Positions 1 to 64,000 of a stretch of 64,000 bases of DNA are shown here, one piece after another. This DNA is from Natronococcus sp. AD-5. Its GTDB lineage: Archaea > Halobacteriota > Halobacteria > Halobacteriales > Natrialbaceae. The notes under the pieces were generated by a model. The model did not search any database. It had not been told where the DNA came from and saw only the letters and a list, made by a program, of their open reading frames with translations. How positions within the stretch are numbered: the stretch's first letter is position 1; every line of letters begins with the position of its first letter. The position numbers and the translations under genes were made by a program. The stretch lies in contig NZ_CP132294.1 in assembly GCF_030734285.1 (NCBI RefSeq), forward strand, positions 186,001 through 250,000. Direction: 5' to 3'.

Positions 1-20
1 GTCATTGTCGAGTGCAGAGT

Positions 21-635
21 ATGACCCTCAAAACTGACCGTTCAGCCCACTCATCGGACGACCCTGCCCCCCAAGCGGAGTCCGACGAGGCGCCGAAACT
101 CTCCAGCGACGACATCTTCCACATTCTCCAGACGAATCGCCGACGGGATGCGATCCGGTTCCTCCTCGACCAGGACGGCCCCGTCAAAATGCGCGACGTC
201 GCCGAGTACGTCGCCGCCCGGGAGAACGACACGACCGTCGCGGAGCTGACCTCGACGGAGCGACAGCGCGTCTACATCCCGCTGTACCAGTCGCACCTCC
301 CAAAACTCGACGAAGAAGGAATCATCGAGTACAACCAGTCGCGCGGAATCGTCCGTCCGACGGACCAGCTGTACGTCTTCGAACCCTACATCAAGGCGAC
401 CGAGAACGGCGCGTCGAGTCTCGAAGACCGGGCGTCCGGCGGCCGCGCGATCAAGGAGTACTACGTCACCGCGGTCGCCGCAAGCGCCAGCCTGCTGCTC
501 GCGTCCGTGGCTGGCATCCTCACGATCCCCGGACTGGTCCTCGGAGCGATCATCACCGCGCTCTTCGCACTGATCACGCTCGTCACGAATCTGTCGCAGT
601 TCGTCGACTCCGCCGCCAGCCTGACCCCGAGATAA
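21..635 (+). CDS. DUF7344-type winged-helix membrane protein
   Basis: The protein has 204 residues from the ATG at 21; an in-frame GTG at 12 would add three. After an acidic, disordered first 30 residues comes a haloarchaeal DUF7344 winged-helix region (about 35-135), recognisable from DDIFHILQTNRRRDAIRFLL and the later LPKLDEEGIIEY. Two hydrophobic helices follow (about 150-170 and 172-195), so the DNA-binding-like domain is tethered to the membrane. The fold suggests a regulator or membrane-linked sensor, but no target is known. A second protein of the same architecture lies at 52749-53342. It is unlinked to scpA, which ends on the other strand 92 bp downstream. Confidence 0.8.
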   Translation: MTLKTDRSAHSSDDPAPQAESDEAPKLSSDDIFHILQTNRRRDAIRFLLDQDGPVKMRDVAEYVAARENDTTVAELTSTERQRVYIPLYQSHLPKLDEEGIIEYNQSRGIVRPTDQLYVFEPYIKATENGASSLEDRASGGRAIKEYYVTAVAASASLLLASVAGILTIPGLVLGAIITALFALITLVTNLSQFVDSAASLTPR

Positions 636-726
636 CCGATTCGTGTCGACGGAGCCGAGCCAGCCCGGCATCTTGTCCCCGCCCTCGAATCGAAGACGAG
701 AGTCCGTTCTCCGCCCCGGCGCGACG

Positions 727-1878
727 TCAGTTCGCGACCGCTTCGGTTCGATCGGAACCGACGGTCGTCCGCCGAATCCAGAGATCCCCGAATAATTCGT
801 CCTGCTCGAGCAGTATCTCTCCACGGTGGGCCAAAAAGAGTAACCCGAGGTACGTCATCACGCGCGATCCGCCGACCTCGTCGATCTCGGCGTACAGGAC
901 CTCGTCGCGTCCGCGTTCGTACCGGCGCTCGAGTTCCGCCTCGACGTCGTCGATGACGCGCTCGATGTCCTCCTCGTGAGTCGTGTGCGTGACGTCGTCG
1001 CTCGTCGGTTCGTCGTCGACCCGGAACTCGTCTTCCGCGTGGTAGCTCAGTTCCTGGACGCCGCGGTCGTACCCCCGGGGGGAGTCGCTCGTGTCGTAGC
1101 TCCGGGAATCTTTCCACCACGAGTCGCGCTCCGCGTCTCGAAGCTCGCGCACCAGTTCGTCCAGCGTCTCGGGCTTGCCGCGGGCGTGCTTGCGCTCGAG
1201 TCGCCGTTCCATCTCCGCCTCGAGGCCGTCGATCGGATCGAACGCCGGTCCTCCCGCCGGGTCGGCCCCCGGCCCGTCGTTCGCGAACGGGGCCTCCCAC
1301 GGCGGGAGCTCTTCTTCGTCGGGTTCGTCCGGCGCGAACAGTTCGTCGCTTTTCATCCGCAACAGGACGCTCGCGTAGAACAGCGCCCGCCCGGACGTCC
1401 GCAGGTCGACGTCGTCCAGCGCCTCGAGGAACTTGTCGGTCACCGCCACGATGTCGATGTCCCACGGGTCGATCTCGCCGTCCTTGGCGAGCTGGACGAG
1501 GAGTTCGACGGGTTCGACCTCGTCCTCCTCTGTCTCCTCGTCCGCGTCGTCGTCGTCGACGAACTCGAGCACCGAGTCGCCCTCTTCGCCCGGTCGATCG
1601 CGGTCGTCGTGGCCGGCGATGTTCAGGGGGATGTCGTCACCGTCCTCGGTACGCTGTCCGCCCCGAGGTGGATCGCGCTCGCTTCGCTCGCGCTCACCGC
1701 CGTCGGTTCGAAGCGCCTCGCTGTCTCGCGGGCGCTGCCCGCTCGCGGCTGCGCCGCTCGCATCATCGAGGAACTCACTTCGTTCGCCCCTCGCACCGCT
1801 CGCGTTTTTCGAGCCGCGGAGCGGGTCGCTTCGCTCCCCGCTCGGCTTTTCTGAGCCGCTCCGCGGCTCACTAGTCAT
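727..1878 (-). CDS. scpA: Segregation and condensation protein ScpA with repeat-encoded N-terminal extension
   Basis: Kleisin partner of SMC that bridges the ATPase heads in chromosome condensation. The 383-residue protein overlaps the end of smc by 8 nt (ATGACTAG), fixing the operon and arguing for translational coupling. The conserved kleisin part starts near residue 84 (DDIPLNIAGH) and continues with VEPVELLVQLAKDGEIDPWDIDIV, typical of ScpA; a winged-helix-like end (RVMTYLGLLFLAHRGEI) closes it. Residues 1-80 are Arg/Ser/Glu-rich and are encoded by palindromic GC-rich repeat DNA. No ATG, GTG or TTG was seen between residue 1 and the conserved start, so the ribosome apparently reads through the repeat. 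Family members usually lack this extension. Confidence 0.88.
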   Translation of the reverse strand: MTSEPRSGSEKPSGERSDPLRGSKNASGARGERSEFLDDASGAAASGQRPRDSEALRTDGGERERSERDPPRGGQRTEDGDDIPLNIAGHDDRDRPGEEGDSVLEFVDDDDADEETEEDEVEPVELLVQLAKDGEIDPWDIDIVAVTDKFLEALDDVDLRTSGRALFYASVLLRMKSDELFAPDEPDEEELPPWEAPFANDGPGADPAGGPAFDPIDGLEAEMERRLERKHARGKPETLDELVRELRDAERDSWWKDSRSYDTSDSPRGYDRGVQELSYHAEDEFRVDDEPTSDDVTHTTHEEDIERVIDDVEAELERRYERGRDEVLYAEIDEVGGSRVMTYLGLLFLAHRGEILLEQDELFGDLWIRRTTVGSDRTEAVAN

Positions 1879-4800
1879 CCGCAGGAACCTCCCCTACGTC
1901 CCCGTCGCTCAGGTCGATCCCGGTCACCGCGCTCACGTTGTCCTGTTGCATCGTGACCCCGATCGCGCGCTCGGAGCGGTCGAGCATCGCCGAGCGGTGC
2001 GAGACCACGACGAACTGCGCCTTCTCCGAGAGTTCGTCGACCATCTGGCCGATTCGCTCGGCGTTGACCGCGTCGAGGAAGGCGTCGACCTCGTCGAGCG
2101 CGTAGAACGGCGCCGGGTTGTGCCGCTGGATCGCGAAGATAAAGGCCAGCGCGGTCAGCGACTTCTCGCCGCCGGACATCGCGTCCAGGCGCTGGATCGG
2201 CTTGTCGCCCGGCTGGGCCTTCATCGTCAGCCCGCCCTCGAACGGATCCTCCTGGTCCTCGAGGTGCAGCGAACCGGTCCCCTCCGAGAGCTTCTCGAAG
2301 ATCTCCGTGAAGTGCTCGGAGATCGCCTCGTAGGCGTCCATGAACGTCCGCTTCTTCTGGGTCTCGTACTGCTCGATCCGGTCGCGGATGCCGTCGGCTT
2401 CCTCGACCAGGGTGGCCTTCGCGCCCTCGAGTTCCTCGAGGTCGTCGCGGACCTCGTCGTACTCGTCGATCGCGAGCATGTTCACCGGCTCCATCGCCTC
2501 CATGTCCGCGGCCAGGAGGTCGATCATCTCGAGGACGGTCTCGTGGTCCGGCACGTCCTCCGGGTCGTAGTCGCCGACTTCGGACTCGAGGCTCTCGATC
2601 TCCCACTCGAGGTCGCCCAGCCGGCTCCGCTTGTCCTCGAGTTTGCTCTCGACGGCGTTGACGCGGTCTTGCTGCTGGTCGCGTTCCGTCCGGGCGTCGG
2701 CGAGCTCTTCTTTGAGGTCGCTGCGCTCGTCTTTCAGCTCGGTGAGCTCCTCCTCGAGCTCCTCGACGGCCTCGTGTTTCGCCTCGAGGGTCTCGCGCTT
2801 CTCGGCGATCGCCTCCTCGTACTCCTCGATCCGATCTTCGTGCTCCGCCTTCCGGTTCTGGGCCTCCTCGATGTCGTCGTGGAGGCCCTCGATTGCGTCC
2901 TCGGCGTACTCCTTCTCGAGGCTCAGCTCGTTGAGTTCGCCGTCGATCTCGCCGATCTGGGTCTCGCGTTCGTCGATCTCGGCCTCGAGTTCCTCGATCT
3001 GGTCGGTGAGTTCGGGGATCTTCGAGTCCGCGAGTTCGGTCTCGAGTTCGTCGATGTCGGCTTCGATCTCCTCGATCGCCGCCGTCTGTTCGTCGATCTC
3101 CGCGGAGATCTCGGTCATCCGCTCGTCGACCGACTCGCGCTCCTCGCGGAGTTCCTCGAGTTCCGCTTCGAGGCGCTCGATCTCCTCCTCGATCGTCTCG
3201 CGGCGCTCCTCGAGTTTCTCGATCTCGCCGTCGATCGAGCGCACCTCGTCGGCCGCGTCGGTCTTCCGGTCGCGGGCGTCGTCGAGGCGGTTCTCGACGT
3301 CGCGGAGGTCGTCGCGCAGCGACTCGCGCTCCTCCTGTAGGTCGGTGATCCGTTTGGCGACGCGCTCGAGTTGCCCCTCGCCGCCGCCGGTGAAGGAGTA
3401 CCGCGACCCCTTCCGGGACCCGCCGGTCATCGCGCCGCTCTTCTCGACCAGGTCGCCGTCGAGCGTGACCATCCGGTAGTCGCCCATGTACGAGCGGGCG
3501 GTCTCGATGTCCTCGACGACGAGCGTATCTCCGAGGACGTACGAGAAGACGCCGGCGTACCGGCCGTCGAACTCGACGAGATCGTAGGCGAAGCCGACGA
3601 CGCCGGGATCGGTCGGCGCGTTCGGGAGCCGGCGCTCGCTCATGTCCGTCAGCGGGAGGAACGTCGCCCGGCCCGCGTTGCGCGATTTGAGGTGCTCGAT
3701 ACACTGCTGGCCGACGACGTCGTCGTCGACGACCACGTTCGCGAGCCGGCCGCCGGCCGCCGTCTCGCAGGCGACCGCGTACTCGCCCGAGACGGTCCCG
3801 AGCTGGGCGACCGCGCCGTGGACCCCGTTGATTCCCGAGTTGAGGATCGTCGTGACGGCGCGACCGAACGAGGAGTCGCCGCTCTCGCCGGCCTTGGCCT
3901 CGAGTTCGGCGTACTCCTGCTGTTTCGCCTGGATCTCGTCGTCGAGGTCGTCGAGCTCCGTCTGAACGCGCCGCTTCTCGGCTTTCAGGTCGTCGACGAC
4001 GCCCGCGATGTTCTCGCGGTTCGCCTCCGCCTTCTGCAGTTCCCGCTCGAGTTCGCTTTGCTTGCTCTCGATTTCGGGGATTTCCTCGCGTTTTTGCTCG
4101 ATCGTCTCCTCCTTCTCGCTGATGGCGTTCGAGCGCCGCCGGGCCTCGTCGAGCAGGCGGTCCTGCTCGCGCTGGAGGTCGTTCTTCTCCGTCTTCGCTT
4201 CCTCGAGGTCGTCTTTGCGATCGGCGAGGTCGGCTTTCAGCTCGTCGAACTCGGTGTCGACGGCCTCGATCTCGGCCTCGAGTTCGTCGCGTTCGGCCTC
4301 GCGCTCCTGGATCTCGGTCTTGATCGAGGCCTTCTCGAGTTTGTGGTCGCGGATCTCGCCTTCGAGCTCGTCGATCTGCTCCTGCTTGCGGTCGATCTGG
4401 ACGAACGCCTCGCGGCGGTCGGACTCGGCGGCCTCGATCTGCTCCTCGCTGGCCTCGATCTTGTCCTCGAGCCGCGAGATGTCGCCTTTGATCTCCTCGA
4501 TCTCGCTTTTGATCCGGAGCTGTTCGTCCTCGCCCTTGCGCTCGATCTCGGCGTTTAAGTCCTCGAGATCCTCCTGGAGGCGGATGACCGTCCCCTGGCG
4601 CTCGTCCAAGGTGCGCTGGAGCTCCTCGAGTTCCGCTTCGAGGTCCGCGACGGTCTCCTCGAGCGCGTCGAGTTCCTCGCGCTTGTCCTCGAGTTCGCTG
4701 GCCTTCCTGTAGCCCTCGTACTCTTCCTTCTCGCGGCGTAATCGTCGGTATCGAAGGGCCTCCCGGCGCTCGTCCTCGAGCTGGGCGAGCCGGTCGCGCT

Positions 4801-5452
4801 TCTCCTCGATGCGCAGTTCGGCCTCGTCGATGCGCTCCTGGACGACCTCGAGTTCCTCGAAGGCGTCCTCCTTCTTGGCGTCGAACTCCGCGACGCCGGC
4901 GATCTCGTCGATGATCTCCCGGCGGGCGTGCGGCGTCATGTTGATGATCTCGGTGACGTCGCCCTGCATGACGACGTTGTACCCCTCCGGGGTGACGCCA
5001 GCTTGGGCCAGCAGGTCCTGGATGTCCGAGAGGTTGACCGCCCGGTCGTTCAGGTAGTAGTAGGAGTAGTAGTTGTCCTCGGTCTCCTTCACTCGCCGAC
5101 GGATCCGAATCTCGTCGACGTCGCCGACGTCCTCGCTGCCGGCGGCGTTGACGACCTGGGATCGCTCGAGGGTGCCGTCGGAGTTGTCGAGAATGACCTC
5201 GACGATCGCCTCGCGCGGGCCGCCGGACGCGGAGCCGTCTTCGTGTCCGGGGTTGTAGATGAGGTCGGTCAGCTTCTCGGCGCGGATCCCGCGCGTCCGG
5301 GCGAGCCCCAGCGCGAAGAGGACGGCGTCGATGATGTTGGATTTGCCGGAGCCGTTCGGCCCCGTAACGACGGTGAAGTCCTCGTAGAACGGGATTTTCG
5401 TCTTCCGGCCGAAGCTCTTGAAATTGTCTAAGACGAGCGCCTTGATGTACAT
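1871..5452 (-). CDS. smc: Chromosome segregation protein SMC
   Basis: SMC-family ATPase of 1193 residues, normal family length, for chromosome organisation in the nucleoid. Walker A is GPNGSGKSNI near residue 33; the C-terminal head has the signature MSGGEKSLTALAF and Walker B FYALDEVDAFLD near residue 1110. Two long coiled coils (about 170-505 and 670-1010) flank a hinge (about 515-665, from GRAVTTILNSGINGVHGAVA). The ATG at 5452 gives the standard MYIKALVLDNFKSFG start. A coiled-coil gene lies 60 nt upstream and scpA overlaps its 3' end, giving the order coiled-coil protein, smc, scpA. Many long open frames on the other strand are shadows of the biased Glu/Leu/Arg codons of the coiled coils. 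Confidence 0.97.
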   Translation of the reverse strand: MYIKALVLDNFKSFGRKTKIPFYEDFTVVTGPNGSGKSNIIDAVLFALGLARTRGIRAEKLTDLIYNPGHEDGSASGGPREAIVEVILDNSDGTLERSQVVNAAGSEDVGDVDEIRIRRRVKETEDNYYSYYYLNDRAVNLSDIQDLLAQAGVTPEGYNVVMQGDVTEIINMTPHARREIIDEIAGVAEFDAKKEDAFEELEVVQERIDEAELRIEEKRDRLAQLEDERREALRYRRLRREKEEYEGYRKASELEDKREELDALEETVADLEAELEELQRTLDERQGTVIRLQEDLEDLNAEIERKGEDEQLRIKSEIEEIKGDISRLEDKIEASEEQIEAAESDRREAFVQIDRKQEQIDELEGEIRDHKLEKASIKTEIQEREAERDELEAEIEAVDTEFDELKADLADRKDDLEEAKTEKNDLQREQDRLLDEARRRSNAISEKEETIEQKREEIPEIESKQSELERELQKAEANRENIAGVVDDLKAEKRRVQTELDDLDDEIQAKQQEYAELEAKAGESGDSSFGRAVTTILNSGINGVHGAVAQLGTVSGEYAVACETAAGGRLANVVVDDDVVGQQCIEHLKSRNAGRATFLPLTDMSERRLPNAPTDPGVVGFAYDLVEFDGRYAGVFSYVLGDTLVVEDIETARSYMGDYRMVTLDGDLVEKSGAMTGGSRKGSRYSFTGGGEGQLERVAKRITDLQEERESLRDDLRDVENRLDDARDRKTDAADEVRSIDGEIEKLEERRETIEEEIERLEAELEELREERESVDERMTEISAEIDEQTAAIEEIEADIDELETELADSKIPELTDQIEELEAEIDERETQIGEIDGELNELSLEKEYAEDAIEGLHDDIEEAQNRKAEHEDRIEEYEEAIAEKRETLEAKHEAVEELEEELTELKDERSDLKEELADARTERDQQQDRVNAVESKLEDKRSRLGDLEWEIESLESEVGDYDPEDVPDHETVLEMIDLLAADMEAMEPVNMLAIDEYDEVRDDLEELEGAKATLVEEADGIRDRIEQYETQKKRTFMDAYEAISEHFTEIFEKLSEGTGSLHLEDQEDPFEGGLTMKAQPGDKPIQRLDAMSGGEKSLTALAFIFAIQRHNPAPFYALDEVDAFLDAVNAERIGQMVDELSEKAQFVVVSHRSAMLDRSERAIGVTMQQDNVSAVTGIDLSDGDVGEVPADD

Positions 5453-5512
5453 ACCCTTCTCGAGTCCTCCGTTCGCCCCCGCCGCGAATCGGACTGCGGC
5501 GTAGCCGTGCAG

Positions 5513-5821
5513 TTATGCAACGATAATGTCGTCGGTACCTGAGTCTTCCGTTTCGTCACCGGGCGCGGCGTCGTCGGCGCCGGCCGTCGCTTCGGCGACC
5601 TCGTCGGGCGCCGCTTCCCGTGCGTCGCTCCCTTCGCCGGCTTCCGCTTCCGCCTCGCCGCTGCGACGCTCGGGAACGCGGGTCGGCGTGTCGGCGTCGA
5701 GTTCGGCCTCGAGGACGCGGATTCGTTCTTTGGCCTCGATCAGTTCGCTCGTGAGTCCCTCTACCGTCGACTCGAGTTCCGCAACGGTCGATTCGAGCTG
5801 CTCGACGCGGTTTTTCGACAT
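5513..5821 (-). CDS. Small coiled-coil protein upstream of smc (DUF7518-like)
   Basis: The ATG at 5821 gives a 102-residue protein starting MSKNRVEQLESTVAELEST. Residues 1-45 form a heptad-rich coiled coil. The rest is a very acidic, Ala/Glu/Asp-rich disordered tail ending DDIIVA. An upstream ATG at 5848 exists, but a TATA-like element about 28 nt before 5821 favours the downstream start. I recall genes of this kind next to smc in other haloarchaea (DUF7518), which suggests a link to the SMC-ScpA complex; no function is established here. It lies 60 nt before smc on the same strand. Confidence 0.75.
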   Translation of the reverse strand: MSKNRVEQLESTVAELESTVEGLTSELIEAKERIRVLEAELDADTPTRVPERRSGEAEAEAGEGSDAREAAPDEVAEATAGADDAAPGDETEDSGTDDIIVA

Positions 5822-5845
5822 ACACTCTAGGGACTCGCGTGACCA

Positions 5846-5853
5846 CATAAACG
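5846..5853 (-). promoter_or_regulatory. TATA-like box for the coiled-coil/smc/scpA operon
   Basis: On the minus strand the element reads CGTTTATG, centred about 28 nt upstream of the ATG at 5821. That spacing matches a leaderless haloarchaeal promoter and supports the shorter start of the coiled-coil gene. Confidence 0.5.
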
Positions 5854-5921
5854 TACGTCAGACACAACTAACAGTTCTGGTAACTCTCGGGCGGCGGTTA
5901 CCGATCGGCCACCGCGGCGGC

Positions 5922-6638
5922 TTACAATTGCCCGCCGTCTTCGATCCCTTCCAGCGCCGTCAGCGCCGCCTTCAGGATCTTCCGCTCGCTCCGACGCAGG
6001 TTCATCGAGACGGCGGTCTTCGAGATGCCGAAGTGCTCCGCCAGTTCGTCGAGCGTCGTCTCCCGCGGGGTCTCGTAGTAGCCGTTCCGCGAGGCGACCT
6101 CGAACGTTTTCCGCTCGGTCTCGGTCAGGGAGCGACACCCCTCGAGGAGGGACATCGCGCTGCTCGAGTTCTCGAGCAGGTCGAACAGGGTGGTCGGCCC
6201 GAACTGGTCGCGACCCTCGACCTCGTAATCGTTGTGGCGGTCGAGTTCCGCGAGGGTCCGATCCTCGGCGTCGTCGTCGTCGAAGCCGACGTGCCACCGC
6301 TCCCGGCCGTTCTCGATCTGGAAGGGGCCGGTGATGTAGCCGTCGTTCTGCTGGATCGTCCGCATCGCGTTCGTCTGTTCGATCGTCGTCCCGATCTGGG
6401 CGACGTTGTCCCGCTTCGAGAGGATGTAACACTCCGTCATGTTCGGATGTGCCCGGAGTTCGCGCAGTCCCTCTTCCAGCGCCCCCATCGAGTCCCCCTT
6501 GGCGATGAGTCTCGTCTCGAGTTTCTCGGCGTCCGTATCGAGTTGCCACTGCACGGCGGAAAAAGCGATATCGACGTCGTCGGTCGTATCGATGAACGGG
6601 CAGTCGTACTGCCGCATGTCGATATCGAGGTCGATCAT
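5922..6638 (-). CDS. Bat-type HTH_10 transcriptional regulator
   Basis: 238-residue haloarchaeal regulator. The C-terminal part (about 175-230) is the bacterio-opsin-activator HTH_10 domain: LTETERKTFEVASRNGYYE, then LDELAEHFGISKTAVSMNLR with the recognition helix. The N-terminal 170 residues form a mixed alpha/beta input domain of the kind preceding HTH_10 in small Bat paralogues; no PAS or GAF motif is obvious. It is divergent from the short-chain dehydrogenase at 6778 with 139 bp between starts, so it may control that gene pair and itself. That is a position-based inference. Confidence 0.88.
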   Translation of the reverse strand: MIDLDIDMRQYDCPFIDTTDDVDIAFSAVQWQLDTDAEKLETRLIAKGDSMGALEEGLRELRAHPNMTECYILSKRDNVAQIGTTIEQTNAMRTIQQNDGYITGPFQIENGRERWHVGFDDDDAEDRTLAELDRHNDYEVEGRDQFGPTTLFDLLENSSSAMSLLEGCRSLTETERKTFEVASRNGYYETPRETTLDELAEHFGISKTAVSMNLRRSERKILKAALTALEGIEDGGQL

Positions 6639-6777
6639 TGTACGATAGTTTATACCATAATAGGGTTATTAACTGTTAGCATTCTTCGATTCGCGGACTC
6701 GTCGGGCTCCGGCCGCCGTTGATATGTTAACGGACTCGTTTTAGCGCCTTCCGGGCCTCGTAGGAGCCGTGGGTACG

Positions 6778-7635
6778 ATGTCTCAGGATCACGTGACTCC
6801 GCCGACGGTTACGCGCGAGGACATTCATACGATCGCCGACGACTCGTTTACGGGCCGAAACGTCTGTCTCGTCACGGGGGGCGCCTCCGGTATCGGTCGG
6901 GCGACCGCGCTCGCGGCCGCGGGGAACGGGCTCACCGTCGCCGTCACGGATCTGGACGAGGACGGACTCGACGAGACGGTCGCTCGAAGCGAGGAACTCG
7001 ATCTCGAAGGGCGAATAGAGCCGATCCCGGGCGATCTGACGGTCGACGACGACATCGAGCGCGTCGTCGCGGAGGCGGCCGAACTGGGCGATCTCAAGTA
7101 CCTCGCGAACGTCGCGGGGATGCAACACATCGACTCGATCGAAGAGTTCCCGATGGAGGCCTACGATCGGATGCACGAGGTGATGCTCCGGGCGCCGCTG
7201 TACCTCTCGAAACTGTGTACTCCCCACTTCCGCGGGACCGAGGACGGCGAGGGCTGCGTCGGGAACATGGCGTCGGTCCACGCCCACTACGTCACGAGCG
7301 ACAAGGTCGCCTACAACGTCTCGAAGTTCGGGCTGCGGGGGCTCACCCAGTCGATCGCCGCCGAAGGCGACGGAACGATCCGATCGTTCTCGGTGAGTAC
7401 CGGCTACGTGAAGACGCCGCTCGTGACGGATCAGCTCGAGGACACCGCCGACCAGCGCGGGATCAGCGTCGAGGAGGTGGTCGAGGACGTGATGCTCGGC
7501 CAGTCCCGCGTCAAAGAGATGATGGAGCCGATCGACGTCGGGAACCTCTTCCTGCTCGGCTTCTCCGACCTCGGCCGGCACTTAGACGGCGGAGACCTGT
7601 TGTTTGATGGGGGTATGACGCTAACCTACGAGTGA
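6778..7635 (+). CDS. SDR-family oxidoreductase, 3-hydroxybutyrate dehydrogenase-like
   Basis: NAD(P)-dependent short-chain dehydrogenase of 285 residues from the ATG at 6778; a GTG at 6769 would add three. Visible motifs are the nucleotide-binding VTGGASGIGRA (about 33-43), NVAG near 107, Ser in MASVHA, and the catalytic YNVSK near 181. The segments ANVAGMQHIDSIEEFP and TGYVKTPLV resemble bacterial 3-hydroxybutyrate dehydrogenases. The 3' end is 8 nt from the start of an acyl-CoA synthetase, so the two are very likely co-transcribed. A pathway oxidising 3-hydroxybutyrate and activating the acid is plausible but inferred. The start codon of the next gene may use GTG at 7632, overlapping this stop. 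Confidence 0.85.
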   Translation: MSQDHVTPPTVTREDIHTIADDSFTGRNVCLVTGGASGIGRATALAAAGNGLTVAVTDLDEDGLDETVARSEELDLEGRIEPIPGDLTVDDDIERVVAEAAELGDLKYLANVAGMQHIDSIEEFPMEAYDRMHEVMLRAPLYLSKLCTPHFRGTEDGEGCVGNMASVHAHYVTSDKVAYNVSKFGLRGLTQSIAAEGDGTIRSFSVSTGYVKTPLVTDQLEDTADQRGISVEEVVEDVMLGQSRVKEMMEPIDVGNLFLLGFSDLGRHLDGGDLLFDGGMTLTYE

Positions 7636-7643
7636 GAGTGACG

Positions 7644-9662
7644 ATGGCAGGAAACACCAGCCTCGAGGACGTCGACGAAGTGGTTCACGAACCCGCCGAG
7701 GAGTTCGTCGAATCCACCAACGTCTACGACTTCATGGGGGAGTACGGCATCGACGACTACGAGGAACTCATCGAGCGCACCACGACGGCACTCGACGGCG
7801 TTCCCGAAAGCGGCGTCGACTGGTTCTGGGACGAACTGGTCGACTACCTCGGCATCGAGTTCTACGAGGACTACGAGACGGTCCGCGACGACAGCGAGGG
7901 ACCGCAGTTCACCGACTGGTACCCCGGCGGCGAACTCAACGTCGCGCACAACGTCGCGGATCGCCACGCCGCCGTCGACGAGGAGCGCCGAAACAAGGTC
8001 GCCACCATCTGGGAGGGCGAGGACGGCGAGATCCGGGAGGTAACGTACCACGAACTCCGCCGACAGTCGAACCAGGTCGCCAACGCGCTCGAGGAGCGCG
8101 GCATCGAGACGGGCGACACGGTCGGGCTCTACATGCCGATGGTCCCCGAGGTCGTCTCGATCCTCTACGGCTGTTTCAAGGTCGGCGCGATCGCGGTGCC
8201 GATCTTCTCGGGCTTCGGCGTCGATGCCGCCGCGACCCGGATCGCGGACTCGGAGTGCTCGGTGCTGTTCACCGGCGACGGCTTCTACCGCCGCGGCGAC
8301 CCCGTCTACCTCAAGGGTGCGGCCGACGAAGCGATCGAGGAGGCCGGCTACGTGGAGCACACGATCGTTTTCGATCGATTTGGGTCCGGCGACGGGTCGT
8401 CAGCGCACGAGATTCCGTGGATCGACGGTCGCGACGAGTGGTGGGCCGCCGCCGTCGAGACGCGAGACGACGAGTACGAGACCAAATCGCTCGACTCGAG
8501 CCGGGAGTCGATGCTGCTGTACTCCTCGGGCACCACGGGGAAGCCGAAGGGGATCGTCCACACGCACGCGGGCGTGCAGGTCCAGTGCGCCAAGGAGGTC
8601 TACTTCGGGATGGATCTCAAACCGTCCGACCGGTTCTTCTGGGTCTCGGACATCGGCTGGATGATGGGTCCCTGGACGCTGATCGGCACCCACACCTTCG
8701 GCGGCACCGTCTTCATGTACGAGGGCGCGCCCGACTACCCCGAACCGGATCGCTTCTGGGAGATGATCGACCGGCACAAACTCACGCAGTTCGGCATCTC
8801 GCCCACGGCGATTCGGGCCCTGCGGAAGCACGGCGACGACTGGCTCTCCGGCCACGACCTCTCCTCGCTTCGCCTGCTCGGGTCGACGGGCGAACCCTGG
8901 GACCCCGAGTCCTGGCGCTGGTTCTACGAGAATGTGGGCAACGGCGAGGCGCCGATCATCAACATCTCCGGCGGCACCGAGATCTGCGGCTGCTTCCTGA
9001 TGCCGATGCCGACCGAACCGCTGAAACCGTGTACGCTCGGCGGCCCCGGCCTCGGGATGGACATCGACATCGTCGACGCTTCCGGCGAGTCCGTCAAGGA
9101 AGCCCACGAACGCGGCTTCCTCGTCGCCAGGGACTCCTGTCCGTCGATGACCAAGTCGCTCTGGTCGGGCGACGAGCGCTACCTGAACGAGTACTGGTCG
9201 ACGTTCGAGGACATGTGGGATCACGGCGACTGGGCCCAGAAGGACGAGGACGGGTTCTGGTTCCTCCACGGCCGGGCCGACGACGCGCTGAACGTCGCCG
9301 GGCGCAAGGTCGGTCCCGCGGAGGTCGAGGGGGCGCTCATCGACCACGACGCCGTCAACCAGGCCGCGGCGATCGGCGCGCCCGACGACACGACCGGAAC
9401 CGCGGTCGTCACCTACGCGATCCTCGAGGACGGCGTCGAGGAGAGCGACGAACTCCGCGAGGAACTGCGCGCGCAGGTCGGCGAGGAGCTAGGGAAACCG
9501 TTCCGCCCGCGCGAGGTGCTGTTCGTCGACGAGTTCCCGAAGACCCAGTCGGGGAAGATCATCCGCCGGGCCATCGAGGCCACCTACACGGGCGAGGAGC
9601 TGGGCGACATGAGCAGCATCGAGAATCCGGAGGCCCTCGAGGAGCTCGAGGACGCCCGGTAA
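7644..9662 (+). CDS. Acyl-CoA synthetase (AMP-forming)
   Basis: ANL-superfamily acid:CoA ligase of 672 residues, cytosolic. It activates a carboxylic acid through an acyl-adenylate. The N-terminal ACAS-type region (about 60-130) is followed by the P-loop motif LLYSSGTTGKPKGIVHTHAG (about 286-305), the adenylate motif ISGGTEICG (about 437), the hinge GRADDALNVAGRKVGPAEVE (about 541) and the catalytic lysine in KTQSGKIIRR near the end. Length and motifs fit acetyl/propionyl/acetoacetyl-CoA synthetases; the substrate cannot be fixed from sequence. It directly follows the dehydrogenase, suggesting short-chain hydroxy-acid use. The ATG at 7644 is preferred over the GTG at 7632. Confidence 0.9.
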   Translation: MAGNTSLEDVDEVVHEPAEEFVESTNVYDFMGEYGIDDYEELIERTTTALDGVPESGVDWFWDELVDYLGIEFYEDYETVRDDSEGPQFTDWYPGGELNVAHNVADRHAAVDEERRNKVATIWEGEDGEIREVTYHELRRQSNQVANALEERGIETGDTVGLYMPMVPEVVSILYGCFKVGAIAVPIFSGFGVDAAATRIADSECSVLFTGDGFYRRGDPVYLKGAADEAIEEAGYVEHTIVFDRFGSGDGSSAHEIPWIDGRDEWWAAAVETRDDEYETKSLDSSRESMLLYSSGTTGKPKGIVHTHAGVQVQCAKEVYFGMDLKPSDRFFWVSDIGWMMGPWTLIGTHTFGGTVFMYEGAPDYPEPDRFWEMIDRHKLTQFGISPTAIRALRKHGDDWLSGHDLSSLRLLGSTGEPWDPESWRWFYENVGNGEAPIINISGGTEICGCFLMPMPTEPLKPCTLGGPGLGMDIDIVDASGESVKEAHERGFLVARDSCPSMTKSLWSGDERYLNEYWSTFEDMWDHGDWAQKDEDGFWFLHGRADDALNVAGRKVGPAEVEGALIDHDAVNQAAAIGAPDDTTGTAVVTYAILEDGVEESDELREELRAQVGEELGKPFRPREVLFVDEFPKTQSGKIIRRAIEATYTGEELGDMSSIENPEALEELEDAR

Positions 9663-9692
9663 CGGCCGTCGGTTCTGCGCAGCGCTCCCGTT

Positions 9693-11003
9693 TTAGTCGT
9701 CGTCCGCCGGCGCGATCGCCTCGTCGCCGGCAGCCCACGTTCCGCTCGTAAAGTCGACGGCGTCGTTCCACTTCGCGACGAGCGTCGTCACCGCGAGGTC
9801 GCCGCTGATGTTCGTCATGGTGCGCAATCGGTCGAGGAGCGGGTCGACGCCGGCGACGAAGCCGACGACCTCGAGCGGCAGCCCGAGCTGGGTGAGCACG
9901 AGTGTCAGCATGATCAGCCCGGTGCCGGGAACGCCGGCGGCACCGACGCTCGCGAGCACGGCGACCGCGACGACCGTCAGTTGCTGCCCGAGCGTCAGCG
10001 ACATACCCACGAGGTTCGCCGCGAAAATCGCGGCCACGCCCTGGTAGAGCGCCGTGCCGTCCATGTTGATGGTCGCGCCGAGCGGCAGCGAGAAGCTGTA
10101 GACGCTCTCGTCGATGTGGAGGTTGTCGTCGGCGTTGGCCATCGTCACCGGGAGCGTGCCGCTCGAGGAGCGAATGCTCAGCGCGGTGATCAGCGCGTCC
10201 TTCCCGCCGACGAGGAGCGCGCGCGGCGATTCGCCGACGAGCATCGCGACGATGCCGCCGAGGTGGACGAGTGCGATGTGGACCGTCACCGCGAGCGCGA
10301 GCGTCAGGATCAGCATCGCGAACGGGACGATCGCGTCGGTACCTGCCTCCCCGAAGACGACGGCCATGAGCGCGAAGACGCCGATGACGCCGTACTCCAT
10401 GACGCCCCAGACGACCTTGAACATCGCCTCGGCGCCGGCCTCCATGATATCGAAGATCGTCTCGACGCCGTCGCGAACGTTCTCGCTGTCGACGTTTTCC
10501 TGGACGATCGCGAGCGCGAGTCCGAACACGATCACGAAGAAGATCGTCGGGAGGACCTCGCCCTCCGCCATCGCGCCGAGCGGGTTCTCGGGGACGATTC
10601 CGAGAAGCACCTCCTGGATGTCCGGCGCCTCGGCGGTTTCGGCGTCGGCGTCCTGCCAGCCCTCGAGGCCGCGCCCCGGGTTTATCAGGTTCGCGACCGC
10701 GAGCCCGACGAAGACGGCGAGCGCCGACGTTATCGCGTACGCGCCGACGACCTGGCCGCCGATCTTCCCGAGATTGCTCGGCGAGAGCCGCCGCGCGCCC
10801 ATGATCAGCGTGAACACGACGATCGGGATGATCAGCATGCTCAGCAGATCGATGAACAGATCGCCGAGCGGCTCGAGCGCCGTCGCCGGCTCGCCGACGA
10901 GCAATCCGAACAGCGATCCGAGCACGAACGCGGCTCCGATTCGATAGACGATCGGGACGGAACGGTATCGTGACCAGTACCCCATAGTGCCACTACCTAC
11001 CAT
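9693..11003 (-). CDS. Dicarboxylate/amino acid:cation symporter (DAACS), copy 1
   Basis: Sodium- or proton-coupled uptake carrier of the DctA/GltP family, 436 residues in the cytoplasmic membrane. Family signatures are visible: the serine-rich SSSGTLPVTM, NMDGTALYQG and the late MTNISGDLAV. About eight membrane segments plus re-entrant loops are expected. I chose the ATG at 11003 because a TATA-like box lies 27 nt upstream, and because this start gives the same 11 residues before RYRSV as the paralogue at 13233-14546; an ATG at 10985 is the alternative. The two symporters are very similar, divergent, and flank a cupin and an ATP-grasp ligase. Likely substrates are glutamate, aspartate or C4-dicarboxylates. 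Confidence 0.92.
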   Translation of the reverse strand: MVGSGTMGYWSRYRSVPIVYRIGAAFVLGSLFGLLVGEPATALEPLGDLFIDLLSMLIIPIVVFTLIMGARRLSPSNLGKIGGQVVGAYAITSALAVFVGLAVANLINPGRGLEGWQDADAETAEAPDIQEVLLGIVPENPLGAMAEGEVLPTIFFVIVFGLALAIVQENVDSENVRDGVETIFDIMEAGAEAMFKVVWGVMEYGVIGVFALMAVVFGEAGTDAIVPFAMLILTLALAVTVHIALVHLGGIVAMLVGESPRALLVGGKDALITALSIRSSSGTLPVTMANADDNLHIDESVYSFSLPLGATINMDGTALYQGVAAIFAANLVGMSLTLGQQLTVVAVAVLASVGAAGVPGTGLIMLTLVLTQLGLPLEVVGFVAGVDPLLDRLRTMTNISGDLAVTTLVAKWNDAVDFTSGTWAAGDEAIAPADDD

Positions 11004-11026
11004 AGTTGTCCGAACTGACGGCTGTC

Positions 11027-11034
11027 TTATAAAT
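11027..11034 (-). promoter_or_regulatory. TATA-like box of symporter copy 1
   Basis: The minus strand reads ATTTATAA here, about 27 nt upstream of the ATG at 11003. This fits a leaderless archaeal promoter and decides the start codon. Confidence 0.55.
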
Positions 11035-11292
11035 GTACGTGTATTCGATCGACGATACTGGCGCATTTTGATGAAAATACGGCGATGGATCGACGGTATT
11101 CGCTACATTCGTTGTCTCTCGATGATAGTACGAGACGGGCCCCCTCGCCGTCGCGGAGTTTTGCCGTGGCGCGGCGCGTCTCGCCCCGTGTACGGGGTTT
11201 ATGCCTCGTGCAGGCGTTATAGCTCCGATTCGAGGTATCGGGTTCGCGATATCGCGCGTCGGCTCGCAATCACCAGGTGAGCACAGACGGCA

Positions 11293-11850
11293 GTGACACC
11301 GAGAGACGAACACGATGCTGCTCGAGCCGTCGACCTCTACCAGTTCGAGGGGGCCGGCGTGTACCAGGAAGGCGACGACCGCGCCCGGATTCGCGGGTAC
11401 TTCCCGCTTTCTCCCGGGACGCCGAACGCGAGCGACGTCGGTGCGGAAGACCTGATGCTCGTCTGCATCGAGATCGAGCCGGGGAACTACCTCCCGTCCC
11501 ACCGGGATAGCAACGAGGAACTGCTCGTGGTGACCGACGGAGCGGTCGAGGCGACGGTCGGCGACGGCACGATCGACCTCCAGGCCGGACAGTATGCGGT
11601 CGTTCCGGAGATGGTCCCGCACGGCCTCCACAACGCCGGCGATGAAACCGCCCGCCTCCTCGGGTTCTTCCCCGAGACCGAACTGACGGCCGCGTTCGAG
11701 GAGACGCTACAGCCGTTCGGAACGGACGTCGTGACCATCGGCGGGACTCCCCCGGAGTCCGAACCGGAAGGACGGCGACCGCGGGGCGGTAACCCGCCCG
11801 CCGGATCTCACTCGAGCGATCCCGGTCGATTTTTGCGCTTCGAACGATAG
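11293..11850 (+). CDS. Cupin-domain protein
   Basis: 185-residue single-cupin protein with a GTG start. The barrel lies at about 50-125: PGNYLPSHRDSNEELLVVTDG supplies the usual His/Glu metal ligands, and the second motif is GQYAVVPEMVPHGLHNAGD. The family covers dioxygenases, isomerases and small-molecule sensors, so the reaction cannot be named. The last 35 residues are a basic, low-complexity tail. The gene ends 8 nt before the ATP-grasp gene, so one operon is likely. The partner may modify or sense the compound handled by the ligase and the flanking symporters, but this is inference from position only. Confidence 0.8.
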   Translation: MTPRDEHDAARAVDLYQFEGAGVYQEGDDRARIRGYFPLSPGTPNASDVGAEDLMLVCIEIEPGNYLPSHRDSNEELLVVTDGAVEATVGDGTIDLQAGQYAVVPEMVPHGLHNAGDETARLLGFFPETELTAAFEETLQPFGTDVVTIGGTPPESEPEGRRPRGGNPPAGSHSSDPGRFLRFER

Positions 11851-11858
11851 CAATCCAC

Positions 11859-13094
11859 ATGGCCGAAACCGTCTACGACACGCGGACGTTCCTGGACGAA
11901 CTGGAGGCGCGCTCGTTCGACCGAGCCCCGGCGATCGTCTGTAACGCACACATCACGGGACTGGCGGTCGCCCGGGCGCTCGCGGCTCGCGACGTGCCGG
12001 TGATCGCGATCGATCGGTCGCCCGACGGCGTGGCGCCGTACTCGGACGCCGTCGACCTCGCCGGGCTGGTCACGTACCCGCTCGATGATCTGGCGGCGTT
12101 CGGCGAGGAACTGGCGGCGGTCGCGGACGCGCTCGAGCGCGAACCGGTGCTGTTCCCCTGTATGGACGAGTGGGTCCACGCGGTCGCCGAGATCGATCCG
12201 GAGGGGATCCGGCTCCCGTTCGCCGACTTCGAAACGGTCGACGGCGTTCTGGACAAAACCGAACTCTACGCCCGGGCGGACGAGCGGGGCGTCCCGACGC
12301 CGGAGACGTACCGTCTGAACGAGACGGACCCCGACGATGCGGCCGACGAACTCGGTTTCCCGCTCATCGTCAAACCCGCCTTGAAGCGCCGGTTCGAGGA
12401 AGCGTTCGGCACGAATCTCGTGGAAGCCGAGACGCGAGAGGAGTACCGCGATATCGTCGAGCGGGCCCGCGAGGCCGACATGCGGGTGATGGCACAGGAA
12501 AAGATCCCGAAAGAGCAGGGCGACCTCTACACGCTCGCGTCGTACGTCCCCGAATCGGGCGTCGACGACGCCGTCACCTTCGTCGGCCGGCGGCGAGCGA
12601 TCTACCCGCCGGAGTTCGGAACGACCTGTCTGGTCCAAGGGGCTGACGTCCCCGAGATCGAACGCGACGCGCTCGCCGTGCTCGAGGACGCGGGCTACCA
12701 CGGCATCAGCGAGGCGGAGTTCCTCTACGACGAGCGCACGGACGAGTACCGGCTGCTCGATATCAACACCCGGCCGTGGAAGTGGATCGGACTGCCGATC
12801 GCGGCGGGTGCGAATCTCCCCGCGGCGGCCTACGCCGATGCAACCGGCTCCGCGTACGAATCGGGCGTCGTCCGGGACGTCACCTGGCTGTACCTCAAGG
12901 ACTACGCGGCGCTGCTCTCGAACCACCCGGTCGACGACGTCCTCTCGCGCGACCAGTGGTTCTCGATCGTCTCCGGCGAGTTCGAGCGACGGGACGACCT
13001 CGCGACGGCCGTCTACCGCCCGTCCGATCCGGGGCCGACGTACCAGCTTCTCGCGACCGAATTCGGCACTCGAGAGTACTACTGTCCCTGTTAA
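11859..13094 (+). CDS. ATP-grasp carboxylate-amine ligase family protein
   Basis: 411-residue ATP-grasp enzyme. ATP-grasp ligases couple a carboxylate, through an acyl-phosphate, to an amine or amino acid. The N-terminal domain (about 22-110) begins PAIVCNAHITGLAVARAL. The central domain contains the nucleotide-binding LIVKPALKRRF near 168, and the C-terminal domain has the metal-binding ISEAEFLYDERTDEYRLLDI, with DINTRPW near 300. Substrates are unknown; family members make peptides, N-acylated amino acids and polyamine-type conjugates. The close upstream cupin and the two flanking amino-acid/dicarboxylate carriers point to an amino-acid-derived metabolite. Its ATG lies 8 nt after the cupin stop. 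Confidence 0.85.
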   Translation: MAETVYDTRTFLDELEARSFDRAPAIVCNAHITGLAVARALAARDVPVIAIDRSPDGVAPYSDAVDLAGLVTYPLDDLAAFGEELAAVADALEREPVLFPCMDEWVHAVAEIDPEGIRLPFADFETVDGVLDKTELYARADERGVPTPETYRLNETDPDDAADELGFPLIVKPALKRRFEEAFGTNLVEAETREEYRDIVERAREADMRVMAQEKIPKEQGDLYTLASYVPESGVDDAVTFVGRRRAIYPPEFGTTCLVQGADVPEIERDALAVLEDAGYHGISEAEFLYDERTDEYRLLDINTRPWKWIGLPIAAGANLPAAAYADATGSAYESGVVRDVTWLYLKDYAALLSNHPVDDVLSRDQWFSIVSGEFERRDDLATAVYRPSDPGPTYQLLATEFGTREYYCPC

Positions 13095-13232
13095 TCCGCG
13101 GGTACTCGACGGCGCGCCGAATATAGGGTCTCATTATTTCCTTGTAGTATTTAAATGGTGTGTGTTAGCAAGGGAGGTCCTTTCGACTACCGGAAGCCTC
13201 GGGCCACGGTGAGAGATTCGGGAGAGGATGAC

Positions 13233-14546
13233 ATGGCACAAAACACATTTCGCAACACGTGGAATCGCTATCGATCGGTGTCGATCGCGTACCGCATCGG
13301 CGCCGCGTTCGTGCTCGGGTCTATTGTCGGCCTGACGGTCGGCGGACCCGCGACCGTACTGGAACCCCTCGGCGATCTGTTCATCAGGTTACTGGAGATG
13401 CTGGTGATCCCGATCGTCGTGTTCACGCTGTTGATGGGGATCCGCCAGCTCTCGCCGGCCACCCTGGGGCGGGTCGGCGGGCAGGTCGTACTCCTCTACG
13501 CGTTCACGTCCGCGGTTGCCGTGGTCATCGGGCTCGCGGTAGCGAACCTCGTCGATCCGGGGACGGGGCTGACGCTGACCGACGAACCGGTCGAGGCAGA
13601 GTCTCCACCCTCCCCGACGGAAGTGTTCCTGGGAATCGTCCCCGAAAACCCGGTCGACGCGATGGCGAACACCGACCTCCTCGCGACGCTCTTCTTCGTG
13701 ATCGTCTTCGGCCTCGCGCTCGTACTGGTCGCGGAAGAGATCGACGACGGGGCGGTCGAGCGGGGGATCGAGACGATCTTCGACATCACGGAAGCCGGGT
13801 CGGAGGCGATGTTCAAGGTCGTCTGGGGCGTCATGGAGTACGGCGTCATCGGCGTCTTCGCGCTCATGGCCGTCGTCTTCGCCGACACCGGACCGGGCGC
13901 GATCCGGGCGTTCGTGACGCTCATCCTCGCGCTCACGCTCGCCGTCGCCCTGCACATCGCGGTCATCCACCTGGGCGTGTTGATCGTCGCGCTCACCCAC
14001 CAGTCGCCGATCGCGTTCCTGATCGGGATCAAGGAGGCCCTGGTGACCGCGCTCGCGCTCGCCTCCTCGAGCGCGACGCTCCCGGTCTCGATGGCGAACG
14101 CGGAGGACAACCTCCGGATCAACGAGGGCGTGTACGGCTTCTCGCTGCCGCTGGGCGCGACGGTCAACATGGACGGCACGGCGATGTACCAAGGGATCGC
14201 CGCAGTTTTCGCGGCGAACCTCGTCGGCGCGTCGCTGACGCTGACCGAACAGTTCGTCGTCGTCGTCCTCGCGGTGCTCGCCAGCATCGGGGCCGCGGGC
14301 GTTCCCAGCGCGGGACTGATCATGTTGACGCTCGTGCTCACCCAGCTCGGGCTGCCGCTGGCTGTCATCGGTTTCGTCGCCGGCGTCGACCCGCTCCTCG
14401 ACCGGATGCGCACCATGACGAACATCAGCGGCGACCTCGCCGTCGCGACCGTCGTCGGCCACTGGAACGGCGCCGTCGACTTCGGCTCGGGGATCTGGGA
14501 CGGCGCCGTTACCGAGGCGCCCGCGTCGGCCGGGGTGTCCGACTAG
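13233..14546 (+). CDS. Dicarboxylate/amino acid:cation symporter (DAACS), copy 2
   Basis: 437-residue membrane carrier, paralogue of the protein at 9693-11003: the first 90 residues match almost position for position (RYRSVSIAYRIGAAFVLGS, then LGDLFIRLLEMLVIPIVVF). Family signatures SSSATLPVSM, NMDGTAMYQG and MTNISGDLAV are present. The ATG at 13233 gives the same N-terminal length as copy 1; the reading frame stays open back to 13155 but that stretch (MVCVSKGG...) is not shared by the paralogue. A TATA-like TATTTAAAT lies at 13148-13156, giving a leader of about 50 nt, with a purine-rich GGGAGAGG just before the start. Carries acidic amino acids or C4-dicarboxylates by family inference. Confidence 0.92.
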   Translation: MAQNTFRNTWNRYRSVSIAYRIGAAFVLGSIVGLTVGGPATVLEPLGDLFIRLLEMLVIPIVVFTLLMGIRQLSPATLGRVGGQVVLLYAFTSAVAVVIGLAVANLVDPGTGLTLTDEPVEAESPPSPTEVFLGIVPENPVDAMANTDLLATLFFVIVFGLALVLVAEEIDDGAVERGIETIFDITEAGSEAMFKVVWGVMEYGVIGVFALMAVVFADTGPGAIRAFVTLILALTLAVALHIAVIHLGVLIVALTHQSPIAFLIGIKEALVTALALASSSATLPVSMANAEDNLRINEGVYGFSLPLGATVNMDGTAMYQGIAAVFAANLVGASLTLTEQFVVVVLAVLASIGAAGVPSAGLIMLTLVLTQLGLPLAVIGFVAGVDPLLDRMRTMTNISGDLAVATVVGHWNGAVDFGSGIWDGAVTEAPASAGVSD

Positions 14547-14612
14547 GCCCCGCGCCGCGATCGCGATCCGCCAGTCGTTAGGCTTTACAGCCATCGCGCC
14601 GAATCCCGACTA

Positions 14613-16109
14613 ATGACTGCCCAGACCGTCCAGCAGGGCGACCTCGTGACCGTCATCGGCCTCGAGGTTCACGTCCAGCTGGAGACCGACACGAAGATCT
14701 TCTGCGCCTGCTCGACCGAACGGACCGACGAGCCCAACGAGAACGTCTGCCCGGTCTGTCTCGGCCTGCCGGGCGCCTTACCCGTACTCAACGAGGCCGC
14801 CGTCGAGGCTGCCGTCAAGATCGGCAAAGCGATCGACGCCGACATTCCGGAAGAGACGCGGTTCCACCGCAAGAACTACTACTACCCCGACCTGCCCAAG
14901 AACTTCCAGATCACCCAGTACGACGAGCCGATCTGCGCCGACGGCGACCTCGAGATCTCCGTCGAAGGCGAGCGCCGCACGGTGACGATCGAACGCGCAC
15001 ACTTAGAGGAGGACCCGGGGAGCCTCCAGCACGTCGGCGGCGGTGGCGGGATCGACTCGGCCGATTACACGCTCGTCGACTACAACCGCGCGGGCACGCC
15101 GCTGATGGAGATCGTCACGGCGCCGGACTTCCGCAGCCCGAGCGAGGTGCGGGCGTTCCTGGCCGAACTCGAGGAGGTGCTCGAGTACCTGGGCGTCTTC
15201 GACGCCGAGCGCGACGGCAGCCTGCGAATCGACGCCAACCTCTCGATCATCCCCGGGGAGGAGATCGAGAGCGACGACGTCGCCGAGATCGGCGAGGACG
15301 CGCTGGCGGCCGCGAACCGCACGGAGGTCAAGAACATCTCGAGCCACAAGGGCGCCGAGAAGGCGCTAGCCTACGAGGAGACCCGCCAGAAGAACGCGAT
15401 CCGGCGCGGCCGCGCCGTCGAGCAGGAGACCCGCCACTGGGACGAGTCCCGCGGAATCACGGTCTCGATGCGCTCGAAAGAGGAAGAGAAAGACTACCGC
15501 TACTTCGAGGAAGCCGACCTGCCGCCGCTTCGGGTCTCGGGCTGGAAGGAGGAGATCGCGATTCCGGAACTCCCCGCCGCGCGACGCGAGCGGTTCGAAG
15601 CGGAGTACGGCCTGAGCGACGAGGCGGCCTCGAAACTCACCTCCACGAAGCAGGTCGCGGACTTCTACGAGGACGTCGCGAGCGAGTTCGACCCCGACCT
15701 CGCCGCCACGTGGGTCGCGGACAACCTGCTCGGCGAACTCAACTACCGCGACATGGAGATCACCGACATCGAGGGCCGATTCGAGGAGGTCACCCGACTC
15801 GTCGAACTCGTCGCCGAGGACGAGATCACGGCGAAAAACGCCAGGGAGACGGTCCTGCGCTCGATGCTCGACGACGGCCGAACGCCGGACGAGGTCGTCG
15901 CCGAAGAGGGGCTGGGCAAGACCGGCGAGGACGAGGTCCAGCGGGCGGTCGTCGAAGCGGTCGAGGAGAACCCCGGCGCGGTCGACGACTACGAGTCGGG
16001 CGACGAGGGCGCGATCAACTTCCTCGTCGGGCAGGTCATGCAGAAGACCGGCGGCAGCGCGGATCCGGGCGACGTCAACCAGCTGCTGCGGACCGAACTC
16101 GAGAGCTGA
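14613..16109 (+). CDS. gatB: Asp-tRNA(Asn)/Glu-tRNA(Gln) amidotransferase subunit B
   Basis: GatB activates mis-acylated Glu-tRNA(Gln) and Asp-tRNA(Asn) for amidation by ammonia from GatA. The 498-residue length is standard. Motifs include VIGLEVHVQLETDTKIFC at the start, zinc-type cysteines in NENVCPVCLGLPGALPVLNE, HRKNYYYPDLPKNFQITQYD, and the YqeY-like tail domain from about residue 345 to the end, including INFLVGQVMQKTGG. The gatA and gatC partners are not in this window. It is a single gene 66 nt downstream of the symporter, and there is a separate promoter-like region upstream of the metallo-hydrolase that follows. Confidence 0.97.
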   Translation: MTAQTVQQGDLVTVIGLEVHVQLETDTKIFCACSTERTDEPNENVCPVCLGLPGALPVLNEAAVEAAVKIGKAIDADIPEETRFHRKNYYYPDLPKNFQITQYDEPICADGDLEISVEGERRTVTIERAHLEEDPGSLQHVGGGGGIDSADYTLVDYNRAGTPLMEIVTAPDFRSPSEVRAFLAELEEVLEYLGVFDAERDGSLRIDANLSIIPGEEIESDDVAEIGEDALAAANRTEVKNISSHKGAEKALAYEETRQKNAIRRGRAVEQETRHWDESRGITVSMRSKEEEKDYRYFEEADLPPLRVSGWKEEIAIPELPAARRERFEAEYGLSDEAASKLTSTKQVADFYEDVASEFDPDLAATWVADNLLGELNYRDMEITDIEGRFEEVTRLVELVAEDEITAKNARETVLRSMLDDGRTPDEVVAEEGLGKTGEDEVQRAVVEAVEENPGAVDDYESGDEGAINFLVGQVMQKTGGSADPGDVNQLLRTELES

Positions 16110-16206
16110 TCCGCCCGCTCGGAAGCGGGTAATCCGCCGCCAGTTCGAATTTCGTTCGCTCTATCCGCCGGATACGTTAACAGTGTTCCATTTCTGCGAC
16201 CGCTCG

Positions 16207-16214
16207 AATTAATA
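16207..16214 (+). promoter_or_regulatory. TATA-like box of the metallo-hydrolase gene
   Basis: AATTAATA centred about 28 nt before the ATG at 16238 fits a leaderless promoter. Confidence 0.5.
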
Positions 16215-16237
16215 CTGGTCACACTGTTGTACGGGAC

Positions 16238-17218
16238 ATGGATCGCATTTCGCTGGGTAACGAGGAGTTCGAGGGGCGAAACAACGCCTACGTGCTCGCC
16301 GACGAGGACCGGGACGAACTCGCGCTAATCGATACCGGGATCGCGACCGACGCCGTCCGGGCCGACCTCCGCGATGGGCTGGCCGAACGGGGATACGAGT
16401 TCGCAGATATCGACGACGTCGTTCTGACGCACTTCCACGTCGACCACGCCGGTCTCGCCGGCGAGATCCAGCGGGAGAGCGACGCGACGGTCTACGTCCA
16501 CGAGGCCGACGCGCCGCTCGTCGAGCAGGATCCGGACGCGGTCGCCGCCGTCGAGGAACGCCGCCTGGAACTGCTCGAGCAGTGGGGCGTCCCCGACGCG
16601 GCCCGCGACGAACTGCTCTCCTTCCTCGAGGCGGGACAGAGCGTCGAAGGGATGCCGGCCGAGACGACGACGATCGAGGACGGGACGGTGCTCGAAGTCG
16701 GTGGGCGGACGCTCGAGACCCTCCACGCGCCCGGTCACGCGGCCGGACTCTGCTGTTTCGAGGTTAGCGGTGCGTCGGAGGCGTTCGTCGGCGACGCCGT
16801 ACTGCCGGTCTACACCCCGAACGTCGGCGGGGCCGACGTCAGGGTCGACCGGCCGCTCGCCAAGTACGCCGAGACGTTGCGGACGATCGTCGAGCGCGAC
16901 TACGACCGCGTCTGGCCCGGCCACCGCGACCCGATCGAGGAGCCGTCCGAACGGGCGCTGACGATCCTCGAGCACCACCGGGAGCGCACCGAGAACGTCC
17001 TGGACGTCCTCGAGGAGCACGGACCGGCCGACGCCTGGACGGTCAGCGCCCGCCTGTTCGGCGACCTCGAGGGGATCCACATCATCCACGGCCCCGGCGA
17101 GGCGTACGCCCACCTCGACCACCTCCGCCACGAAGGCGTCCTCGAGTACGACGACGGCGAGTTCCGGCTCGGCGAGCGATCGGCCGACCTCGAGACGCTC
17201 GCATCGCCGAGCGAGTAG
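16238..17218 (+). CDS. MBL-fold metallo-hydrolase with C-terminal winged helix
   Basis: 326-residue metallo-beta-lactamase-fold hydrolase. The di-zinc motif THFHVDHAG is near residue 68, later histidines lie in LHAPGHAAGLC (about 164) and VWPGHRDP (about 227). The C-terminal 90 residues (RTENVLDVLEEHGPADAW onward) resemble the winged-helix cap of LACTB2-type and related hydrolases. The substrate (thioester, glyoxalase-type or nucleic-acid phosphodiester) cannot be determined. The leaderless promoter and the isolated position between gatB and the liv operon suggest a stand-alone transcription unit. Confidence 0.88.
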   Translation: MDRISLGNEEFEGRNNAYVLADEDRDELALIDTGIATDAVRADLRDGLAERGYEFADIDDVVLTHFHVDHAGLAGEIQRESDATVYVHEADAPLVEQDPDAVAAVEERRLELLEQWGVPDAARDELLSFLEAGQSVEGMPAETTTIEDGTVLEVGGRTLETLHAPGHAAGLCCFEVSGASEAFVGDAVLPVYTPNVGGADVRVDRPLAKYAETLRTIVERDYDRVWPGHRDPIEEPSERALTILEHHRERTENVLDVLEEHGPADAWTVSARLFGDLEGIHIIHGPGEAYAHLDHLRHEGVLEYDDGEFRLGERSADLETLASPSE

Positions 17219-17335
17219 TCGGCGGCCGTCCCCGTTAGTTGTTCCTCCCTGTCATACGTTGAATGTCATCTACCCACATATTTAATAGACCACGACTGAA
17301 ACGAGGGACCAGAGTTGGTAATATAGTGGTCAAAA

Positions 17336-18664
17336 ATGTCTAACAGAGGTAACGGAACTCGAAAGAATGTCAACAATGGTAACCGACGCGTCGGACGGCG
17401 GGCGCTCCTCGCCGCGGCCGGCGCCGGCGTCGCCACGACGTCGCTCGCGGGCTGTCTCGGCGGCGAGGAAGGACTCACGATCGGTCACCTCGCGCCGATG
17501 GACAACCCGCTCGGCGTCGGCTCCGAGCGCAGCGCCCAGCTGGCCGTCGACGAGATCAACGACGATGGGGGGTTCGACGGCGGGGAGGCCGAACTGATCA
17601 CCCGCGACACCCGCACGGACCCGTCCGAGGCGCAGGACGCGACGGAGGAACTCGTCCAGCAGGAGAACGCCGACGTGCTCGTCGGGACGTTCAACTCCGA
17701 GACCACTCAGGCGATCCAGGATCTCACCGCGGAGTTCGATGTTCCGTTCCTGATCACGGGGTCGGCCGATCCCGGCCTGATCACGGACACCGTCGGTAGC
17801 GACTACGAGGAGTACAAGAACATCTTCCGGGTCGGACCGATCAACTCGGACCTCCAGGCGGAGTCGATCGCGGACTACTGCGCGTACCTGCAAGACACCC
17901 ACGGTTGGTCCGACGTCGCGTTCCTGCGCGACCAGGCCGCGTGGACGGAGCCGTTCGGCGAACTCGTCCCGGAGTACCTCCCCGAGCGGGGGCTCGAGAT
18001 CGTCCACGAGGACGCCCTCTCCATCGAGATCGACGACCTCGCGCCGGTCGTGAGCGACGTCAACGATTCGGGCGCGGACTTCGTTCTCCGGTTCTTCGCT
18101 CACATCAATGCCAGCGAGATGCTCGGCATCTGGCACTCCTCCGAGTACGAGTTCGGCGTCGAGGGTATCCACGTTCCGGGGATGCACCCGGCCTACCACG
18201 CGCTGACGGAGGGCGCCGCGTCCTACGAGACCACCTCGCAGTCGGGAGCGGCCGGCGTCACGGCCATCACGGAGAAGACCCAGCCGTTCGTCGAGGAGTA
18301 CGCGTCGACGTACGAGGGCGAGGATCCGCCGGTTCGGGCGCCGATGTACATGGGATTCAATACCTACGACGCGATATACATCTACAGGGACGTCGTCGAC
18401 TCGATCGAGACGACGAGCACGCGGGACGCGCTCGACGACTTCGTCGACGCGATGCTCGAGGTCGAGTACACCGGCGTCGTCGGCAACATCAGCTTCTACG
18501 GGCGGGACTCGGACTACCCCCACGACGCCCAAGAGGAGCGAAACGACGACGGCAGCATCTCGAACTATCCGATGACCCAGTGGACGCCGGAGGGCGAAAT
18601 AGAGTGCGTCTACCCCGAAGCGCACCGCACGGCAGACCACCAGCAGCCGTCCTGGATGCAGTGA
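17336..18664 (+). CDS. Liv-type ABC transporter substrate-binding lipoprotein
   Basis: 442-residue periplasmic-binding-protein-like lipoprotein. The twin-arginine signal (GRRALLAAAGAGVATTSLAG) ends in the lipobox AGC at about residue 41, as usual for haloarchaeal Tat lipoproteins. The mature part begins LTIGHLAPMDNPLGVGSERS and has the two-lobe family-1 binding fold found for branched-chain amino acids, urea or short amides; LVGTFNSETTQAI is the typical ligand-pocket region. It is the first gene of a five-gene liv operon and is followed after 3 nt by the permease. Domain order is canonical, unlike the peptide-binding proteins later in the window. Ligand not assigned. Confidence 0.93.
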   Translation: MSNRGNGTRKNVNNGNRRVGRRALLAAAGAGVATTSLAGCLGGEEGLTIGHLAPMDNPLGVGSERSAQLAVDEINDDGGFDGGEAELITRDTRTDPSEAQDATEELVQQENADVLVGTFNSETTQAIQDLTAEFDVPFLITGSADPGLITDTVGSDYEEYKNIFRVGPINSDLQAESIADYCAYLQDTHGWSDVAFLRDQAAWTEPFGELVPEYLPERGLEIVHEDALSIEIDDLAPVVSDVNDSGADFVLRFFAHINASEMLGIWHSSEYEFGVEGIHVPGMHPAYHALTEGAASYETTSQSGAAGVTAITEKTQPFVEEYASTYEGEDPPVRAPMYMGFNTYDAIYIYRDVVDSIETTSTRDALDDFVDAMLEVEYTGVVGNISFYGRDSDYPHDAQEERNDDGSISNYPMTQWTPEGEIECVYPEAHRTADHQQPSWMQ

Positions 18665-18667
18665 TCG

Positions 18668-19561
18668 ATGCTTCAGGAAATCGGCACACTGGTCCTCCAG
18701 GGCGCGATGATCAGCGCCATCTACGCGCTGATCGCCATCGGGTTCACCATGATCTTCGGCGTAGGCGGCGTTCTCAACCTCGCCCACGGCGCCCTGATCA
18801 TGGCCGGCGCCTACGTCTTCGGGATCCTCGTCACGGAGACGACCGTCGACTGGCTCGTGATTCACCCGGCCGTCGCGTTCCCGATCACCGTCGTCGTCGT
18901 CGCGCTCCTCTCCTGGGGGCTCTACCAGGGCCTCGTCCGCTGGATCGAGGAGAACGTCGTGATCACGTTCCTCGCGACGGTCGTCGTCGCGGTCGCGTCG
19001 ACCGAACTCGTCATCCTCCTGTTCGGGCAGTCGCCGATGACGATGACGCTGATCTCGGGTGCTGTCAACCTCGAGCCTTACGGGATCAACGCCCGGCCGC
19101 GGTACGTCCAGTTCGTCGGGTTCGTCGTCTCGTGGATCGCCATCGGGCTCCTGTGGTACTACGTGCAGGAGACCGACGACGGTCGATCGATCCTCGCGGC
19201 CTCGATGAGCGAGCGCGGCGCCCGGCTGACGGGCGTCGACCTCCACTCGGTACACTCGAAGACGTGGCTCATCGCCGGCGCGCTCGCCGGCATCGCCGGC
19301 GTCTTCCTCGGGACGACTGGGAGCGCGACGCCGCTCATGTGGCTCAATCCGCTCGCGCTGGCGTTCATCATCGTCGTCATCGGCGGCATCGGCTCGATCA
19401 AGGGCTCCGTCGTGGCGGCGTACTTCATCGGCTACCTCGAACAGTTCACAGTCACGTTCGCCGGCCAGGGGTTCCGGGGTATTCTGTCGCTGGTCGTCCT
19501 CGTGATCTTCCTGCTGTACCTGCCTCAGGGGCTCTACGGGAGGGAGTACGTCCATGATTAG
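18668..19561 (+). CDS. Liv-type ABC transporter permease (LivH family)
   Basis: 297-residue integral membrane permease. The first helix region LQGAMISAIYALIAIGFTMI and GVGGVLNLAHGALIMAGAY are the hallmark of LivH-type subunits; IIVVIGGIGSIKGSVVAAY near the C-terminus is the conserved coupling region that contacts the ATPase. Roughly eight membrane segments. It overlaps the next permease gene by 8 nt, so the two are translated together and should form the heterodimeric channel. Confidence 0.94.
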   Translation: MLQEIGTLVLQGAMISAIYALIAIGFTMIFGVGGVLNLAHGALIMAGAYVFGILVTETTVDWLVIHPAVAFPITVVVVALLSWGLYQGLVRWIEENVVITFLATVVVAVASTELVILLFGQSPMTMTLISGAVNLEPYGINARPRYVQFVGFVVSWIAIGLLWYYVQETDDGRSILAASMSERGARLTGVDLHSVHSKTWLIAGALAGIAGVFLGTTGSATPLMWLNPLALAFIIVVIGGIGSIKGSVVAAYFIGYLEQFTVTFAGQGFRGILSLVVLVIFLLYLPQGLYGREYVHD

Positions 19562-20699
19562 CACGATTCTACTGCTCGGAACGATCCTCAGCACCGTCCC
19601 CGGTCGACTCGAGGGCGTCGCCGGATCGGTCAGGCGAAACGTCCTGCTCCCGATCGGCCGGGGGCTCGACCGGCTGCTCGCACCGATCGATCGCGCGATG
19701 GTGCCCGCCGCAACCGCGTACAACCACCGCTTCGGGCGGTACTTCGGCGAGATGAGCGGCCTGCAGCTCGCGTTCGTCGCCGCCTCCCTCGGCGCCCTGC
19801 TGACCGCGGGCGCCTGGGCGCCGCTCGTCCTCGGCGGCCTCCTGCGGACGCTCGCGCTCGCAAGCATCTGGGCCATCTTCGCGATGAGCTGGGACATTCA
19901 GAGCGGCTACACCGGCTACATCAGCTTCGGCCACTCCGCGCTCTCGGGGGCGGCCGGCTACACGATGGCGATGCTGCTCGCTCACGTCGACCCCGCGCTG
20001 CCGCTGTGGATTACGGCCCCGCTGTCGGTCCTGGCGGCACTCGTCCTCGGCCTGCTGATCGCCCTCCCGACGCTCCGGCTCGAGGGCCCGTACTTCTCGC
20101 TGATCACCTTCGTCGCCGTCCTCCTGTTCTACCGCCTCACGACCGCGTTCGGATGGCTCGGGGGTATCCCCGGCTTCAGCGAGCCGGACGTGTTCACCTG
20201 GAACCCGGTCGTGCGATACTACTACATGCTCGTCCCGATGTTGCTCATCGCGGCGGCGCTGACGTTCCTGGCGCGATCGAACCTCGGGATGATCCTCGTG
20301 GCGATCCGGGAGAACGAGTCGGCGGTCTCCGCCGCGGGCATCGATCCGACGAAGTTCAAGATCTGGTCGTTCGTCCTCAGTTCGATCCCGATGGGGATCG
20401 GCGGCGTGTTGCTCGTCGGTTTCACCGGGAACGTCGACCCGAATACCTTCGTCGTCGCGGACAACAGCATCGAGATGATCGCGATGGCCGTCGTCGGCGG
20501 GATGAGTTCGATCCTCGGCCCGCTCGGAGGCGCGTTCTTCATCGAGATCTTCAGCCACGAGGTGCTCCACGGCTTCTCGACGCCGGTCAGGTACCTCTTC
20601 CTCTGGACGCTGGTCCTGCTGGTCCTCGTGTTCGCGCGGGACGGCCTGTTCAGGCGGATCTGGCACCGACTCGGCGACGTCGGGGGTGGTGAGGGGTGA
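19554..20699 (+). CDS. Liv-type ABC transporter permease (LivM family)
   Basis: 381-residue LivM-family permease. A hydrophilic N-terminal extension of about 70 residues (ending at YNHRFGRYFGEMSG) precedes the membrane core. Motifs include DIQSGYTGYISFGHSALSGA (about 119-138) and MAVVGGMSSILGPLGGAFF near the end, matching the coupling loop of LivH. Overlaps livH by 8 nt and the ATPase livG by 4 nt (GTGA). The extension is longer than in typical bacterial LivM but similar long forms occur in other haloarchaea, by my recollection. Confidence 0.93.
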   Translation: MISTILLLGTILSTVPGRLEGVAGSVRRNVLLPIGRGLDRLLAPIDRAMVPAATAYNHRFGRYFGEMSGLQLAFVAASLGALLTAGAWAPLVLGGLLRTLALASIWAIFAMSWDIQSGYTGYISFGHSALSGAAGYTMAMLLAHVDPALPLWITAPLSVLAALVLGLLIALPTLRLEGPYFSLITFVAVLLFYRLTTAFGWLGGIPGFSEPDVFTWNPVVRYYYMLVPMLLIAAALTFLARSNLGMILVAIRENESAVSAAGIDPTKFKIWSFVLSSIPMGIGGVLLVGFTGNVDPNTFVVADNSIEMIAMAVVGGMSSILGPLGGAFFIEIFSHEVLHGFSTPVRYLFLWTLVLLVLVFARDGLFRRIWHRLGDVGGGEG

Positions 20700-21424
20700 G
20701 CCTGCTCGAGGTCGACGGGCTCACGAAGCGGTTCGGTGGACTCGTAGCCGTCGACGACTTCTCGCTTTCCATCGAGGAGGGGGAGATCGTCGGCCTGATC
20801 GGGCCCAACGGCTCGGGGAAGTCGACGGTATTCAACTGCATCATGAGCATCTACGACGCCACCGAGGGAACGATTCGGTTCGACGGCACGGAGATCACCG
20901 ACAGCCCGACCCACGATATCGTCAACGAGGGGCTCTCGCGCGTCTCCCAGGAGTCGAATCCGATCGACGCCTACTCCGTCGCCGGAAACATCAAACTCTT
21001 CACGCTACCTAACAGCGTGCGCTCGATCCACGGCGGCGCGAGCGACGAGGAGATCGCCGCCTGCGCCGCGCGGATCGACATCGAGGACAAACTCGAGGAG
21101 ATGCCCGACGAACTTCCCCACGCGGACGTGCGCCGGCTGGAGATCGCCAAGGCGTTGGCGACCGAGCCCGAGATGCTGTTGCTCGACGAACCGTTCGCCG
21201 GCATGAACCGGGCGGAGATCGGCGAACTGGCCGGACAGATCGAGGGATTTCGCGACGACGGGATGACGATGGTCGTCGTCGACCACAACATGGGCGGGCT
21301 GATGGAGCTCGTCGACCGCGTCGTCGTGATCAACAACGGCGAGCTGCTCGCGACCGGCTCGCCCGAGGAGATCGCCGAGAATCAGCGCGTTCAGGAGGCC
21401 TACCTGGCCGGTGAGAGAGGGTGA
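20696..21424 (+). CDS. Liv-type ABC transporter ATP-binding protein (LivG family)
   Basis: 242-residue ATPase with a GTG start overlapping the livM stop. Walker A is GLIGPNGSGKST (about 36-47). The region expected to carry the ABC signature reads LPHADVRRLEIAKALATEPE, lacking the canonical LSGGQ; Walker B is MLLLDEPFAGM. The H-loop is VVVDHNMG. The altered signature sequence (ADVRR in place of GGQ-type residues) is seen in some LivG-family proteins, so activity is still likely. It overlaps livF by 4 nt (GTGA), completing the heterodimeric ATPase. Confidence 0.9.
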   Translation: MSLLEVDGLTKRFGGLVAVDDFSLSIEEGEIVGLIGPNGSGKSTVFNCIMSIYDATEGTIRFDGTEITDSPTHDIVNEGLSRVSQESNPIDAYSVAGNIKLFTLPNSVRSIHGGASDEEIAACAARIDIEDKLEEMPDELPHADVRRLEIAKALATEPEMLLLDEPFAGMNRAEIGELAGQIEGFRDDGMTMVVVDHNMGGLMELVDRVVVINNGELLATGSPEEIAENQRVQEAYLAGERG

Positions 21425-22140
21425 CGACCGACACGATACTCGACGTCCGCCACCTCGACGTCTACTACGGCAAATCACACGCGGTACGGGACGTCTCGCT
21501 CTCGATCGAGCGAGGCGAAATACACGGCGTGATCGGTCCGAACGGCGCCGGCAAGACGACGATGCTCAACGCCATCGCCGGACACGTCGACTACGACGGG
21601 ACCATCGAGTACGACGGCGCCGGCCTCGCGGGACGCGACGCCCGGGCGATCGTCAACGACGGCCTCATCTACTGCACCGAGGATCGGGACCTGTTCCCGT
21701 TCTTCTCGGTCCACGAGAACCTGCTGATGGGCGCGCAGTTCCGCGAAGATCGAGACGCCGTCCGCGAGGATCTCGAGATGGTTTACGACCTGTTCCCGCG
21801 ACTCGACGAGCGCCGCGAGCAGGAGGCCGAGACGATGAGCGGCGGCGAACAGCAGATGCTCGCCATCGGCCGCGCGCTGATGAGCGACCCCGACCTGTTG
21901 ATGCTCGACGAGCCGACGCTCGGGCTCGCGCCGATCATCATCGAGGACATCAGCGAGGCGATCGAACGGCTGAACGCCGACGGACTGACCATCCTGTTGG
22001 CCGAACAGAACTCGACGTTCGCGCTTCGCCACGCGGAACGACTCGCGCTGCTCGAGACCGGGACCGTCGAACTGTCCGGCTCCGCCGCCGAATTCCGGGA
22101 CGACGAGTACATCCGCGACGCCTACGTCGGCGTTCACTGA
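21421..22140 (+). CDS. Liv-type ABC transporter ATP-binding protein (LivF family)
   Basis: 239-residue ATPase. Walker A is GVIGPNGAGKTT, the signature is MSGGEQQMLAIGRAL, Walker B is LLMLDEPTLGLAP and the H/switch region is LLAEQNS. It is the last gene of the liv operon and starts inside the livG stop. Together with livG it should energise uptake of the ligand bound by the lipoprotein at 17336-18664. No regulator is encoded next to the operon. Confidence 0.94.
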   Translation: MTTDTILDVRHLDVYYGKSHAVRDVSLSIERGEIHGVIGPNGAGKTTMLNAIAGHVDYDGTIEYDGAGLAGRDARAIVNDGLIYCTEDRDLFPFFSVHENLLMGAQFREDRDAVREDLEMVYDLFPRLDERREQEAETMSGGEQQMLAIGRALMSDPDLLMLDEPTLGLAPIIIEDISEAIERLNADGLTILLAEQNSTFALRHAERLALLETGTVELSGSAAEFRDDEYIRDAYVGVH

Positions 22141-22441
22141 ACCGACGGCACCGTACCGTCGCGCGGTTTCGTCCGGCTTCGATCGGGACGACGCTCGGTC
22201 TGGCACCGCCGTCTCTAACGCCCGGGCTCCGGCGACGCCTCGTAAGTCGCGGAGAAGGCTGTCGACCGACCACTCCCGAGGCCGCCGACTGCGGGCCCAG
22301 TTTCGGCGGCGGAGTCCCGTTGGCCGACCGCGAGGTGCTCGCGTTTTCGGACGGAACGGGCGATACTGCGCACCACGAACGCCGCGGTGCTGTACAAAAA
22401 GAAACGCTCATTAGGGGAATAGCGCTTCTCTCCCGTTGAGG
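22141..22441. other. Gene-free interval
   Basis: About 300 nt between livF and a small zinc-ribbon gene. Open frames here are short, without family resemblance, and are not reported as genes. A purine-rich stretch near 22393-22415 may contain the promoter of the following gene; nothing else is recognised. Confidence 0.4.
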
Positions 22442-22660
22442 ATGGCGAACAGAGACGACGTCACCAGGGAGTTAGCAGAGTGCACGGAGTGCGGTTCTGT
22501 GTATGCGGCCCGGCAGTGGCCCGACGGAGATATCCAGACGATCGGGAGCGACGGCTGTCGGTGCGGCTCGAGCGATTTCGTTCTCATCGAGTCGGACGGC
22601 GACGAGCTTTCCGTCGACGTTGATGACGACGGTTCGTCGGGTCACTCGAGCGCGGAGTAA
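22442..22660 (+). CDS. Small zinc-ribbon protein
   Basis: 72-residue acidic protein from the ATG at 22442. It carries a probable zinc ribbon: CTECGSVYAARQW (CxxC) and GCRCGSSDF (CxC), about 25 residues apart, followed by an acidic tail (DGDELSVDVDDDG). Small zinc-finger proteins of this kind are abundant in haloarchaea and may bind RNA, DNA or proteins; no specific role is known here. A TTG at 22436 is a less likely start. It lies alone between the liv operon and the lactonase-like gene. Confidence 0.75.
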   Translation: MANRDDVTRELAECTECGSVYAARQWPDGDIQTIGSDGCRCGSSDFVLIESDGDELSVDVDDDGSSGHSSAE

Positions 22661-22768
22661 TCCGTCGATCGTCTTTCGGTACCGGAGCGGGGGCTCCATC
22701 GTCTCAGCTCGAACGAGACGGTAGCGTTCCAGTCGGACGGTCGACGCGACCGGTTCGAACTCGATCCG

Positions 22769-23563
22769 TTACAGTCCCTGTCGTAGCCGCTCGAGGTCCT
22801 CGGCGTCGTGTCCGCAGACGATCCGCGCGTCGTGACGCCGCTCCGCTTCCTTGCACAGCCGCAGACTCTCGAGCCAGGCGCGCTTGCTCCAGAGCAAGCC
22901 GCCGCCCATCGGGTGTTCGTCCTCGTAGTTCGCCCGGAGGTAGGCCTGGTCGCCCGCGACGAGCACCGTTCCCGCGTCGTCGAGTTCGAGTCGAACCCCG
23001 AGGAGGCCGGGCGTATGGCCCGGCAGGTGGACGAACTCGAGGTCCCGAAAACGCCGCTCGCGCTCGCCGTGGACGATCTCCCAGTTCAGATCGTGGTCGA
23101 AGTCGCCGGGAACGTAGGCGTCGCTGCCGGCGTCGGTCTTGGCGCTGTAGTAGGCGTATTTCAGCTCTTCCTCGTGGACGAAGATCGGGACGTCGGTCCC
23201 CTCGAAGGCGTGGAGGCCGCCGGCGTGATCGAGGTGGAGGTGACTCTGGATCACGCAGTCGATATCCTCGAGGGCGTAGCCGGCGTCTCCGAGGTCGTCC
23301 TCGAGCGGCCGGAGGCCGGTGTGCTCGAAGGCGGCGTACAGTTCCGCCGGCCAGTGACCCGAATCGGCCTCGGGATGCGAACCGGTGTCCCAGAGGATCG
23401 TTCCCTCGGGGTGGTCGATCACGAGGTTGTAGACGGGACCGTCGATCATCGCCGTCTCGGGGTCGGGATCGACGGCCGACCCCATCGTGTGAGCCTCGAG
23501 GACGTGGTTGATATCGGTGGTGATCGTCCCGCGTTCGATCGGTGTGACGGTCGCGTCGACCAT
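22769..23563 (-). CDS. N-acyl-homoserine-lactonase-family MBL hydrolase
   Basis: 264-residue metallo-beta-lactamase-fold protein related to AHL lactonases of the AiiA type. The dinuclear metal motif is SHLHLDHAGG (about 111), with the second-site LPGHTPGLLG near 182 and ARIVCGHDAED near the C-terminus. The N-terminal pattern (NLVIDHPEGTILWDTGSH) is typical of lactonases of this branch. AHL production by haloarchaea is not well established, so the true substrate could be another lactone. Stand-alone gene on the minus strand. Confidence 0.85.
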   Translation of the reverse strand: MVDATVTPIERGTITTDINHVLEAHTMGSAVDPDPETAMIDGPVYNLVIDHPEGTILWDTGSHPEADSGHWPAELYAAFEHTGLRPLEDDLGDAGYALEDIDCVIQSHLHLDHAGGLHAFEGTDVPIFVHEEELKYAYYSAKTDAGSDAYVPGDFDHDLNWEIVHGERERRFRDLEFVHLPGHTPGLLGVRLELDDAGTVLVAGDQAYLRANYEDEHPMGGGLLWSKRAWLESLRLCKEAERRHDARIVCGHDAEDLERLRQGL

Positions 23564-23714
23564 ATCCCGACCACGACCGACCGACAGTTATAGCTCCCGG
23601 CGGATCGATACGCCTTCAGCCGCGCCCGTCCGCGTGATCGTCCGAATAAGTCGGCGCTTCTCGAGTTGTGAATGCCGGCCGCACTGCTACCCCTCTTCCC
23701 GACGATTCGAGCGT

Positions 23715-23849
23715 ATGGTCAGAGTCTCGACGATCGTGATCCTGCTCGGCGTCGGCCTGCTGTTCGTCCCGATCCCGCCGGTCGCGACCATCCTCGGCGC
23801 GCTCACGATCCTGGTCGGAATCGCGCTCAGACTGCTCACCGATATCTAG
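23715..23849 (+). CDS. Small hydrophobic membrane protein
   Basis: 44 residues: ATG at 23715, one or two membrane helices (STIVILLGVGLLFVPIPPVA and ILGALTILVGIALRL). It has the composition of a real small membrane protein and the proline-rich turn between helices is characteristic of small haloarchaeal proteins I recall. A close TATA element was not seen, and the role is unknown. It sits between two convergent or opposite-strand genes. Confidence 0.55.
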   Translation: MVRVSTIVILLGVGLLFVPIPPVATILGALTILVGIALRLLTDI

Positions 23850-23926
23850 GGCGCGGCGTTCGACCGCCGATACCGGCGGCGATCGACGCTCGAGGCGTTC
23901 GGGATCGTCCCGCTCGCGGACGCGAG

Positions 23927-25696
23927 TTACGATTCCGCCTCCACGAGCAGGTCGGGGTCCTCGAGGTACCCCCGAATCCCCTCCGCGGCCCGGAAGGCCA
24001 GCGCGCCGACCGTTCCGGTCGGGTTGTAGCCGCTGTTGTGAGCGAACGCCGAGGCGCCGGGGACGAACAGGTTGTGAGCCTCCCAGCACTGGAGGTAGTT
24101 ATTGACGACCGACTCCGCCGGATCGGCACCCATGATCGCGCCGCCGGTGTTGTGCGTCGACTGGTAGGGCGTGATGTCGAAGCTCTCCTCGATGGTCGTG
24201 CTGGCGTCGACCGCGTCGGCGCCCATCTTCTCCACGATCTCCTCGAGCCGCGGCCCGACGTACTCGACGAGGTTCCGGTCCTGCTCGCGCCAGTCGAACG
24301 TCATGCGCAATAGCGGTCGGCCGTACTGGTCGGTGTACTCGGGATCGAGGTCGAGGTAGTTCTCCCGGAAGGGCAACACCGAACCCTGGCAGGAAACCGA
24401 GATTGAACTGTGGTAGTACTCGAGGCTCCGCTCTTTGAACTCCGATCCCCACTCCGGGGTGTCCTCGGGAACCGGGTTGTTGGCGATCGGTCGATCGCCG
24501 GTCTGGTTGATGGCGACGTTCCCGCCGTGAAGGAAGTCCAGGTCCTCGTGATCGAAGTTGTCGCCGTTGAAGTCGTCGATCGACGCGCCCAGCGCGCCGG
24601 CGCCCATGTAGAGGTTCCACTCCTCGTCGTCGAAGAACCCGCGGGCGCTGGCCTGGAAGTTCTGGTAGCAGTAGTTCTTTCCGACGACGCCGTCGCCCGT
24701 CTCGGGGTCGTACGGGTCGCCGATCTCCGACAGCAACAGCAGCCGGACGTTGTTCAGCACGTACGCGGTCAGCGCGACGACGTCGGCCGGCTGGTCGTAC
24801 ACCTCGTCGGTCCGCCGGTCGACGTACCGGACGCCCTCGACCCGCTGCTCGTCTTCGTCGTACAGTAGTTCCACGACGTCGGCGTGGGTCCGAAGCTCGA
24901 AGCTCTCCGTCTCCTGTGCGGCGGGTAAGACGGTGGTGATCGGCGAGGCCTTCGCACCCCACTCGCAGCCGAACCGCTCGCAGTAGCCCCAGTACTCGCA
25001 CTGACCCTGCTGGACGCCGTCGGGGTTCGTGTACGACTCCGTGAGGTTGGCCGAGGGCTGCTGAAACGGTTCGTATCCCAGGTCCGCCGTCGTCTCCTTG
25101 AACCGCTCGAGCACCGGCGTCTCTTGCATCGGCGGGAGCGGATACTCCCGCTGGCGGGCTCCCTCGTACGGATTGCCGTCGTCCTGGATCTCGTCCTCGA
25201 TGTTGCCCGCCTCGCCCGCGATGCCGGCGGTGTACTCGAACTCGTCGTAGGAGGGCTCCAGCTCCTCGTAGCTGATCCCCCAGTCCTGCAGTTGCATGTT
25301 CTCGGGGATCTTCTCCTCGCCGTACTCGTCGATCGTCCGCGAACGGATCTCGAAGTCGTAGGGCAGGAACCGCCAGGTGACGCCGTTCCAGTGGACGCCC
25401 GCGCCGCCCTCGCCGGATCCCGGAAGGAACGCGCCGTACCGTCGCATCGGGAGGGCGGGTTCGTCGACGCTGTTCCGGAACGTGATCGTCTCCTTCGAGA
25501 GATCCTGCATCAGCTTGTACCGGAGCGCGCACCCCAGCTCGTCGTGGACCGTGAGGAAGTCCTCCGTGTCGCGTTCGCTGCCTCGCTCTAAGCTCACGAC
25601 CTCGTAGTCGTCCTGGGCGAGCTCCTTGGCGATGATGCCCCCGGTCCAGCCCGCGCCGACGGTCACCACGTCGACGGGATCGAGTTCCTGGACCAT
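23927..25696 (-). CDS. GMC-family FAD oxidoreductase (gluconate 2-dehydrogenase-type)
   Basis: 589-residue FAD-binding dehydrogenase. The N-terminal dinucleotide fold is VVTVGAGWTGGIIAKELA; YGAFLPGSGEGGAGVHWNGV carries the second GMC motif; the C-terminal active-site region includes STHNTGGAIMG and NPTGTVGALAFRA, where the catalytic histidine sits. Such enzymes oxidise sugars, gluconate or alcohols and pass electrons to a small subunit. The ATG at 25696 overlaps the preceding gene's TGA by 1 nt (TGATG), tying it to the frameshifted subunit gene upstream. A GTG at 25699 is possible. The product was cytosolic without its own Tat signal; export would depend on the partner's twin-arginine signal. 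Confidence 0.92.
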   Translation of the reverse strand: MVQELDPVDVVTVGAGWTGGIIAKELAQDDYEVVSLERGSERDTEDFLTVHDELGCALRYKLMQDLSKETITFRNSVDEPALPMRRYGAFLPGSGEGGAGVHWNGVTWRFLPYDFEIRSRTIDEYGEEKIPENMQLQDWGISYEELEPSYDEFEYTAGIAGEAGNIEDEIQDDGNPYEGARQREYPLPPMQETPVLERFKETTADLGYEPFQQPSANLTESYTNPDGVQQGQCEYWGYCERFGCEWGAKASPITTVLPAAQETESFELRTHADVVELLYDEDEQRVEGVRYVDRRTDEVYDQPADVVALTAYVLNNVRLLLLSEIGDPYDPETGDGVVGKNYCYQNFQASARGFFDDEEWNLYMGAGALGASIDDFNGDNFDHEDLDFLHGGNVAINQTGDRPIANNPVPEDTPEWGSEFKERSLEYYHSSISVSCQGSVLPFRENYLDLDPEYTDQYGRPLLRMTFDWREQDRNLVEYVGPRLEEIVEKMGADAVDASTTIEESFDITPYQSTHNTGGAIMGADPAESVVNNYLQCWEAHNLFVPGASAFAHNSGYNPTGTVGALAFRAAEGIRGYLEDPDLLVEAES

Positions 25697-26750
25697 CACC
25701 GATCACCCCCCTCGTCCGCGGCCGCGTCGTCGAGACTCGTCCGGGAGGGCTCCCCGTCGGCGTCCCCCCGAGCGGCTTTCGGATCGACGATCTTCGGAAA
25801 GTCCGCCTTCGCCGCGTCGTGGACGTGCGCGTGGCCCTCCTCGCCCTGTTCGTTGGCCGGCACCTCGTTCTCGTCGCCGATCCCGAGTGATTCAACGTCG
25901 TCGGCTAGTTCTCGAAAGTCGTCGTCCTCGAGTTCGATGTACTCGTCCCCCTCGATCAGTCCCCGATAGCTGCCGAGCGCGCCGGGCGTCCCCGGGAACC
26001 CCTTCAACCGCCAGCCGACCATCTCACGGTTGCCGCCGTACATCGGATCGCAGAACATCCCCTCGAGGGTGTTCTGTCGGACCAGGAGGAAGAACCCGCT
26101 CGCGTCGATGTCGCTGTCCTCGAACGCCTCCACCTCGTCGTCCTGGAGCGCGGTAACCACCTCGTCCTGCTCGTCCCCGTCGAGCTCCGTGAATGAGTCG
26201 CCGTCGTACTCCCGCTGTACGTACTCCTCGACGACCGCGATTCCCTGGTCGTACGCCCGGTTCGGCGTGAGCGCGTACTGCCAGCCCTGCGTTTCCGACG
26301 GGTTCGTCTCCGCCCAGGGCACCTCCGTCTCCTGGTCGACGTCCTCGGGTTCCTCCGGTTCGTCCTCGAACGGATCGGTCGGATCCTTCCCGGCGAAGGG
26401 CCCCTGCATGTACCACAGCTCCCCCGCCCCCACGCCGAGTTCATCTGCTGGTCGATGAAGTACACGACGCCGGCCTCCGGCGCGCCCGGACCGGTATCGT
26501 CGGACGGGTAGATTCGCGCCGCCAGATCGTGGACCACCCGCGCCTGCCGAATGGTAAAGTACTGGAGTCCGCCTTCCGCGACCTCGACTTCCTGCATCCG
26601 TTCGAGGGGCGTCACGTCGAACGCTTCCGGATCGAATCCCTCCGCCGTTCCGGCGATTCCGAAGACGGCCAGTCCGCCGCCTAACTGCATTACCCTCCGT
26701 CGAGAGAGATCGCGCGCGAAATCGACCGCAGGTTCGTCATCGTTTGACAT
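25696..26750 (-). pseudogene. Gluconate 2-dehydrogenase subunit 3-type protein, frameshifted
   Basis: Small partner subunit of the following dehydrogenase. The N-terminal part starts at the ATG at 26750 with a twin-arginine signal (DLSRRRVMQLGGGLAVFG) and reads to QQMNSAWG. The remainder continues in another frame as GAGELWYMQGPFAG and ends at 25696. The break lies in the C5 run at 26427-26431 (G5 on the coding strand); adding one G gives NSAWGAGELWYMQGPF without interruption. Both halves look conserved otherwise, so this is either a recent inactivating deletion, a phase-variable tract, or a sequencing error. If it is real, the GMC enzyme loses its Tat-exported electron-transfer partner. Confidence 0.85.
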
Positions 26751-27005
26751 ACGAACGACGGACCCTCAATCATCACATAGTGCACCACCTCGCAGTTGCC
26801 GGCGACTATATCGGTCACGAACTGTTGACTGTCCAGGACGAGGTGGACGACGAACCGACCCACTCGGTCTCGACCGCCGCCGGTACGGCACGGGAATCGC
26901 GACCGCTCGAGCGACGCCCTCAGTCGAGTCGGTGCGCCGCCGAACCCCGAGCTACCCGCGCCGGTAGGTCTCCGATTTTACTCGTCGCCGACTGAGGTGT
27001 TATCT

Positions 27006-28301
27006 ATGGGTTCGACTCCAGCGGTGACCGTCGTCGGTGGTGGACTCGCCGGCTTGGTAGCCGCGCGCCACCTCGCCGGCGCGGGTCTCGACGTGACGCT
27101 GTTCGAACGCAACGAGACCGTCGGCGGCCGGGTCCGGACGCGAGAGCGCGGCGGCTTCCGCTTCGACCGCGGGTTCCAGGTGCTCTTTCCCGCCTATCCG
27201 GCCGTTCGGCGCGAACTGGACCTCGAGGCGCTCGACCTCCGCCGGTTCGCCCCCGGCGCGTGCATCGCCCGGCCGAACCACCGGTCGACGCTCGCGGATC
27301 CGCTCCGGGAGCCGAGCGCGCTCCCGGCCACGCTGTTCAACCCGGACGTCTCGTTCGGAGACAAGCTCCGGGTCGGCCGACTCGTCCGGGAACTCGGACG
27401 GACCGATCCCGAAACGATATTCGACGAGCCGGGGCCGGATGCGACGATCGAGGCGTACCTCCGCGAGCGCGGTTTCTCCGACGGGTTCGTCGAGAACTTC
27501 GCCGCCCCCTTCTACGGCGGCATCACGCTCGATCGGTCGCTGTCGACCTCGAAGCGAGTCTTCGAGTACACCTTCCGAACGCTCGCGGAGAGCGAGGTCG
27601 CCGTTCCGGCCGCGGGGATGGGCGCGATCCCGGCCCAGCTCGCCGACGAGGTGCGGGCCGCCGGCGGCACGCTCGAGACCGGCGCCGACGTCACGAGCGT
27701 CTCGAGCGACGAGACGAGCGCGGACGGCGGAGCGACGGTGACGACCGACGACGGCGAGTACGACGTCGCAGCGGTCGTCGTCGCGACCGACCCGCCGACC
27801 GCCCGAGCGCTGACCGGCGTGGACTCGATCCCGACCGACGCGCGAGCCTGCGTCACCCAGTACTACGAACTCCCGGCGCGGACGGACCTCGAGACCGGGG
27901 GTCGGCTCCTGCTGAACGCCGGCGACGACGGGCCGAACCACGTCGTTCCGCACAGCGCGGTCGCACCCGAGTACGCGCCCGACGACGCCGCGCTGATCGG
28001 CGCGACCTACCTGGGCGAGCGCGAGGAGCGCGACGAGCAACTCGCCGCGATCACGCGGGAGACGCTCGACGCGTGGTATCCGGAGCGCCGCTTCGACGGG
28101 CTCGAGACGCTGCACACCGACCGGATCGCGTTCGCCCAGTTCGTTCAGTCCCCGGGCGTTCACGAACGGCTCCCGAATCCTCGCGATCCGGACGGGGCCG
28201 TCTACCTGGCCGGAGACTACACGCGGTGGTCGTCGATCCAGGGGGCGATGAAGAGCGGTCGGCTCGCGGCGAAGGCGGTGCTCGAGGATCGCTCGGGCTG
28301 A
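27006..28301 (+). CDS. FAD-dependent amine-oxidase/phytoene-desaturase-like oxidoreductase
   Basis: 431-residue flavoprotein. N-terminal Rossmann motif VVGGGLAGLVAARHLAGAG, the GG-doublet ETVGGRVRTRERGG and the C-terminal FAD-binding GAVYLAGDYTRWSSIQGAM are the marks of the amine-oxidase/carotenoid-desaturase superfamily. It could be a carotenoid or other desaturase, or a monoamine-oxidase-type enzyme; the substrate is undecided. The ATG at 27006 is preferred over the GTG at 26997. Not linked to known carotenoid genes here. Confidence 0.85.
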   Translation: MGSTPAVTVVGGGLAGLVAARHLAGAGLDVTLFERNETVGGRVRTRERGGFRFDRGFQVLFPAYPAVRRELDLEALDLRRFAPGACIARPNHRSTLADPLREPSALPATLFNPDVSFGDKLRVGRLVRELGRTDPETIFDEPGPDATIEAYLRERGFSDGFVENFAAPFYGGITLDRSLSTSKRVFEYTFRTLAESEVAVPAAGMGAIPAQLADEVRAAGGTLETGADVTSVSSDETSADGGATVTTDDGEYDVAAVVVATDPPTARALTGVDSIPTDARACVTQYYELPARTDLETGGRLLLNAGDDGPNHVVPHSAVAPEYAPDDAALIGATYLGEREERDEQLAAITRETLDAWYPERRFDGLETLHTDRIAFAQFVQSPGVHERLPNPRDPDGAVYLAGDYTRWSSIQGAMKSGRLAAKAVLEDRSG

Positions 28302-28334
28302 CCATCGCAACCGCGTCGACCGTCCCCGTCTCGC

Positions 28335-28727
28335 TCAGAGTCGATCCTGAACGAGGAAGCCGTTCATGACGAGGACCATGGTCATGACGGCGATCTCGAA
28401 CGAGACGATGCCGGCGAGCCAGAAACAGAAGGCGGCGCCGTTGAATCCCAGCGCGACGCTCGGTGCGCTCGCTCGGATCGCCTCCAGGTATCGGTGCGTC
28501 CGCTCGTTACCGCTCTCGGCTGCTTCCTCGCGGCGCTCGTCGCCGACGGGCACGTCCGACCCCACCTCCTCGTCTGCGGCATCGCGTGCGTCGTCGGGCG
28601 CCAGGAACTCGGTCTCACAGCGCCGACAGGTGATGTATCGCCTCGAGAAGGGCGTCGGATAGTCTGCCGGGCAGTTCGGGCAGACGAGGCGATCGGGTAT
28701 TGGTTGGTGTTCCGCACGTTCAGCCAT
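28335..28727 (-). CDS. Zinc-ribbon membrane protein
   Basis: 130 residues. A zinc ribbon occupies residues 15-40: CPNCPADYPTPF and ITCRRCETEF (two CxxC). An acidic linker follows, then one or two hydrophobic helices at the C-terminus (GAAFCFWLAGIVSFEIAVMT). It is a conserved haloarchaeal layout of unknown role. It is convergent with the FAD oxidoreductase gene, with 33 nt between. Confidence 0.75.
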   Translation of the reverse strand: MAERAEHQPIPDRLVCPNCPADYPTPFSRRYITCRRCETEFLAPDDARDAADEEVGSDVPVGDERREEAAESGNERTHRYLEAIRASAPSVALGFNGAAFCFWLAGIVSFEIAVMTMVLVMNGFLVQDRL

Positions 28728-28866
28728 TTTTATACCGGGTAAATTCGAACGCTTCGGTATAGGTTTTCCCCATCGTGACAGTCACGGACGATGCCATATA
28801 GTCACCGAGTCCCGCGGCGTCTGGACGAATGCGGCCGCTCGTCGCCTCGAGGGTACATGCCCTCGA

Positions 28867-29580
28867 CTAGAGGAGTCGACGCGACCGTCCGAGCGGCGGA
28901 AACCAGAGCGTCTCGTCGCTCGCGGCGTCCCGAACGGCCGGGTAGCAGGCGTCGGCGTCCGTCACCAGCGGCGACTGGAAGTCGCGAGCGCGCATGCGGT
29001 TGACGGTCGCTCCGGCCGCGAGGCGGGTAAACGCCGGTAACACGAGGACGCTCGCGCCCTCGTAGCTATCGGGTCCGTAGAGGAAACACGGGAGTTTCCG
29101 CCCGTCGATCGACAGCGCCGGGTGGTCGTGACCGACGACGTACCGGTCGGCGTCCGCGCTCGGCGGCTCGTGTCCGTGACAGACGACCGTCTCCCCGTCC
29201 GCTAACCGGTACTCCGGTGCGGTCTCGCCCGAGAAGACCGCCTCGAGCATCGTGTCGTGGTTGCCGGGCGTGACGACCAGCGACGCGCCGGCCGCTTCGA
29301 CCCGATCGACGAACCGGACCACGGCTCGCTCGACGCCGCGCGGAATCCGCGAAAACGAGTGGAGCAGATCGCCGGCGACGACGACCGCCTCCGGCTGCCA
29401 CGCAGCGAGCAACTCCCCGAGCCGATCGCAGACGTCGCCGCCGTCGTCGACCGGCGCGTCGACGCTCGAGGCCGCGGCGCGGCCGAAGTGGACGTCGGCG
29501 AGGACGAGCGCGTCCGCGTCCGGGACGTAGACCGCTCGGTCGGTGAGCGTAAACGGGACGTCGACGGCTGACTCGCTCAT
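28867..29580 (-). CDS. Metallophosphoesterase
   Basis: 237-residue calcineurin-like phosphoesterase. Metal-binding motifs in order are LADVHFGRAA (about 28), VVVAGDLLHS (about 66), VVTPGNHDTM (about 102), VVCHGHEP (about 132) and VVGHDHPAL (about 147). This is a complete dinuclear site. It overlaps archaeosortase A by 4 nt (ATGA), so the two genes are co-translated. Family members of this type include nuclease- and phosphatase-like haloarchaeal proteins; a role in surface-protein processing is only suggested by the neighbour. Confidence 0.85.
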   Translation of the reverse strand: MSESAVDVPFTLTDRAVYVPDADALVLADVHFGRAAASSVDAPVDDGGDVCDRLGELLAAWQPEAVVVAGDLLHSFSRIPRGVERAVVRFVDRVEAAGASLVVTPGNHDTMLEAVFSGETAPEYRLADGETVVCHGHEPPSADADRYVVGHDHPALSIDGRKLPCFLYGPDSYEGASVLVLPAFTRLAAGATVNRMRARDFQSPLVTDADACYPAVRDAASDETLWFPPLGRSRRLL

Positions 29581-30605
29581 CGGTCGTTCGATCGTGATCC
29601 ACCGACTTCAGTGCCGCCGTCGACTCGGACGTCGTCCCCGAGCGCGCGCTCGAGGTCGTACTCGGTGCCGGTGAGGACGAACAGCACCTCCTCCAGGGGA
29701 TCGAGCACTTCCGGGAGGATCTTGATGACGAGGAAGGTGATCCCGACGAGCGCGACGACCGACAGGGACTGGGAGATGTAGTTGTGCGCGACGAGGTAGG
29801 AGACGCGGTTCGCCTCCGCCCCCATGTACGTCGTCATGAACGACACCAGCCGGTCGTGCTGGAACCAGCCCCACGGGGACGCCAGTCCGATGAAGACGTT
29901 GCGAACGAGGTTGAGGAACCAGATGACGCTGATCGCGAGGGCGAACGCGGCCGCCTTTCGCTCGAGCGACGCCTTGACGGCCGCGATCAGGCCGCCGAAG
30001 ATCGCCATGCTCCCGAGGCCGGTACAGGACATGATGATGTAGGTCGTCCGTCCCGTGACCGTCTCGTCGGGATCGAAGTCGAAGCGACTCTCGTACCCGT
30101 TCGCCCCCTCGCCGAGTCCGGGGCTGTAGCCGAGCAGCTCCATTCCGAAGTGGGCCTGGGTGGCGGTGGTCTCGATCAGCCACTCGCGGACGACCGGGAT
30201 CGTCTCGGCCGGCAGGTAGATCAGCCCCATGATCGCCACCGCTTTCGTGAGGACGAACAGCGAGTCGCGACCGGCGAACAGGAGGTAACCGGCGTAGGTA
30301 CACAGCGGCAGGGCGGCCAGCGCCAGTATCGTCTGGAGCGGGCTCTGTACCTCGGCGTAGTAGTACGGAACCATCGTCAGCCAGTAGGTCCCGAACGCCA
30401 CCCAGGCGGCCGCACCGAGCGACCGGGCGGGACCGGCGACACCGCGCCACCGGACGAGCAGGGCGGCGACGAACGCGGCGATCGAGATCCAGGCGAGCGC
30501 GTCGGCGGGCTGAACCCCGAGTGCCGCCGGAACGAGCGGACCGCTCGCCGCGGATTCGAGTCCAACGACCGCCGCGCTCGAGGCGGTCGTCGCGGAGGAC
30601 CACAT
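29577..30605 (-). CDS. artA: Archaeosortase A
   Basis: Membrane cysteine peptidase-like transferase that cleaves PGF-CTERM signals of surface proteins such as the S-layer glycoprotein and attaches archaetidyl lipid. About eight membrane segments. The catalytic Cys is in IIMSCTGLGSM (about 187), the essential Arg in LNLVRNVFIG (about 229), and SYLVAHNYISQ contains the third conserved site. The length, 342 residues from ATG 30605, fits the family; a second ATG at 30611 would add two residues. The last 60 residues are a cytosolic acidic tail. It is translationally coupled to the metallophosphoesterase and divergent from the regulator at 30802. Confidence 0.93.
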   Translation of the reverse strand: MWSSATTASSAAVVGLESAASGPLVPAALGVQPADALAWISIAAFVAALLVRWRGVAGPARSLGAAAWVAFGTYWLTMVPYYYAEVQSPLQTILALAALPLCTYAGYLLFAGRDSLFVLTKAVAIMGLIYLPAETIPVVREWLIETTATQAHFGMELLGYSPGLGEGANGYESRFDFDPDETVTGRTTYIIMSCTGLGSMAIFGGLIAAVKASLERKAAAFALAISVIWFLNLVRNVFIGLASPWGWFQHDRLVSFMTTYMGAEANRVSYLVAHNYISQSLSVVALVGITFLVIKILPEVLDPLEEVLFVLTGTEYDLERALGDDVRVDGGTEVGGSRSNDR

Positions 30606-30801
30606 AATCATGCTATCCAGAAGGAGTCGCTCGCTATCAACTTGACGACTCGATCACCCGGCCGCACCGCTCGACTGTCCGGATCGACGCCTCCCTTCCC
30701 CGTCGACTCGTCACCGCACCCCTGCAGTTCGAGCACGCTCGAGTCCCCGCCACGCCGTCGAGACCGCGTACCTTTTTGCCGCGCTGGCCGGAATTTCCAC
30801 C

Positions 30802-31581
30802 ATGGTCGACGTCCTCGACAACAAGCGGGCCGCGACGCGATTTCGGATCCTCGTCCAGATCGCCGAGCGCCAGCCCGCCGTCAGCCAGGGGGAGATCGCC
30901 GAGGAAGTCGGCGTGACGAGCCAGGCCGTCAGCGAGTACATCCGCGAACTCGTCGACGACGGCCTCGTGGAGAAGGAAGGCCGATCCCGGTACCGCGTCA
31001 CCAAGGAAGGCGTCGACTGGCTCTTCCAGGCCGCGGGGGACGTCCGTCGGTTCGCCGATCACGTCACCGAGGACGTCCTGGGCGCGATGGGCGAGGACAG
31101 CGCGATCGCGACCGCCGACCTCCGGGAGGGCGACATCGTCTCGCTGTCGATCGAGGACGGACTGCTTCACGCGAACCCCGGCGACGAGGGGCCGGCGACC
31201 GGCGTCGCGACGACGGACGCCGATGCAGGAACAGACGTCGGCGTGACGAGTTTCGAGGGCGTCATCGAACTCGAGCCCGGCTCCGTAACGGTCCTGCAGG
31301 TTCCCGCGGTTCGATCCGGCGGCAGTCGCGAGATCGACGCCGAAACCGTCACCGACCACTGTACGGACGCCGACCTCGTGCTCGCGACCGGGATCGAGGC
31401 GGTCGTCGTCTGCCGGGAGGCCGGGACCGAGCCCGCGGTCACCTTCGCGGTCGGCGACGTCGCGGCCGACGCCGCCGAACGCGGGCTCACGGTCACCGCG
31501 GTCGCGACGACGGACGCCGTCGGCCGCGTCACCGACACGCTCCGGGACGCCGACGTGTCGTACGAAGTGCTCGAGGGATAG
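30802..31581 (+). CDS. Winged-helix transcriptional regulator (MarR-like, DUF7839-type)
   Basis: 259 residues. An N-terminal winged helix (about 10-75: ATRFRILVQIAERQPAVSQG, then VTSQAVSEYIRELVDDGLVE) is typical of haloarchaeal MarR-like regulators. The rest is alpha/beta and appears to be a ligand or metal-sensing module: ADLREGDIVSLSIEDGLLHA (about 113-132) and a central ATGIEAVVVCREAG. This is consistent with the DUF7839-type regulators I recall, but the ligand is unknown. It is divergent from artA across about 200 nt, which may share control elements. Confidence 0.82.
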   Translation: MVDVLDNKRAATRFRILVQIAERQPAVSQGEIAEEVGVTSQAVSEYIRELVDDGLVEKEGRSRYRVTKEGVDWLFQAAGDVRRFADHVTEDVLGAMGEDSAIATADLREGDIVSLSIEDGLLHANPGDEGPATGVATTDADAGTDVGVTSFEGVIELEPGSVTVLQVPAVRSGGSREIDAETVTDHCTDADLVLATGIEAVVVCREAGTEPAVTFAVGDVAADAAERGLTVTAVATTDAVGRVTDTLRDADVSYEVLEG

Positions 31582-32337
31582 GTTCGTCCCGTACCCGAAC
31601 GGGTACTCGTCACTCCGCTGCGTTATTTCGGCTATGAGCGTCTCACGCACCTCCGTCAGCTATCAACGATAGCTCCAGGTATCCCGCTGATTTAGAGAAC
31701 GCATCGAAAGCCCTCAGTGGGCTCGCGGTCGTTCCGCCGGATATCGTCGCTCCTCGCAGCTGTCGCTGCTCGTCGCGTCGATAGGGCCGCCGGAACGACT
31801 CCCCTACCGGCGCGACCCCACTTCGCCCTTTCAGTCCGCCAGGAAAGCGGCAAGCCTGCCCTTCCCCGTTGAGCGGACGCTTCGCGCCCGCGATGCTCGG
31901 AAGAGCTTGCTCTTCCGTTGGGTCGCGCGGCTCTCACTGTCGTTCGAACCCCGCTCCCGGCCATATGGCGCGCGCTGAGGACGTGGCCGAGCATTGCGAG
32001 GCCTCGGCCGTAATGCCGTGCGAGGGACGGCACGAACGAAGTGAGTGCCGAGGGTGGGGTGGTTCGAGGTGCGGTCGGGTTGGACTGAAAGGGGCCGGCA
32101 GGCTCGAGGAAGGCGGACGAAGTAAGAACCGCAGGAAACGACCGCCGGGAGCGACCGGGGATCGCAGCGAGTCCCCCGACTCGAACCTGTCGGGGGCTTT
32201 CGAGGTCCTTTCAACAGTAGCAGTTGCACCATCCTATCGGATATCTATCACACGATGAATTCAGACACCACTTCGATCTTTACGAGAGACTAATAGCCGG
32301 AATTGAGCGGCGGAGAATCGATCCGTGATCGAGGCGG
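31582..32337. repeat. Gene-free region with inverted GGACTGAAAGGG-containing repeats
   Basis: No credible gene was found in about 755 nt. Two copies of GGACTGAAAGGG lie in opposite orientation: the reverse complement at 31825-31836 and the direct form at 32083-32094, about 250 nt apart. Each is followed, reading away from the motif, by GC-rich palindromic stretches, and a hairpin-forming CCCCGACTCGAACCTGTCGGGGG sits near 32173-32197 in shorter pieces. I recall similar conserved spacer motifs near many haloarchaeal genes. I see no RNase P, SRP RNA, tRNA or rRNA hallmarks. Inferred: a non-autonomous repeat element or paired spacer repeats. Confidence 0.55.
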
Positions 32338-33105
32338 CTAGCCGATGTAGCGCAGGTCGTCGTCCGTCGGCACGTCCATCTGCTGTTGCTGTTCCATCTC
32401 CTGGATCTTGCCGATGACCTCCTCCATCTCGTCGGCCCGCTCGTCGAGCGTCTCGTAGTCGACCTCGAAGCCGAGCAGCGCCTCGAGCACCTCGAGCACC
32501 GCGCGAGCGCTTTTCGGATCGACGAGGTAGCCGCTGGTCTCGCCCATCAGGCAGGCGGCCTCGAAGCCGCGGCGTTCGCCCAGTCCGAGCAGGAGTCCGG
32601 AGACGCCGACGATGCCGCCGGCGGGTTCGTCCTCGCGGAACTCGACGCCCGCGTCCTCGAGCGACTCGAGCATCGCCTCGTCGCTGACGGCGCCGACGAC
32701 CGCGTACTCGTCGATCAGTTCGCCGGTGGGTACGCCGCCGAGGGCGTACAGCTCCGTCGCGCCGAACTCCTCGGCGACGTCGAGGAAGGCGGTCGTCAGC
32801 ACGTAGTGGCCGTCGTTGGTCTGGGCCTGGTGATCGCCGGTCAGCACGAGGAGGTCGCGACCGTCGGGCACCGAGACGGCGTGGATCTCCGCGCAGGTCA
32901 GGTCGGCGACGCCGTCCTCGACGCTCACTTTCGGCGGGAACTCGCGGGAGTAGATGCGTCGAACGAGCGTGCTGTCGCCCTCGAGCTCCTCGAGCAGGTG
33001 CTCGGCGGCGAGGCTGCCGACGTGTCCGACGCCCGGCAGCCCCTCGACGAGTACGGGGTCGTCCAGTTCGACCTCGGCGACCGCGTCGATCTCGAGTTCG
33101 TCCAT
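32338..33105 (-). CDS. PAC2-family proteasome-assembly chaperone-like protein
   Basis: 255-residue PAC2-domain protein. Characteristic stretches are VLVEGLPGVGHVGSLAAEHL at the N-terminus, VLTGDHQAQTNDGHYVLTT in the middle and GVSGLLLGLGERRGFEAACL later. The family includes eukaryotic proteasome assembly chaperones and archaeal homologues of uncertain role. It is the last gene of an operon with aIF2-alpha and Nop10, separated from nop10 by only 6 nt. Conservation of this neighbourhood across archaea suggests a link to ribosome or protein-quality control. Confidence 0.88.
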   Translation of the reverse strand: MDELEIDAVAEVELDDPVLVEGLPGVGHVGSLAAEHLLEELEGDSTLVRRIYSREFPPKVSVEDGVADLTCAEIHAVSVPDGRDLLVLTGDHQAQTNDGHYVLTTAFLDVAEEFGATELYALGGVPTGELIDEYAVVGAVSDEAMLESLEDAGVEFREDEPAGGIVGVSGLLLGLGERRGFEAACLMGETSGYLVDPKSARAVLEVLEALLGFEVDYETLDERADEMEEVIGKIQEMEQQQQMDVPTDDDLRYIG

Positions 33106-33111
33106 ACCGTA

Positions 33112-33291
33112 TCAGCGATTGCGACGTTTAAGAGCGCGTCGGTACTCGCCGTAGGAATCCTCGGGGTCGAACGGTGCCGGGGCGCTGTTGACGGCGTCGG
33201 CCCCGCACTCGGGACATTCGGTAAAAAGCGTGTACACCGGGCGATCGTGCGCGTCGCGCCACGCCGAACACACCCGGATGTCGGATTTCAT
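33112..33291 (-). CDS. nop10: H/ACA ribonucleoprotein subunit Nop10
   Basis: 59-residue Nop10, a component of the H/ACA pseudouridylation complex with Cbf5, Gar1 and L7Ae. The two zinc-binding motifs are in VCSAWRDAHDRPVYTLFTEC (Cys 8) and ECPECGADAVNS (CxxC at about 26-29). The C-terminal helix is SYGEYRRALKRRNR, typical of the family. The start overlaps the aIF2-alpha stop as TAATG, so it is translated by coupling. Short and missed by gene finders that use a length cutoff. Confidence 0.94.
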   Translation of the reverse strand: MKSDIRVCSAWRDAHDRPVYTLFTECPECGADAVNSAPAPFDPEDSYGEYRRALKRRNR

Positions 33292-34091
33292 TATTCGTCG
33301 TCGGTGCGGCGCTCGCGGTGGAACTCGCCGGTACCGCCGTGCTCTTCGAGGGCGGCGATCGCGCGCCGAGCGCTCTCCTCGAGCTGCGATTCGGCGGTCT
33401 TGTAGTTCGGCGCCTGGACGTTGATCCGGTACTCCGGCGCGCCGACGTAGCTGACCTCGAGGTCGACCTCGTCGGGGATCTCGCCGTTCCCTTCCGCGGC
33501 TTTCAGCGCCTCGCGGATGCCGTCGACGCCGCTCGGCGACGGGTTCTCGAGGTCGACGTAGCCGGTGACGTTGACGTACGGCACCGAGACGTTCTCGCGG
33601 GCGGTCTCGACGATGGCCTCGAGTTCGTCGTCGGAGAGGTCGGTGTTCTCGAGCGCCTCGTCGCCGTGGATGGCGGCCTGCTTGAAGCCGTTGTAGAGGC
33701 CGCCGTGGGCGCCGATCAGTTCGTTGGCGATCGCGGTGTAGGTTTCGTCGTCGGCGCCGTCACCGAGCGCGAGGCCCATCCAGTTGTCGGCCTTCTGCTC
33801 GTTTTTCCACTGCTGGATCTTCTCCGAGCGCTGGTGGTCGTTGACGTCCTTCAGCGAGAGGTCGATCTGCTGGGACTCCTCGTCGACGTCGAGCACCTTG
33901 CAGACGACGATCTGGCCCTCGCGGACGTGATCGCGGACGTTCTTGATCCAACCGCTCGCGACCTCGGAGATGTGGATCAGCCCGCGCTGGTCCTGGTACT
34001 CCTCGAGGTTGACGAAAACGCCGAAGTCCTCGATCTCGTCGATCTTGCCGACGACCAGTTCGCCGGGATCGGGCCAGCCGCTGTACTTCAT
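33291..34091 (-). CDS. Translation initiation factor aIF2 subunit alpha
   Basis: 266-residue aIF2-alpha. An N-terminal S1/OB domain (about 1-85: [20 protein letters not shown], then [17 protein letters not shown]) is followed by a helical domain and a C-terminal alpha/beta domain ([20 protein letters not shown]). With the beta and gamma subunits it delivers initiator tRNA-Met to the ribosome. It overlaps the S27e gene by 4 nt and shares its stop region with nop10, placing it in the middle of an operon for ribosome components. Confidence 0.96.
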
Positions 34092-34261
34092 CGTGACTCG
34101 ACTGTTTCGATGATCTCGTGGTCGATCTCGGCTTTGCCGCCGGTCGGACGGGCGAGCGTCGTGCCGCAGACGGCACAGGCGACCTCCGTGGAGGCTTTGC
34201 CGAAGACTGTCTGTTCGTTCTCGCAGTCACCGCAGCGAACGCTGTAGAAGTTTCCTGCCAT
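34088..34261 (-). CDS. rps27e: 30S ribosomal protein S27e
   Basis: 57-residue small-subunit ribosomal protein with a zinc ribbon: [13 protein letters not shown] (CxxC at 9-12) and [16 protein letters not shown] (second CxxC). The ATG at 34261 gives the standard start [10 protein letters not shown]; the longer ATG at 34300 lacks family support. It lies 5 nt after L44e and overlaps aIF2-alpha by 4 nt. Confidence 0.96.
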
Positions 34262-34266
34262 CGTAA

Positions 34267-34548
34267 TCACTCCTGGAACTCGAGTCGACCCGTGCGCCAT
34301 CCCTCGCGGAGGTGGGCCTTACCGCACTCGTTGCAGCGGTACTTGAGGTCGGTCTTCTTGGTCGGCTTGTCGCCGCCGGGCACCTTCGAGAAGCGGCCGG
34401 CGTTGCCGATGACCGACGTGTTGCGTCGCGTTCGGCGAGCGTCCCACTTCATACCCGAGGAGCGGCCCGAGCGGACCTTCTCGACTTCGTGTTCGTGGTG
34501 TTCGTTGCAGTGCGGACAATACGTATTGAATCGGCGTGGCATCTGCAT
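34267..34548 (-). CDS. rpl44e: 50S ribosomal protein L44e
   Basis: 93-residue large-subunit protein, related to eukaryotic L36a/L42. The zinc-binding cysteines are in [15 protein letters not shown] at the N-terminus and [15 protein letters not shown] near the C-terminus. Start [10 protein letters not shown] agrees with haloarchaeal homologues as I recall them; an ATG two codons later is also possible. First gene of the L44e-S27e-aIF2alpha-Nop10-PAC2 operon. Confidence 0.95.
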
Positions 34549-34582
34549 GGTTATCTCACTTGACGTGGGCTAAGATAGCGCC

Positions 34583-34590
34583 GTTTAAAA
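34583..34590 (-). promoter_or_regulatory. TATA-like box of the L44e operon
   Basis: Minus strand TTTTAAAC centred about 38 nt before the ATG at 34548 would give a short leader of about 10 nt. Confidence 0.4.
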
Positions 34591-34644
34591 CCCGTTTGGT
34601 TCGTCGTCGCCGCGGTACCGGCCGTCCGCCCCGGCCTTCGAAGC

Positions 34645-34652
34645 GTTTAATC
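34645..34652 (+). promoter_or_regulatory. TATA-like box of the HAH_0734-type gene
   Basis: GTTTAATC centred about 28 nt upstream of the ATG at 34676, as expected for a leaderless transcript. Divergent from the L44e promoter. Confidence 0.5.
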
Positions 34653-34675
34653 CCCTCTCGCGTAAACGCACCCGC

Positions 34676-34942
34676 ATGAAGCGCCTCATCATTCACGGGG
34701 ACCCCGGCATTCGGAAGGGGGCTATCATCGAGTACGACGGGGAGGAGGTGATCTGTTTCGCCATCAGCCGCAACGGCGAGTGGCACGGTCCCGAGAAGGT
34801 CCAGCTGTGGTGTACCGTCGGAACCGAAGACGAGTTCGAGGACTTCGAGAAGCGCAACTTCACTCCTCACTTCCTCGACGTCGACCGCGTCGACGCCGAG
34901 GCCGTCGAGGTCATTCGACCGAAAGCCGATCTCGCGCTGTAA
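34676..34942 (+). CDS. HAH_0734-family small protein
   Basis: 88-residue conserved haloarchaeal protein of unknown function: MKRLIIHGDPGIRKGAIIEY at the start and LDVDRVDAEAVEVIRPKADL near the end. Compact, acidic and probably globular, without membrane segments or cysteine motifs of note. It is divergent from the L44e operon, a placement I recall as conserved in related genomes. Confidence 0.82.
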   Translation: MKRLIIHGDPGIRKGAIIEYDGEEVICFAISRNGEWHGPEKVQLWCTVGTEDEFEDFEKRNFTPHFLDVDRVDAEAVEVIRPKADLAL

Positions 34943-35104
34943 GCCGGACGCGACGGCCCCGCCGTTCGCCGCTCCGGCGGCTCGCCACGCGTCCAGGCCA
35001 GGGATCCGATCGCGAGCGAGGGGATCCTGGCGCTCGTTCGGCGCGATCATCCTCGCTGCGGACCGACGCCAACCGACTCGAGTACCGTATCTGAACCCAC
35101 GACG

Positions 35105-35557
35105 ATGTCACGTTCACCCGTCGACGCCATCCGGACGCGATTTCGGGCGTTACTCTCGACGACGCGATTCACGCAGTTCGCCGGCGTCGGTCTCGTCGGA
35201 GCGACCGTCGATAACGCGGTTCTCTTCCTGCTGGTCGAACTGACGTTTCTAGGGCCGGTCGTCGCGAAGATCGTCGCCTGGGAACTCGCCATCGCGGTCA
35301 TCTTCGCGATCAACGAACGGTGGACGTTCGCCAGCCACGGGAGGGTGGGGCCTCGAGCGCTCGGCAGACGCTTTCTCCGGTCGAACGTGGTTCGATTCGC
35401 CGGATTTCTCGTGACGCTGGCGGTACTCTCGGTACTGGTGTACTGGTTCGACGTCTGGTACGTGGCGGCGAACGTCGTCGGAATGGCCATCGGCTTCTTC
35501 GTCAACTACACCTGTGAGAGTCTTTACACGTGGAAAGTGCACCGAGAGCAGCGGTAG
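35105..35557 (+). CDS. GtrA-family membrane protein
   Basis: 150-residue protein with four predicted membrane helices. Motifs: TTRFTQFAGVGLVGATVDNA at the N-terminus and a final block with MAIGFFVNYTCESLYTWKV. GtrA-family proteins are thought to move polyprenyl-phosphate-linked sugars or support cell-surface glycosylation. No glycosyltransferase is adjacent here. Stand-alone unit upstream of the tRNA gene. Confidence 0.88.
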   Translation: MSRSPVDAIRTRFRALLSTTRFTQFAGVGLVGATVDNAVLFLLVELTFLGPVVAKIVAWELAIAVIFAINERWTFASHGRVGPRALGRRFLRSNVVRFAGFLVTLAVLSVLVYWFDVWYVAANVVGMAIGFFVNYTCESLYTWKVHREQR

Positions 35558-35617
35558 AAACCCACACACGGCGCCCGAATCACAACCCTTAACTAGCGCA
35601 GCGGGTTACGAAGATGT

Positions 35618-35692
35618 AGCGGGATGGGATAGCCAGGAGATTCCGGCGGGCTCATAACCCGCAGACCGGTAGTTCAAATCTACCTCCCGCTA
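35618..35692 (+). tRNA. Initiator tRNA-Met (CAU)
   Basis: 75-nt cloverleaf. The acceptor stem AGCGGGA pairs with TCCCGCT (A1-U72, an initiator hallmark), the anticodon arm is GCGGG-CTCATAA-CCCGC with anticodon CAT at 35653-35655, and the three G:C pairs at the base of the anticodon stem are also initiator-specific. The T arm contains GTTCAAATC. No CCA is encoded and no intron is present. Partial copies of its 3' end follow immediately downstream. Confidence 0.95.
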
Positions 35693-35943
35693 TGTTTTGG
35701 CGCGAACAGATTCGTGAGCGCCATCCATAGCACGTGGTGATTTGAAGCAGAGAGCGGCTTGCTGCGACGTGGTTCAAATCGACCCCCCGCTATTTTTCGA
35801 GGCGAATAATCACTCCGAACGAAGCGAGGAGCGTCGTGAGCCTCGAAAATCGTATAGAGTATCTCTGAAGTAGCCGACGAGGGAGCGGAGCGACCGAGGT
35901 CGGCGTAGTTCAAATCCACCTCTCGCTGCGTTTTGGCGCGAAC
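35669..35943 (+). repeat. Tandem partial copies of the tRNA-Met 3' end (att-like remnants)
   Basis: The tRNA's T-arm, acceptor end and flank (35669-35707) recur at 35905-35943 with 35 of 39 identical positions, sharing the downstream TTTTGGCGCGAAC. A third, more diverged copy starts at 35769, exactly 100 nt after the first, and matches GTTCAAATC and CCCGCTAT. Neither extra copy can form a full cloverleaf. This is what repeated integration and loss of tRNA-targeted elements leaves behind. No integrase gene is in the vicinity. Confidence 0.75.
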
Positions 35944-36053
35944 GACAAGAATCGGAGTGACGCGTATCGTAGCCCTCTGACCCACCTTCTATTCTGCCGC
36001 GAGCGACACCGAGCGCCGAAGTAACGCGAACCCGCTCGAGAGGACCGCCGAAT

Positions 36054-36572
36054 CTACCGCTTCGGTCCCGGGATCAGCGGCTCGTACTCCTCGTGCTCGA
36101 ACGACCCGAGGACCGTCCCGTCGATCGTCTTGACGTGCGTGTAGAGGACGCCCTCGTCCTCCGCGGAGGTAATCATCCCGTCGGCGAGCGTCAGGTCGTA
36201 CCGGCCGGCGATCAGGATCGACCGGTCGGACGACGGGTCGATGAACTCCGTGGCCAGGTACATGAATCCGCTGATCGGAGCACCGTAGGCCAGGTACCCG
36301 GTGAACTCGTCGCTGTCGAAGGTCTCGGTGAACTCGTCGGCGTCTTGTCAGGGATGACGTGCATCAATCCGAACGTGTCTTCCTCACCCGCGTCTCGACT
36401 CCCGGTATCGGTCTGGGCGGCCATGACCGCGACGACGGGTGGGACGTCGTCGCGACGCTGCTCGGCGATCGCCGCCGTGTCCTCGAGCGTCTGTTTCCAG
36501 GCGGTCGTCTGAACTCTCCGAATCGCGCCGTCGTTCGGTCCGGGGATCGACGGCGTGCAGATCGTCGTTCAC
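36054..36572 (-). pseudogene. DUF7529-like protein, disrupted by two frameshifts
   Basis: Three frames are needed to read one protein: MNDDLHAVDP (GTG at 36572), GPNDGAIRRVQTTAWKQTLED through FGLMHVIPDK, and ADEFTETFDSDEFTGYLAYG through EEYEPLIPGPKR. The breaks lie near 36542-36545 (a G4 run) and 36342-36346, where adding one G restores DKDADEF. The joined protein resembles a family of about 170-residue haloarchaeal proteins (DUF7529 as I recall it) of unknown function. Being next to the tRNA-derived repeats supports real decay of an accessory gene rather than error, but this is not decisive. Confidence 0.7.
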
Positions 36573-36702
36573 GATCTACCGTCTGAGAAGCACTGGTTAA
36601 TTCGTTCCTGAATGTTGCCGCCTACGACTCTCAGGCGACGCCGAAGACCGCCTCCATCAGGTTCGAGAGGGCACGCCGTGGCTGGTCGGAGCGATCGATC
36701 CG

Positions 36703-38535
36703 TTAGGCTTCGTCTTCCAGGTTCTCCTGCCAGTCGAGGTAGTACCCGGTCGCCTCGGTCGGCATCTTGGAGGTGTCAGTGTTCTTCGGTTCGAACCCGA
36801 AGTGACCGTACGCGACGTCCGGCCAGCTCCAGATCCAGCCGAGCGAGTACATCTCGAGGTCACCGTTTTCACCGCGATCCTGGATCGTCGAGAACTGCGT
36901 TTCGTCGTTGGAAATCTCGACCGGGAGGTCACCGAGCTTCTGGTTGATCAGCTCGGCCATCTCTCCGTACTCCGGGGCGGACTCGTACGTGGAGGCCGTC
37001 AGCTCGAACGGCTCGTCCTCGGTGAACTTCGTCTCCTCGAGCACCTCCCGTGCGCTCTCGACGTCGGTCTCGTTGACGCCGTACGGCCATTCGTCGACCC
37101 ACTCCTCGTAGCCGTCGTCGCCGGTCGGCCACATTCGCGGCGGGGTGAAGCTGAACGCCTCGAACCCGCGCTCCTCGAGGACGTCTTCGATGAGCTCCTC
37201 GTGATCGACGGCGTACGCGATCGCCTGTCGGACGGGTCGCGGGACGTTCGTGACGTTAAACGCGAAGTAGTACGTCGCCAGTTCAGGGACGGCGAGATAG
37301 TTTGTCTCCTCGCCGTTCTCGAACGGACCGTACGTGCCGACCTCGCGACCGCTGTCGTCCTCCTCGGCGTCGATCAGGTCGGGATCGTACTGGGAGGTCG
37401 GGATCGAGCTGTTTTCGAAGACGTCCGCGTTCTGCTCCATTACGTAGGTAAACCGCGACTCCGGATCTTCGTTGATCTCCCAGTGGACGGACTCGATGCT
37501 CGCCACGGTGCCGTGGTAGTTGTCGTTGCGGACGACCCGCACCTCCTCGCCGGGAGTGAATTCGTCGAACTCGAAGGGACCGGTCCCGTTGGCCATCTCG
37601 GTCCGGAACTCGTCGTGCTCGACCTCGCCGTCGTACCCTTCGACGTCGCCGACGATCCCTTCCGGAACGATGGCGAACCCGTGGTAGGTGAGGACGTCCA
37701 GTACGGCCGGGTTGGGTTCGCGGAGGGTGAGTTCGACGGTCCGGTCGTCGACGGCCTCGACGCCGATCGAGTCGGGGACAACGCCGCCGTCGTCGTCCTC
37801 CTCGTGCTCGATGCCGAGCCCCAGCGGCGTATCGAGGATGAAGTTCCGTCGCTCGCTGTGCTCGGATTCGGCGAGCCGGCGGAACGAGTACACGACGTCG
37901 TCCGCCGTCAGTTCCCTGCCGTCGTGGAACTGGACGCCCTCTTTGAGCGTGAACGTCCAGATCGTGCTGTCCCAGGAGGCTTCGAACTCCTCGATGAGCT
38001 GGTTTTCGACCTCCGCGACTCCGTTGGGGTAGTGGGTCAGAGTCTCGTAGATCTGGTTGACGACCGTTCTCGGCGCGGCGTCGGTCGACATGATCGGATC
38101 CACTTCGTCGAAGCTGCTGATGATGAGGTTCAGCTCGGTATCCCCCTCGATCTCCACCTCGTTGTACTGCTGGTGGTATGACCCGAGTGCACCTATCTCT
38201 GGGATGTCCACGTAGTCGTACCAGAACCGTTCGCCCTTGCTGTGGTACAGCGGCAGCAGGACCATATCGTCCCTGACGGCCTCCTCGATCTCGACGTACG
38301 CCTCGTTACGGATGCCCTCGGCATCGGGGCCGGGATTCTCCAGGACCGTTTCCCAGGCTGCCTGCGCCTTATCCGCGTGCTCGTTCACCTCGTAATTGGT
38401 CTCGTCGTCGTCCTCGTCATCATCGTTGAGAAGAGCAGAACAACCAGCGAGCCCCACGGTCGCGCTTCCCCCGAGAAGCGCGAGCAGCTGTCGTCGCGAC
38501 TGATCTACACTTTTCCCATCCGGACTATCGGTCAC
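36703..38535 (-). CDS. Family-5 peptide-binding lipoprotein, circularly permuted (DppA-like, copy 1)
   Basis: 610-residue Dpp/Opp-type solute-binding lipoprotein. The Tat-type signal SRRQLLALLGGSATVGLAGC ends in the lipobox (LAGC). The order of segments is unusual. Residues about 47-130 (AQAAWETVLENPGPDAEGIR, AVRDDMVLLPLYHSKGERFW) resemble the last part of a normal family-5 protein. The canonical start (LNLIISSFDEVDPIMSTDAA, QIYETLTHYPNGVAEVENQL) follows at about residue 134. The protein ends with TGYYLDWQENLEDEA, where the missing tail would continue. So the sequence is a rotated family-5 fold. The GTG start at 38535 has a TATA-like box about 40 nt upstream. It lies on the minus strand; the damaged transporter genes are 1.4-8 kb upstream of its start. 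Confidence 0.88.
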   Translation of the reverse strand: MTDSPDGKSVDQSRRQLLALLGGSATVGLAGCSALLNDDDEDDDETNYEVNEHADKAQAAWETVLENPGPDAEGIRNEAYVEIEEAVRDDMVLLPLYHSKGERFWYDYVDIPEIGALGSYHQQYNEVEIEGDTELNLIISSFDEVDPIMSTDAAPRTVVNQIYETLTHYPNGVAEVENQLIEEFEASWDSTIWTFTLKEGVQFHDGRELTADDVVYSFRRLAESEHSERRNFILDTPLGLGIEHEEDDDGGVVPDSIGVEAVDDRTVELTLREPNPAVLDVLTYHGFAIVPEGIVGDVEGYDGEVEHDEFRTEMANGTGPFEFDEFTPGEEVRVVRNDNYHGTVASIESVHWEINEDPESRFTYVMEQNADVFENSSIPTSQYDPDLIDAEEDDSGREVGTYGPFENGEETNYLAVPELATYYFAFNVTNVPRPVRQAIAYAVDHEELIEDVLEERGFEAFSFTPPRMWPTGDDGYEEWVDEWPYGVNETDVESAREVLEETKFTEDEPFELTASTYESAPEYGEMAELINQKLGDLPVEISNDETQFSTIQDRGENGDLEMYSLGWIWSWPDVAYGHFGFEPKNTDTSKMPTEATGYYLDWQENLEDEA

Positions 38536-38696
38536 AATGATCCCTCACTAAACATGATTTATGCGGCTATCGTCTATAAAAGACGCCACTCGCGGCCGAT
38601 CCGACAGGGGGATCAGTTGTCGCCTCCGTCGGCGATACAGACGAAAAGTACGTCCCGACGTCGGCGTCGTTCTGTGGGCTCGAGGGCGGCGAATTT

Positions 38697-38828
38697 TCAG
38701 CCATCGATAAACCGGAAGTCGGCCTCGTTACAGTTAGGGCATACGTCCTGCCGCTTCGGAACCGCATCGGTAGCGCTCTCAGCCAGGAGAACGAAGTCAC
38801 AATTTATGCATTCGATATATTCGCGCAC
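38697..38828 (-). CDS. 43-residue zinc-ribbon protein
   Basis: A small gene below usual length cutoffs. The GTG at 38828 gives MREYIECINCDFVLLAESAT followed by a second block VCPNCNEADFRFIDG and a stop. Two CxxC motifs at residues 7-10 and 30-33 are spaced as in zinc ribbons. A TATA-like ATTATATC on the minus strand (38854-38861) lies 29 nt upstream of the start, typical of a leaderless gene. Role unknown; small zinc-finger micro-proteins of this kind occur in other haloarchaea. It lies between the dppA-like gene and the membrane protein at 39012. Confidence 0.75.
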   Translation of the reverse strand: MREYIECINCDFVLLAESATDAVPKRQDVCPNCNEADFRFIDG

Positions 38829-38853
38829 TGAATGCCCCTATCGGTTCTATTGC

Positions 38854-38861
38854 GATATAAT
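38854..38861 (-). promoter_or_regulatory. TATA-like box of the 43-residue zinc-ribbon gene
   Basis: Minus strand ATTATATC centred 29 nt upstream of the GTG at 38828, which supports this very short gene being transcribed. Confidence 0.5.
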
Positions 38862-39011
38862 CTGCACCACAGTACTTAGGGTGAGCAACGCTCCGTGGCG
38901 GAGCGAGACCTCCGTCGAAGCGGCCCGCGACCAGCGTGACGTACGGAAGGATCGACGGCGAACGCGGCTCGAGCCCGCCCGCTTTTGGTCACTGCGTTAC
39001 AATCGCTGCGC

Positions 39012-39938
39012 ATGATAGATTCGGTTCGACGCGTACTATCCGGACTCCGAAATCCGGAGTACACCGGCGAGAACCGGTGTGTGCCGTGCACGGTCGTTAA
39101 CGTCCTGATCGCCGCCGCCGTGAGCGTCCTGGTCGGGCGGCGATCGCGCAGGGGCGGCGTCATCACGTTCGCAGGATCGTTTGCCGCGATCGCTCTCCGC
39201 GGCTATCTCGTACCCGGAACGCCTACGTTGACGAAACGGCACCTTCCGGATCGGATCCTCGCGCAGTTCGACGACCACCCGCTCGAGGATCAATCGCACG
39301 CGTTCGAGGGCCGGTTTGAGGAGCAACAACGGCAGCGGAACCGAGAGCAGTCCGACGAACTGACGACGGAGTCGATCGAGGAACTCGAGCGCCAGCGGGA
39401 GAACGCGGTCGACCCCGAACGATTCCTACTCGAGGTCGATGCCGTCAAACCGTGCGAGAATCAAGCGGACCTCTGTTTCACCGACGAACTCGCCGACGCG
39501 ATCGACGAACGGATGGCCTCGCTCCCCGACAAGCCGGTCGACCGAGCGCTCGTCGCCGAGTTGTACGGCGTCGAACCCGAGGCGGTGACCGTCAAGGAGC
39601 GGTCGTACCCCGCTGTCACGATCGGACGGCGAGTCCACAAGTGGCCTGCGGAGGCTGCGCTCGCCGCCGACCTTGCAACCCACCGGGCGCTGGGCGAGCT
39701 GACCGACCGCTGGACGGACGTCCCGCAGGGCCAGCGCATCGAACTGCTCGAGATGTTGCGCTCGTTCCACGACACCTGTCCGGACTGTGGCGGACCGATC
39801 GCACTGAGCGAGGACACCGTCGAGTCGTGTTGCCGATCCTACGAGGTGCTCGCGCTCAACTGTGAGGACTGTTCGGCGCCGCTGCTCGAGTTCGATCCGA
39901 GCGAGATCGGCGGCACCGACGGCGGCATCGAGCCCTGA
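39012..39938 (+). CDS. Conserved haloarchaeal membrane protein with cysteine-rich C-terminus
   Basis: 308-residue protein from the ATG at 39012. A CVPC motif is near residue 24 followed by a hydrophobic helix (VVNVLIAAAVSVLVG) and a second (GVITFAGSFAAIALRGYLV). A charged, helical middle contains ERQRENAVDPERFLLEV. The C-terminal 60 residues carry a zinc-ribbon-like set: DTCPDCGGPIALSE, SCCRSYEV and NCEDCSAPLLEF. No function is known to me. It runs convergently towards the damaged dppB gene, only 33 nt away. Confidence 0.75.
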   Translation: MIDSVRRVLSGLRNPEYTGENRCVPCTVVNVLIAAAVSVLVGRRSRRGGVITFAGSFAAIALRGYLVPGTPTLTKRHLPDRILAQFDDHPLEDQSHAFEGRFEEQQRQRNREQSDELTTESIEELERQRENAVDPERFLLEVDAVKPCENQADLCFTDELADAIDERMASLPDKPVDRALVAELYGVEPEAVTVKERSYPAVTIGRRVHKWPAEAALAADLATHRALGELTDRWTDVPQGQRIELLEMLRSFHDTCPDCGGPIALSEDTVESCCRSYEVLALNCEDCSAPLLEFDPSEIGGTDGGIEP

Positions 39939-39971
39939 ACGAGTCGCGGCTATCGCCGCCGATCGCGCGTG

Positions 39972-40953
39972 TCAACGGGCACCCGTATCCACCCGCGGAT
40001 CGAGACTGCTATAGGCGACGTCCTGAACGACGTTTCCGACGATGCCGACGGCGATGATGACGAGCGTGCACCCGAGCACGACCGGAAGGTCCCGCAGGTG
40101 GACCGCTTCGAAGAGCAACAGGCCGAAGCCGTCGATCCCGAACAGCGACTCGATCACGAACACGGCGAGGACGAGTAGGGCGAGAACCTCCGTGAACAGC
40201 ATCGAGAACAGCGGAATCGCCGCGTTTCGGACGATGTGTTTCGCGATGCGGCTCGGTCCCGCGCCCTTCGCCTTCACGAGCGTGACGAACTCGGCGGCCT
40301 CGTACTCGAGCGAGTGTGCGCGCGCGTAGCTCGCGTACGCCCCGAGCAGCGTCGTCGCGGTCAACGCGATCGGGAGCAGGTACTCGAACGTCAGGCTCGA
40401 ACGGGGGATCCGGTCGTCCGCGGCCAACGAGAGGAGCATGCCACCGATCCAGAAGTTCGGCACCGCAAACAGCAGGTACGCGGTCCCCGACCCGGCCCTC
40501 GCGAGTCGACGCTCCGGACGCAGCGCGGCGTACAGTCCGATCAGCATCCCCAGCGCGACGGCGATCGCGATCGCCGGGACGACGTACGTCGCGGTCCGAG
40601 CGACGGCGTCTACGACCATGGGGAACACGGGCTCTCCGGTTTCGAAAGCGCCGCGTTCGACTGCGAACCGCTACCGATGAAAAACGAGTCCCCCAGTCGA
40701 GCGTGAGCATGCTCCCCATCCAGTCCACGTACTGCTCCCACAGCGGGCGGTCGAGTCCGTGCGTCGCGAGATATTCGTCGACGGCATCCTCGACTTCGCG
40801 ATCGCTGGCACCCCGGTACCGCATCGCCCCCTCGAGCCCGCCCGCGACCCAGTCTCGGCTCACCGTAAAGGCGGCGAACACCGCCGTCAGCACCGCCCAC
40901 GCGGCGACGGCCCCCAGTGCGACTCGCTTCGCGACGATCCGAAGCAAGCTCAC
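39972..40953 (-). pseudogene. Peptide ABC transporter permease DppB (copy 1), two frameshifts
   Basis: From the GTG at 40953 the product reads MSLLRIVAKRVALGAVAAWA and continues to WMGSMLTLDWG, including the usual extracytoplasmic GLDRPLWEQYVDWMG. It then needs one added base in the C5 run 40690-40694 to read DSFFIGSGSQSNAAL, and one more near 40626-40632 to enter VFPMVVDAVARTATYVVPA. The rest is intact to the end, including the EAA-type coupling loop FVTLVKAKGAGPSRIAKHIV. Both defects are single-base losses. It is divergent from dppC and the ATPase genes. As read, the permease cannot be made. Confidence 0.9.
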
Positions 40954-41202
40954 GGCGACCGCCCTCGATTCGGTGCCGGCGGATCGATCGATCGGAGCCG
41001 TTTTCGCCCGTCTCTCGAGTCGACCGTCGACCAGTACTCCATCGAACACTGGTAGTAAGTGTCACACGAAAAGCGTATCGGATTTCTGACGCGCTCCCGC
41101 CGGACGCTCGTGGACGACATATCATATAGGTTTATTATATTTCAGTTACTCGTTCCGATCGACTCTACGGGGGGCGCTGACGATCGACACCGATTCGAGC
41201 GA

Positions 41203-42359
41203 GTGGAGTGGGACGAACTCGACGGGTCGCGTCGCCACCTCACGTCGACTCGAGCAGCACTCCTCGCCGGACTCGCGTTCGTCGGCTGCGTCTATCTCCT
41301 CGAGAGCGCCGGCGTCGACGTCACCGGACGACGGTTCGGTCGCCTCGACTGGGTGATGCTGCTCGGGACGACCGTCCTCTTCGCGGGCGGGCTGGTGCCT
41401 GCAGTTCGGCATCGAGCACTGCTAAAGCGGATCATGCGCCGACTCCTCTCGCGGCCGAGCCACGCGGCGGCCGCGACGTTTCTGATCGGACTCTCGCTCG
41501 CGGCCGTCCTCGGATCGCTAATTCTCGGCTCTCCGGACCTCGCCTTCCAGCACGCTTTCACGCGCCGTACGGATTCACGAGCGTCAACAGCTGGCACGCG
41601 GAGTGTCTCGGCGGAATTACGGAGGGTGAAGGGATCACCCGATACTGTGACGGGACGATGACCTATCCGCTCGGAACGAACGAGCGCGGTCATCCGATGG
41701 GACACCTGCTCGTCGAGGGCGCGCGCGTGACGCTCTCGGTGCTTGTCTTTACCGCCGCGTTCGTCGTGCCGCTCGCGACGATCGTCGGAATCGTCGCCGG
41801 CTTCCGCGGCGGCCTCGTCGACGACCTGCTGATGAGCTACGTCGACGTACAGCTGTGCATCCCCGCGATCGTGGTCTTCTTCATCGGCTACATGTACTGG
41901 AACGTTTCGCTCCTCCTGTTGCTCGTCACGTTCGGGCTGCTCAGCTGGGGCGGGATCGCCCGTCTCGTCAGGAGCGAGACGTTGCAGCGCCGCGAGGACG
42001 GCTACGTACTCGTCGCCCGCAGCCTCGGGGCCTCGCGATCGTACGTCGCGAAACGCCACATCGTTCCGAACATCACGAACACGCTCGTGCCCGCGATATT
42101 TCACCTGCTCGCGCTGCTGGTGCTCGTCGAGGCCGGTGTCGCCTTCCTCGGCTTTCACCACGTCGAACTCTACTCCTGGGGATCGACGATGCAGGAGGGA
42201 CTCGATCCCCACTTCTCGGGGATCGGTCTCTCGATGCACCCGCACCAGGTCTGGTGGGTCTCGACGTTCCCCGCGATCGCACTGACGCTCACGCTCGCGT
42301 CGCTCAAACTCGCCGGCGACGGCGTTCGCGACGCGCTCGATCCACGCAACAGTCATTGA
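41203..42359 (+). pseudogene. Peptide ABC transporter permease DppC (copy 1), frameshifted
   Basis: The N-terminal frame (GTG at 41203, MEWDELDGSRRHL...) runs through two helices to PDLAFQHA. The rest continues in another frame from FHAPYGFTSVNSWHAECLGG through the membrane domain and the coupling loop YVLVARSLGASRSYVAKRHI to DALDPRNSH. One base is missing near 41551-41558. The start is tentative because no ATG lies in the right place; a TATA-like TTTATTATA is at 41131-41139. The dppD gene starts 5 nt after the stop. Confidence 0.88.
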
Positions 42360-42364
42360 TACCG

Positions 42365-43436
42365 ATGTCGACCCAACACCGCCCATCGACGCGACGAGAA
42401 CAGTCCACCGGGAGCCCGCTGCTATCGGTCGACGACCTTCGCACACACATCCGGACCGAGCGGGAACCGATCCGCGCCGTCGACGGCGTCAGCTTCGAGG
42501 TCGGCCGCGGCGAGACGGTCTGTCTCGTCTGCGAGTCCGGCTGCGGCAAGAGCGTCACCTGCAAGTCCCTGACCGGCATCCTCCCGGAGCCGCCGGCCAA
42601 CGTCGTCGGCGGGAGCGTCGAATTCGACGGGCAGTCGCTTCTCGAGGCGGACGACGATCGGCTGCGACGGATTCGCGGCGACCGGATCGCACACGTCTTC
42701 CAGAATCCACGGAGCGCGCTCGATCCGGTCTACACGATCGGCGATCAGCTCGTCGAAGCGATCACGATCCATGCCGACGTCTCCATAATCGACCGCGCGC
42801 GAGCGCGCGATCGATCTCCTCCGACGAGTCAGCATCCCGCGGGCCGACAGTCGGATCGACGGCTATCCCCACGGATTCTCCGGCGGGATGTGCCAGCGCG
42901 CCGCGATCGCGATCGCCCTCGCTTCCGACCCCGAACTGCTGATCGCCGACGAACCGACGACCGCCGTCGACGTTACCGTCCAGGCCCGGCTGATCGAACT
43001 GCTCCGGGAGCTGACCGACGGCGGGATGGCCGTGCTGTTGATCACCCACGACCTGCGGGTCGCCGCCGCCCTCGCCGACCGGTTGCTCGTGATGTACGGC
43101 GGGACGATCGTCGAACGGGGACCGCTCGAGGAGTTGTTCGACCGTCCCGCCCACCCCTACACGCAGGCGCTCTTCGAGAGCTACGCCGGCCGCTCGAGCG
43201 ACGGCGATCGAACCGCCCGCGGCGACATTCCGGCGGACGGCTGTCGGTTCCGCGCGGAGTGTCCGCACGCGGTCAACGCCTGCGACGGCGGGGAGCAGCC
43301 ACCGACCCGCGCCGTCGACGGTCGGGAGAGCCACGGCGTCTCCTGCGTCCACTACGGCCCCGACTGCGACCCGACGTCGATACTGACCGACGCCGCGGCG
43401 ATGGGACCGATCTCGACGGAGGAAGCCGATGACTGA
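42365..43436 (+). pseudogene. Peptide ABC transporter ATPase DppD (copy 1), frameshifted with altered motifs
   Basis: The ATG at 42365 opens an OppD/DppD-type ATPase. At about 42793-42808, in an alternating CG tract, the frame changes by one extra (or two missing) bases; the rest continues as AIDLLRRVSIPRADSRIDGY and the signature SGGMCQRAAIAIAL. Two motif residues differ from the family: Walker A reads CESGCGKSV where G is expected first, and the signature has C where R is usual (MCQR). Walker B LLIADEPTT is intact. The missense changes in addition to the frameshift argue that the gene has truly decayed. It overlaps dppF by 8 nt. Confidence 0.88.
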
Positions 43437-44738
43437 ACGGCCCGTCGGCGACGCCGGCGAAACGCCGCGCGGAGACGACGCGGCGCTTCTCGAGGTCGAG
43501 GACCTCGAGACGCACTTTCCGATCACCGAAGGGTGGCTCCGTCGGAAAACCGGCCGCGTTCGCGCCGTCGACGGCGTCAGCTTCGAGATCCGTTCCGGCG
43601 AGACGTTCGGACTCGTCGGCGAGTCCGGCAGCGGCAAGACGACGGCGGCGCACTCGATCCTCCGGCTCGAGGAGGCGACGGGGGCGAGATCCGATTCGAC
43701 GGCGACCGCGTGACGGAACTCGCCGGTGCCGACCTCCGGCGGTTCAGACGACGGGCGCAGCTCGTCGTGCAGGATCCGGACGAGGCGTTCAACCCGCGGA
43801 TGACCATCGGCGAGGCTGTAGCCGAGCCGCTCGCCCTCCACGGGATGGACGACGCCGACCGTCGGCGCGCGATCGTCGAGGACCTCCTCGAGCGGGTCGG
43901 GCTCGAGGCCGCCGACGGCGATCGGTTCCCACACGAGTTTTCCGGCGGGCAGAAACGGCGCATCTCGATCGCCCGCGCGCTCGTGCTTAATCCGGATCTG
44001 ATCGTCGCCGACGAACCGACGAGCGCGCTGGACGGTCGGGTCAAGTCGGACATCCTCACGCTGCTGGACGAACTTCGGCGGGAGTTCGACATCGCGGTGT
44101 TGTGCATCAGCCACGACATCGACGTCGTTCGCCGGTTCTGCGACCGGATCGGCGTCATGCACCTCGGAAAACTCGTCGAAGCGGGCGAGACCGCGGACGT
44201 GCTCGAATCGCCCGCTCATCCCTACACACGGATCTTGCTGGGTTCGATTCCGAGTCTCGATCCGACCGATCGGGACCTCGCACGGCCGCTGACGGAGACG
44301 GTTCCGGACCCGGCCGACCCGCCCTCGGGCTGTCGGTTCCACACCCGGTGTCCGGAGTTGATCCCGCCGAGCAACGTGGCGCTCTCTCGGGGGTGCTGGC
44401 GGACGATCGCCCGGTTTCGCTTCGCTGTTCGGGAGGGAGAGTTCCCCGCGGAGATCGCCGTCGAAACGGACGAGTCCCCCGTCGACGAATCGGCGGTTCG
44501 CGCGGCGTTCGACCTGCCGCCGACGATCCCGGACGAAACCGTCGATCGCGCCGTCGACGACTCGGTTCGGTCGCTCAGCGATGGCGACCTCGAGACCGCG
44601 CGGGCGCGACTCGCCGACGCGATTCCGACGGTCTGCGAGCGACGCGAGCCGAAATCCGGCGACGAGCGCGGCCGCGCGGTCCGGTGTCACCGCTACGACT
44701 CGTCGATCGAGGCCGAGCCGCTTCCGTGGACGCGATAG
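43429..44738 (+). pseudogene. Peptide ABC transporter ATPase DppF (copy 1), frameshifted
   Basis: The N-terminal frame holds Walker [16 protein letters not shown] and ends at LRLEEATG. Adding one G to the G5 run at 43680-43684 gives [18 protein letters not shown] and opens the rest: signature SGGQKRRISIARAL and Walker B LIVADEPTSA. The C-terminal region has the oligopeptide-ABC [14 protein letters not shown] block and a long haloarchaeal insert before the last conserved CHRY. As read, no functional ATPase is made. It ends the broken dppC-D-F run, 55 nt from the next gene. Confidence 0.88.
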
Positions 44739-44792
44739 CGCGAGCGGACGATCGACGGCGAAAGCAACCGGTGCAGGAGGAGCGAGAGCGCG

Positions 44793-45341
44793 TTACTCCG
44801 CGTCGGGTTCGATGGTGACCGTCGTCTCGTCGTACAGTCCCTTTTCGGCGGCGTTCTCGACGTTGAGCCCGGCGCCGATCGTGTACGTACCCGGCTCGGC
44901 CGACTCCCACTCGTCGTCGGCCACACGGAAGTTCTGTTGCCACCGCTTCCTGAACCGTTTTCGCTCGCCGCGGTCGAACCTGAACCCGCCTCGTTCGTAC
45001 GGCGGATCGTGAAGCGGCACGTGCGAGGCTTCGGCGACGCCGTCGACCTCCCAGGTCCACAGGATCGGCGATTCGGTTGCGATCGTGATCGGAAACGGCA
45101 TCGCGTTTCGCATCGCGACCTGGAACGGTACTGCGGCCCCGGCCGGATACGTCGACTGCGGCGTCGAGACCTCGATCGAGATCGCCCGGTGGCGAACCCG
45201 GTTCGGAACGACGAGCCGGCTCAGGCCGGTACTGTCGATCGACCGCATCGCCTGGGGCGTGAACGACTCCTCCCGCTCCCGGGGAGAAAACGGCTCGTCG
45301 TCGTCACGGTGGAGGGCTCCTGACTCGTAGATCCGACGCAT
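44793..45341 (-). CDS. BsuPI-like beta-sandwich protein next to peptide transporter genes
   Basis: 182 residues, no signal or membrane segment. After a charged N-terminal 50 residues, the core (about 55-180) resembles intracellular proteinase inhibitor (BsuPI) domains: PFQVAMRNAMPFPITIAT, LWTWEVDGVAEASHVPL, FDRGERKRFRKRWQQ and PGTYTIGAGLNVENAA. The fold match is by motif only. Its position between the damaged and intact dpp gene sets suggests a link to peptide uptake, but the role is not known. It is on the minus strand, convergent with dppF copy 1. Confidence 0.65.
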   Translation of the reverse strand: MRRIYESGALHRDDDEPFSPREREESFTPQAMRSIDSTGLSRLVVPNRVRHRAISIEVSTPQSTYPAGAAVPFQVAMRNAMPFPITIATESPILWTWEVDGVAEASHVPLHDPPYERGGFRFDRGERKRFRKRWQQNFRVADDEWESAEPGTYTIGAGLNVENAAEKGLYDETTVTIEPDAE

Positions 45342-45414
45342 TGGTGCGTACAGGTGCGTCGAAGATTAAAACGTTCGGATACGATTCGCGCCCATAAAAC
45401 GGAGCCGCTCCCGC

Positions 45415-46809
45415 TCAGTCGTCGGCGACGGCATCGCCCGTGCCGCCGTTCGACGAGCGGAACTCGCCGTCGACGTACCGGTCGTCGTACAGGAGACACG
45501 CGATCTCGTGCGTCTCGCCCGTCCGGACGTGTTCCGGATCGTGCACCTCACACGGGGACGTGAACGTCTCGTCGAGCAGTTCTCGAGCCGTCTCGAAGTC
45601 GTTCGCGTGGAGCGCGTCGACGACTTCCGAGAGGGTTTGTTCGGCGACGGAGTCGGCCACCGCGTTCGGGAGGTCGAACTCGTCGCGAACCAGCTCCTCG
45701 AAGCGTTCGCGGGACACCGCGTTCGGATCGACCCGTTCGCCCTGCGTGCCCTCGATTTCGTCCACCGCGGTGATCGCCTCGAGGTCGTCGGCGTCCATCA
45801 CCCGGAGCTTGAGGTCGACGATCGATCGCCAGACCTCCTGCGGCAGGTCGATCTCGTCGGGCGGGATGATACGCGGACACCGGGTGTGGAACCGGCAGCC
45901 GGAAGGCGGGTTCATCGGCGACGGAACGGTGCCGGGCAGGAGGATCTGCTCGCCCTCCCAGAGGGGGTCGGGTTCGGGAATCGCCGAGAGCAGCGCCTCC
46001 GCGTACGGGTGGTGCGGCGGCGAGAACACCTCTTCGGTCGTCCCGATCTCCGCGAACTCGCCGAGGTACATCACGGCGACGCGGTCGGAGATGTGCTCGA
46101 CCACGCTCAGGTCGTGCGCGATGAAGATGTACGAGAGCCCGAACTCCTCCTGAAGCTCCTCGAGCAGGTTGAGGATCTGCGCCTGTACCGAGACGTCGAG
46201 CGCGCTGACCGGCTCGTCGCAGACGATGATTTCGGGGTCGACCGCGAGCGCGCGGGCGATCCCGATACGCTGGCGCTGCCCGCCGGAGAACTCGTGCGGG
46301 TACCGGTGGGCGTGGCTCGGGCTCAGCCCCACGGTCTCTAAGAGCTCGTAGATCCGGTCCGTCCGCTCCTGTCCCTCCGCGATGTTGTGAATGTCGAGCG
46401 GCTCGCCGATGATGTCGCCGACGGTGAGCCGCGGGTTCAGACTCGAGAACGGGTCCTGGAAGATGTACTGCAGGTCCTTTCGGAGGTCGCGAAGCTCCGA
46501 ACTCGAGAGGTCGGTAACTTCGATCTCATCGCGGCGGGACGGATCGTCGTCGACCCGCTGCTGGTAGTAGACCGAGCCGTCGGTCGGCTCGATCAGCCGC
46601 AGCAACGCTCGCCCGAGCGTACTCTTTCCGCAACCGGACTCGCCGACGACGCCGAGGGTCTCGCCCTCGTACAGTTCGAGATCGATTCCGTCGACGGCCT
46701 TGACCCACTGCGAGCGTCCGAGCAGGTTGTCTATGACGCCCTCGCTGGTGTCGTAGTACTTCGTCAGGTCCTCGGCCCGCAGGAGGGGCTCTTCGTTCGG
46801 TCTCGTCAT
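45415..46809 (-). CDS. dppF: Peptide ABC transporter ATP-binding protein DppF (copy 2)
   Basis: 464-residue ATPase. Walker A is [20 protein letters not shown] (about 54), the signature [19 protein letters not shown], Walker [13 protein letters not shown] and the switch FIAHDLSVV. The oligopeptide-type C-terminus starts [20 protein letters not shown] but is interrupted by an about 95-residue, mostly helical insert before [20 protein letters not shown]. The damaged copy at 43429-44738 has an insert at the same place, so it is a lineage feature. It overlaps dppD by 4 nt and completes a dppABCDF operon. Confidence 0.93.
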
Positions 46810-47900
46810 TGTCGATCACGCTCCGGGTTCGGGGCGGTCGCGCCGGCTCCGGCTTCGGCCTTAGCCGACTCGGAACGGATCTCGACGGAGTAGTCGAGGC
46901 CGTTTTGCAGGTCGCCGGTGTACTCGAGACACGCGGCTGCGCGCTCGGTATCGGTACCGGTGGCTTTCGCACCGGTTTCCGGGTCGAGCAGTGACGGCTC
47001 TCGTTTCGTACAGACGTCCTCGGCGTAGGGACACCGCGGGTGGAAGCTACAGCCCGGCGGCAGTTCGACCAGATCGGGCATCGAGCCAGGAATCGTCTGG
47101 AGTCGCTCCCGATCGGTGCCGACCCGGGGGATCGAACTCATCAGGCCGACGGTGTACGGATGTTTGGGGTCGTAGTAGAGCTCCTCGACGGGGGCCTTCT
47201 CGACCGGCTTGCCCGCGTACATGACCATCACGCGGTCGCAGACCTCGGCGACGACGCCAAGGTCGTGCGTGATGAGCTGGATGGCCGTGTCGAACTCGTC
47301 CGCCAGACTTTCGAGTTCGTCCAGGATCTGGGCCTCGATCGTCACGTCGAGCGCGGTCGTCGGCTCGTCACAGAGCAACAGATCCGGATCGCAGGAGAGC
47401 GCCATCGCGATGACCGCACGCTGTTGCATCCCGCCGGAGAACTCGTGTGGATAGTCCGAAAAGCGCGATTCGGCCTCCGGAATCCCGACGGTGTCGAGCA
47501 ACTGGATCGTCCGCTCGCGGGCTTCCTCCTCGTCGTAGTCGAGGTGGTGTCTGACCGCCTCGGCGATCTGCTCGCCGACGGTGTAGACGGGGTTCAGCGC
47601 CGTCTGTGCGTCCTGGAAGATCATGGCGATTTCGTTGCCACGGACGTCCCGGATCTCTTTTTCGCTCATCTCGAGGAGGTCCTCGCCCTTGAACAGGATT
47701 TCGCCGCTCTCGATGCGACCGGGACTCTCGATGAGCCGCATCAGCGAGAGCGCGGTGACGCTCTTGCCGGCCCCGCTCTCGCCGACGACGCCGAACTTCT
47801 CCCCGCGCTCGATGCGGTAGGAGAGGTCGTCGACGGCGGTGACGACCCCTTCTTGCGTGTAGAACTTTACCGTGAGATCGTTGACCTCGAGTAGTGCCAT
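46806..47900 (-). CDS. dppD: Peptide ABC transporter ATP-binding protein DppD (copy 2)
   Basis: 364-residue ATPase. Walker A is GVVGESGAGKSVTALSLMRL (about 36), the signature SGGMQQRAVIAMAL and Walker B LLLCDEPTTALD. The oligo_HPY-type tail contains CSFHPRCPYAEDVC, normal for this family; the final 50 residues are a low-complexity, Ala/Gly/Glu-rich tail. Motif residues that are changed in copy 1 (Walker A glycine, signature Arg/Gln) are normal here. It is 2 nt after dppC and overlaps dppF. Confidence 0.94.
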   Translation of the reverse strand: MALLEVNDLTVKFYTQEGVVTAVDDLSYRIERGEKFGVVGESGAGKSVTALSLMRLIESPGRIESGEILFKGEDLLEMSEKEIRDVRGNEIAMIFQDAQTALNPVYTVGEQIAEAVRHHLDYDEEEARERTIQLLDTVGIPEAESRFSDYPHEFSGGMQQRAVIAMALSCDPDLLLCDEPTTALDVTIEAQILDELESLADEFDTAIQLITHDLGVVAEVCDRVMVMYAGKPVEKAPVEELYYDPKHPYTVGLMSSIPRVGTDRERLQTIPGSMPDLVELPPGCSFHPRCPYAEDVCTKREPSLLDPETGAKATGTDTERAAACLEYTGDLQNGLDYSVEIRSESAKAEAGAGATAPNPERDRQ

Positions 47901-47902
47901 AG

Positions 47903-48952
47903 TTACCCACCTCCTTGCTGTTCGATGCCGGTTTCCTGGGCGTCGAACGCGTCGTTGATTCCGTCACCGATCATGTTCATCGCCATCACGAAGACGAAGA
48001 TCGCGCCGCCGGGGAAGACGGTCGCCCACCAGGGGATCGATCCGTCGGGACCCTGAATGAGCGTGTCGCGAGTCTGGTCGAGCATCGTCCCCCACTCGGC
48101 GGTGCCGGGCGGCATCCCGAGACCGAGGAATCCGAGCGCAGCGACGCCGATGACGACCGTACCGATATTGAGCGTCGCGACGACGATCATCGGCGGCATC
48201 GCGTTCGGGACGATGTGTCTGAAGATGACGGATCGGTCGCGTGCGCCGAGTGCCTTCGCCGCCATGACGTACTCGTTTTCTTTGACCGTCAGGACCTCAC
48301 CGCGGATGAGACGCGCGTACGTCACCCAGCCCGGAAGCGCGAACGCGGCGACGAGTTGCCAGTAGCCACCGCCGAGGACTGCGACGATGATCAGCGCCAG
48401 GATGAGCGCCGGGAACGCGTAGACGGTGTCGACGATTCGCATCAGGATCTCGTCGACCCAGCCGCCGTAGTAGCCGGAAATGGCCCCGTAGACCAGTCCG
48501 AAGACGCTGGTGAGGGCGACGACGACGAAGCCGATCGAGATGCTGTACCGACCGCCGTAGAGTACGCGCGAGAACAGGTCGCGCCCGTTTCCGTCGGTCC
48601 CCATCGGATGGGCGATCGTCGGCGGATCGTAGATGCCCGCATCCGAACCCGGGATCATATACAGGATCGTCGTCGGATCGTACGGCGCGAGTGCGAACGG
48701 CTGGACCGTCACGCCCATTACCGTGAGCGGCCGTGCGAAGAGCGCGAGCAGGGAGAGTACGGCGACGACGAAGAGGCCGATCAGTGCGGAACGGTTCCGC
48801 TTGAATCGCTTCCAGGCGCGCTGGAATCGGCTTTCGGTCTCTCTGCTGCTCTCTTCGGTCCACCCCGACAGCGGCTCCCGCTGTCGGACGTTCTCCGCGT
48901 CGAATCCGGAAACCTGGATCCGTCCGCGCTCGGTGTGTTCGTTGCTAGTCAT
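47903..48952 (-). CDS. dppC: Peptide ABC transporter permease DppC (copy 2)
   Basis: 349-residue permease. A cytosolic N-terminal region of about 50 residues leads to the first helix (RSALIGLFVVAVLSLLALF); a long extracytoplasmic stretch with THPMGTDGNGRDLFSR-type residues (IAHPMGTDGNGRDLFSR) follows; the coupling loop is YVMAAKALGARDRSVIFRHI. It overlaps the end of dppB by 8 nt. Unlike copy 1, the frame is open throughout. Confidence 0.95.
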   Translation of the reverse strand: MTSNEHTERGRIQVSGFDAENVRQREPLSGWTEESSRETESRFQRAWKRFKRNRSALIGLFVVAVLSLLALFARPLTVMGVTVQPFALAPYDPTTILYMIPGSDAGIYDPPTIAHPMGTDGNGRDLFSRVLYGGRYSISIGFVVVALTSVFGLVYGAISGYYGGWVDEILMRIVDTVYAFPALILALIIVAVLGGGYWQLVAAFALPGWVTYARLIRGEVLTVKENEYVMAAKALGARDRSVIFRHIVPNAMPPMIVVATLNIGTVVIGVAALGFLGLGMPPGTAEWGTMLDQTRDTLIQGPDGSIPWWATVFPGGAIFVFVMAMNMIGDGINDAFDAQETGIEQQGGG

Positions 48953-49901
48953 ATCTGATTCTCGGATCGAGTACTGCGTACAGGATGTCTGCCAGCAGAT
49001 TCGCCAGGATGATGAACACGCCGGTAAACAGCGTGATCGCCATGATGAGATTTATCTCTCGCTCGTTGATCGCCGTGATGAACTCCCGGCCGAGTCCCGG
49101 CCAGTTGAACACCATCTCGACGACGACCGAGCCGGCGACGATACCCGCGGTCAGCGTCGCGGCGAGCGTGACGACCGAGATGAGCGAGTTCCGGAGCACG
49201 TGTTTGAGAACGACCGTCCGCTCGGGCAGTCCCTTCGCTCGCGCGGCGGTCACGTACTCCTTGTTCAGTTCCTCGGCCATCGACGTGCGCATCACGCGCA
49301 TGATACTCGCTGCGGCGGCGGTCCCGATCGTGATTCCCGGGAGGACCAGGTACCACAGCATCTGGGGGTGGTACAGCGCGTGCCGGGACGGCGGAAGCAC
49401 CGGCCACAGTCCCAGCCAGAGGGCGCCGATCAGGATCAGCATCAGGCCGAGCCAGAAGTTCGGAATCGAGATGCCCGAGAGGGCGAGAAACCGACTGGCG
49501 GTGTCGGCGAACCGGTCCTTGTTGACGGCCGCGTAAATCCCGGACGGAATCGCGATCACGAGTCCGAACACCCAGCCGAAAATACCGAGGGCGATCGTTT
49601 CGGGGAGTCGCGTCGCGATGACTTCCGAAACGTCACGGCCGGAACCGACGACTTCGCCGAAGTCGCCGGTCAGGATGTTCCCCATCCAGGTCAGGTACTG
49701 CTCCCAGATCGGGCCGTCGAGGCCGTACCGGGCGCGTAGTTGGGCCTCTTCGGCCGGCGTCACGTCTGGATTCATCGCGACCATCTGGTCGATCGGGTCA
49801 CCCGGCGTGAGGTGCACCATCGCGAAGGTGATCACCGAGACGCCAAACAGGATCGGCACGATCGATAACAGTCGCTTCAGTATGAAACGTCGTAAGCTCA
49901 T
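48945..49901 (-). CDS. dppB: Peptide ABC transporter permease DppB (copy 2)
   Basis: 318-residue permease with about six helices. The N-terminus is MSLRRFILKRLLSIVPILFG; GDPIDQMVAMNPDVTPAEEA and LDGPIWEQYLTWMGNILTG form the extracytoplasmic region, and the coupling loop is YVTAARAKGLPERTVVLKHV. Start 54 nt after dppA, stop overlapping dppC. Complete and in frame. Confidence 0.95.
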   Translation of the reverse strand: MSLRRFILKRLLSIVPILFGVSVITFAMVHLTPGDPIDQMVAMNPDVTPAEEAQLRARYGLDGPIWEQYLTWMGNILTGDFGEVVGSGRDVSEVIATRLPETIALGIFGWVFGLVIAIPSGIYAAVNKDRFADTASRFLALSGISIPNFWLGLMLILIGALWLGLWPVLPPSRHALYHPQMLWYLVLPGITIGTAAAASIMRVMRTSMAEELNKEYVTAARAKGLPERTVVLKHVLRNSLISVVTLAATLTAGIVAGSVVVEMVFNWPGLGREFITAINEREINLIMAITLFTGVFIILANLLADILYAVLDPRIRYD

Positions 49902-49955
49902 GGTGAGATCATATATTTTTGCACGAAAGGCGGGAAAGGGCGCGATACTGCGACC

Positions 49956-51920
49956 TTACTCGAGGTCGTGCTCGTCGACTACTTCTTCGAGCAGTTCCGC
50001 GGCGGCTTCGGGATCGTACTCGTTGTACGGCTTGATCGTCGACACGAGTTCGTCGGTGTCGACGGTCCCGGTCTCCTGGGCGAGCTCCGGCACGTCGGTC
50101 CAGGCCGGACGGGCCCAGCCGTTCAGCACGTTTTCGACGATCTGTTCGCGCGGAATGAGGTGGTTGATGGCCTGTCGAAGCCGCTTGTCGTCCCACGGCA
50201 TCTCGTCGCCGGCGGCGCGAATCGGGTACTGGATGTACTCGTACCCGCCCGCCTCGACCGCATCGACGACGTAATCGTCGGAGCTGTCGAACTCGTCGAG
50301 GTCCGACGTGGAGAGCCCGTACGTGATGTCGATTTCGTCGTTCTGCAGCGCGGCGGAGCGGCTCGAGTCGTCCGGAACGATCCTGATTTCGATGTCGTCG
50401 ATGACGGGACCGTCCGGGAACTCGTCGGCGACGTCGGACCACTTGTCGCTCGCTTCGATCTTCTGTTGGAGGCCGATCTCCTCGAGCCAGTAGCTGTCGT
50501 TTTTCGTGTACTCGACGTACTGCTCGTCGGAGAAGTCGGCGAACTCGTAGGGACCGGTCCCGATCGGATCGTTACCCTGTCGCGGGTCGAGGTCGCCGCC
50601 CTCGAGGTCGGCCTGCTCGAGCGAGTGGATGTACAGCGTCCCGGGCAGTTCCCGTTCCGCCTCGGCGTCGGGAACCTGGGCGTAGAGGTTGACCGTGTAG
50701 TCGCCGTCCGCTTCCGCGTGGAGCAGCGAGTCGAACGTCTGGGCCTCGAGGTCGGAGTTGTAGAGGCGTTCGACGGTCGCGATCACGTGCTCGGACGTGA
50801 ACTCCTCGCCGTTGTGGAACGTCACGCCCTCGTGGAGGTCGTACTGGAACTGCATTCCGAAGGTGCCGTCCTCGGCCGCTTCGGCGGCGTCGTCGGGAAG
50901 AAGGACGCGAACCTCGTCGTCCTCGACCGGATCGTCCTCGGGGTGGTAGACGATGACCTGCTCGTCGGTGTCGAGGATGCCCTCCTCGTCCGCGCCGACG
51001 GTCGACATGTACGGCTCGTAGTCGAGTCGTTCGACGTCGTTGGTCTCGACGAGCTCGTAGTCCTCGGCGAGCCACGGGTAAAGGTTGCCCTCGCTGTCCG
51101 ACGTGACCAGCGTTTCGAAAATGAAGAACTGTGCGAGGCTTGCGGTCGTGTCGGTGCTGTACGGCGGATCGAACGAAGCGACGTTCGCGCCGACGGCGCC
51201 CCGGAGGGCGCCGCCTTCCTGCAGGTCGGAGAGATCCGTGTCCCGCGGATCGGACTCCTCGTCGATCCACATGACCTGCTCGTCCTGCGGGGAGTGAAGC
51301 GCGTAATCGAAGATGCTCTCCGAGAACGGGAACATGCTGAACCCGTGCACGTTGTTGTTCGTCACGCCCGCCTCGAGGTCGAAGTGCGTGATCGAACTGT
51401 ACCGTTCCTCGGCGAGGTGCTCCCAGATCTCGTCGTATCGTTCGGCGCGGAACTCCTCGTCTTCCGCGACGTCGACGCCGTACCGAGCGTCGTCGAGCAT
51501 CTCGTCGAGATCGGAGTCGTCGACGCCGACGAGGTTACAACACTGGCCGTGGTTCGTGCTGTGGTGGAGCGCCTGACAGAAACTCTCCGGGTTGAACGTT
51601 CCCGAGAGGCCGATACAGGGGACGACTCCCTCTTCGGCGTACTCGAGGTCCATCACGCGCTCGACGTAGTTATTCCACTCGTAGGTCTCGATCTCGGTCG
51701 TGAAGTACCCCGACTCTTCCAGCGAGGCCGAGATTAGGTCGACCATCTGCACACGGTCGTCGTTGTCAGAGTTGACCTCCAGCTGAACGTGGAACGGGGC
51801 ATCGCCGCCCTCGTCGCCGCCGAGGCACCCTGCAACTGCTGCGATACTGACTCCACCAACACCCTGAAGCAATCGTCGCCGATTGACGTCAAGGGAGGAT
51901 TGCTTGTGATCCTGCACCAT
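49956..51920 (-). CDS. Family-5 peptide-binding lipoprotein, circularly permuted (DppA-like, copy 2)
   Basis: 654-residue solute-binding lipoprotein with a Tat-type signal (NRRRLLQGVGGVSIAAVAGC). Segment order is rotated. Residues about 43-235 are what usually forms the C-terminal lobe: HVQLEVNSDNDDRVQMVDLI, then IETYEWNNYVERVMDLEY, LHHSTNHGQCCNLVGVDDSD and RAERYDEIWEHLAEERYSSI. Then comes the canonical N-terminal lobe, GGALRGAVGANVASFDPPYS (about 236). The protein ends at YDPEAAAELLEEVVDEHDLE, where the usual C-terminal lobe would begin. Joining the end to residue 43 restores a continuous family-5 sequence. The rotation point differs from copy 1. It heads the intact dpp operon; a TATA-like box lies about 26 nt before the ATG. 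Confidence 0.92.
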   Translation of the reverse strand: MVQDHKQSSLDVNRRRLLQGVGGVSIAAVAGCLGGDEGGDAPFHVQLEVNSDNDDRVQMVDLISASLEESGYFTTEIETYEWNNYVERVMDLEYAEEGVVPCIGLSGTFNPESFCQALHHSTNHGQCCNLVGVDDSDLDEMLDDARYGVDVAEDEEFRAERYDEIWEHLAEERYSSITHFDLEAGVTNNNVHGFSMFPFSESIFDYALHSPQDEQVMWIDEESDPRDTDLSDLQEGGALRGAVGANVASFDPPYSTDTTASLAQFFIFETLVTSDSEGNLYPWLAEDYELVETNDVERLDYEPYMSTVGADEEGILDTDEQVIVYHPEDDPVEDDEVRVLLPDDAAEAAEDGTFGMQFQYDLHEGVTFHNGEEFTSEHVIATVERLYNSDLEAQTFDSLLHAEADGDYTVNLYAQVPDAEAERELPGTLYIHSLEQADLEGGDLDPRQGNDPIGTGPYEFADFSDEQYVEYTKNDSYWLEEIGLQQKIEASDKWSDVADEFPDGPVIDDIEIRIVPDDSSRSAALQNDEIDITYGLSTSDLDEFDSSDDYVVDAVEAGGYEYIQYPIRAAGDEMPWDDKRLRQAINHLIPREQIVENVLNGWARPAWTDVPELAQETGTVDTDELVSTIKPYNEYDPEAAAELLEEVVDEHDLE

Positions 51921-51940
51921 GAACCTTCGTGTGTAGGGGA

Positions 51941-51950
51941 ACTATATATA
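51941..51950 (-). promoter_or_regulatory. TATA-like box of the intact dpp operon
   Basis: Minus strand ATATATAGTT centred about 26 nt before the ATG at 51920, fitting an almost leaderless transcript for the dppABCDF operon. Confidence 0.5.
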
Positions 51951-52124
51951 TGTATTGCTTCATGATAGTTCAATACTTGCCACGTTCACTTCAACCTCAC
52001 TAGTTCGGACTAACGTCCAGAGGAGCCGTTGAGTAATTACGCGAGTCCGGAATAATTCGGCTATTCGTTGAAAAAACAGAGAACTGGTTGAGGCGTTTTT
52101 ATCCGAAACGGTCGGAAATCTGTC

Positions 52125-52691
52125 CTAATCGCCCTCTTCGTCGACGATCACGACTTCGCCGTCGACGACGTCGACGTTGATCAGCGTCTTGACGTCGTAG
52201 CCGGCGTCGTCGACCTTGTTCTCGCCGCCGACCTTCTTGATGACGGCGACCGTGTCGATGACCTCGGCGCCGATGCCGTCGAGCGCCTCGAGCACCGAGG
52301 CGAGCGTGCCGCCCGTCGAGAGCACGTCGTCGAGAACGAGGACGCGCTCGCCCTCGCGCACGTCGTTGATGTACATCTCGTTCTCCGAGTAGCCCGTCTG
52401 CTGGGAGATCGCGACCTCGTCTTCGAGGCCGTACTGGCGCTTCCGAATGACGGTCAGCGGAATGTCGGTCATCAGTGAGACGGCCGTCGAGATGTGAATG
52501 CCCATCGCCGCCGGCGTGACGATCCGGTCGACTTCCTCGAGCTCTGCCTTGCGGATGATGCGAATGACGATCTCGCGGAGCAGGGTCGGATCGAGCTTCG
52601 GGACCCCGTCGCTGATCGGATGGACGAAGTAGTGATACCCGTTTTTCTCGATGATGGGCGCGTCGAGAAGCGACTGCTTCAACTGGTCCAT
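52125..52691 (-). CDS. hpt: Hypoxanthine/guanine-type phosphoribosyltransferase
   Basis: 188-residue purine salvage enzyme of the archaeal type. The PRPP-binding motif is [20 protein letters not shown] (about 116-135); a hydrophobic loop and [19 protein letters not shown] precede it. Cytosolic; transfers the phosphoribosyl group from PRPP to hypoxanthine or guanine. A TATA-like ACTTTTACT lies about 30 nt upstream of ATG 52691. It is followed on the same strand by dppA upstream in the operon map but separated by 200 nt and its own promoter region. Confidence 0.92.
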
Positions 52692-52748
52692 GTCGTGGGT
52701 GAGAGTGTATTGGAGTAAAAGTTGACGATACGCGCTGAAGCGACTCGA

Positions 52749-53342
52749 TTAGTCGTCCGCACTGTAGCTGAGTTCCGGCGGCTGGTCGCCGTGCCCGAGT
52801 CGCATGTGTCGCTCGTGGTAAATGTGAGCGGCCGCCGTCGCGGTGAATACGACGGCGATGATCCCCGCCCAGGCGAGATCCGAGAGGGCGGTAAACACCG
52901 GCACGTCGAGCCAGAGCCCGGCGACGAGCGCACAGCTGATCGCGCCGAGCGAGAGGTACAGCTCGCGCCAGGCGAACTCCCGCCCGGGGACGATCTCGAG
53001 GTAGACGCTGATCTCCCGGGTGCGTTCGGTCGACTCGATCACACCCCGGTCGCTGTCGAAGGTGAGGATTCTCGCTTCGTCCATCTTGGGGAGGTGGGTT
53101 TGCTGGAGCGTCGTGTACACTCGCTTGCGCTGTTCGGGCGTGACGCCCTCGAGCGTGGTCTCGTACTCCCAGGCGGCGATCTGCTGGGCGAGATCCCCGA
53201 GCTCGACCGGGCGGCCGTCCTGTTTCAGAAAGTGCAAGACGTACCGCCGCCGCTGGTTGCGAAGGACTTCGAATATCTCCCCCTTGGAGAGCATCTCGTC
53301 GTCACTGTCGTCGGCATCGTCGTTGCGTTGTTGCTGGGCCAC
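52749..53342 (-). CDS. DUF7344-type winged-helix membrane protein
   Basis: 197 residues from a GTG at 53342, with the same architecture as the protein at 21-635. A winged-helix region (about 20-115) contains GEIFEVLRNQRRRYVLHFLK and THLPKMDEARILTF. Two hydrophobic helices follow (LYLSLGAISCALVAGLWL and WAGIIAVVFTATAAAHIYH). Membrane-tethered putative regulator of unknown target. About 100 nt of leader separates it from the nearest TATA-like sequence (TTATATAG). Confidence 0.8.
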   Translation of the reverse strand: MAQQQRNDDADDSDDEMLSKGEIFEVLRNQRRRYVLHFLKQDGRPVELGDLAQQIAAWEYETTLEGVTPEQRKRVYTTLQQTHLPKMDEARILTFDSDRGVIESTERTREISVYLEIVPGREFAWRELYLSLGAISCALVAGLWLDVPVFTALSDLAWAGIIAVVFTATAAAHIYHERHMRLGHGDQPPELSYSADD

Positions 53343-53454
53343 CGGAGATCACCTCGTCAGACGAGTCGAATCCGATCACAAACCCGATCGAACATCTACT
53401 AATTTGTGGCATGAACCCCACCTATATAACTCTCCTGACGGCCGTCGAACGCCG

Positions 53455-54672
53455 TCACGTCCGGCGTTCGTCGCCGCCGAGCACCGCAGCGATCGAGTCG
53501 GCGATCTCGAAACTCAATCCCGCCTTGGTCCCCTCGTACCGTGCGGCGTCCGCTTCGTGGACCAGCAACGCGCGCGTCCGATCCGACCCCATGACGCTCG
53601 CGTCGTTGGCGACGACGAACGCGAGGTCGGTTCGCTCGAGCGTCTCCCTCGCCCGCTCGATCATCGCCTCCTCGTCGCCCGACGTCTCGGTCTTGAACCC
53701 GACGATCGGCAGGTCGGGGTGGTCCGCACGGATCTCGTCGATGAGCTTCGGCGTGGGTTCGAGTTCGAGCGTGAGCTCCTGGCCGGACCGGATCTTCTCC
53801 GAACGCGGGTCGACGGTGTAGTCGCCGATCGCGGCGACCGATACCAGCGCGTCGGCTTCGGCGCAGGCGTCGGCCGTGGCCTCCAGCATCTCCGCGGCGC
53901 TCTCGACCTGCCGCAACTCCGCGTAATGGACGTCGACCGCCGAGGTGCCCTGCTCGAGCGGCTGCGGCCCGACCACGCCGTGTACCAGCGTCACGTCGGC
54001 ACCTCGTACGTGACAGGCCCTGGCGACGGCCCGGCCCATCTTCCCCGACGAGCGGTTCGTCAGGACGCGAACGGGATCGAGCTCCTCGCTCGTCGCGCCG
54101 CTGGTGACGACGACGCGGCGGCCCTCGAGCGGTCGGTCGCCGGCCGCCCGGGCGACGGCGGAGACGATCGCCTCCTCGCTCGCGATCTTCGCCTTCCCCT
54201 CCTCGATTCGCGGATCGACGAAGTCGACGCCCCAGCCCTCGACTGTCTCGATGGCCTCGAGCACGCCGGGGTGGTCGTACATCGGCTCGTGCATCGCCGG
54301 CGCGATCACGACCGGCGTGTCGGCGCCGAGCGCGGTCGTCGCGCACGTGGTCACCGGCGTGTCGTCGACCGCACCCGCGATCTTGCCGACCGTGTTGGCC
54401 GTCGCCGGCGCGATCAGGAAGACGTCGGCCCAGCCGTCGTACCCGCAGAGCTCGACGTGTTCGACGCCCCCCGTAATTTCCGTGACGACGTCGTCGTCCG
54501 TGGCGAACTCGACGGCCCAGGGGTGGACGATCCCCTGCGCGCTGCCGGTCATCACGCCTCGGACCGCGGCTCCCCGGCGTCGCAGCTCGTGGGCCAGCTC
54601 GACCGTCTTCACGGCCGCGATCGACCCCGTTACCCCGAGCGCGACGTTGACTCCCTCGAGCATTCGTCCCAT
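53455..54672 (-). CDS. coaBC: Bifunctional phosphopantothenoylcysteine decarboxylase/phosphopantothenate-cysteine ligase
   Basis: Fused coenzyme A biosynthesis enzyme, 405 residues. The flavin-binding CoaC domain (about 1-180) contains NVALGVTGSIAAVKTVELAH, the catalytic cysteine region TTCATTALGA and PAMHEPMYDHPG. The CoaB domain (about 185-400) starts RRVVVTSGATSEELDPVRVL and has NRSSGKMGRAVARA. The start may be at M1 or M4. It follows the siderophore synthetase gene by 52 nt. Confidence 0.95.
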   Translation of the reverse strand: MGRMLEGVNVALGVTGSIAAVKTVELAHELRRRGAAVRGVMTGSAQGIVHPWAVEFATDDDVVTEITGGVEHVELCGYDGWADVFLIAPATANTVGKIAGAVDDTPVTTCATTALGADTPVVIAPAMHEPMYDHPGVLEAIETVEGWGVDFVDPRIEEGKAKIASEEAIVSAVARAAGDRPLEGRRVVVTSGATSEELDPVRVLTNRSSGKMGRAVARACHVRGADVTLVHGVVGPQPLEQGTSAVDVHYAELRQVESAAEMLEATADACAEADALVSVAAIGDYTVDPRSEKIRSGQELTLELEPTPKLIDEIRADHPDLPIVGFKTETSGDEEAMIERARETLERTDLAFVVANDASVMGSDRTRALLVHEADAARYEGTKAGLSFEIADSIAAVLGGDERRT

Positions 54673-54724
54673 AGTCTCTCTCGATACGTGTTAAGCGTAG
54701 CGAGCCGCCGGCGGTTCGACCGGA

Positions 54725-56866
54725 TCACGGATCGATTCGCCGTCGTCCCGCCGTAGAGAGCGGATTCGACACCTCGCTCGTCATGTACTCGTGGCGCTTT
54801 CCGCGAAGGCGCATCGCGGTCAGCGCCTTGTGCGTCGTCGATTCGGCGAACAGCGCGCGCTCGTCGCGCCGGATTCGCTCCTCGGGAGCCGCCGCGTCCG
54901 TTCGGATCGTCTCGAAGGCTCGCTCGCACTGCTCGCCGATCCGCGCCCAGCAGTCCCGCTCGTCGACGGGGAGTTCGTCGGCGATCGTCGCGACGAGTTC
55001 CGCCAGATGATTCTGGAAGAGCGCGTAGTACAGCTTCCAGTAGAGGTCCTCGTCGCCGTCGGCGTCGAGGTCCGAGTCCGGATACGGCTCGAGCGAGAGC
55101 CCGCGCTCGGCGAGCCGTTCCCCGTGAACCCGGATCCCGCCGAGGTCGCGTACCAGGGTCGCGACCGGGCGCGCCTCCGCGGCGTCGAAGACGATCAGGC
55201 TGTTCTGGAGGTGGCTCTCGAGGGCGACGCCGTACTCGCTCAGCAGGTACAGCTGCTCGGGAACGACGACGTCGGCGTACCGATCGACGAACTCGAGCGC
55301 CGCGTCGGCGGTGTTCGCGGCGCCCGTCCGCTCCCCGTATCGATCGATCACCTCGCAGACGAGGGGCCGGCCGGCGGTCGGCGCGTCGGCGACGAGGCTC
55401 GAGGCCACGACCGGAACCGTCCCCGCGTCCGCGAGCGGGTGAGCGGACGGATTCGTCCGAAGCAGTCCCGAGAGGTGCCGCGCGTCGTCGAACCCGTCGC
55501 CACCTGGGTGCGGCCCGCCCGGCGGGTAGTAACACGTCGCCGCCGGTTCGGCCAGCAGCCCCAGCGTCTCGAGCGACTCCCGCTCCTCGATCGCTCGCAC
55601 GACGTCGGTCACCTGCGGCCCGTTCGCCACGGCGTGGGGCGACAGCGTCCGAACGACGTTCGTCGTCTGGACGGGAATCGCGAGTTTGAGGTGCGGGAGC
55701 GGCCCATTAGCTGTGCGCTCGGTATCGTAGGGAACCACCGTTCGGAGGTTGAGCTGCGGCGTCGCCGGATGCGCGGAGTCGGGAATCGGAACGACTCGTC
55801 CGTCGGCGCGCTGCCGGGCGTAGCGGTCCGGTATCGTCCGGTGGTACTGCAGCGGGTGAACGGGGACGACGGCGTACTCGTCTCGCGCGCGTTTCGCGGG
55901 AATCGCGCGCTCGAGAGCGCCCTCGAGTCCGTCGAACGTCGCGCACAGTCGATCGGTCAGCCGCTCGGCACCGTCCGCGCGGGTCTCGAGGGCGTACTCC
56001 CGGTCGACGGCGACGAATCGGATGTCGATTCGGTCGGTGAACTCCGGCGCGTAAGCGAGCCCCTCGGCGGCGTTCATCCCCCGCCGTATCTTGCCGGCGG
56101 GGTGAAACGGGTGGCCGTCGGTGACGATCCGCTCGAAGGCGGTGGCGGGATCCGCGGCCGAGATGCCGGTCGAAATCGCCTCGAGGCTCGAGTCGAGCGT
56201 CGCGTCGGTTTGCTCCCGGACGACCCGCGAGTGGACGCGGCCGGCCAGCCGCGCCAGCGCGAGGTTGGCGACGCTCTCGGCCACCTCGTCCCGGATCCGC
56301 TCGGCCTGATCGGCGTCGCTGAACGCGCCCTCGCGCTCGAGGAGCGGGACGAGTTCGACCGGGTGTGCGAGCCGTTCGCGCTCGTCGGGATTTTCCCCCG
56401 TTGCCTCGCTCGGCTCGGTCGTCGGGCCCAACCGTCGGACCGGCCCGACGAACCGGAATCGGTCGTAGCCGTGTCTCGCCGCGATCGGGACCGCCAGAAG
56501 CGTCTCGGACGCGGGAAACGGGAGGAGCGCGAGCCGACGACGGCGGTCCGGGAGCGGCTCGGCGAGCGAGCGCAGGCGAGCGGCGTCGAGGTCGTCGAAC
56601 GGCGCCAGTCCCTTCGGAAGGGCGGAAGGGGACGGTTCGACGAGGTGCGGGTCGGGAAGCCCCGCCGGTTTCCCCCGGAGGATCCCGCGAACGAACCGGC
56701 GGAGGATCTCCCGGCGGGCGTCCTCGAGCGCCGCGAGATACGGCGCTTCCGCCGGCGTCCCGAGGGCGTGTGTTCGCGCGTACCGGGCCGCGGCGCCGAG
56801 TGCCCCTCGCTCGGCGCACGTCCGTAAGCGTTCCGAATCCCGGTCTCGTCGGGTCGTTCCGGTCAT
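54725..56866 (-). CDS. IucA/IucC-family NIS siderophore synthetase
   Basis: 713-residue NRPS-independent siderophore synthetase, longer than the 580-620 residues usual for the family. Typical motifs are DGHPFHPAGKIRRGMNAAEG (about 250-269), EYAVVPVHPLQYHRTIPD, LNLRTVVPYDT and LESHLQNSLIVFDAAEARPV. It couples citrate- or succinate-derived carboxylates to amines or alcohols to build a siderophore. The extra length is in the first 130 residues, which carry the Arg-rich RRRLALLPFPASETLLAV. No aminotransferase, decarboxylase or hydroxylase of the usual siderophore gene set is nearby, so the product is unclear. It lies between the FAD protein and coaBC on one strand. Confidence 0.9.
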   Translation of the reverse strand: MTGTTRRDRDSERLRTCAERGALGAAARYARTHALGTPAEAPYLAALEDARREILRRFVRGILRGKPAGLPDPHLVEPSPSALPKGLAPFDDLDAARLRSLAEPLPDRRRRLALLPFPASETLLAVPIAARHGYDRFRFVGPVRRLGPTTEPSEATGENPDERERLAHPVELVPLLEREGAFSDADQAERIRDEVAESVANLALARLAGRVHSRVVREQTDATLDSSLEAISTGISAADPATAFERIVTDGHPFHPAGKIRRGMNAAEGLAYAPEFTDRIDIRFVAVDREYALETRADGAERLTDRLCATFDGLEGALERAIPAKRARDEYAVVPVHPLQYHRTIPDRYARQRADGRVVPIPDSAHPATPQLNLRTVVPYDTERTANGPLPHLKLAIPVQTTNVVRTLSPHAVANGPQVTDVVRAIEERESLETLGLLAEPAATCYYPPGGPHPGGDGFDDARHLSGLLRTNPSAHPLADAGTVPVVASSLVADAPTAGRPLVCEVIDRYGERTGAANTADAALEFVDRYADVVVPEQLYLLSEYGVALESHLQNSLIVFDAAEARPVATLVRDLGGIRVHGERLAERGLSLEPYPDSDLDADGDEDLYWKLYYALFQNHLAELVATIADELPVDERDCWARIGEQCERAFETIRTDAAAPEERIRRDERALFAESTTHKALTAMRLRGKRHEYMTSEVSNPLSTAGRRRIDP

Positions 56867-56953
56867 GGTCGCATCGGTGATAGCGAAACTCCGTCGCGGC
56901 CCGTGATAACTCTCCCGCCGGCGCGTCCGACGGCCGGCGGCGTGGGACCGCGG

Positions 56954-57691
56954 TCAGTCTCGATCGACGCTCGGGTGCATCGTCGGCCGTTCGTCCAGCG
57001 GTTCCGCGAGGGCCTCGAGCATCGTCTCTCTCGCCCGTTGGTCTCGAGCGCGCCGCTCCTCGTCGGCGATCTCCTCGCAGCCCGGGGGCACCTCGCGGCC
57101 GCGGCCGGTGAAGTACCCCTCCGGGACGACCCAGTCGTAGTAGAAGTTGACGTCGGAGTCGTAGACGACCGCGAAGCCGACCTTCGCCCCGTGGCCGGCC
57201 GCGATGATCGCCTGGTGGGGTTCGTCCGCGATCCGGCCCGCGGCGTAGACCCCGTCGACCGCCGTCCGACCGCCCTCGTCGACGCTGACGAAGTATTTGT
57301 TTCCGCGCTGCTTCCGGCCGACGTCCAGCGGAACGAGGTAGTCGCTGTCGGCCCAGGAGGCCGCGATCACCCGGCGCGCCTCGAGCGGTTCGCCGGCCTC
57401 CGTCTCGAGGACGAATCCGGCCTCGAGATCGCTCTCGTCGATCGGTTCGACGCCAATTACTCGGCCGAGTTCGAACGTGGCGCCCGCGTTCCTGGCCTGC
57501 TCTCGGGTGAGCTGGAGGTAGCGTCGGGCGTCGATGCCGTCCGGGAAGCCGGGGTAGTTCTCGAGGCTGGCGTTGCGTTCGAGGATGGACTCGCCGCCGT
57601 CGACGACGAGGGTCTCCAGTCCGGCGCGCGAAGTGAAAATCGAGGCGGCGAGGCCGGCCACGCCCCCGCCGACGATACAGACGTCTCGCAT
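56954..57691 (-). CDS. Thioredoxin-reductase-like FAD/NAD(P) oxidoreductase without CxxC
   Basis: 245-residue flavoprotein. The FAD motif is VCIVGGGVAGLAASIFTSRA, and the second FAD-binding motif is VDGVYAAGRIADEPHQAIIA. It resembles thioredoxin reductases in overall plan, but no redox CxxC is present and the central NAD(P) domain is missing (the length is about 80 residues short of a full enzyme), so the partner and activity are unclear. It is 87 nt upstream of the siderophore synthetase gene on the same strand. The C-terminal 50 residues are charged and low-complexity. Confidence 0.78.
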   Translation of the reverse strand: MRDVCIVGGGVAGLAASIFTSRAGLETLVVDGGESILERNASLENYPGFPDGIDARRYLQLTREQARNAGATFELGRVIGVEPIDESDLEAGFVLETEAGEPLEARRVIAASWADSDYLVPLDVGRKQRGNKYFVSVDEGGRTAVDGVYAAGRIADEPHQAIIAAGHGAKVGFAVVYDSDVNFYYDWVVPEGYFTGRGREVPPGCEEIADEERRARDQRARETMLEALAEPLDERPTMHPSVDRD

Positions 57692-57830
57692 AGGCGGCCG
57701 TTACCGGCGCGTCGTATAGAAGGTTGTTAACCGGCACGACCGCGGACGTCGGGGCTCGGCCGTCGCTCGCTCGCGAACTGAAAGTCCCCGAATGGCAATC
57801 CTTACTATCGGAGCCCGTGTACTTCCGAAC

Positions 57831-58346
57831 GTGGACAGGATCCTGCTCAGTACGGTCGCTCACCGCCCTCCCGAGGACGTGTTCCCGTACGTTCGGTCGT
57901 TCGTCGACTATCCGCGATACACGGACCACCTGAAGGAGGTTCGCGTCCACGGCGACGGCGACGTCGGCTCCGTCTACGATCTGCGCCTCGCCTGGTGGAA
58001 GCTCAGCTACACGGCCCGTTCGAAGGTGACCGCGATCGACGCCCCCGAGTCGCTCGAGTGGCGACTGGTCAACGACATCGACGCCAGAGGCGAGTGGCGC
58101 GTCGAACCCGAGCCGGGCCCGGCCGACGTCGAAACGGCGAGTCGGATCTACTTCGACGCGGTGTACGACCCGTACTCGGCGGACGAGAGCGCGCTTTCGC
58201 TGCCGCGGTTCGTCTCGCTCGACTGGGTCGTTCGGAAGGTCAAACCGCGACTCCTCGACGAGGCCGAGACCGTCGTCGAGCGGCTGGTCGCCGACATCGA
58301 GGGGCAGCGCCGCGACGTGGAGCTGACGGTTCACGAGATGCCGTAG
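57831..58346 (+). CDS. SRPBCC/polyketide-cyclase (COQ10-like) protein
   Basis: 171 residues from the GTG at 57831 (MDRILLSTVAHRPPEDVFPY). A START/SRPBCC fold: YPRYTDHLKEVRVHGDG, RLAWWKLSYTARSKV and DIDARGEWRVEPE match haloarchaeal family members I recall, which start at the same place; the longer ATG at 57792 gives an atypical N-terminus. Such proteins bind hydrophobic ligands. Divergent from the FAD oxidoreductase with 140 nt between. Confidence 0.82.
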   Translation: MDRILLSTVAHRPPEDVFPYVRSFVDYPRYTDHLKEVRVHGDGDVGSVYDLRLAWWKLSYTARSKVTAIDAPESLEWRLVNDIDARGEWRVEPEPGPADVETASRIYFDAVYDPYSADESALSLPRFVSLDWVVRKVKPRLLDEAETVVERLVADIEGQRRDVELTVHEMP

Positions 58347-58443
58347 TCGGTTCGACCGTCCGATTCGGGGCGAACGCACTTTTCTTTCGACGCTGTACGA
58401 CGGCTATGACGCAGTTTGATGCGCGGGCCCGGGGGATGCGCCC

Positions 58444-59781
58444 GTGCGCGTGATCGTCGTCGGTGCGGGAGCGGTCGGGTCGAACATCGCCGAGAGCCTC
58501 GACGACGATCACGAGGTCGTCGTCATCGACACGGACGAGGATCGCGTCGATGAGATCACCTACTCCCACGACGTGCTGGCGGTCGAGGGCGACGGGACCT
58601 CGATCGAGACGCTCGAGGAGGTGGGGATCGCGGACGCGGACATGGTCATCGCGAGCACCGACGTCGACGAGACGAACATCGTCGTCTGCGGGGCCGCGAA
58701 GGCCGTCGACGACCCGTTCACGATCGCCCGCGTCAAGAAGACCAAGCTGTTGCGGACCTGGGACCGATCGGAGCGGGCGTTCGGGGTCGACTTCATGGTC
58801 TGTTCGAACCTCCACACCGCGGAGACGATCGTCCGGATCGCCGGGCTACCGAGCGCGCACGACGTCGAAACCTTCGCGAACGGGGTCGTCCACATGGCCG
58901 AGTTTACCGTCGGGGCCGAGAGTCCGGTCACCGGTCAAACCGTCTCGGAGGCGGACCAGTTCGAGTCGCTCACGTTCGCGGCGCTGTTTCGCGGCGAGGA
59001 GGTCGTCGTTCCGGAGGGCGGGACGCGCCTCCGGGAGGGGGATCGGGTCGTCGTCATCGGGACCCGGCGGAGCGTCCGCGGGTTCGCCAACGCGCTGACG
59101 CCCGAACCGGCGCTCGAGGAGGCCGACGAGATCGTCATCGTCGGCGGGAGCGAGATCGGTGCGCAGACGGCCCGGCTGTTCGAGGCCGAGGGGCTCGAAC
59201 CGCGGTTGATCGAACACGACCCCGGCCGGGCGCGGGAACTGGCCGAAGAACTCCCGGAGACGCTCGTCCTCCGGAGCGACGCGACCGACGTCGACTTCCT
59301 CGTTCACGAACACGTCGACGAGACGGACGTCGTCGTCGCCGCCCTGAACAGCGACGAGCGCAACCTGCTCGTGTCGCTGCTCGCGAAACGGATCGGGGCC
59401 GAGCGGACGATCGGCGTCGTCGAGTCCGCCGAATACGTCGATCTCTTCGAGACGGTCGGCATCGACGTCGCGGTCAACCCGCGGCTCGTGACGGCCGAGG
59501 AGATCACCCGCTTCACCCGCGAGTACCGAACGGAGAACGTCGCGATGCTCGAGCACGATCGCGCGGAGGTCCTCGAGGTCGAGGTCGACGAGGAGAGCCT
59601 GCTCGCGGGGAACCGCATCCGCGACGTGATAGCCGACCTGCCGAACGGCGTCGTCGTCGGTGCGATCACTCGCGACGGGGAGTTCGTCACGCCGCGCGGC
59701 GAGACGGTCGTCGAACGCGGCGATCACGTGATCGTGTTCCTCGAGACCGCGGCGCTCGACGCGGTCACCGCGGCGCTGTAA
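58444..59781 (+). CDS. trkA: Trk potassium transport regulatory protein TrkA
   Basis: 445-residue protein with two RCK_N/RCK_C pairs. First Rossmann motif VIVVGAGAVGSNIAESLDDD; second IVIVGGSEIGAQTARLFE (about 235). RCK_C regions end at VVVIGTRRSVRGFAN and VIVFLETAALDAV. TrkA binds nucleotide and gates the TrkH/KtrB-type channel, which is not encoded in this window. GTG start at 58444; a second GTG follows two codons later. It is a stand-alone gene here. Confidence 0.93.
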   Translation: MRVIVVGAGAVGSNIAESLDDDHEVVVIDTDEDRVDEITYSHDVLAVEGDGTSIETLEEVGIADADMVIASTDVDETNIVVCGAAKAVDDPFTIARVKKTKLLRTWDRSERAFGVDFMVCSNLHTAETIVRIAGLPSAHDVETFANGVVHMAEFTVGAESPVTGQTVSEADQFESLTFAALFRGEEVVVPEGGTRLREGDRVVVIGTRRSVRGFANALTPEPALEEADEIVIVGGSEIGAQTARLFEAEGLEPRLIEHDPGRARELAEELPETLVLRSDATDVDFLVHEHVDETDVVVAALNSDERNLLVSLLAKRIGAERTIGVVESAEYVDLFETVGIDVAVNPRLVTAEEITRFTREYRTENVAMLEHDRAEVLEVEVDEESLLAGNRIRDVIADLPNGVVVGAITRDGEFVTPRGETVVERGDHVIVFLETAALDAVTAAL

Positions 59782-59822
59782 CTCGACGTGCACCCCCCGG
59801 CGCGGGTCACCGATCGGGAAAG

Positions 59823-59830
59823 TATATAAA
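59823..59830 (+). promoter_or_regulatory. TATA-like box upstream of the small leader ORF and response regulator
   Basis: TATATAAA, about 58 nt upstream of the ATG at 59885. With a start site about 25 nt further down the transcript would carry about 30 nt of leader before the small ORF and 140 nt before the response regulator. Confidence 0.55.
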
Positions 59831-59884
59831 AACGTTACATAGGTAGTCACTACACTCACCAGCCTCAGTACCGTCAGGACCGAT

Positions 59885-59998
59885 ATGGGACGCCCGAGCC
59901 AGCCACAGCCGACGAGTCACGAGGAGGGTTACGATTCCGCCGTCGAGGGTCCGCGTACGGCGCCCGTCGACCGGCAGGCTACGCACGCGGGGCGATGA
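59885..59998 (+). CDS. 37-residue ORF translationally coupled to response regulator
   Basis: A short frame, MGRPSQPQPTSHEEGYDSAV with a basic Arg/His-rich end, stops in ATGA with the response-regulator start at 59995. It has no recognisable domain. The overlap and the promoter upstream of it suggest that it is either a small protein or a leader controlling translation of the regulator. It could be a chance frame; the overlap is the main support. Confidence 0.5.
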   Translation: MGRPSQPQPTSHEEGYDSAVEGPRTAPVDRQATHAGR

Positions 59999-60474
59999 AC
60001 GATCGGGACGCGTCGGCGCCCGAGCGCGATTCGTCGGACGAGTCGCGGACCGACGACACCGACATTCTCCTCGTCGAAGACAATCCCGGTGACGTTAGAT
60101 TACTCCGCGAAGCGCTCGCCGTCACCGACATCCCACACCGGCTCCACGTCGTCACCGACGGCACCGAGGCGCTCGATTACGTCTATCGGCGAAACGGGTT
60201 CGACGACGCCGCGCAACCGGACCTGATCCTGCTCGATCTGAACCTGCCCCAGACCGACGGTCACGACGTCCTGAACGAACTGAAAGCGGATCCCCAACAC
60301 AGTCGCATCCCGATCATCGTCCTCTCGAGTTCGAGCGAGGACGAGGACATCCGGCGAGCCTACGCGGCCGGGGCGAACGCGTACCTGACGAAACCCGTCG
60401 ACCCGAACGAACTCGTCGATCGAGTCGAACTGATCGAGACGTTCTGGTTCTCGCTGGCTCACCTGCCGGACTAG
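59995..60474 (+). CDS. Single-domain response regulator
   Basis: 159-residue receiver-domain protein. Phosphate-acceptor aspartate is in LILLDLNLPQTDGHDVLN (about 80), the acidic pocket is LLVEDNPGDVRLL, the conserved Thr/Ser is in IIVLSSSSEDED and the Lys in AYLTKPVD. The arrangement resembles Rcp1-type regulators that pair with phytochrome-like histidine kinases. No output domain is attached and no kinase gene is adjacent. Starts in the stop of the preceding 37-residue frame (ATGA). Confidence 0.9.
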   Translation: MNDRDASAPERDSSDESRTDDTDILLVEDNPGDVRLLREALAVTDIPHRLHVVTDGTEALDYVYRRNGFDDAAQPDLILLDLNLPQTDGHDVLNELKADPQHSRIPIIVLSSSSEDEDIRRAYAAGANAYLTKPVDPNELVDRVELIETFWFSLAHLPD

Positions 60475-60502
60475 CCGATTCCCGTCCTCCTCCCCCGCGA
60501 GA

Positions 60503-61567
60503 CTACAGCGTGTACTCGTGATCGCCGTCCTCGGTCGCGAGGAACGCCTCGAGGAGGTCGATCGCGGCCGCGATATCGTCGACGTGAGCGGTCTCGGTTA
60601 CGGTGTGGAGGTATCTCGTCGGAATCGAAATCGCACCGACGGGCTTCGCTCCGGCCGTGTTCTGGAAGCCGGCGGTGTCGGTGCCGCCGGCCGGCATGAT
60701 CTCGAGCTGGTAGTCGATCCCCTCCGCATCGGCGACGGCCTTCAGCCGTCGGTGGACCTTCGGGTTCGTGATGACGCTCGAGTCCTTGAGTTTGATCGCC
60801 GCGCCCCCGCCGAGGTCGGTGACGTGTTCGCCGTCCTCGAAGCCGGGAACGTCGTTGGCGATGGTGACGTCGAGCGCGATCGCGAGGTCGGGGTCGACGT
60901 CGACGCCGAGCGCGTTGGCCCCGCGCAGCCCGACCTCCTCCTGGACCGTCGCGCAGAAGTGGATCGTGACGTCGGGGGCCTCGAGCCGACGGGCCGCCTC
61001 GAGCATCGCGAACAGGCAGACGCGGTCGTCGAGCGCCTTCCCGGTGATCGTCTCGCCGACGCGCTCGGTCGTCTGGTCCATCGTGACGAGGTCCCCGCGG
61101 GAAATTCGCTCGGACGCTTCCTCGTACGGGAGGCCGACGTCGACGGCGACGTCTTCGACCTCGGGCGTCTTCTCGCGCTCCTCCTCGTCCAGGGTGTGCG
61201 GCGGCGGCGAGCCGATCACGCCGGGGAGATCTCCGTCCTCGGTGTGGATCGTCACGCGCTGAGCCTTGAGCACGCGCGCGTCCCAGCCGCCGAGGGCGTC
61301 GAGTTCGACGAAGCCGAAGCCGTCGTCGCCGCGGACGTTCCGAACCATGAAGCCGATCTCGTCCATGTGGGCGGCGACGGCGACCGAGTAGTCGGAATCG
61401 CCCTCGAGCGTGCCGACGACGTTCCCCATCGCGTCGGTGCGAACGCGGTCGACGCTGTCCTCGAACTCGCGGACGACGAGTTCGCGGATGCGATCCTCGT
61501 AGCCGGGGACGCCGCTCGTCTCGGTGAGTTGCGTTAGTAGGTCCAAATCGAACGGTGAAGTTGTCAC
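60503..61567 (-). CDS. M42-family metallopeptidase (glutamyl aminopeptidase-like)
   Basis: 354-residue dinuclear aminopeptidase from the GTG at 61567. Motifs are VAVAAHMDEIGFMV (about 65), KALDDRVCLFAMLEAA (about 185), TVQEEVGLRGANAL, PDLAIALDVTIAND and TRYLHTVTETAH, giving the metal-binding His, Asp, Glu residues and the catalytic Glu. The usual product length is about 350, and the upstream ATG at 61666 would add 33 odd residues. A TATA-like AATTTATC on the minus strand about 29 nt upstream supports the GTG. Cytosolic peptide degradation. Confidence 0.9.
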   Translation of the reverse strand: MTTSPFDLDLLTQLTETSGVPGYEDRIRELVVREFEDSVDRVRTDAMGNVVGTLEGDSDYSVAVAAHMDEIGFMVRNVRGDDGFGFVELDALGGWDARVLKAQRVTIHTEDGDLPGVIGSPPPHTLDEEEREKTPEVEDVAVDVGLPYEEASERISRGDLVTMDQTTERVGETITGKALDDRVCLFAMLEAARRLEAPDVTIHFCATVQEEVGLRGANALGVDVDPDLAIALDVTIANDVPGFEDGEHVTDLGGGAAIKLKDSSVITNPKVHRRLKAVADAEGIDYQLEIMPAGGTDTAGFQNTAGAKPVGAISIPTRYLHTVTETAHVDDIAAAIDLLEAFLATEDGDHEYTL

Positions 61568-61592
61568 AACTACATCTTTTAGCGGAACTGGT

Positions 61593-61600
61593 GATAAATT
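61593..61600 (-). promoter_or_regulatory. TATA-like box of the M42 peptidase gene
   Basis: Minus strand AATTTATC centred about 29 nt upstream of the GTG at 61567; decides the start of the peptidase and fits a leaderless transcript. Confidence 0.5.
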
Positions 61601-61850
61601 CGCGGTTCCATCCGTATTCGAACGGGACGATCGAGCGATCGGATCTCGCGACGGGAAACGATTCACAGCGGTCGTATCGCTCTTTCGAGACGACGAGACG
61701 GATCGTCGCTGCGATGACCGTTACGTACCGCTTCCGACATACGGCGAAAGCGCGAACGGCAGAGTGAGTCGATTTCGCTTAATACGACGGGGAACACATA
61801 AATTCCGAGAAGGGGTCATCGAATAGCCGTAACGTGCATTACAGGATACG

Positions 61851-62939
61851 TTACTCGTCTTCTCGCTCCCAGTACGGCGGGACGAAAATGTCCGCTTCGA
61901 CCATCTCGTCGATCTGCGGCTGGATGACTTCCTCGTCGTACTCGTCGTGTTTCATCGGCGTCCGGTCGAGCCAGAGATTTTTCGGGTACAGCTCCCGGTC
62001 GTAGATCACCTGACAGAGCTCGGTCCGAAGGTCTTTGACCCAGTTCATGAGCGGCGACTGCGTTCGGAACTCCCTGAGCCCCTCGATATCGATGACGCCG
62101 GCGCAGTACGACGACCCGGCGCCGTAGTCGTGTTCCGAGATCGTTCTGCCCTTGTGGTCTACTACCATCGATCCGCCGCCGAACGTATCCACCGGCGTCT
62201 CCGCGTCCTGAGTGAGGTAGTACGTCCCGAGGTTCGGCGCCACGACGTAAACGTTGTTGTCGAGTGCCCGCGCCCGATTCTGGATCTCCCACGCGTCGTT
62301 CGCGACGAGCGGTTCGGGACAGGCGATCCGACAGACCACTTCGGCGCCGTTCAACTGCAGCCCGCGAACGTATTCGGGATACGCCCCTTCGATCGCGAGC
62401 GAGATGCCGATCCGACCGATATCGGTGTCGACCACGGGAAAGAAGGCGTCGAGGTCGTCGCCTTCTCGTTCGGTCCAGTCGTCCCAGACGTCGTGTGGCG
62501 TCACCGAGTGTTCGACCGGAAGCAACGGCGTGTTCTTCCGATGCTTGAGGATCACCTCGCCGTCCGGGCCGATGACGAATGCCGTATTGTAGAATCGATC
62601 GTCGTACTCGGGTGCCTTCTCCTTCGCCGAGGCCACGATGTAGATGTCGAACTCCTTCGCGTACTCGCCGAGCGTGTCGGTTTCCTCGCCGGGAATACCG
62701 ATCGCGATCTCCTCGCGATAGGATTCGTGGTCCATGTCGAAGACCTCGTCGGTAAACCCTTGCAGCGCCCCCTCGGGAATCACTGCTAGTTTCACGGGGA
62801 GATCGAGCCCGCTGAGCCACGTCGCCGCCGAGAGATTCTCGTGGATGTGCTCGAGGTTCTTCCGGATCTCGCTTCGCTCTTCCACGCCCCAGACCGTCGG
62901 TGACAGACCGACCGCCGCGTACTTCTCTATTCGTGACAT
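61851..62939 (-). CDS. Nitrilase-superfamily protein lacking the catalytic cysteine
   Basis: 362-residue carbon-nitrogen-hydrolase fold. The catalytic Glu (VIPEGALQGF, about 54) and Lys (LKHRKNTPLL, about 134) are present, but in the segment RIGISLAIEGAYPEYVRGLQ (about 173-192) the position of the catalytic cysteine is alanine (LAIEG instead of an ICYE-type). The active site therefore cannot form the thioester enzyme. The rest of the fold looks intact (DAWEIQNRARALDNNVYVVA), so it may have another activity or be regulatory. Divergent from the thiolase; the family is otherwise amidase or nitrilase in function. Confidence 0.87.
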   Translation of the reverse strand: MSRIEKYAAVGLSPTVWGVEERSEIRKNLEHIHENLSAATWLSGLDLPVKLAVIPEGALQGFTDEVFDMDHESYREEIAIGIPGEETDTLGEYAKEFDIYIVASAKEKAPEYDDRFYNTAFVIGPDGEVILKHRKNTPLLPVEHSVTPHDVWDDWTEREGDDLDAFFPVVDTDIGRIGISLAIEGAYPEYVRGLQLNGAEVVCRIACPEPLVANDAWEIQNRARALDNNVYVVAPNLGTYYLTQDAETPVDTFGGGSMVVDHKGRTISEHDYGAGSSYCAGVIDIEGLREFRTQSPLMNWVKDLRTELCQVIYDRELYPKNLWLDRTPMKHDEYDEEVIQPQIDEMVEADIFVPPYWEREDE

Positions 62940-63027
62940 TGATGATTGACATTCACATGCACGAGAGGGATAAGCTTTTGTAGATAATCATCTCCCGGAA
63001 TACTATCGAGTACGTAGTAACCGCGGG

Positions 63028-63035
63028 GTATTAAC
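63028..63035 (+). promoter_or_regulatory. TATA-like box of the thiolase gene
   Basis: GTATTAAC centred about 28 nt upstream of the ATG at 63059, fitting a leaderless transcript. On the other strand the nitrilase-like gene has GCTTATCC about 30 nt before its start. Confidence 0.45.
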
Positions 63036-63058
63036 CGATCCGTCTGCAAGGAGTGTGT

Positions 63059-64000
63059 ATGCGTGACGTACGTGTCGCAGGCGCCGGACTAACCGCGTTC
63101 GGCCACGTCCCCGAGCGGACGAGTCGCGACCTCTTCGCGGAAGCGAGCATCGCAGCCTTCGAGGACAGCGGCGTTCCCAGGGAGGACGTCGAGGCGCTCC
63201 TCTACGGCAACTTCATGGGAGAACTGTCCGAACACCAGGGCCACCACGGCCCCCTGATGGCCGAGGCTGCGGGAGTCCAGGCGCCGGCGACCCGCTACGA
63301 GTCGGCGTGCGCCTCGAGCGGGACCGCCGTTCGCGACGCCGTGATGCGGATCCGCAACGGCGAGGCCGACGTCGTGCTCGTCGGCGGCGCCGAGCGGATG
63401 ACCAACCTCGGGACGGCGGGCGCGACCGAAGCGCTCGCGATCGCCGCCGACGACCTCTGGGAGGTGCGAGCGGGAATGACCTTCCCCGGCGCCTACGCCC
63501 TGATGGCCCAGGCGTACTTTTCGGAGTACGGCGGCGGGCACGAGGATCTCGCCCACGTCGCCGTCAAGAATCACGAGAACGCCCTCAGCAACGAGAAGGC
63601 CCAGTACCAGAGCGCGATCGAGGTCGACGACGTGCTCGAGGCGCCGCCGGTCTCGGAGCCGCTCGGGCTGTACGACTCCTGTCCGATCTCCGACGGGGCC
63701 GCCGCGGTCGTCCTCGTCAGCGACGAGTACGCGGCCGAACGCGACCTCGACGCGCCGGTTTCGATCTCGGGGACGGGCCAGGGCGGCGACCGGATGGCCC
63801 TGCACGACCGCGAGTTCCTCGCTCGCTCCCCCGCCGCCCGCGAGGCGGGCGAGGAGGCCTACGCCGACGCCGGCATCGACGCCGACGACGTCGACGTCGC
63901 GGAGGTCCACGACTGCTTTACGATCGCCGAGGTGCTCGCGATCGAGGCGCTCGACGTCGCGCCGATCGGCGAGGGAATCTCGGCGGCCCGCGACGGGCGG
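63059..64000 (+). CDS. Thiolase-family acetyl-CoA acyltransferase / lipid-transfer protein (3' truncated by window end)
   Basis: The first 314 residues of a thiolase-superfamily protein, cut by the window edge. The active-site cysteine is in ESACASSGTAVRDA (about 84), and EVHDCFTIAEVLAIEAL near 282 provides the conserved His region typical of SCP2-thiolase-like proteins. Catalytic or acyl-transfer function in beta-oxidation or ketoacid metabolism is likely. Archaeal versions usually form complexes with a Zn-binding DUF35 OB protein; such a gene would be expected downstream, outside the window. Confidence 0.9.
   Translation, partial: MRDVRVAGAGLTAFGHVPERTSRDLFAEASIAAFEDSGVPREDVEALLYGNFMGELSEHQGHHGPLMAEAAGVQAPATRYESACASSGTAVRDAVMRIRNGEADVVLVGGAERMTNLGTAGATEALAIAADDLWEVRAGMTFPGAYALMAQAYFSEYGGGHEDLAHVAVKNHENALSNEKAQYQSAIEVDDVLEAPPVSEPLGLYDSCPISDGAAAVVLVSDEYAAERDLDAPVSISGTGQGGDRMALHDREFLARSPAAREAGEEAYADAGIDADDVDVAEVHDCFTIAEVLAIEALDVAPIGEGISAARDGR

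Follow-up and report, generated by a model that had tools for sequence, protein, structure and literature searches.

Short, gene-less repeat units lie directly behind tRNA genes throughout the Halobacteria, and the existence of this family as a class-wide object is, in our judgement, practically certain. Their anatomy, linkage to tRNA genes, tRNA-specific arms, class-wide range, turnover and polarity, the sharing of one module (R) between tRNA genes and two inversions of this module can be read directly from the sequences. A covariance model built from 44 units, chosen out of 81, matched at least 238 of 242 sampled Halobacteria genomes and at least 72 of 73 genera (lower bounds, as at most 21 candidates were scored per genome). 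This repeat family sits in the cell's most conserved genes and varies between sister species. We regard the units, with moderate confidence and on the strength of sequence comparison, as minimal recombination cassettes distributed across the class, for whose movement a trans-acting tyrosine recombinase with its crossover point in the T-loop would be responsible.

The initiator tRNA-Met locus of Natronococcus sp. AD-5

The window analysed here is a stretch of 64,000 nucleotides (C1:186001-250000) of the 5.17-Mb genome of Natronococcus sp. AD-5 (G000 in the coordinates below). Its single tRNA gene, tRNA-Met(cat), was placed at 35617-35693 by ARAGORN and at 35618-35692 by Infernal. In this initiator tRNA-Met(cat) gene (35618..35692, forward strand, as are the core and both units) the core, composed of the T-loop TTCAAAT, the 3' strands of T-stem and acceptor and the discriminator, occupies positions 35673..35692. 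Unit 1 begins with an L hairpin module, in which a T-run is followed by a GGCGC..GCGCC hairpin (35693..35734), continues with the inverted core TGGTGATTTGAA, the reverse complement of T-loop and T-stem (35735..35746), and with GCAGAGAGCGGCTTGCTGCGACGTGG, an R module that belongs to the 28-nt class (35747..35772), and closes with a direct copy of the 3' end of the tRNA, matching at 18 of 20 positions (35773..35792). Unit 2 repeats this order with an L hairpin module, TTTTTCGAGGC..GCCTCGAAAA (35793..35857), a degenerate inverted core, AGTATCTCTGAA, matching at 8 of 12 positions (35858..35869), an R module of the 39-nt class with a CGAC..GTCG hairpin (35870..35908) and a direct copy matching at 17 of 20 (35909..35928). 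Behind this last copy an L-type trailer starts anew on the same strand (35929..35943) with GTTTTGGCGCGAAC, as it does directly behind the tRNA. The covariance model matched unit 1 at 35735-35784 (45.4 bits) and unit 2 at 35858-35920 (28.0 bits).

A 39-nt repeat at this tRNA had been reported in the first-pass annotation and was recovered in full, with copies at 35669, 35769 (31/39, 79%) and 35905 (35/39, 90%) and spacings of 100 and 136 nt. The copies had been taken there for old attachment sites of integrating elements that are now lost. Their att-like character agrees with our data, as the core is also used by an integrase element at tRNA-Phe and the arrays are polar (see below), whereas loss of large elements is probably not the explanation, since the ~100-nt units, with their defined L and R modules, are in their own right a standard family that nearly all haloarchaea carry. 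The copies at tRNA-Met are the visible ends of this widespread family of gene-less units, and the elements are not simply lost. Islands expected between the copies did not materialize: neither a cargo-bearing version nor a distant copy was present at the initiator tRNA-Met of the relatives read (~14-20 kb, 6 kb in one of them). Presence of the repeats with one spacing in every relative, which the annotation had named as a refutation of its reading, was not observed either, as sister species are unlike one another in the number, spacing and type of the repeats. Many relatives carry extra copies in varied order, e.g., modules S1-S2 in Natronococcus sp. AD-5 and S2-S1 in its sister G001.

The tRNA gene is preceded by a GtrA-type gene (35105-35557), and farther upstream lie ORFs which we take to be ribosomal-protein and translation-factor genes. 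Downstream, the decayed gene suspected at 36054 was identified by profile match as a fragment of a DUF7529 gene, which is no part of the units. This broken gene (36054-36424, reverse strand) has its C-terminal part in one frame and its upstream part in another: the 69-aa ORF at 36054 covers only profile positions 96-160 of 160, and the remainder looks, by eye in stop-to-stop frames, to continue upstream in a different frame. An ABC solute-binding protein gene (36703-38535) follows downstream of it.

Range and anatomy of the units

A short stretch of the tRNA-Met locus also matches behind other tRNA genes, where it is accompanied by copies of the 3' ends of those tRNAs. Copies of a tRNA's own 3' end (at least 17 of 20 positions matching within 230 nt) followed 16 of 48 tRNAs in Natronococcus sp. 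AD-5, 18 of 46 in the sister genome G008 and 20 of 42 in G063, a member of a different family. When the end of another tRNA was searched for in the same place, the mean count was 0.15 (maximum 1), 0.4 and 0.55, respectively; with 16 of 48 set against 0.15, the copies are not due to chance. The three-genome count, for which nearly all tRNAs were detected with Infernal, is the sole unbiased count per genome. ARAGORN hits with introns longer than 150 nt, one spurious tRNA-Val, hits lacking a TTCRA T-loop and loci that were too short were dropped before the counts of own copies and of arrays.

Matches to the family are closely linked to tRNA genes. The best 30 loci were all located 39-268 nt 3' of a tRNA on the same strand, and in a scan of the species-genome collection with one strict R pattern all 15 stretches returned lay immediately behind a tRNA. 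In 474 kb of Natronococcus sp. AD-5 DNA the model gave 7 matches, composed of 6 tRNA-trailing units (one of them displaced) and 1 reverse-strand reading, and no stray match away from units. Among the 12 matches listed for this genome 10 are close behind a tRNA, 1 is displaced and 1 is an orphan; the latter has arms of tRNA-His type and no adjoining tRNA on its strand (G000:C1:306992-307059). In a scan of the phylum the model matched 22 of 24 Halobacteria, and no match was obtained in 124 other Halobacteriota genomes (106 of these counted without individual entries). Four Halobacteria genomes without a model match (G069, G072, G045 and G258) are possible natural negatives in a hunt for the enzyme.

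A unit is ~100-140 nt long and has a fixed order of modules: tRNA 3' end, L hairpin, inverted T-loop and T-stem, R hairpin, and a direct copy running from T-loop to acceptor. Among the first 95 units measured (spacers of 47-193 nt) no integrase or other gene was found, and the inverted copy of T-loop and T-stem (12 nt, at least 9 matching) was present in 68, compared with 4.4 in shuffled spacers. R modules fall into length classes of ~28, 39, 43-46, 51 and 57-70 nt with few intermediates. The direct copies begin at the TTC of the T-loop and are ~20 nt long. The same one-base insertion in the T-loop of the copies, with TTCACAAT in place of TTCAAAT, is seen behind Pro(tgg) and Arg(tct) of Natronococcus sp. 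AD-5, Trp of G014, Lys(ttt) of G008 and Phe of G063.

The inverted arm is specific for its own tRNA across five T-stem positions (3.16 of 5 vs 2.27, s.d. 0.10, in a permutation test), and the acceptor is at background. Unusual T-loops are mirrored in the cores, namely TTCGAAT of Arg-cct, TTCGAGT of Asn and TTCGATT of His; at Ser(cga) of Natronococcus sp. AD-5 a T-loop change is common to copy and inverted core and absent from the tRNA. Such a left arm is the sequence expected of a hairpin-capped end at the T-loop, and it ends at the T-stem, which would suit an origin by copying in situ, where inverted arm and direct copy result from a template switch or fold-back replication at the palindrome of the T-arm with no recombinase involved. 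We consider this improbable, as neither the R modules common to unlinked tRNA genes nor the range confined to Halobacteria would be explained by it.

Inverted core, copy and the foot of R together form a 15-bp stem, in which 85.6% of cells are paired (79.5% in shuffles and 20-50% in slid versions) and 49 cells are doubly changed in a compensatory manner, compared with 19.6 in shuffles. The ratio of G.T to A.C mismatches favours the top strand as the one that folds in the T-loop (34:8) and the inner foot (79:7), and does not in the outer arm (55:93) and the R stems (1:6). The covariation in the stem is compatible with recombination of a folded single strand; the conserved hairpins would fit a role in RNA too. 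Under the latter explanation the trailer is co-transcribed, its hairpins and the strand opposing the T-arm act in processing, termination or regulation, and R modules become shared through gene conversion. Besides the compensatory changes, the near-universal presence of the units speaks for such a device, as does the folding of the locus stretch, which surpasses that of shuffles in RNA (z -2.14) and to the same degree in DNA (z -2.20). In each of the three genomes, nevertheless, a majority of tRNA genes have no recognisable unit, sister species differ in presence and type of unit at the same tRNA, and inversions of R are tolerated. Moreover, in an Rfam 15 search of the locus nothing but the tRNA reached the gathering score, and the trailer matches no family. 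Taken with these points, an RNA device appears distinctly unlikely.

Turnover, module sharing and integrase elements at tRNA genes

Among the loci listed, both the presence and the type of unit at the same tRNA vary between sister species. In 48 arrays of at least two units the tRNA-proximal copy was better preserved in 23, the distal one in 5, and both equally in 20 (sign test with ties dropped, p about 0.001), which is the polarity expected under repeated insertion beside the tRNA; the data on arrays and inversions come from a set of 245 genes biased toward loci that were fetched because they matched. The Ser(cga) locus of Natribaculum breve bears an A-B-A array of units with two identical 129-nt spacers. 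In Halobacteriales archaeon YIM A00013 (L175:1622-2090), tRNA-Leu(tag) is followed by five more copies with spacers alternating between 71 and 35 nt.

R modules were closer to those of other tRNAs in the same genome than to their counterparts at the corresponding tRNA of the other two genomes in 13 of 14 cases in G063, 9 of 12 in G008 and 7 of 10 in Natronococcus sp. AD-5. Under a stronger control, with size-matched R modules of other tRNAs from other genomes, the excess was clear in G063 (22/27) and weak in the other two (9/14 and 9/16). Identical R modules in G063 are found at Val(gac) and Val(cac) (38 nt, with unrelated L modules) and at Lys(ttt) and Arg(ccg) (28 nt). L modules, too, recur behind different tRNAs. 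Inversions of R are rare, with 2 events in 154 distinct R modules as against 592 similar pairs in the same orientation. At tRNA-Met, the R module of G007 corresponds to the one of G005 in reverse complement (0.84 vs 0.24), and Ser(tga) of G008 carries an inverted R of the 39-nt class (0.51 vs -0.29); both sit between intact inverted arms.

At tRNA-Phe of Natronococcus sp. AD-5 an element of ~3.9 kb (L188:3480-7613; G000:C1:3808180-3812313), which carries a threonine-synthase-like gene and encodes a tyrosine recombinase of 337 aa, separates the tRNA from a 20/20 copy of its 3' end, with an old unit beyond. True integrative elements therefore use the same T-loop core as the units. The attR of this element has no inverted core, the element lacks flanking unit arms, and no cargo-bearing unit was found in ~0.4 Mb of Natronococcus sp. 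AD-5. Past the displaced unit lies a segment that is similar, by eye, to the tRNA-Phe anticodon arm. The unit of tRNA-Arg(ccg) (G000:C1:2991426-2991492) is found ~5.1 kb from its tRNA beside a short acceptor-end match (CCCGTGGCGCCCG). This displacement appears to stem from insertion at that end, which another kind of element may use.

These elements bear on the explanation that comes closest to the first-pass reading, in which the units are scars of successive conventional integrative elements (viruses or plasmids) with att sites in the T-loop, their genes deleted and their attL and attR arms fused over ~100 nt. The shared T-loop core, the polar arrays and the displacement of the unit at tRNA-Arg(ccg) by one apparent insertion of ~5.1 kb are in its favour, as is a prophage at tRNA-Ala of Haloquadratum that is marked by a 22-nt tRNA duplication (PMC3119063). 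Random deletion would not be expected, however, to leave identical modules and length classes behind many tRNAs across the class, and the attR at tRNA-Phe has no inverted core. Furthermore, neither of two R-module patterns matched any viral contig, and 50,697 phage records gave no match to either of two unit consensus queries. With one consensus query a single plasmid record was matched, a 0.83-Mb replicon of Natronorubrum bangense that itself bears a tRNA-Met-like sequence; the tRNA-Met locus as query recovered just tRNA genes, carried by phages, by haloarchaeal megaplasmids or by other plasmids. On these grounds we rate the scar explanation as unlikely, and retain cassettes moved by T-loop recombination as the preferred reading.

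Candidate mechanism and comparison with known systems

The T-arm, with its 5-bp stem and 7-nt loop, is shaped like the core site of a tyrosine recombinase. Of the two sides of a cassette, one would consist of the acceptor end with the L hairpin and the other of the inverted half-site of the T-arm with the R hairpin, and the displaced tRNA 3' end would close it. A trans-acting recombinase, which may be a Xer-type enzyme of the host and/or the integrases of resident elements, would cross over at the 7-nt T-loop sequence between the tRNA and a small R-core-L circle. Each insertion would supply an identical new tRNA 3' end and displace the old one ~100 nt downstream, and repeated insertion would build arrays with the newest unit beside the tRNA. 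Crossover between inverted cores would flip or exchange R; hence R would spread among tRNA genes and the tRNA-specific outer arms would stay put. Crossover in the T-loop would thus account for arms matching the own tRNA, arrays, polarity, R sharing and inversion. The recurrence of L modules behind different tRNAs is not explained by it alone. A duplex circle of 100-160 bp is also awkwardly small for a recombinase, which counts against the circle route; this difficulty would not arise with a folded single strand such as integrons use. Neither a circle nor an excision product nor a polymorphic population was observed. The acting enzyme, circular intermediates, current activity and any host benefit are points at which we infer beyond the alignments. 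If units are moved in this way, they would represent a mobile unit consisting solely of recombination sites, and would help to explain how tRNA genes remain intact despite the successive elements they host.

In a bolder version, possible but rather doubtful, tRNA genes of Halobacteria would be integron-like platforms at which foldable, target-armed, gene-less cassettes are inserted, shuffled and inverted by a class-wide Xer-like recombinase, cargo-free and persisting throughout the class. Integron cassettes and their attC sites share with the units inverted cores around a hairpin, head-to-tail arrays and insertion beside a fixed site. The attC consensus is GTTRRRY/RYYYAAC. The unit cores, GTTCAAAT and ATTTGAAC by inspection, deviate from it; in addition, the units have no cassette gene, and their platform is a tRNA gene.

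Other known systems share part of this anatomy. Like haloarchaeal elements that integrate into tRNA genes with a T-loop att, such as the Haloquadratum prophage and the tRNA-Phe element described above, the units show a flanking direct repeat of the tRNA 3' end from T-loop to acceptor, a restored 3' end and an older copy displaced downstream; unlike these, they are ~100-140 nt long and gene-less, have an inverted core and two hairpins, and are found behind many tRNAs of a single genome. SNJ2-type elements target tRNA-Met; they are haloarchaeal, as are the hosts of the units, and use a tyrosine recombinase. The integrase family of SNJ2-type elements is confined to Halobacteria, and its att sites comprise ~13 bp at the amino-acid attachment end (PMC8371274). 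Unit copies differ from a short att of ~13-14 bp at the acceptor end, since they start at the T-loop and measure ~20 nt. MITEs, PATEs and SMRs of Haloquadratum (PMC3119063) are likewise short, non-coding and hairpin-bearing, and they are mobile; the units are limited to tRNA 3' flanks and have tRNA-specific arms, and no link to transposon ends was seen. Because defining features of each known family were sought in the units and not found, the units were assigned to none of them. They are new as an object, even if their chemistry is that of ordinary tyrosine recombination; no description of them was found in searches of an open-licence library.

Casposons can target tRNA 3' ends. Non-autonomous transposition, either by an IS200/IS605-type Y1 transposase in the manner of PATEs or by a Cas1-type casposase, would agree with the small size and terminal hairpins of the units. 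However, Y1_Tnp was not found in the unit-rich genomes G014 and G143, nor Cas1 in G014, G047, G100 and G166, and inverted arms specific for the target are unexpected of a transposon, leaving this route scarcely credible. For the preferred tyrosine recombinase, counts of PF00589 genes singled out no enzyme, such genes being present in every genome looked at, whether unit-rich or unit-free. A XerA-like protein of 345-381 aa, conserved in 5 of 5 genomes read for it, is by inference only the first candidate. The unit, its site and the expected products (excision junction and inverted R) are defined to the base, and direct experiments are therefore possible in Haloferax. Natronococcus sp. AD-5 has a second initiator-type tRNA-Met gene (G000:C1:3753931-3754005), which bears no unit and has tyrosine recombinase genes ~3 and 10 kb away.

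Follow-up and report, generated by a model that had tools for sequence, protein, structure and literature searches.

Natural circular permutations are usually old and found between distant relatives. The protein described here, P0002, is encoded in a window of 64,000 nucleotides from the genome of Natronococcus sp. AD-5. It has its core sequence family, and the predicted fold over residues 1-441 of 1dpp, in common with the canonical binding proteins DppA and OppA (1dpp, 1ola, 6npo), and, like these, P0002-type lipoproteins head a Dpp operon in relatives. Unlike in DppA/OppA, however, the last ca. 66-80 residues of the fold are N-terminal in P0002.

Among binding proteins tethered to the membrane, TpMglB-2 (Tp0684) of Treponema pallidum is also naturally permuted; it is a sugar-binding lipoprotein of 'Type Ic / Cluster Bc', for which the authors suggest tethering or export as the reason for the permutation (PMC4990184). 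This protein has a cluster B fold in which the first part has moved to the end, with poor identity in the permuted part (PMC4990184), whereas the P0002 family belongs to cluster C, has several breaks and contains orthologues of both orders that are more than 55% identical. Permuted binding lipoproteins are known in cluster B, and the P0002 family stands out by unusually many close pairs in both orders; a literature search, for the most part of papers available without subscription, found no permuted SBP_bac_5 protein and no haloarchaeal case. P0002 is very probably a circularly permuted cluster C lipoprotein of the SBP_bac_5 type, belonging to a family in which permutation is recurrent and most likely came about via tandem duplication and trimming, and an orphan in its genome.

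Gene and chain order of P0002

The P0002 gene (36703-38535, minus strand) has a GTG start and encodes 610 amino acids. Read directly from the sequence, the signal peptide (residues 1-31, 38443..38535) is of the twin-arginine (Tat) type (SRRQLLALLGG) with the lipobox LAGC, and is followed by the lipid-anchor Cys32 and a short, acidic, low-complexity linker (residues ca. 32-50, 38386..38442). Arg14, Arg15 and Cys32 are near-invariant across 41 aligned rows of class B (permuted like P0002), and with its RR motif and lipobox P0002 reads as an exported binding protein with an N-terminal anchor. Next come the moved segment (residues ca. 51-131, 38143..38385), consisting of two helices and a strand, and the core (residues 132-610, 36706..38142), which ends ...GYYLDWQENLEDEA and corresponds to 1dpp residues 1-441. 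The match to PF00496 (SBP_bac_5) scores 220.2 bits (curated Pfam cut-off 32.4) and covers residues 175-576, positions 1-355 of the 368 in the profile. With the segment at residues 51-131, P0002 departs from the canonical SBP_bac_5 order and counts as a permuted relative instead of a canonical member. The gene is under constraint (dN/dS 0.16-0.24 against three relatives).

Order and break are established by orthologues of both orders. In canonical orthologues (L028, L081, L084, L098, L082 and others), the counterpart of residues ca. 132-606 comes first and that of residues ca. 51-130 forms the C-terminus. These proteins are 51-59% identical to P0002 over the core, and in the 15 closest canonical rows the C-terminus matches the P0002 segment at 45-63% identity; in L081, the core (132-604, 59%) is followed by the segment (49-130, 63%). 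Permuted orthologues are collinear with P0002 at 40-84% identity. The canonical orthologues thus bear out the initial annotation, which placed the last part of the normal fold at the front of P0002 and residues 47-130 inside the SBP_bac_5 fold, since they carry this stretch at the C-terminus; the C-terminal piece that moved is ca. 80 residues long (51-131) instead of the ca. 85 first given.

Predicted structure

An AlphaFold2 model built from 41 class-B sequences folds well over residues 50-606 (mean pLDDT 83.9, segment blocks 85-95), with pLDDT below 50 for residues 1-49. The segment is modelled as helices 50-66 and 70-90 and a strand 93-106. A DppA/OppA fold is confidently predicted, with Z scores of 24-27 to OppA/DppA-type chains over ca. 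390-428 residues, and the 50 structural matches listed are binding proteins of the OppA/DppA/NikA/AccA type. In a sequential alignment, model residues 133-607 match 1-441 of the 507 residues of the 1dpp chain (Z 25.7, rmsd 2.9, 409 aligned), leaving unmatched the last 66 chain residues and the N-terminal segment of the model, both as a permutation predicts. Solved chains generally cover about residues 126-607 of the model without their chain end being reached.

A profile of canonical orthologues aligns to 6npo almost to the C-terminus (profile 4-528 of 550, chain 40-543 of 546). With the permuted profile, the moved segment is absent from every match to solved structures among the matches listed, which comprise the core only. 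Rotating P0002 did not improve its single-sequence phmmer match to the PDB (81.9 bits, native 81.5), and there was hardly any gain in a rotation scan whose model left out the P0002 family; these tests are weak for P0002 because its segment has diverged too far from that of distant relatives. The phmmer matches of canonical L081 in the PDB mostly end before the segment.

Break positions across the family

A second permuted binding protein in the window, P0001 (49956-51920, minus strand), starts with a signal peptide and linker (residues 1-36, 51813..51920) also found at the N-terminus of canonical L137. These are followed by the moved segment (residues 37-222, 51255..51812), the last part of the normal fold, which is C-terminal in canonical orthologues (up to 64% identical), and by a fusion linker and core (residues 223-654, 49959..51254) that corresponds to 1dpp residues 1-345. 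For this protein the extent of the moved part is corrected to ca. 186 residues (37-222). Permuted orthologues of P0001 are 51-83% identical, canonical ones up to 67% over the core; L137 reads signal, core, segment, and a few of its break residues align to both ends of P0001. The P0001 model is weaker (mean pLDDT 68.5) and aligns to 1dpp 1-345. Five distant paralogues (L151, L152, L153, L083:2790-4559 and L087:7003-8688; 24-32% identical) are collinear with P0001 in its permuted form; this order (class A) may thus be fixed in an older family.

That the two proteins have different break points, with the later one in P0002, is upheld, because the alignment to 1dpp stops at residue 345 for P0001 and at 441 for P0002; the breaks, at DppA ca. 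345 and ca. 441, are ca. 96 DppA residues apart. In P0002 the chain opens in a loop (DppA ca. 441/442) that follows the 'GYYLDW' strand and precedes the helix 'QKAQEAWE'. Class C proteins (L100, L120, L121, L122) open before the helix 'YPYG..ARxxMEEAGYG', and in class D (L145), seen in one genome of 76% completeness, the first ca. 95 residues of the mature fold are at the end. There are thus four break positions, and permutation in this family is recurrent.

The genome to which the window belongs encodes 13 proteins with SBP_bac_5 (14 matches), six of which look permuted: P0002, P0001, L009 (class B) and, from the rotation scan, the class A-like L008, L010 and L013, L010 weakly so. Permuted orthologues (L200-L203) and canonical relatives (L204-L212) both occur in the L009 subfamily. 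In the scan of the 13 proteins, rotation raised the scores of L008 (182 to 219 bits) and L013 (89 to 115) at near full-model coverage, with small gains for L010 (138 to 148) and L007 (42 to 52, model without its family) and no real gain for L005 (model without its family), L009, L011 and L012; for L001-L004 and L006 the best-scoring start is the native one or a neighbour of it. Class B is assigned from orthologues and not from the scan. L097:5392-7656 is permuted as well and has a long Gly/Asn/Glu/Thr-rich C-terminal tail that resembles its own N-terminal linker.

Number of origins

The rotated alignment of the P0002 family has 73 rows, 45 of class B, 27 canonical and one of a third order. L040 and L042, for which the script gave no class, were set to canonical by hand from the alignment, and the rows L046 and L054 are identical to each other. 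Doubly sampled loci, rows below 35% identity and own-genome paralogues were left out, and L108-L123, including the class C proteins L120-L122, are not in the tree. The set for the P0001 family omits L151-L153 (another subfamily), L155, L163 (stop), L198 (copy of L145) and L150 (E-value). Groups for the AU tests were named by chain order, not taken from the tree.

A clade of all 45 class-B rows was rejected with the full rotated alignment (p=1e-90) and with the core only (p=0.001), as L079 groups with canonical L033 and class C L100. For the 44 rows that remain when L079 is left out, a clade was rejected with the full alignment (p=0.0165) and not with the core only (p=0.127), so a single main class-B origin stays possible. 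Canonical L081 and L084 are nested among class-B rows, with weak core support for L081 (64/39) and good support for L084 (98/88); their identity to class-B rows is the highest in most windows over the whole length. In the P0001 family, a clade of the 35 permuted rows was rejected with both the full alignment (p=2e-5) and the core (p=0.002), the segment-only tree also leaves the permuted rows split, and canonical L187 is sister to permuted L162 (100/99; 100/98 on the segment). Gene conversion of the core was considered for the nested canonical rows and, in the P0001 family, is not supported by the segment-only tree; as segment-only and core trees both split the permuted rows, core conversion alone is no explanation.

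More than one origin, or a reversal, of the permutation is therefore well supported, and in each of the two orthologue families the order changed independently at least twice. The suggestion in the initial annotation that permutation arose more than once is borne out by unpermuted orthologues of both proteins, by L079 outside the main group, by further breaks and by gene trees on which the permuted rows form one clade in neither family. In the P0001 family, either the same loop was broken several times or the order was lost and regained. A reversal scenario, which we consider possible but less likely than not, has a single origin of each break in every orthologue group, with a later return to the canonical order in some lineages (L081 and L084; L187; a ten-row clade of L179-L185, L188, L189 and L137). 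This takes the fewest changes, three on the P0001-family tree if loss is allowed against ca. five gains, counted by hand, otherwise, and it agrees with the split of permuted rows in segment-only and core trees and with L187 as sister to L162. Nevertheless, at the junction L081 and L084 still have the 'DS' motif of the outer canonical clade and a loop of the length found there, as if never broken, and a reversal would require the same loop to have undergone duplication and trimming once more; the data do not discriminate between parallel gain and reversal. In a phylum sample of 148 genomes, matches outside the order are to parts of the core only, which leaves the chain topology there undecided.

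Route of origin

The permutation-by-duplication model reportedly predicts a fused tandem copy as intermediate. Such a form is present at G039:C1:2362113-2365619 (L213/L215), where a single ORF reads signal, core, segment, core, segment, with halves that share 68% identity at the protein and 77% at the DNA level; removal of the first core and the last segment gives the class B order. In the listed matches, which span 392 genomes, this is the only such dimer. It is a relative of the L009 subfamily, in which class B also occurs, and thus belongs to a sister subfamily and not to the P0002 lineage. Its ORF encodes a single signal of the Tat type and ends in a charged tail, and no lipobox was seen. 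Neither the P0002 nor the P0001 family showed a duplication intermediate, and a search for segment remnants downstream of 45 class-B genes gave no credible match (best E=0.003, opposite strand). Tandem duplication followed by trimming, as initially proposed, is thus a plausible route: tandem-duplicated genes as intermediates are represented by this in-frame dimer of a related subfamily, but not by remnants behind P0002-type genes. Most likely, the mature domain would have been duplicated in frame and then trimmed of the first N-terminal part and the last C-terminal one.

Transfer of just the segment from the 3' end, by copying or excision, into the repeat-rich linker that follows the lipobox, with no duplication of the whole domain, is an unlikely though serious competitor. 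The linker is of low complexity and variable in length, and L097 ends in a Gly/Asn/Thr-rich, linker-like tail; on the other hand, class A would need ca. 186 residues to be moved, a tandem dimer exists, and P0001 keeps a few break-loop residues at both ends, which fits duplication with trimming. It is highly improbable that one old permutation with a sliding break, as the initial annotation had also considered, yielded both P0001 and P0002: both are permuted paralogues within one window, but their breaks are far apart, and each permuted group adjoins canonical orthologues (up to 59% identical over the core for P0002 and 67% for P0001), so that neither break is a shifted form of the other. An unrelated N-terminal domain or an assembly artefact at residues 51-131, to which the PF00496 match does not extend, is practically out of the question, as it is contradicted by orthologues that carry the segment (up to 63% identical) at the C-terminus without a front copy, and by the same order in 44 different class-B genes from many genera.

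Operon setting and implications

In relatives, genes for the binding protein, two permeases and two ATPases lie in a row, with the binding protein in either chain order (L045 and L088 permuted, L098 canonical), as based on the ORFs of these three loci and on Pfam matches for L088 and the two L098 permeases. The DppB that usually accompanies P0002 in the operon is absent from the genome of the window (best match 35%). P0002 is an orphan in this genome, with its usual permease missing, so it would either serve another Dpp-type importer or lack its own channel. A candidate partner is the importer of P0001 next door, where P0001 heads an intact DppBCDF set on the minus strand: a DppB-type permease (48945..49901; PF00528, PF19300), a DppC-type permease (47903..48952; PF00528, PF12911), a DppD-type ATPase (46806..47900; PF00005, PF08352) and a DppF-type ATPase (45415..46809; PF00005, PF08352). 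Alternatively, P0002 may be a conserved binding protein without a channel of its own.

A second Dpp-type transporter cluster in the window (39972-44738) looks decayed, with a minus-strand permease split over two frames near 40630-40670 and a DppD-like ATPase spread over several frames around 42410-43376. Between P0002 and this permease lies an ORF of 317 residues (38985-39938) with CxxC pairs and no Pfam match.

In P0002 the natural termini are fused and the chain opens instead at the loop near DppA 441/442, with Tat signal, lipobox and acidic tether staying in front. In the DppA/OppA fold the old chain ends adjoin. P0002 may still close on its ligand like DppA/OppA, because the old ends are close together and a long flexible tether would be indifferent to the loop from which it starts. 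Permutants may also be easier to tolerate when Tat exports the folded protein. More tentatively, chain order could be evolutionarily labile and perhaps reversible in this family, with repeated flips for which Tat export and a disordered tether allow opening at several loops.

The few annotated records that were looked at carry the plain name 'ABC transporter substrate-binding protein', under which differences in order are easily missed. Orthologues that are 55-67% identical differ in chain order, with several breaks, the same operon type and a tandem dimer in a sister subfamily, which makes the origin, the cost and the possible reversal of a circular permutation testable in culturable haloarchaea.

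Follow-up and report, generated by a model that had tools for sequence, protein, structure and literature searches.

How does a binding protein whose segments stand in rotated order come to serve an otherwise ordinary peptide importer? The question is raised by a lipoprotein gene of 654 codons with an ATG start at 49956..51920 (minus strand) of the window, the 64,000-nucleotide stretch of haloarchaeal DNA analysed here, whose product (the query) had been described in an earlier note as a circularly permuted family-5 binding protein. We are confident that the query is a lipid-anchored, circularly permuted substrate-binding protein (SBP) of a Dpp/Opp-type (family 5, cluster C) ABC importer, that it most likely keeps the ordinary two-lobe fold and feeds an unchanged DppBCDF, and that the permutation, which probably arose in place, belongs to a recurrent set with at least four cut points.

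Segment order of the query protein

The gene and its parts were delimited from the open reading frame, Pfam matches, structure alignments and a profile doubling test. The chain begins with a Tat-type (twin-arginine) signal peptide with a lipobox, recognized from the sequence at residues 1-32 (MVQDHKQSSLDVNRRRLLQGVGGVSIAAVAGC; 51825..51920, minus strand), in which residue 32 is the lipobox cysteine. The canonical C-terminal part, now at the front, is placed by the alignments and the doubling test at residues 41-217 (51270..51800, minus strand). It is followed by an acidic linker of about 18 residues that bridges the two canonical termini, C to N (about residues 218-235; 51216..51269, minus strand), and then by the canonical N-terminal and middle part (residues 236-654; 49959..51215, minus strand), which the alignments, Pfam and the doubling test all support. 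This last part terminates at the helix preceding the canonical C-terminal part, and the new chain ends correspond to the loop after the 'YDPEAAAELLEEV' helix.

The rotated order follows from alignment to solved family-5 structures, in which residues 33-199 match the C-terminal parts (3m8u 341-498, 1xoc 359-506) and residues 233-646 match the N-terminal and middle parts. Earlier proposals that a usual C-terminal lobe stands right after the lipobox, that the canonical first lobe begins near residue 236 and that the protein's end would join residue 43 all agree with the alignments, the join falling at about residue 41-43. In its native order the query matches a single Pfam family, SBP_bac_5 (PF00496), at 190.5 bits against a curated cut-off of 32.4, and does so in two stretches, the main one breaking off at position 275 of the 368-position profile, close to the C-terminus of the chain, and the second lying elsewhere. 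The query therefore does not run collinearly from N to C over the whole family, and we file it as a permuted variant of SBP_bac_5 rather than as a standard member because all segments are present after rotation. Family membership suggests a peptide-like ligand; no NCBIfam equivalog cut-off is reached by the query and no name is assigned above cut-off. None of the 60 top-ranked PDB matches listed for a rotated bacterial protein follows the entire chain collinearly.

The profile doubling test, in which each mature protein is scored once and again written twice against a profile of 61 conventional haloarchaeal proteins, gives 453 bits (best domain) for the query and 673 bits for the self-concatenated query, a gain of 220 bits. 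Gains of 33-236 bits are obtained for all 73 haloarchaeal proteins classed as rotated, and gains of at most 3.6 bits for 60 of the 61 conventional ones; the exception in the conventional set, L020 (+46 bits), is itself rotated, with another cut point. Because orthologs of the query went into the profile, its ortholog family (family A) receives inflated absolute scores, and it is the gain that matters. The initial split into rotated and conventional proteins had been made by the length remaining behind the middle core, whose distribution has two modes (18-85 versus 187-309 residues, with one protein of the late-cut type between them at 145), and the doubling test is therefore a second, partly independent criterion. 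It rules out chance or weak resemblance as the source of the rotated pattern.

The permuted chain would most likely adopt the ordinary two-lobe structure, to judge from its full complement of aligned segments. An AlphaFold2 model built from a shallow alignment of 7 close orthologs has a mean pLDDT of 42 and a pTM of 0.33. We considered whether the C-terminal part of one rotated chain might complete the N-terminal part of another in a domain-swapped dimer, an arrangement that would suit the shortness of the linker (about 18 residues) and that cannot be read from sequence, as is true of oligomeric state in general. However, the canonical N- and C-termini of family-5 SBPs are near each other in lobe I, so that a short linker should suffice for a closed chain, and close conventional orthologs serve the same transporter. 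We regard such a dimer as very unlikely and favour the closed two-lobe chain.

Rotated and conventional orthologs at the same locus

The genes behind the query run in the same direction and encode a DppB-like permease (48945..49901; Pfam BPD_transp_1), a DppC-like permease (47903..48952; BPD_transp_1 and OppC_N), a DppD-like ATPase (46806..47900; ABC_tran and oligo_HPY) and, as the conserved last gene of the operon, a DppF-like ATPase recognized as an open reading frame (45415..46809), all on the minus strand. The query thus has the BPD_transp_1 permeases and oligo_HPY-type ATPases of an SBP_bac_5/cluster C operon, and the intact dpp operon noticed earlier is located gene by gene. Upstream, at 52125..52691 (minus strand), lies a phosphoribosyltransferase-like gene that also neighbours many rotated and many conventional orthologs. 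A DUF7344 protein (52749-53342, minus strand) is kept near the operon in several relatives, and an IucA/IucC-type siderophore synthetase with an FhuF domain (54725-56866, minus strand) is encoded a few genes upstream of the dpp operon.

A match to the query at 1e-30 or better is found in 97 of the 391 genomes of the class. Of the nine genomes of the genus, eight, among them the one that contains the window, encode rotated orthologs (52-83% identity). Such orthologs extend to several further genera and families and are present in more than 30 genomes in all, near-complete chromosomes among them. Other haloarchaea carry, at the same locus, orthologs of conventional order that are up to 67% identical to the query, which are the unrotated homologs with the same segments expected of a natural permutation. 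Examples such as L016/L064, L062, L069 and L017 are like the query in the type of signal peptide, in their neighbours and in an identity of about 54-67% over both parts, but have the conventional N-to-C order. Rotated and conventional orthologs share the series phosphoribosyltransferase gene, SBP, dppB, C, D and F (for example conventional L069 and rotated L091), the gene upstream of the SBP differing in part of the synteny sample. The rotation took place at this locus, with the signal peptide remaining in front. These conventional orthologs in the same operon position are stronger proof of permutation than the earlier note had, and together with the structure alignments and the 220-bit gain they bear out its central claim.

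Some homologs come from draft genomes or MAGs, L020 in particular, which might point to an artefact of assembly or annotation or to a rearranged pseudogene. For the query's family, L020 apart, this explanation is already refuted, and we give it practically no weight: the same order recurs across several families in more than 30 genomes, near-complete chromosomes included, the gene is a single open frame throughout, and dN/dS is well below 1 (0.05-0.27 in both moved segments, eight pairs), which indicates purifying selection. Since these values accompany an intact operon, the protein is most likely functional, in line with the earlier expectation. The permuted SBP would serve the unchanged DppBCDF as its conventional orthologs do, with the membrane anchor attached elsewhere on the protein.

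Repeated changes of order within family A

The rotated family-A proteins do not form one clade in the SBP tree. A tree constrained to unite them is 79.5 log units worse (p-AU 4e-5), and parsimony gives three changes of order, two of them forced by starred branches. The transporter tree, built from the unrotated B, C, D and F genes, likewise gives three changes and rejects a single rotated clade. The most instructive pair is L045 (rotated) and L069 (conventional), which are sisters in the SBP tree (UFBoot/SH-aLRT 100/99), on the C-part alone (100/92), more weakly on the N-part alone (87/76), and in the independent B+C+D+F tree (100/98; the L045 operon is L091). The two signal peptides hardly differ. 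Because the two part trees agree on this pair, both segments have moved together, and a chimera of two unrelated SBPs is ruled out.

A weaker model for family A, with one origin and a change in L069 only, is not rejected (p-AU 0.108), and the conventional group L016/L062/L063/L066/L070 therefore need not represent a further reversal. The junction linker of L045 resembles those of other rotated proteins and is unlike conventional N-terminal linkers, which makes a return of L069 to the conventional order the likelier direction; one lineage has thus probably gone back.

Could the rotated and conventional genes of family A be old paralogs, their mixture in the tree resulting from differential loss and horizontal transfer rather than from repeated rotation? 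The SBP and transporter trees disagree in places, so some exchange of SBPs is likely, and L085-L087 carry both forms, but there the conventional one is a distant paralog (34-44%). Moreover, L045 and L069 group together for SBP and transporter genes alike at the same locus, and one event cannot yield four distinct cut points. We judge this account improbable, and prefer repeated rotation. In L085, L086 and L087 the rotated SBP adjoins dppB and dppC, with no D and F seen that would belong to it; the conventional paralog lies on the opposite strand together with B, C, D and F genes of its own.

Cut points beyond family A

Cuts were placed by pairwise alignment with conventional sisters, except that cut 1 in groups C-E and in bacteria was placed from profile coordinates. 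Cut 1, after the helix 'AAELLEEV', is that of family A, of the haloarchaeal paralog groups C, D and E, and of Alphaproteobacteria. Cut 2 lies just before the same helix and is found in group B (L024-L027 and others), with L118 as a conventional relative. Cut 3 lies further upstream than cut 2, in the L136 type (11 genomes). Cut 4 is late, near the C-terminus, and is represented by a second permuted family-5 SBP lipoprotein of the window (610 aa, GTG start; 36703..38535, minus strand) and by same-cut orthologs in more than 20 genomes. The conventional sisters of cut-4 proteins, for example L117, L201 and L202, are 54-59% identical to them. Since cut 4 moves only a short piece, undoing it adds few bits (11-28); loci L196 and L200 show zero doubling gain, yet the moved piece is detected at their front. 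Among the neighbours scanned around the second SBP, no transporter genes were found.

Cut points 1-4 are well supported, and imply at least four independent rotations. A fifth is possible in one MAG contig, where L020 has a candidate cut in a loop of the N-part. The ortholog of the query at this locus (L020/L203; MAG G038, contig C138) is cut inside the N-terminal part, its canonical C- and N-termini still being fused. A quick tree of a 135-protein set gives 8-10 changes of order, 5-7 of them forced by starred branches, rough figures because of long branches. The differing cut points, like the SBP and transporter trees within family A, rule out a single origin of all rotated proteins.

Five of the 13 family-5 SBPs of this genome are rotated. 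At L107 (G000:C1:522400-526200) the same genome has another two rotated family-5 SBPs, separated by about 2 kb. In ten further haloarchaeal genomes many PF00496 matches end at profile position 285-288, with the remainder upstream in several cases. All three relatives checked from other families of the phylum (L174-L176) are conventional. The four alphaproteobacterial rotated proteins that were verified fit the conventional profile far better once the rotation is undone. Cut-1 proteins are encoded on alphaproteobacterial plasmids within transporter operons (Nitratireductor, Ketogulonicigenium and Roseomonas; the Neorhizobium record is unannotated), and two annotated operons of this kind (among L164-L167) are flanked by hydantoinase/oxoprolinase and M20/M28 peptidase genes.

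A probable route to the rotated order

The junction of the rotated proteins suggests how the order may have changed. A C-terminal tail like that of the conventional ortholog (..DEQVMW.DE) leads into an acidic linker like the conventional one behind the lipobox (..DLQEGGTLR), the remnant expected of an in-frame tandem duplication followed by loss of the outer parts. We propose that the gene body was probably duplicated in frame and in tandem behind an unchanged signal peptide, and that the first N-terminal and the last C-terminal part would then have been lost, which would leave the canonical C-terminal part directly after the lipobox and the canonical C- and N-termini fused by the acidic linker. 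No duplication intermediates (C-N-C or N-C-N) were seen among the proteins examined. A PxxTDxSDLQEGGTLR-like linker motif is common to many rotated family-A orthologs and absent from the 16 conventional ones examined; an ad hoc junction regular expression matched 12 of 18 rotated and none of 16 conventional linkers, figures to be taken as a lead rather than a count since its anchor pattern missed many rows, which went unscored.

We lean slightly towards a general reading in which rotation of haloarchaeal family-5 SBPs is a recurring event at the locus itself, the lipoprotein signal peptide staying fixed while the chain behind it is cut at four or more different points. At least one lineage would have returned (L069, which sits within a group of rotated orthologs with a common junction linker), and the change would be reversible and either nearly neutral or a tuning of the anchor in a working transporter.

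Relation to known binding proteins

Beyond what the earlier note recognized, the query belongs to a recurring series of rotations made at several cut points, and the window holds a second rotated SBP. As a rule, natural circular permutations are old one-time events, recognizable only when structures are compared. In the present case orthologs of both orders, up to 67% identical, occupy the same operon, which opens the cause, mechanism and cost of a permutation to direct study. The proteins bear on where a lipid anchor may attach to a binding protein and on the choice of permutation sites for SBP-based biosensors. For annotation, collinear profiles cut rotated proteins short, and the architecture therefore goes unnoted.

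Compared with the family-5 SBPs (SBP_bac_5, PF00496, cluster C) DppA, OppA, AppA (1xoc), HbpA (3m8u) and NikA, the query has all segments and likewise an operon of two permeases and two ATPases, but its segment order is rotated and its lipid anchor precedes the C-terminal part. We found no permuted family-5 SBP in the literature, in a search that reached a minority of subscription journals, and a single relevant precedent: Treponema pallidum has a lipid-tethered ABC-importer SBP, TpMglB-2 (Tp0684; designated 'Type Ic / cluster Bc'), that is circularly permuted by nature. Its authors offered the speculation that the new topology might be favoured by tethering (PMC4990184). The query resembles TpMglB-2 in being a naturally permuted, lipid-tethered SBP of an ABC importer. 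TpMglB-2, however, belongs to the type I / cluster B class, binds glucose and has another cut point, whereas the query is a PF00496 protein whose best matches among solved structures are family-5 proteins rather than the type I / cluster B fold. In TpMglB-2 the permuted segment has little sequence similarity left, in contrast to the query with its closely similar conventional orthologs at the same locus, and the SBP type to which the query belongs, unlike TpMglB-2, shows several cut points.
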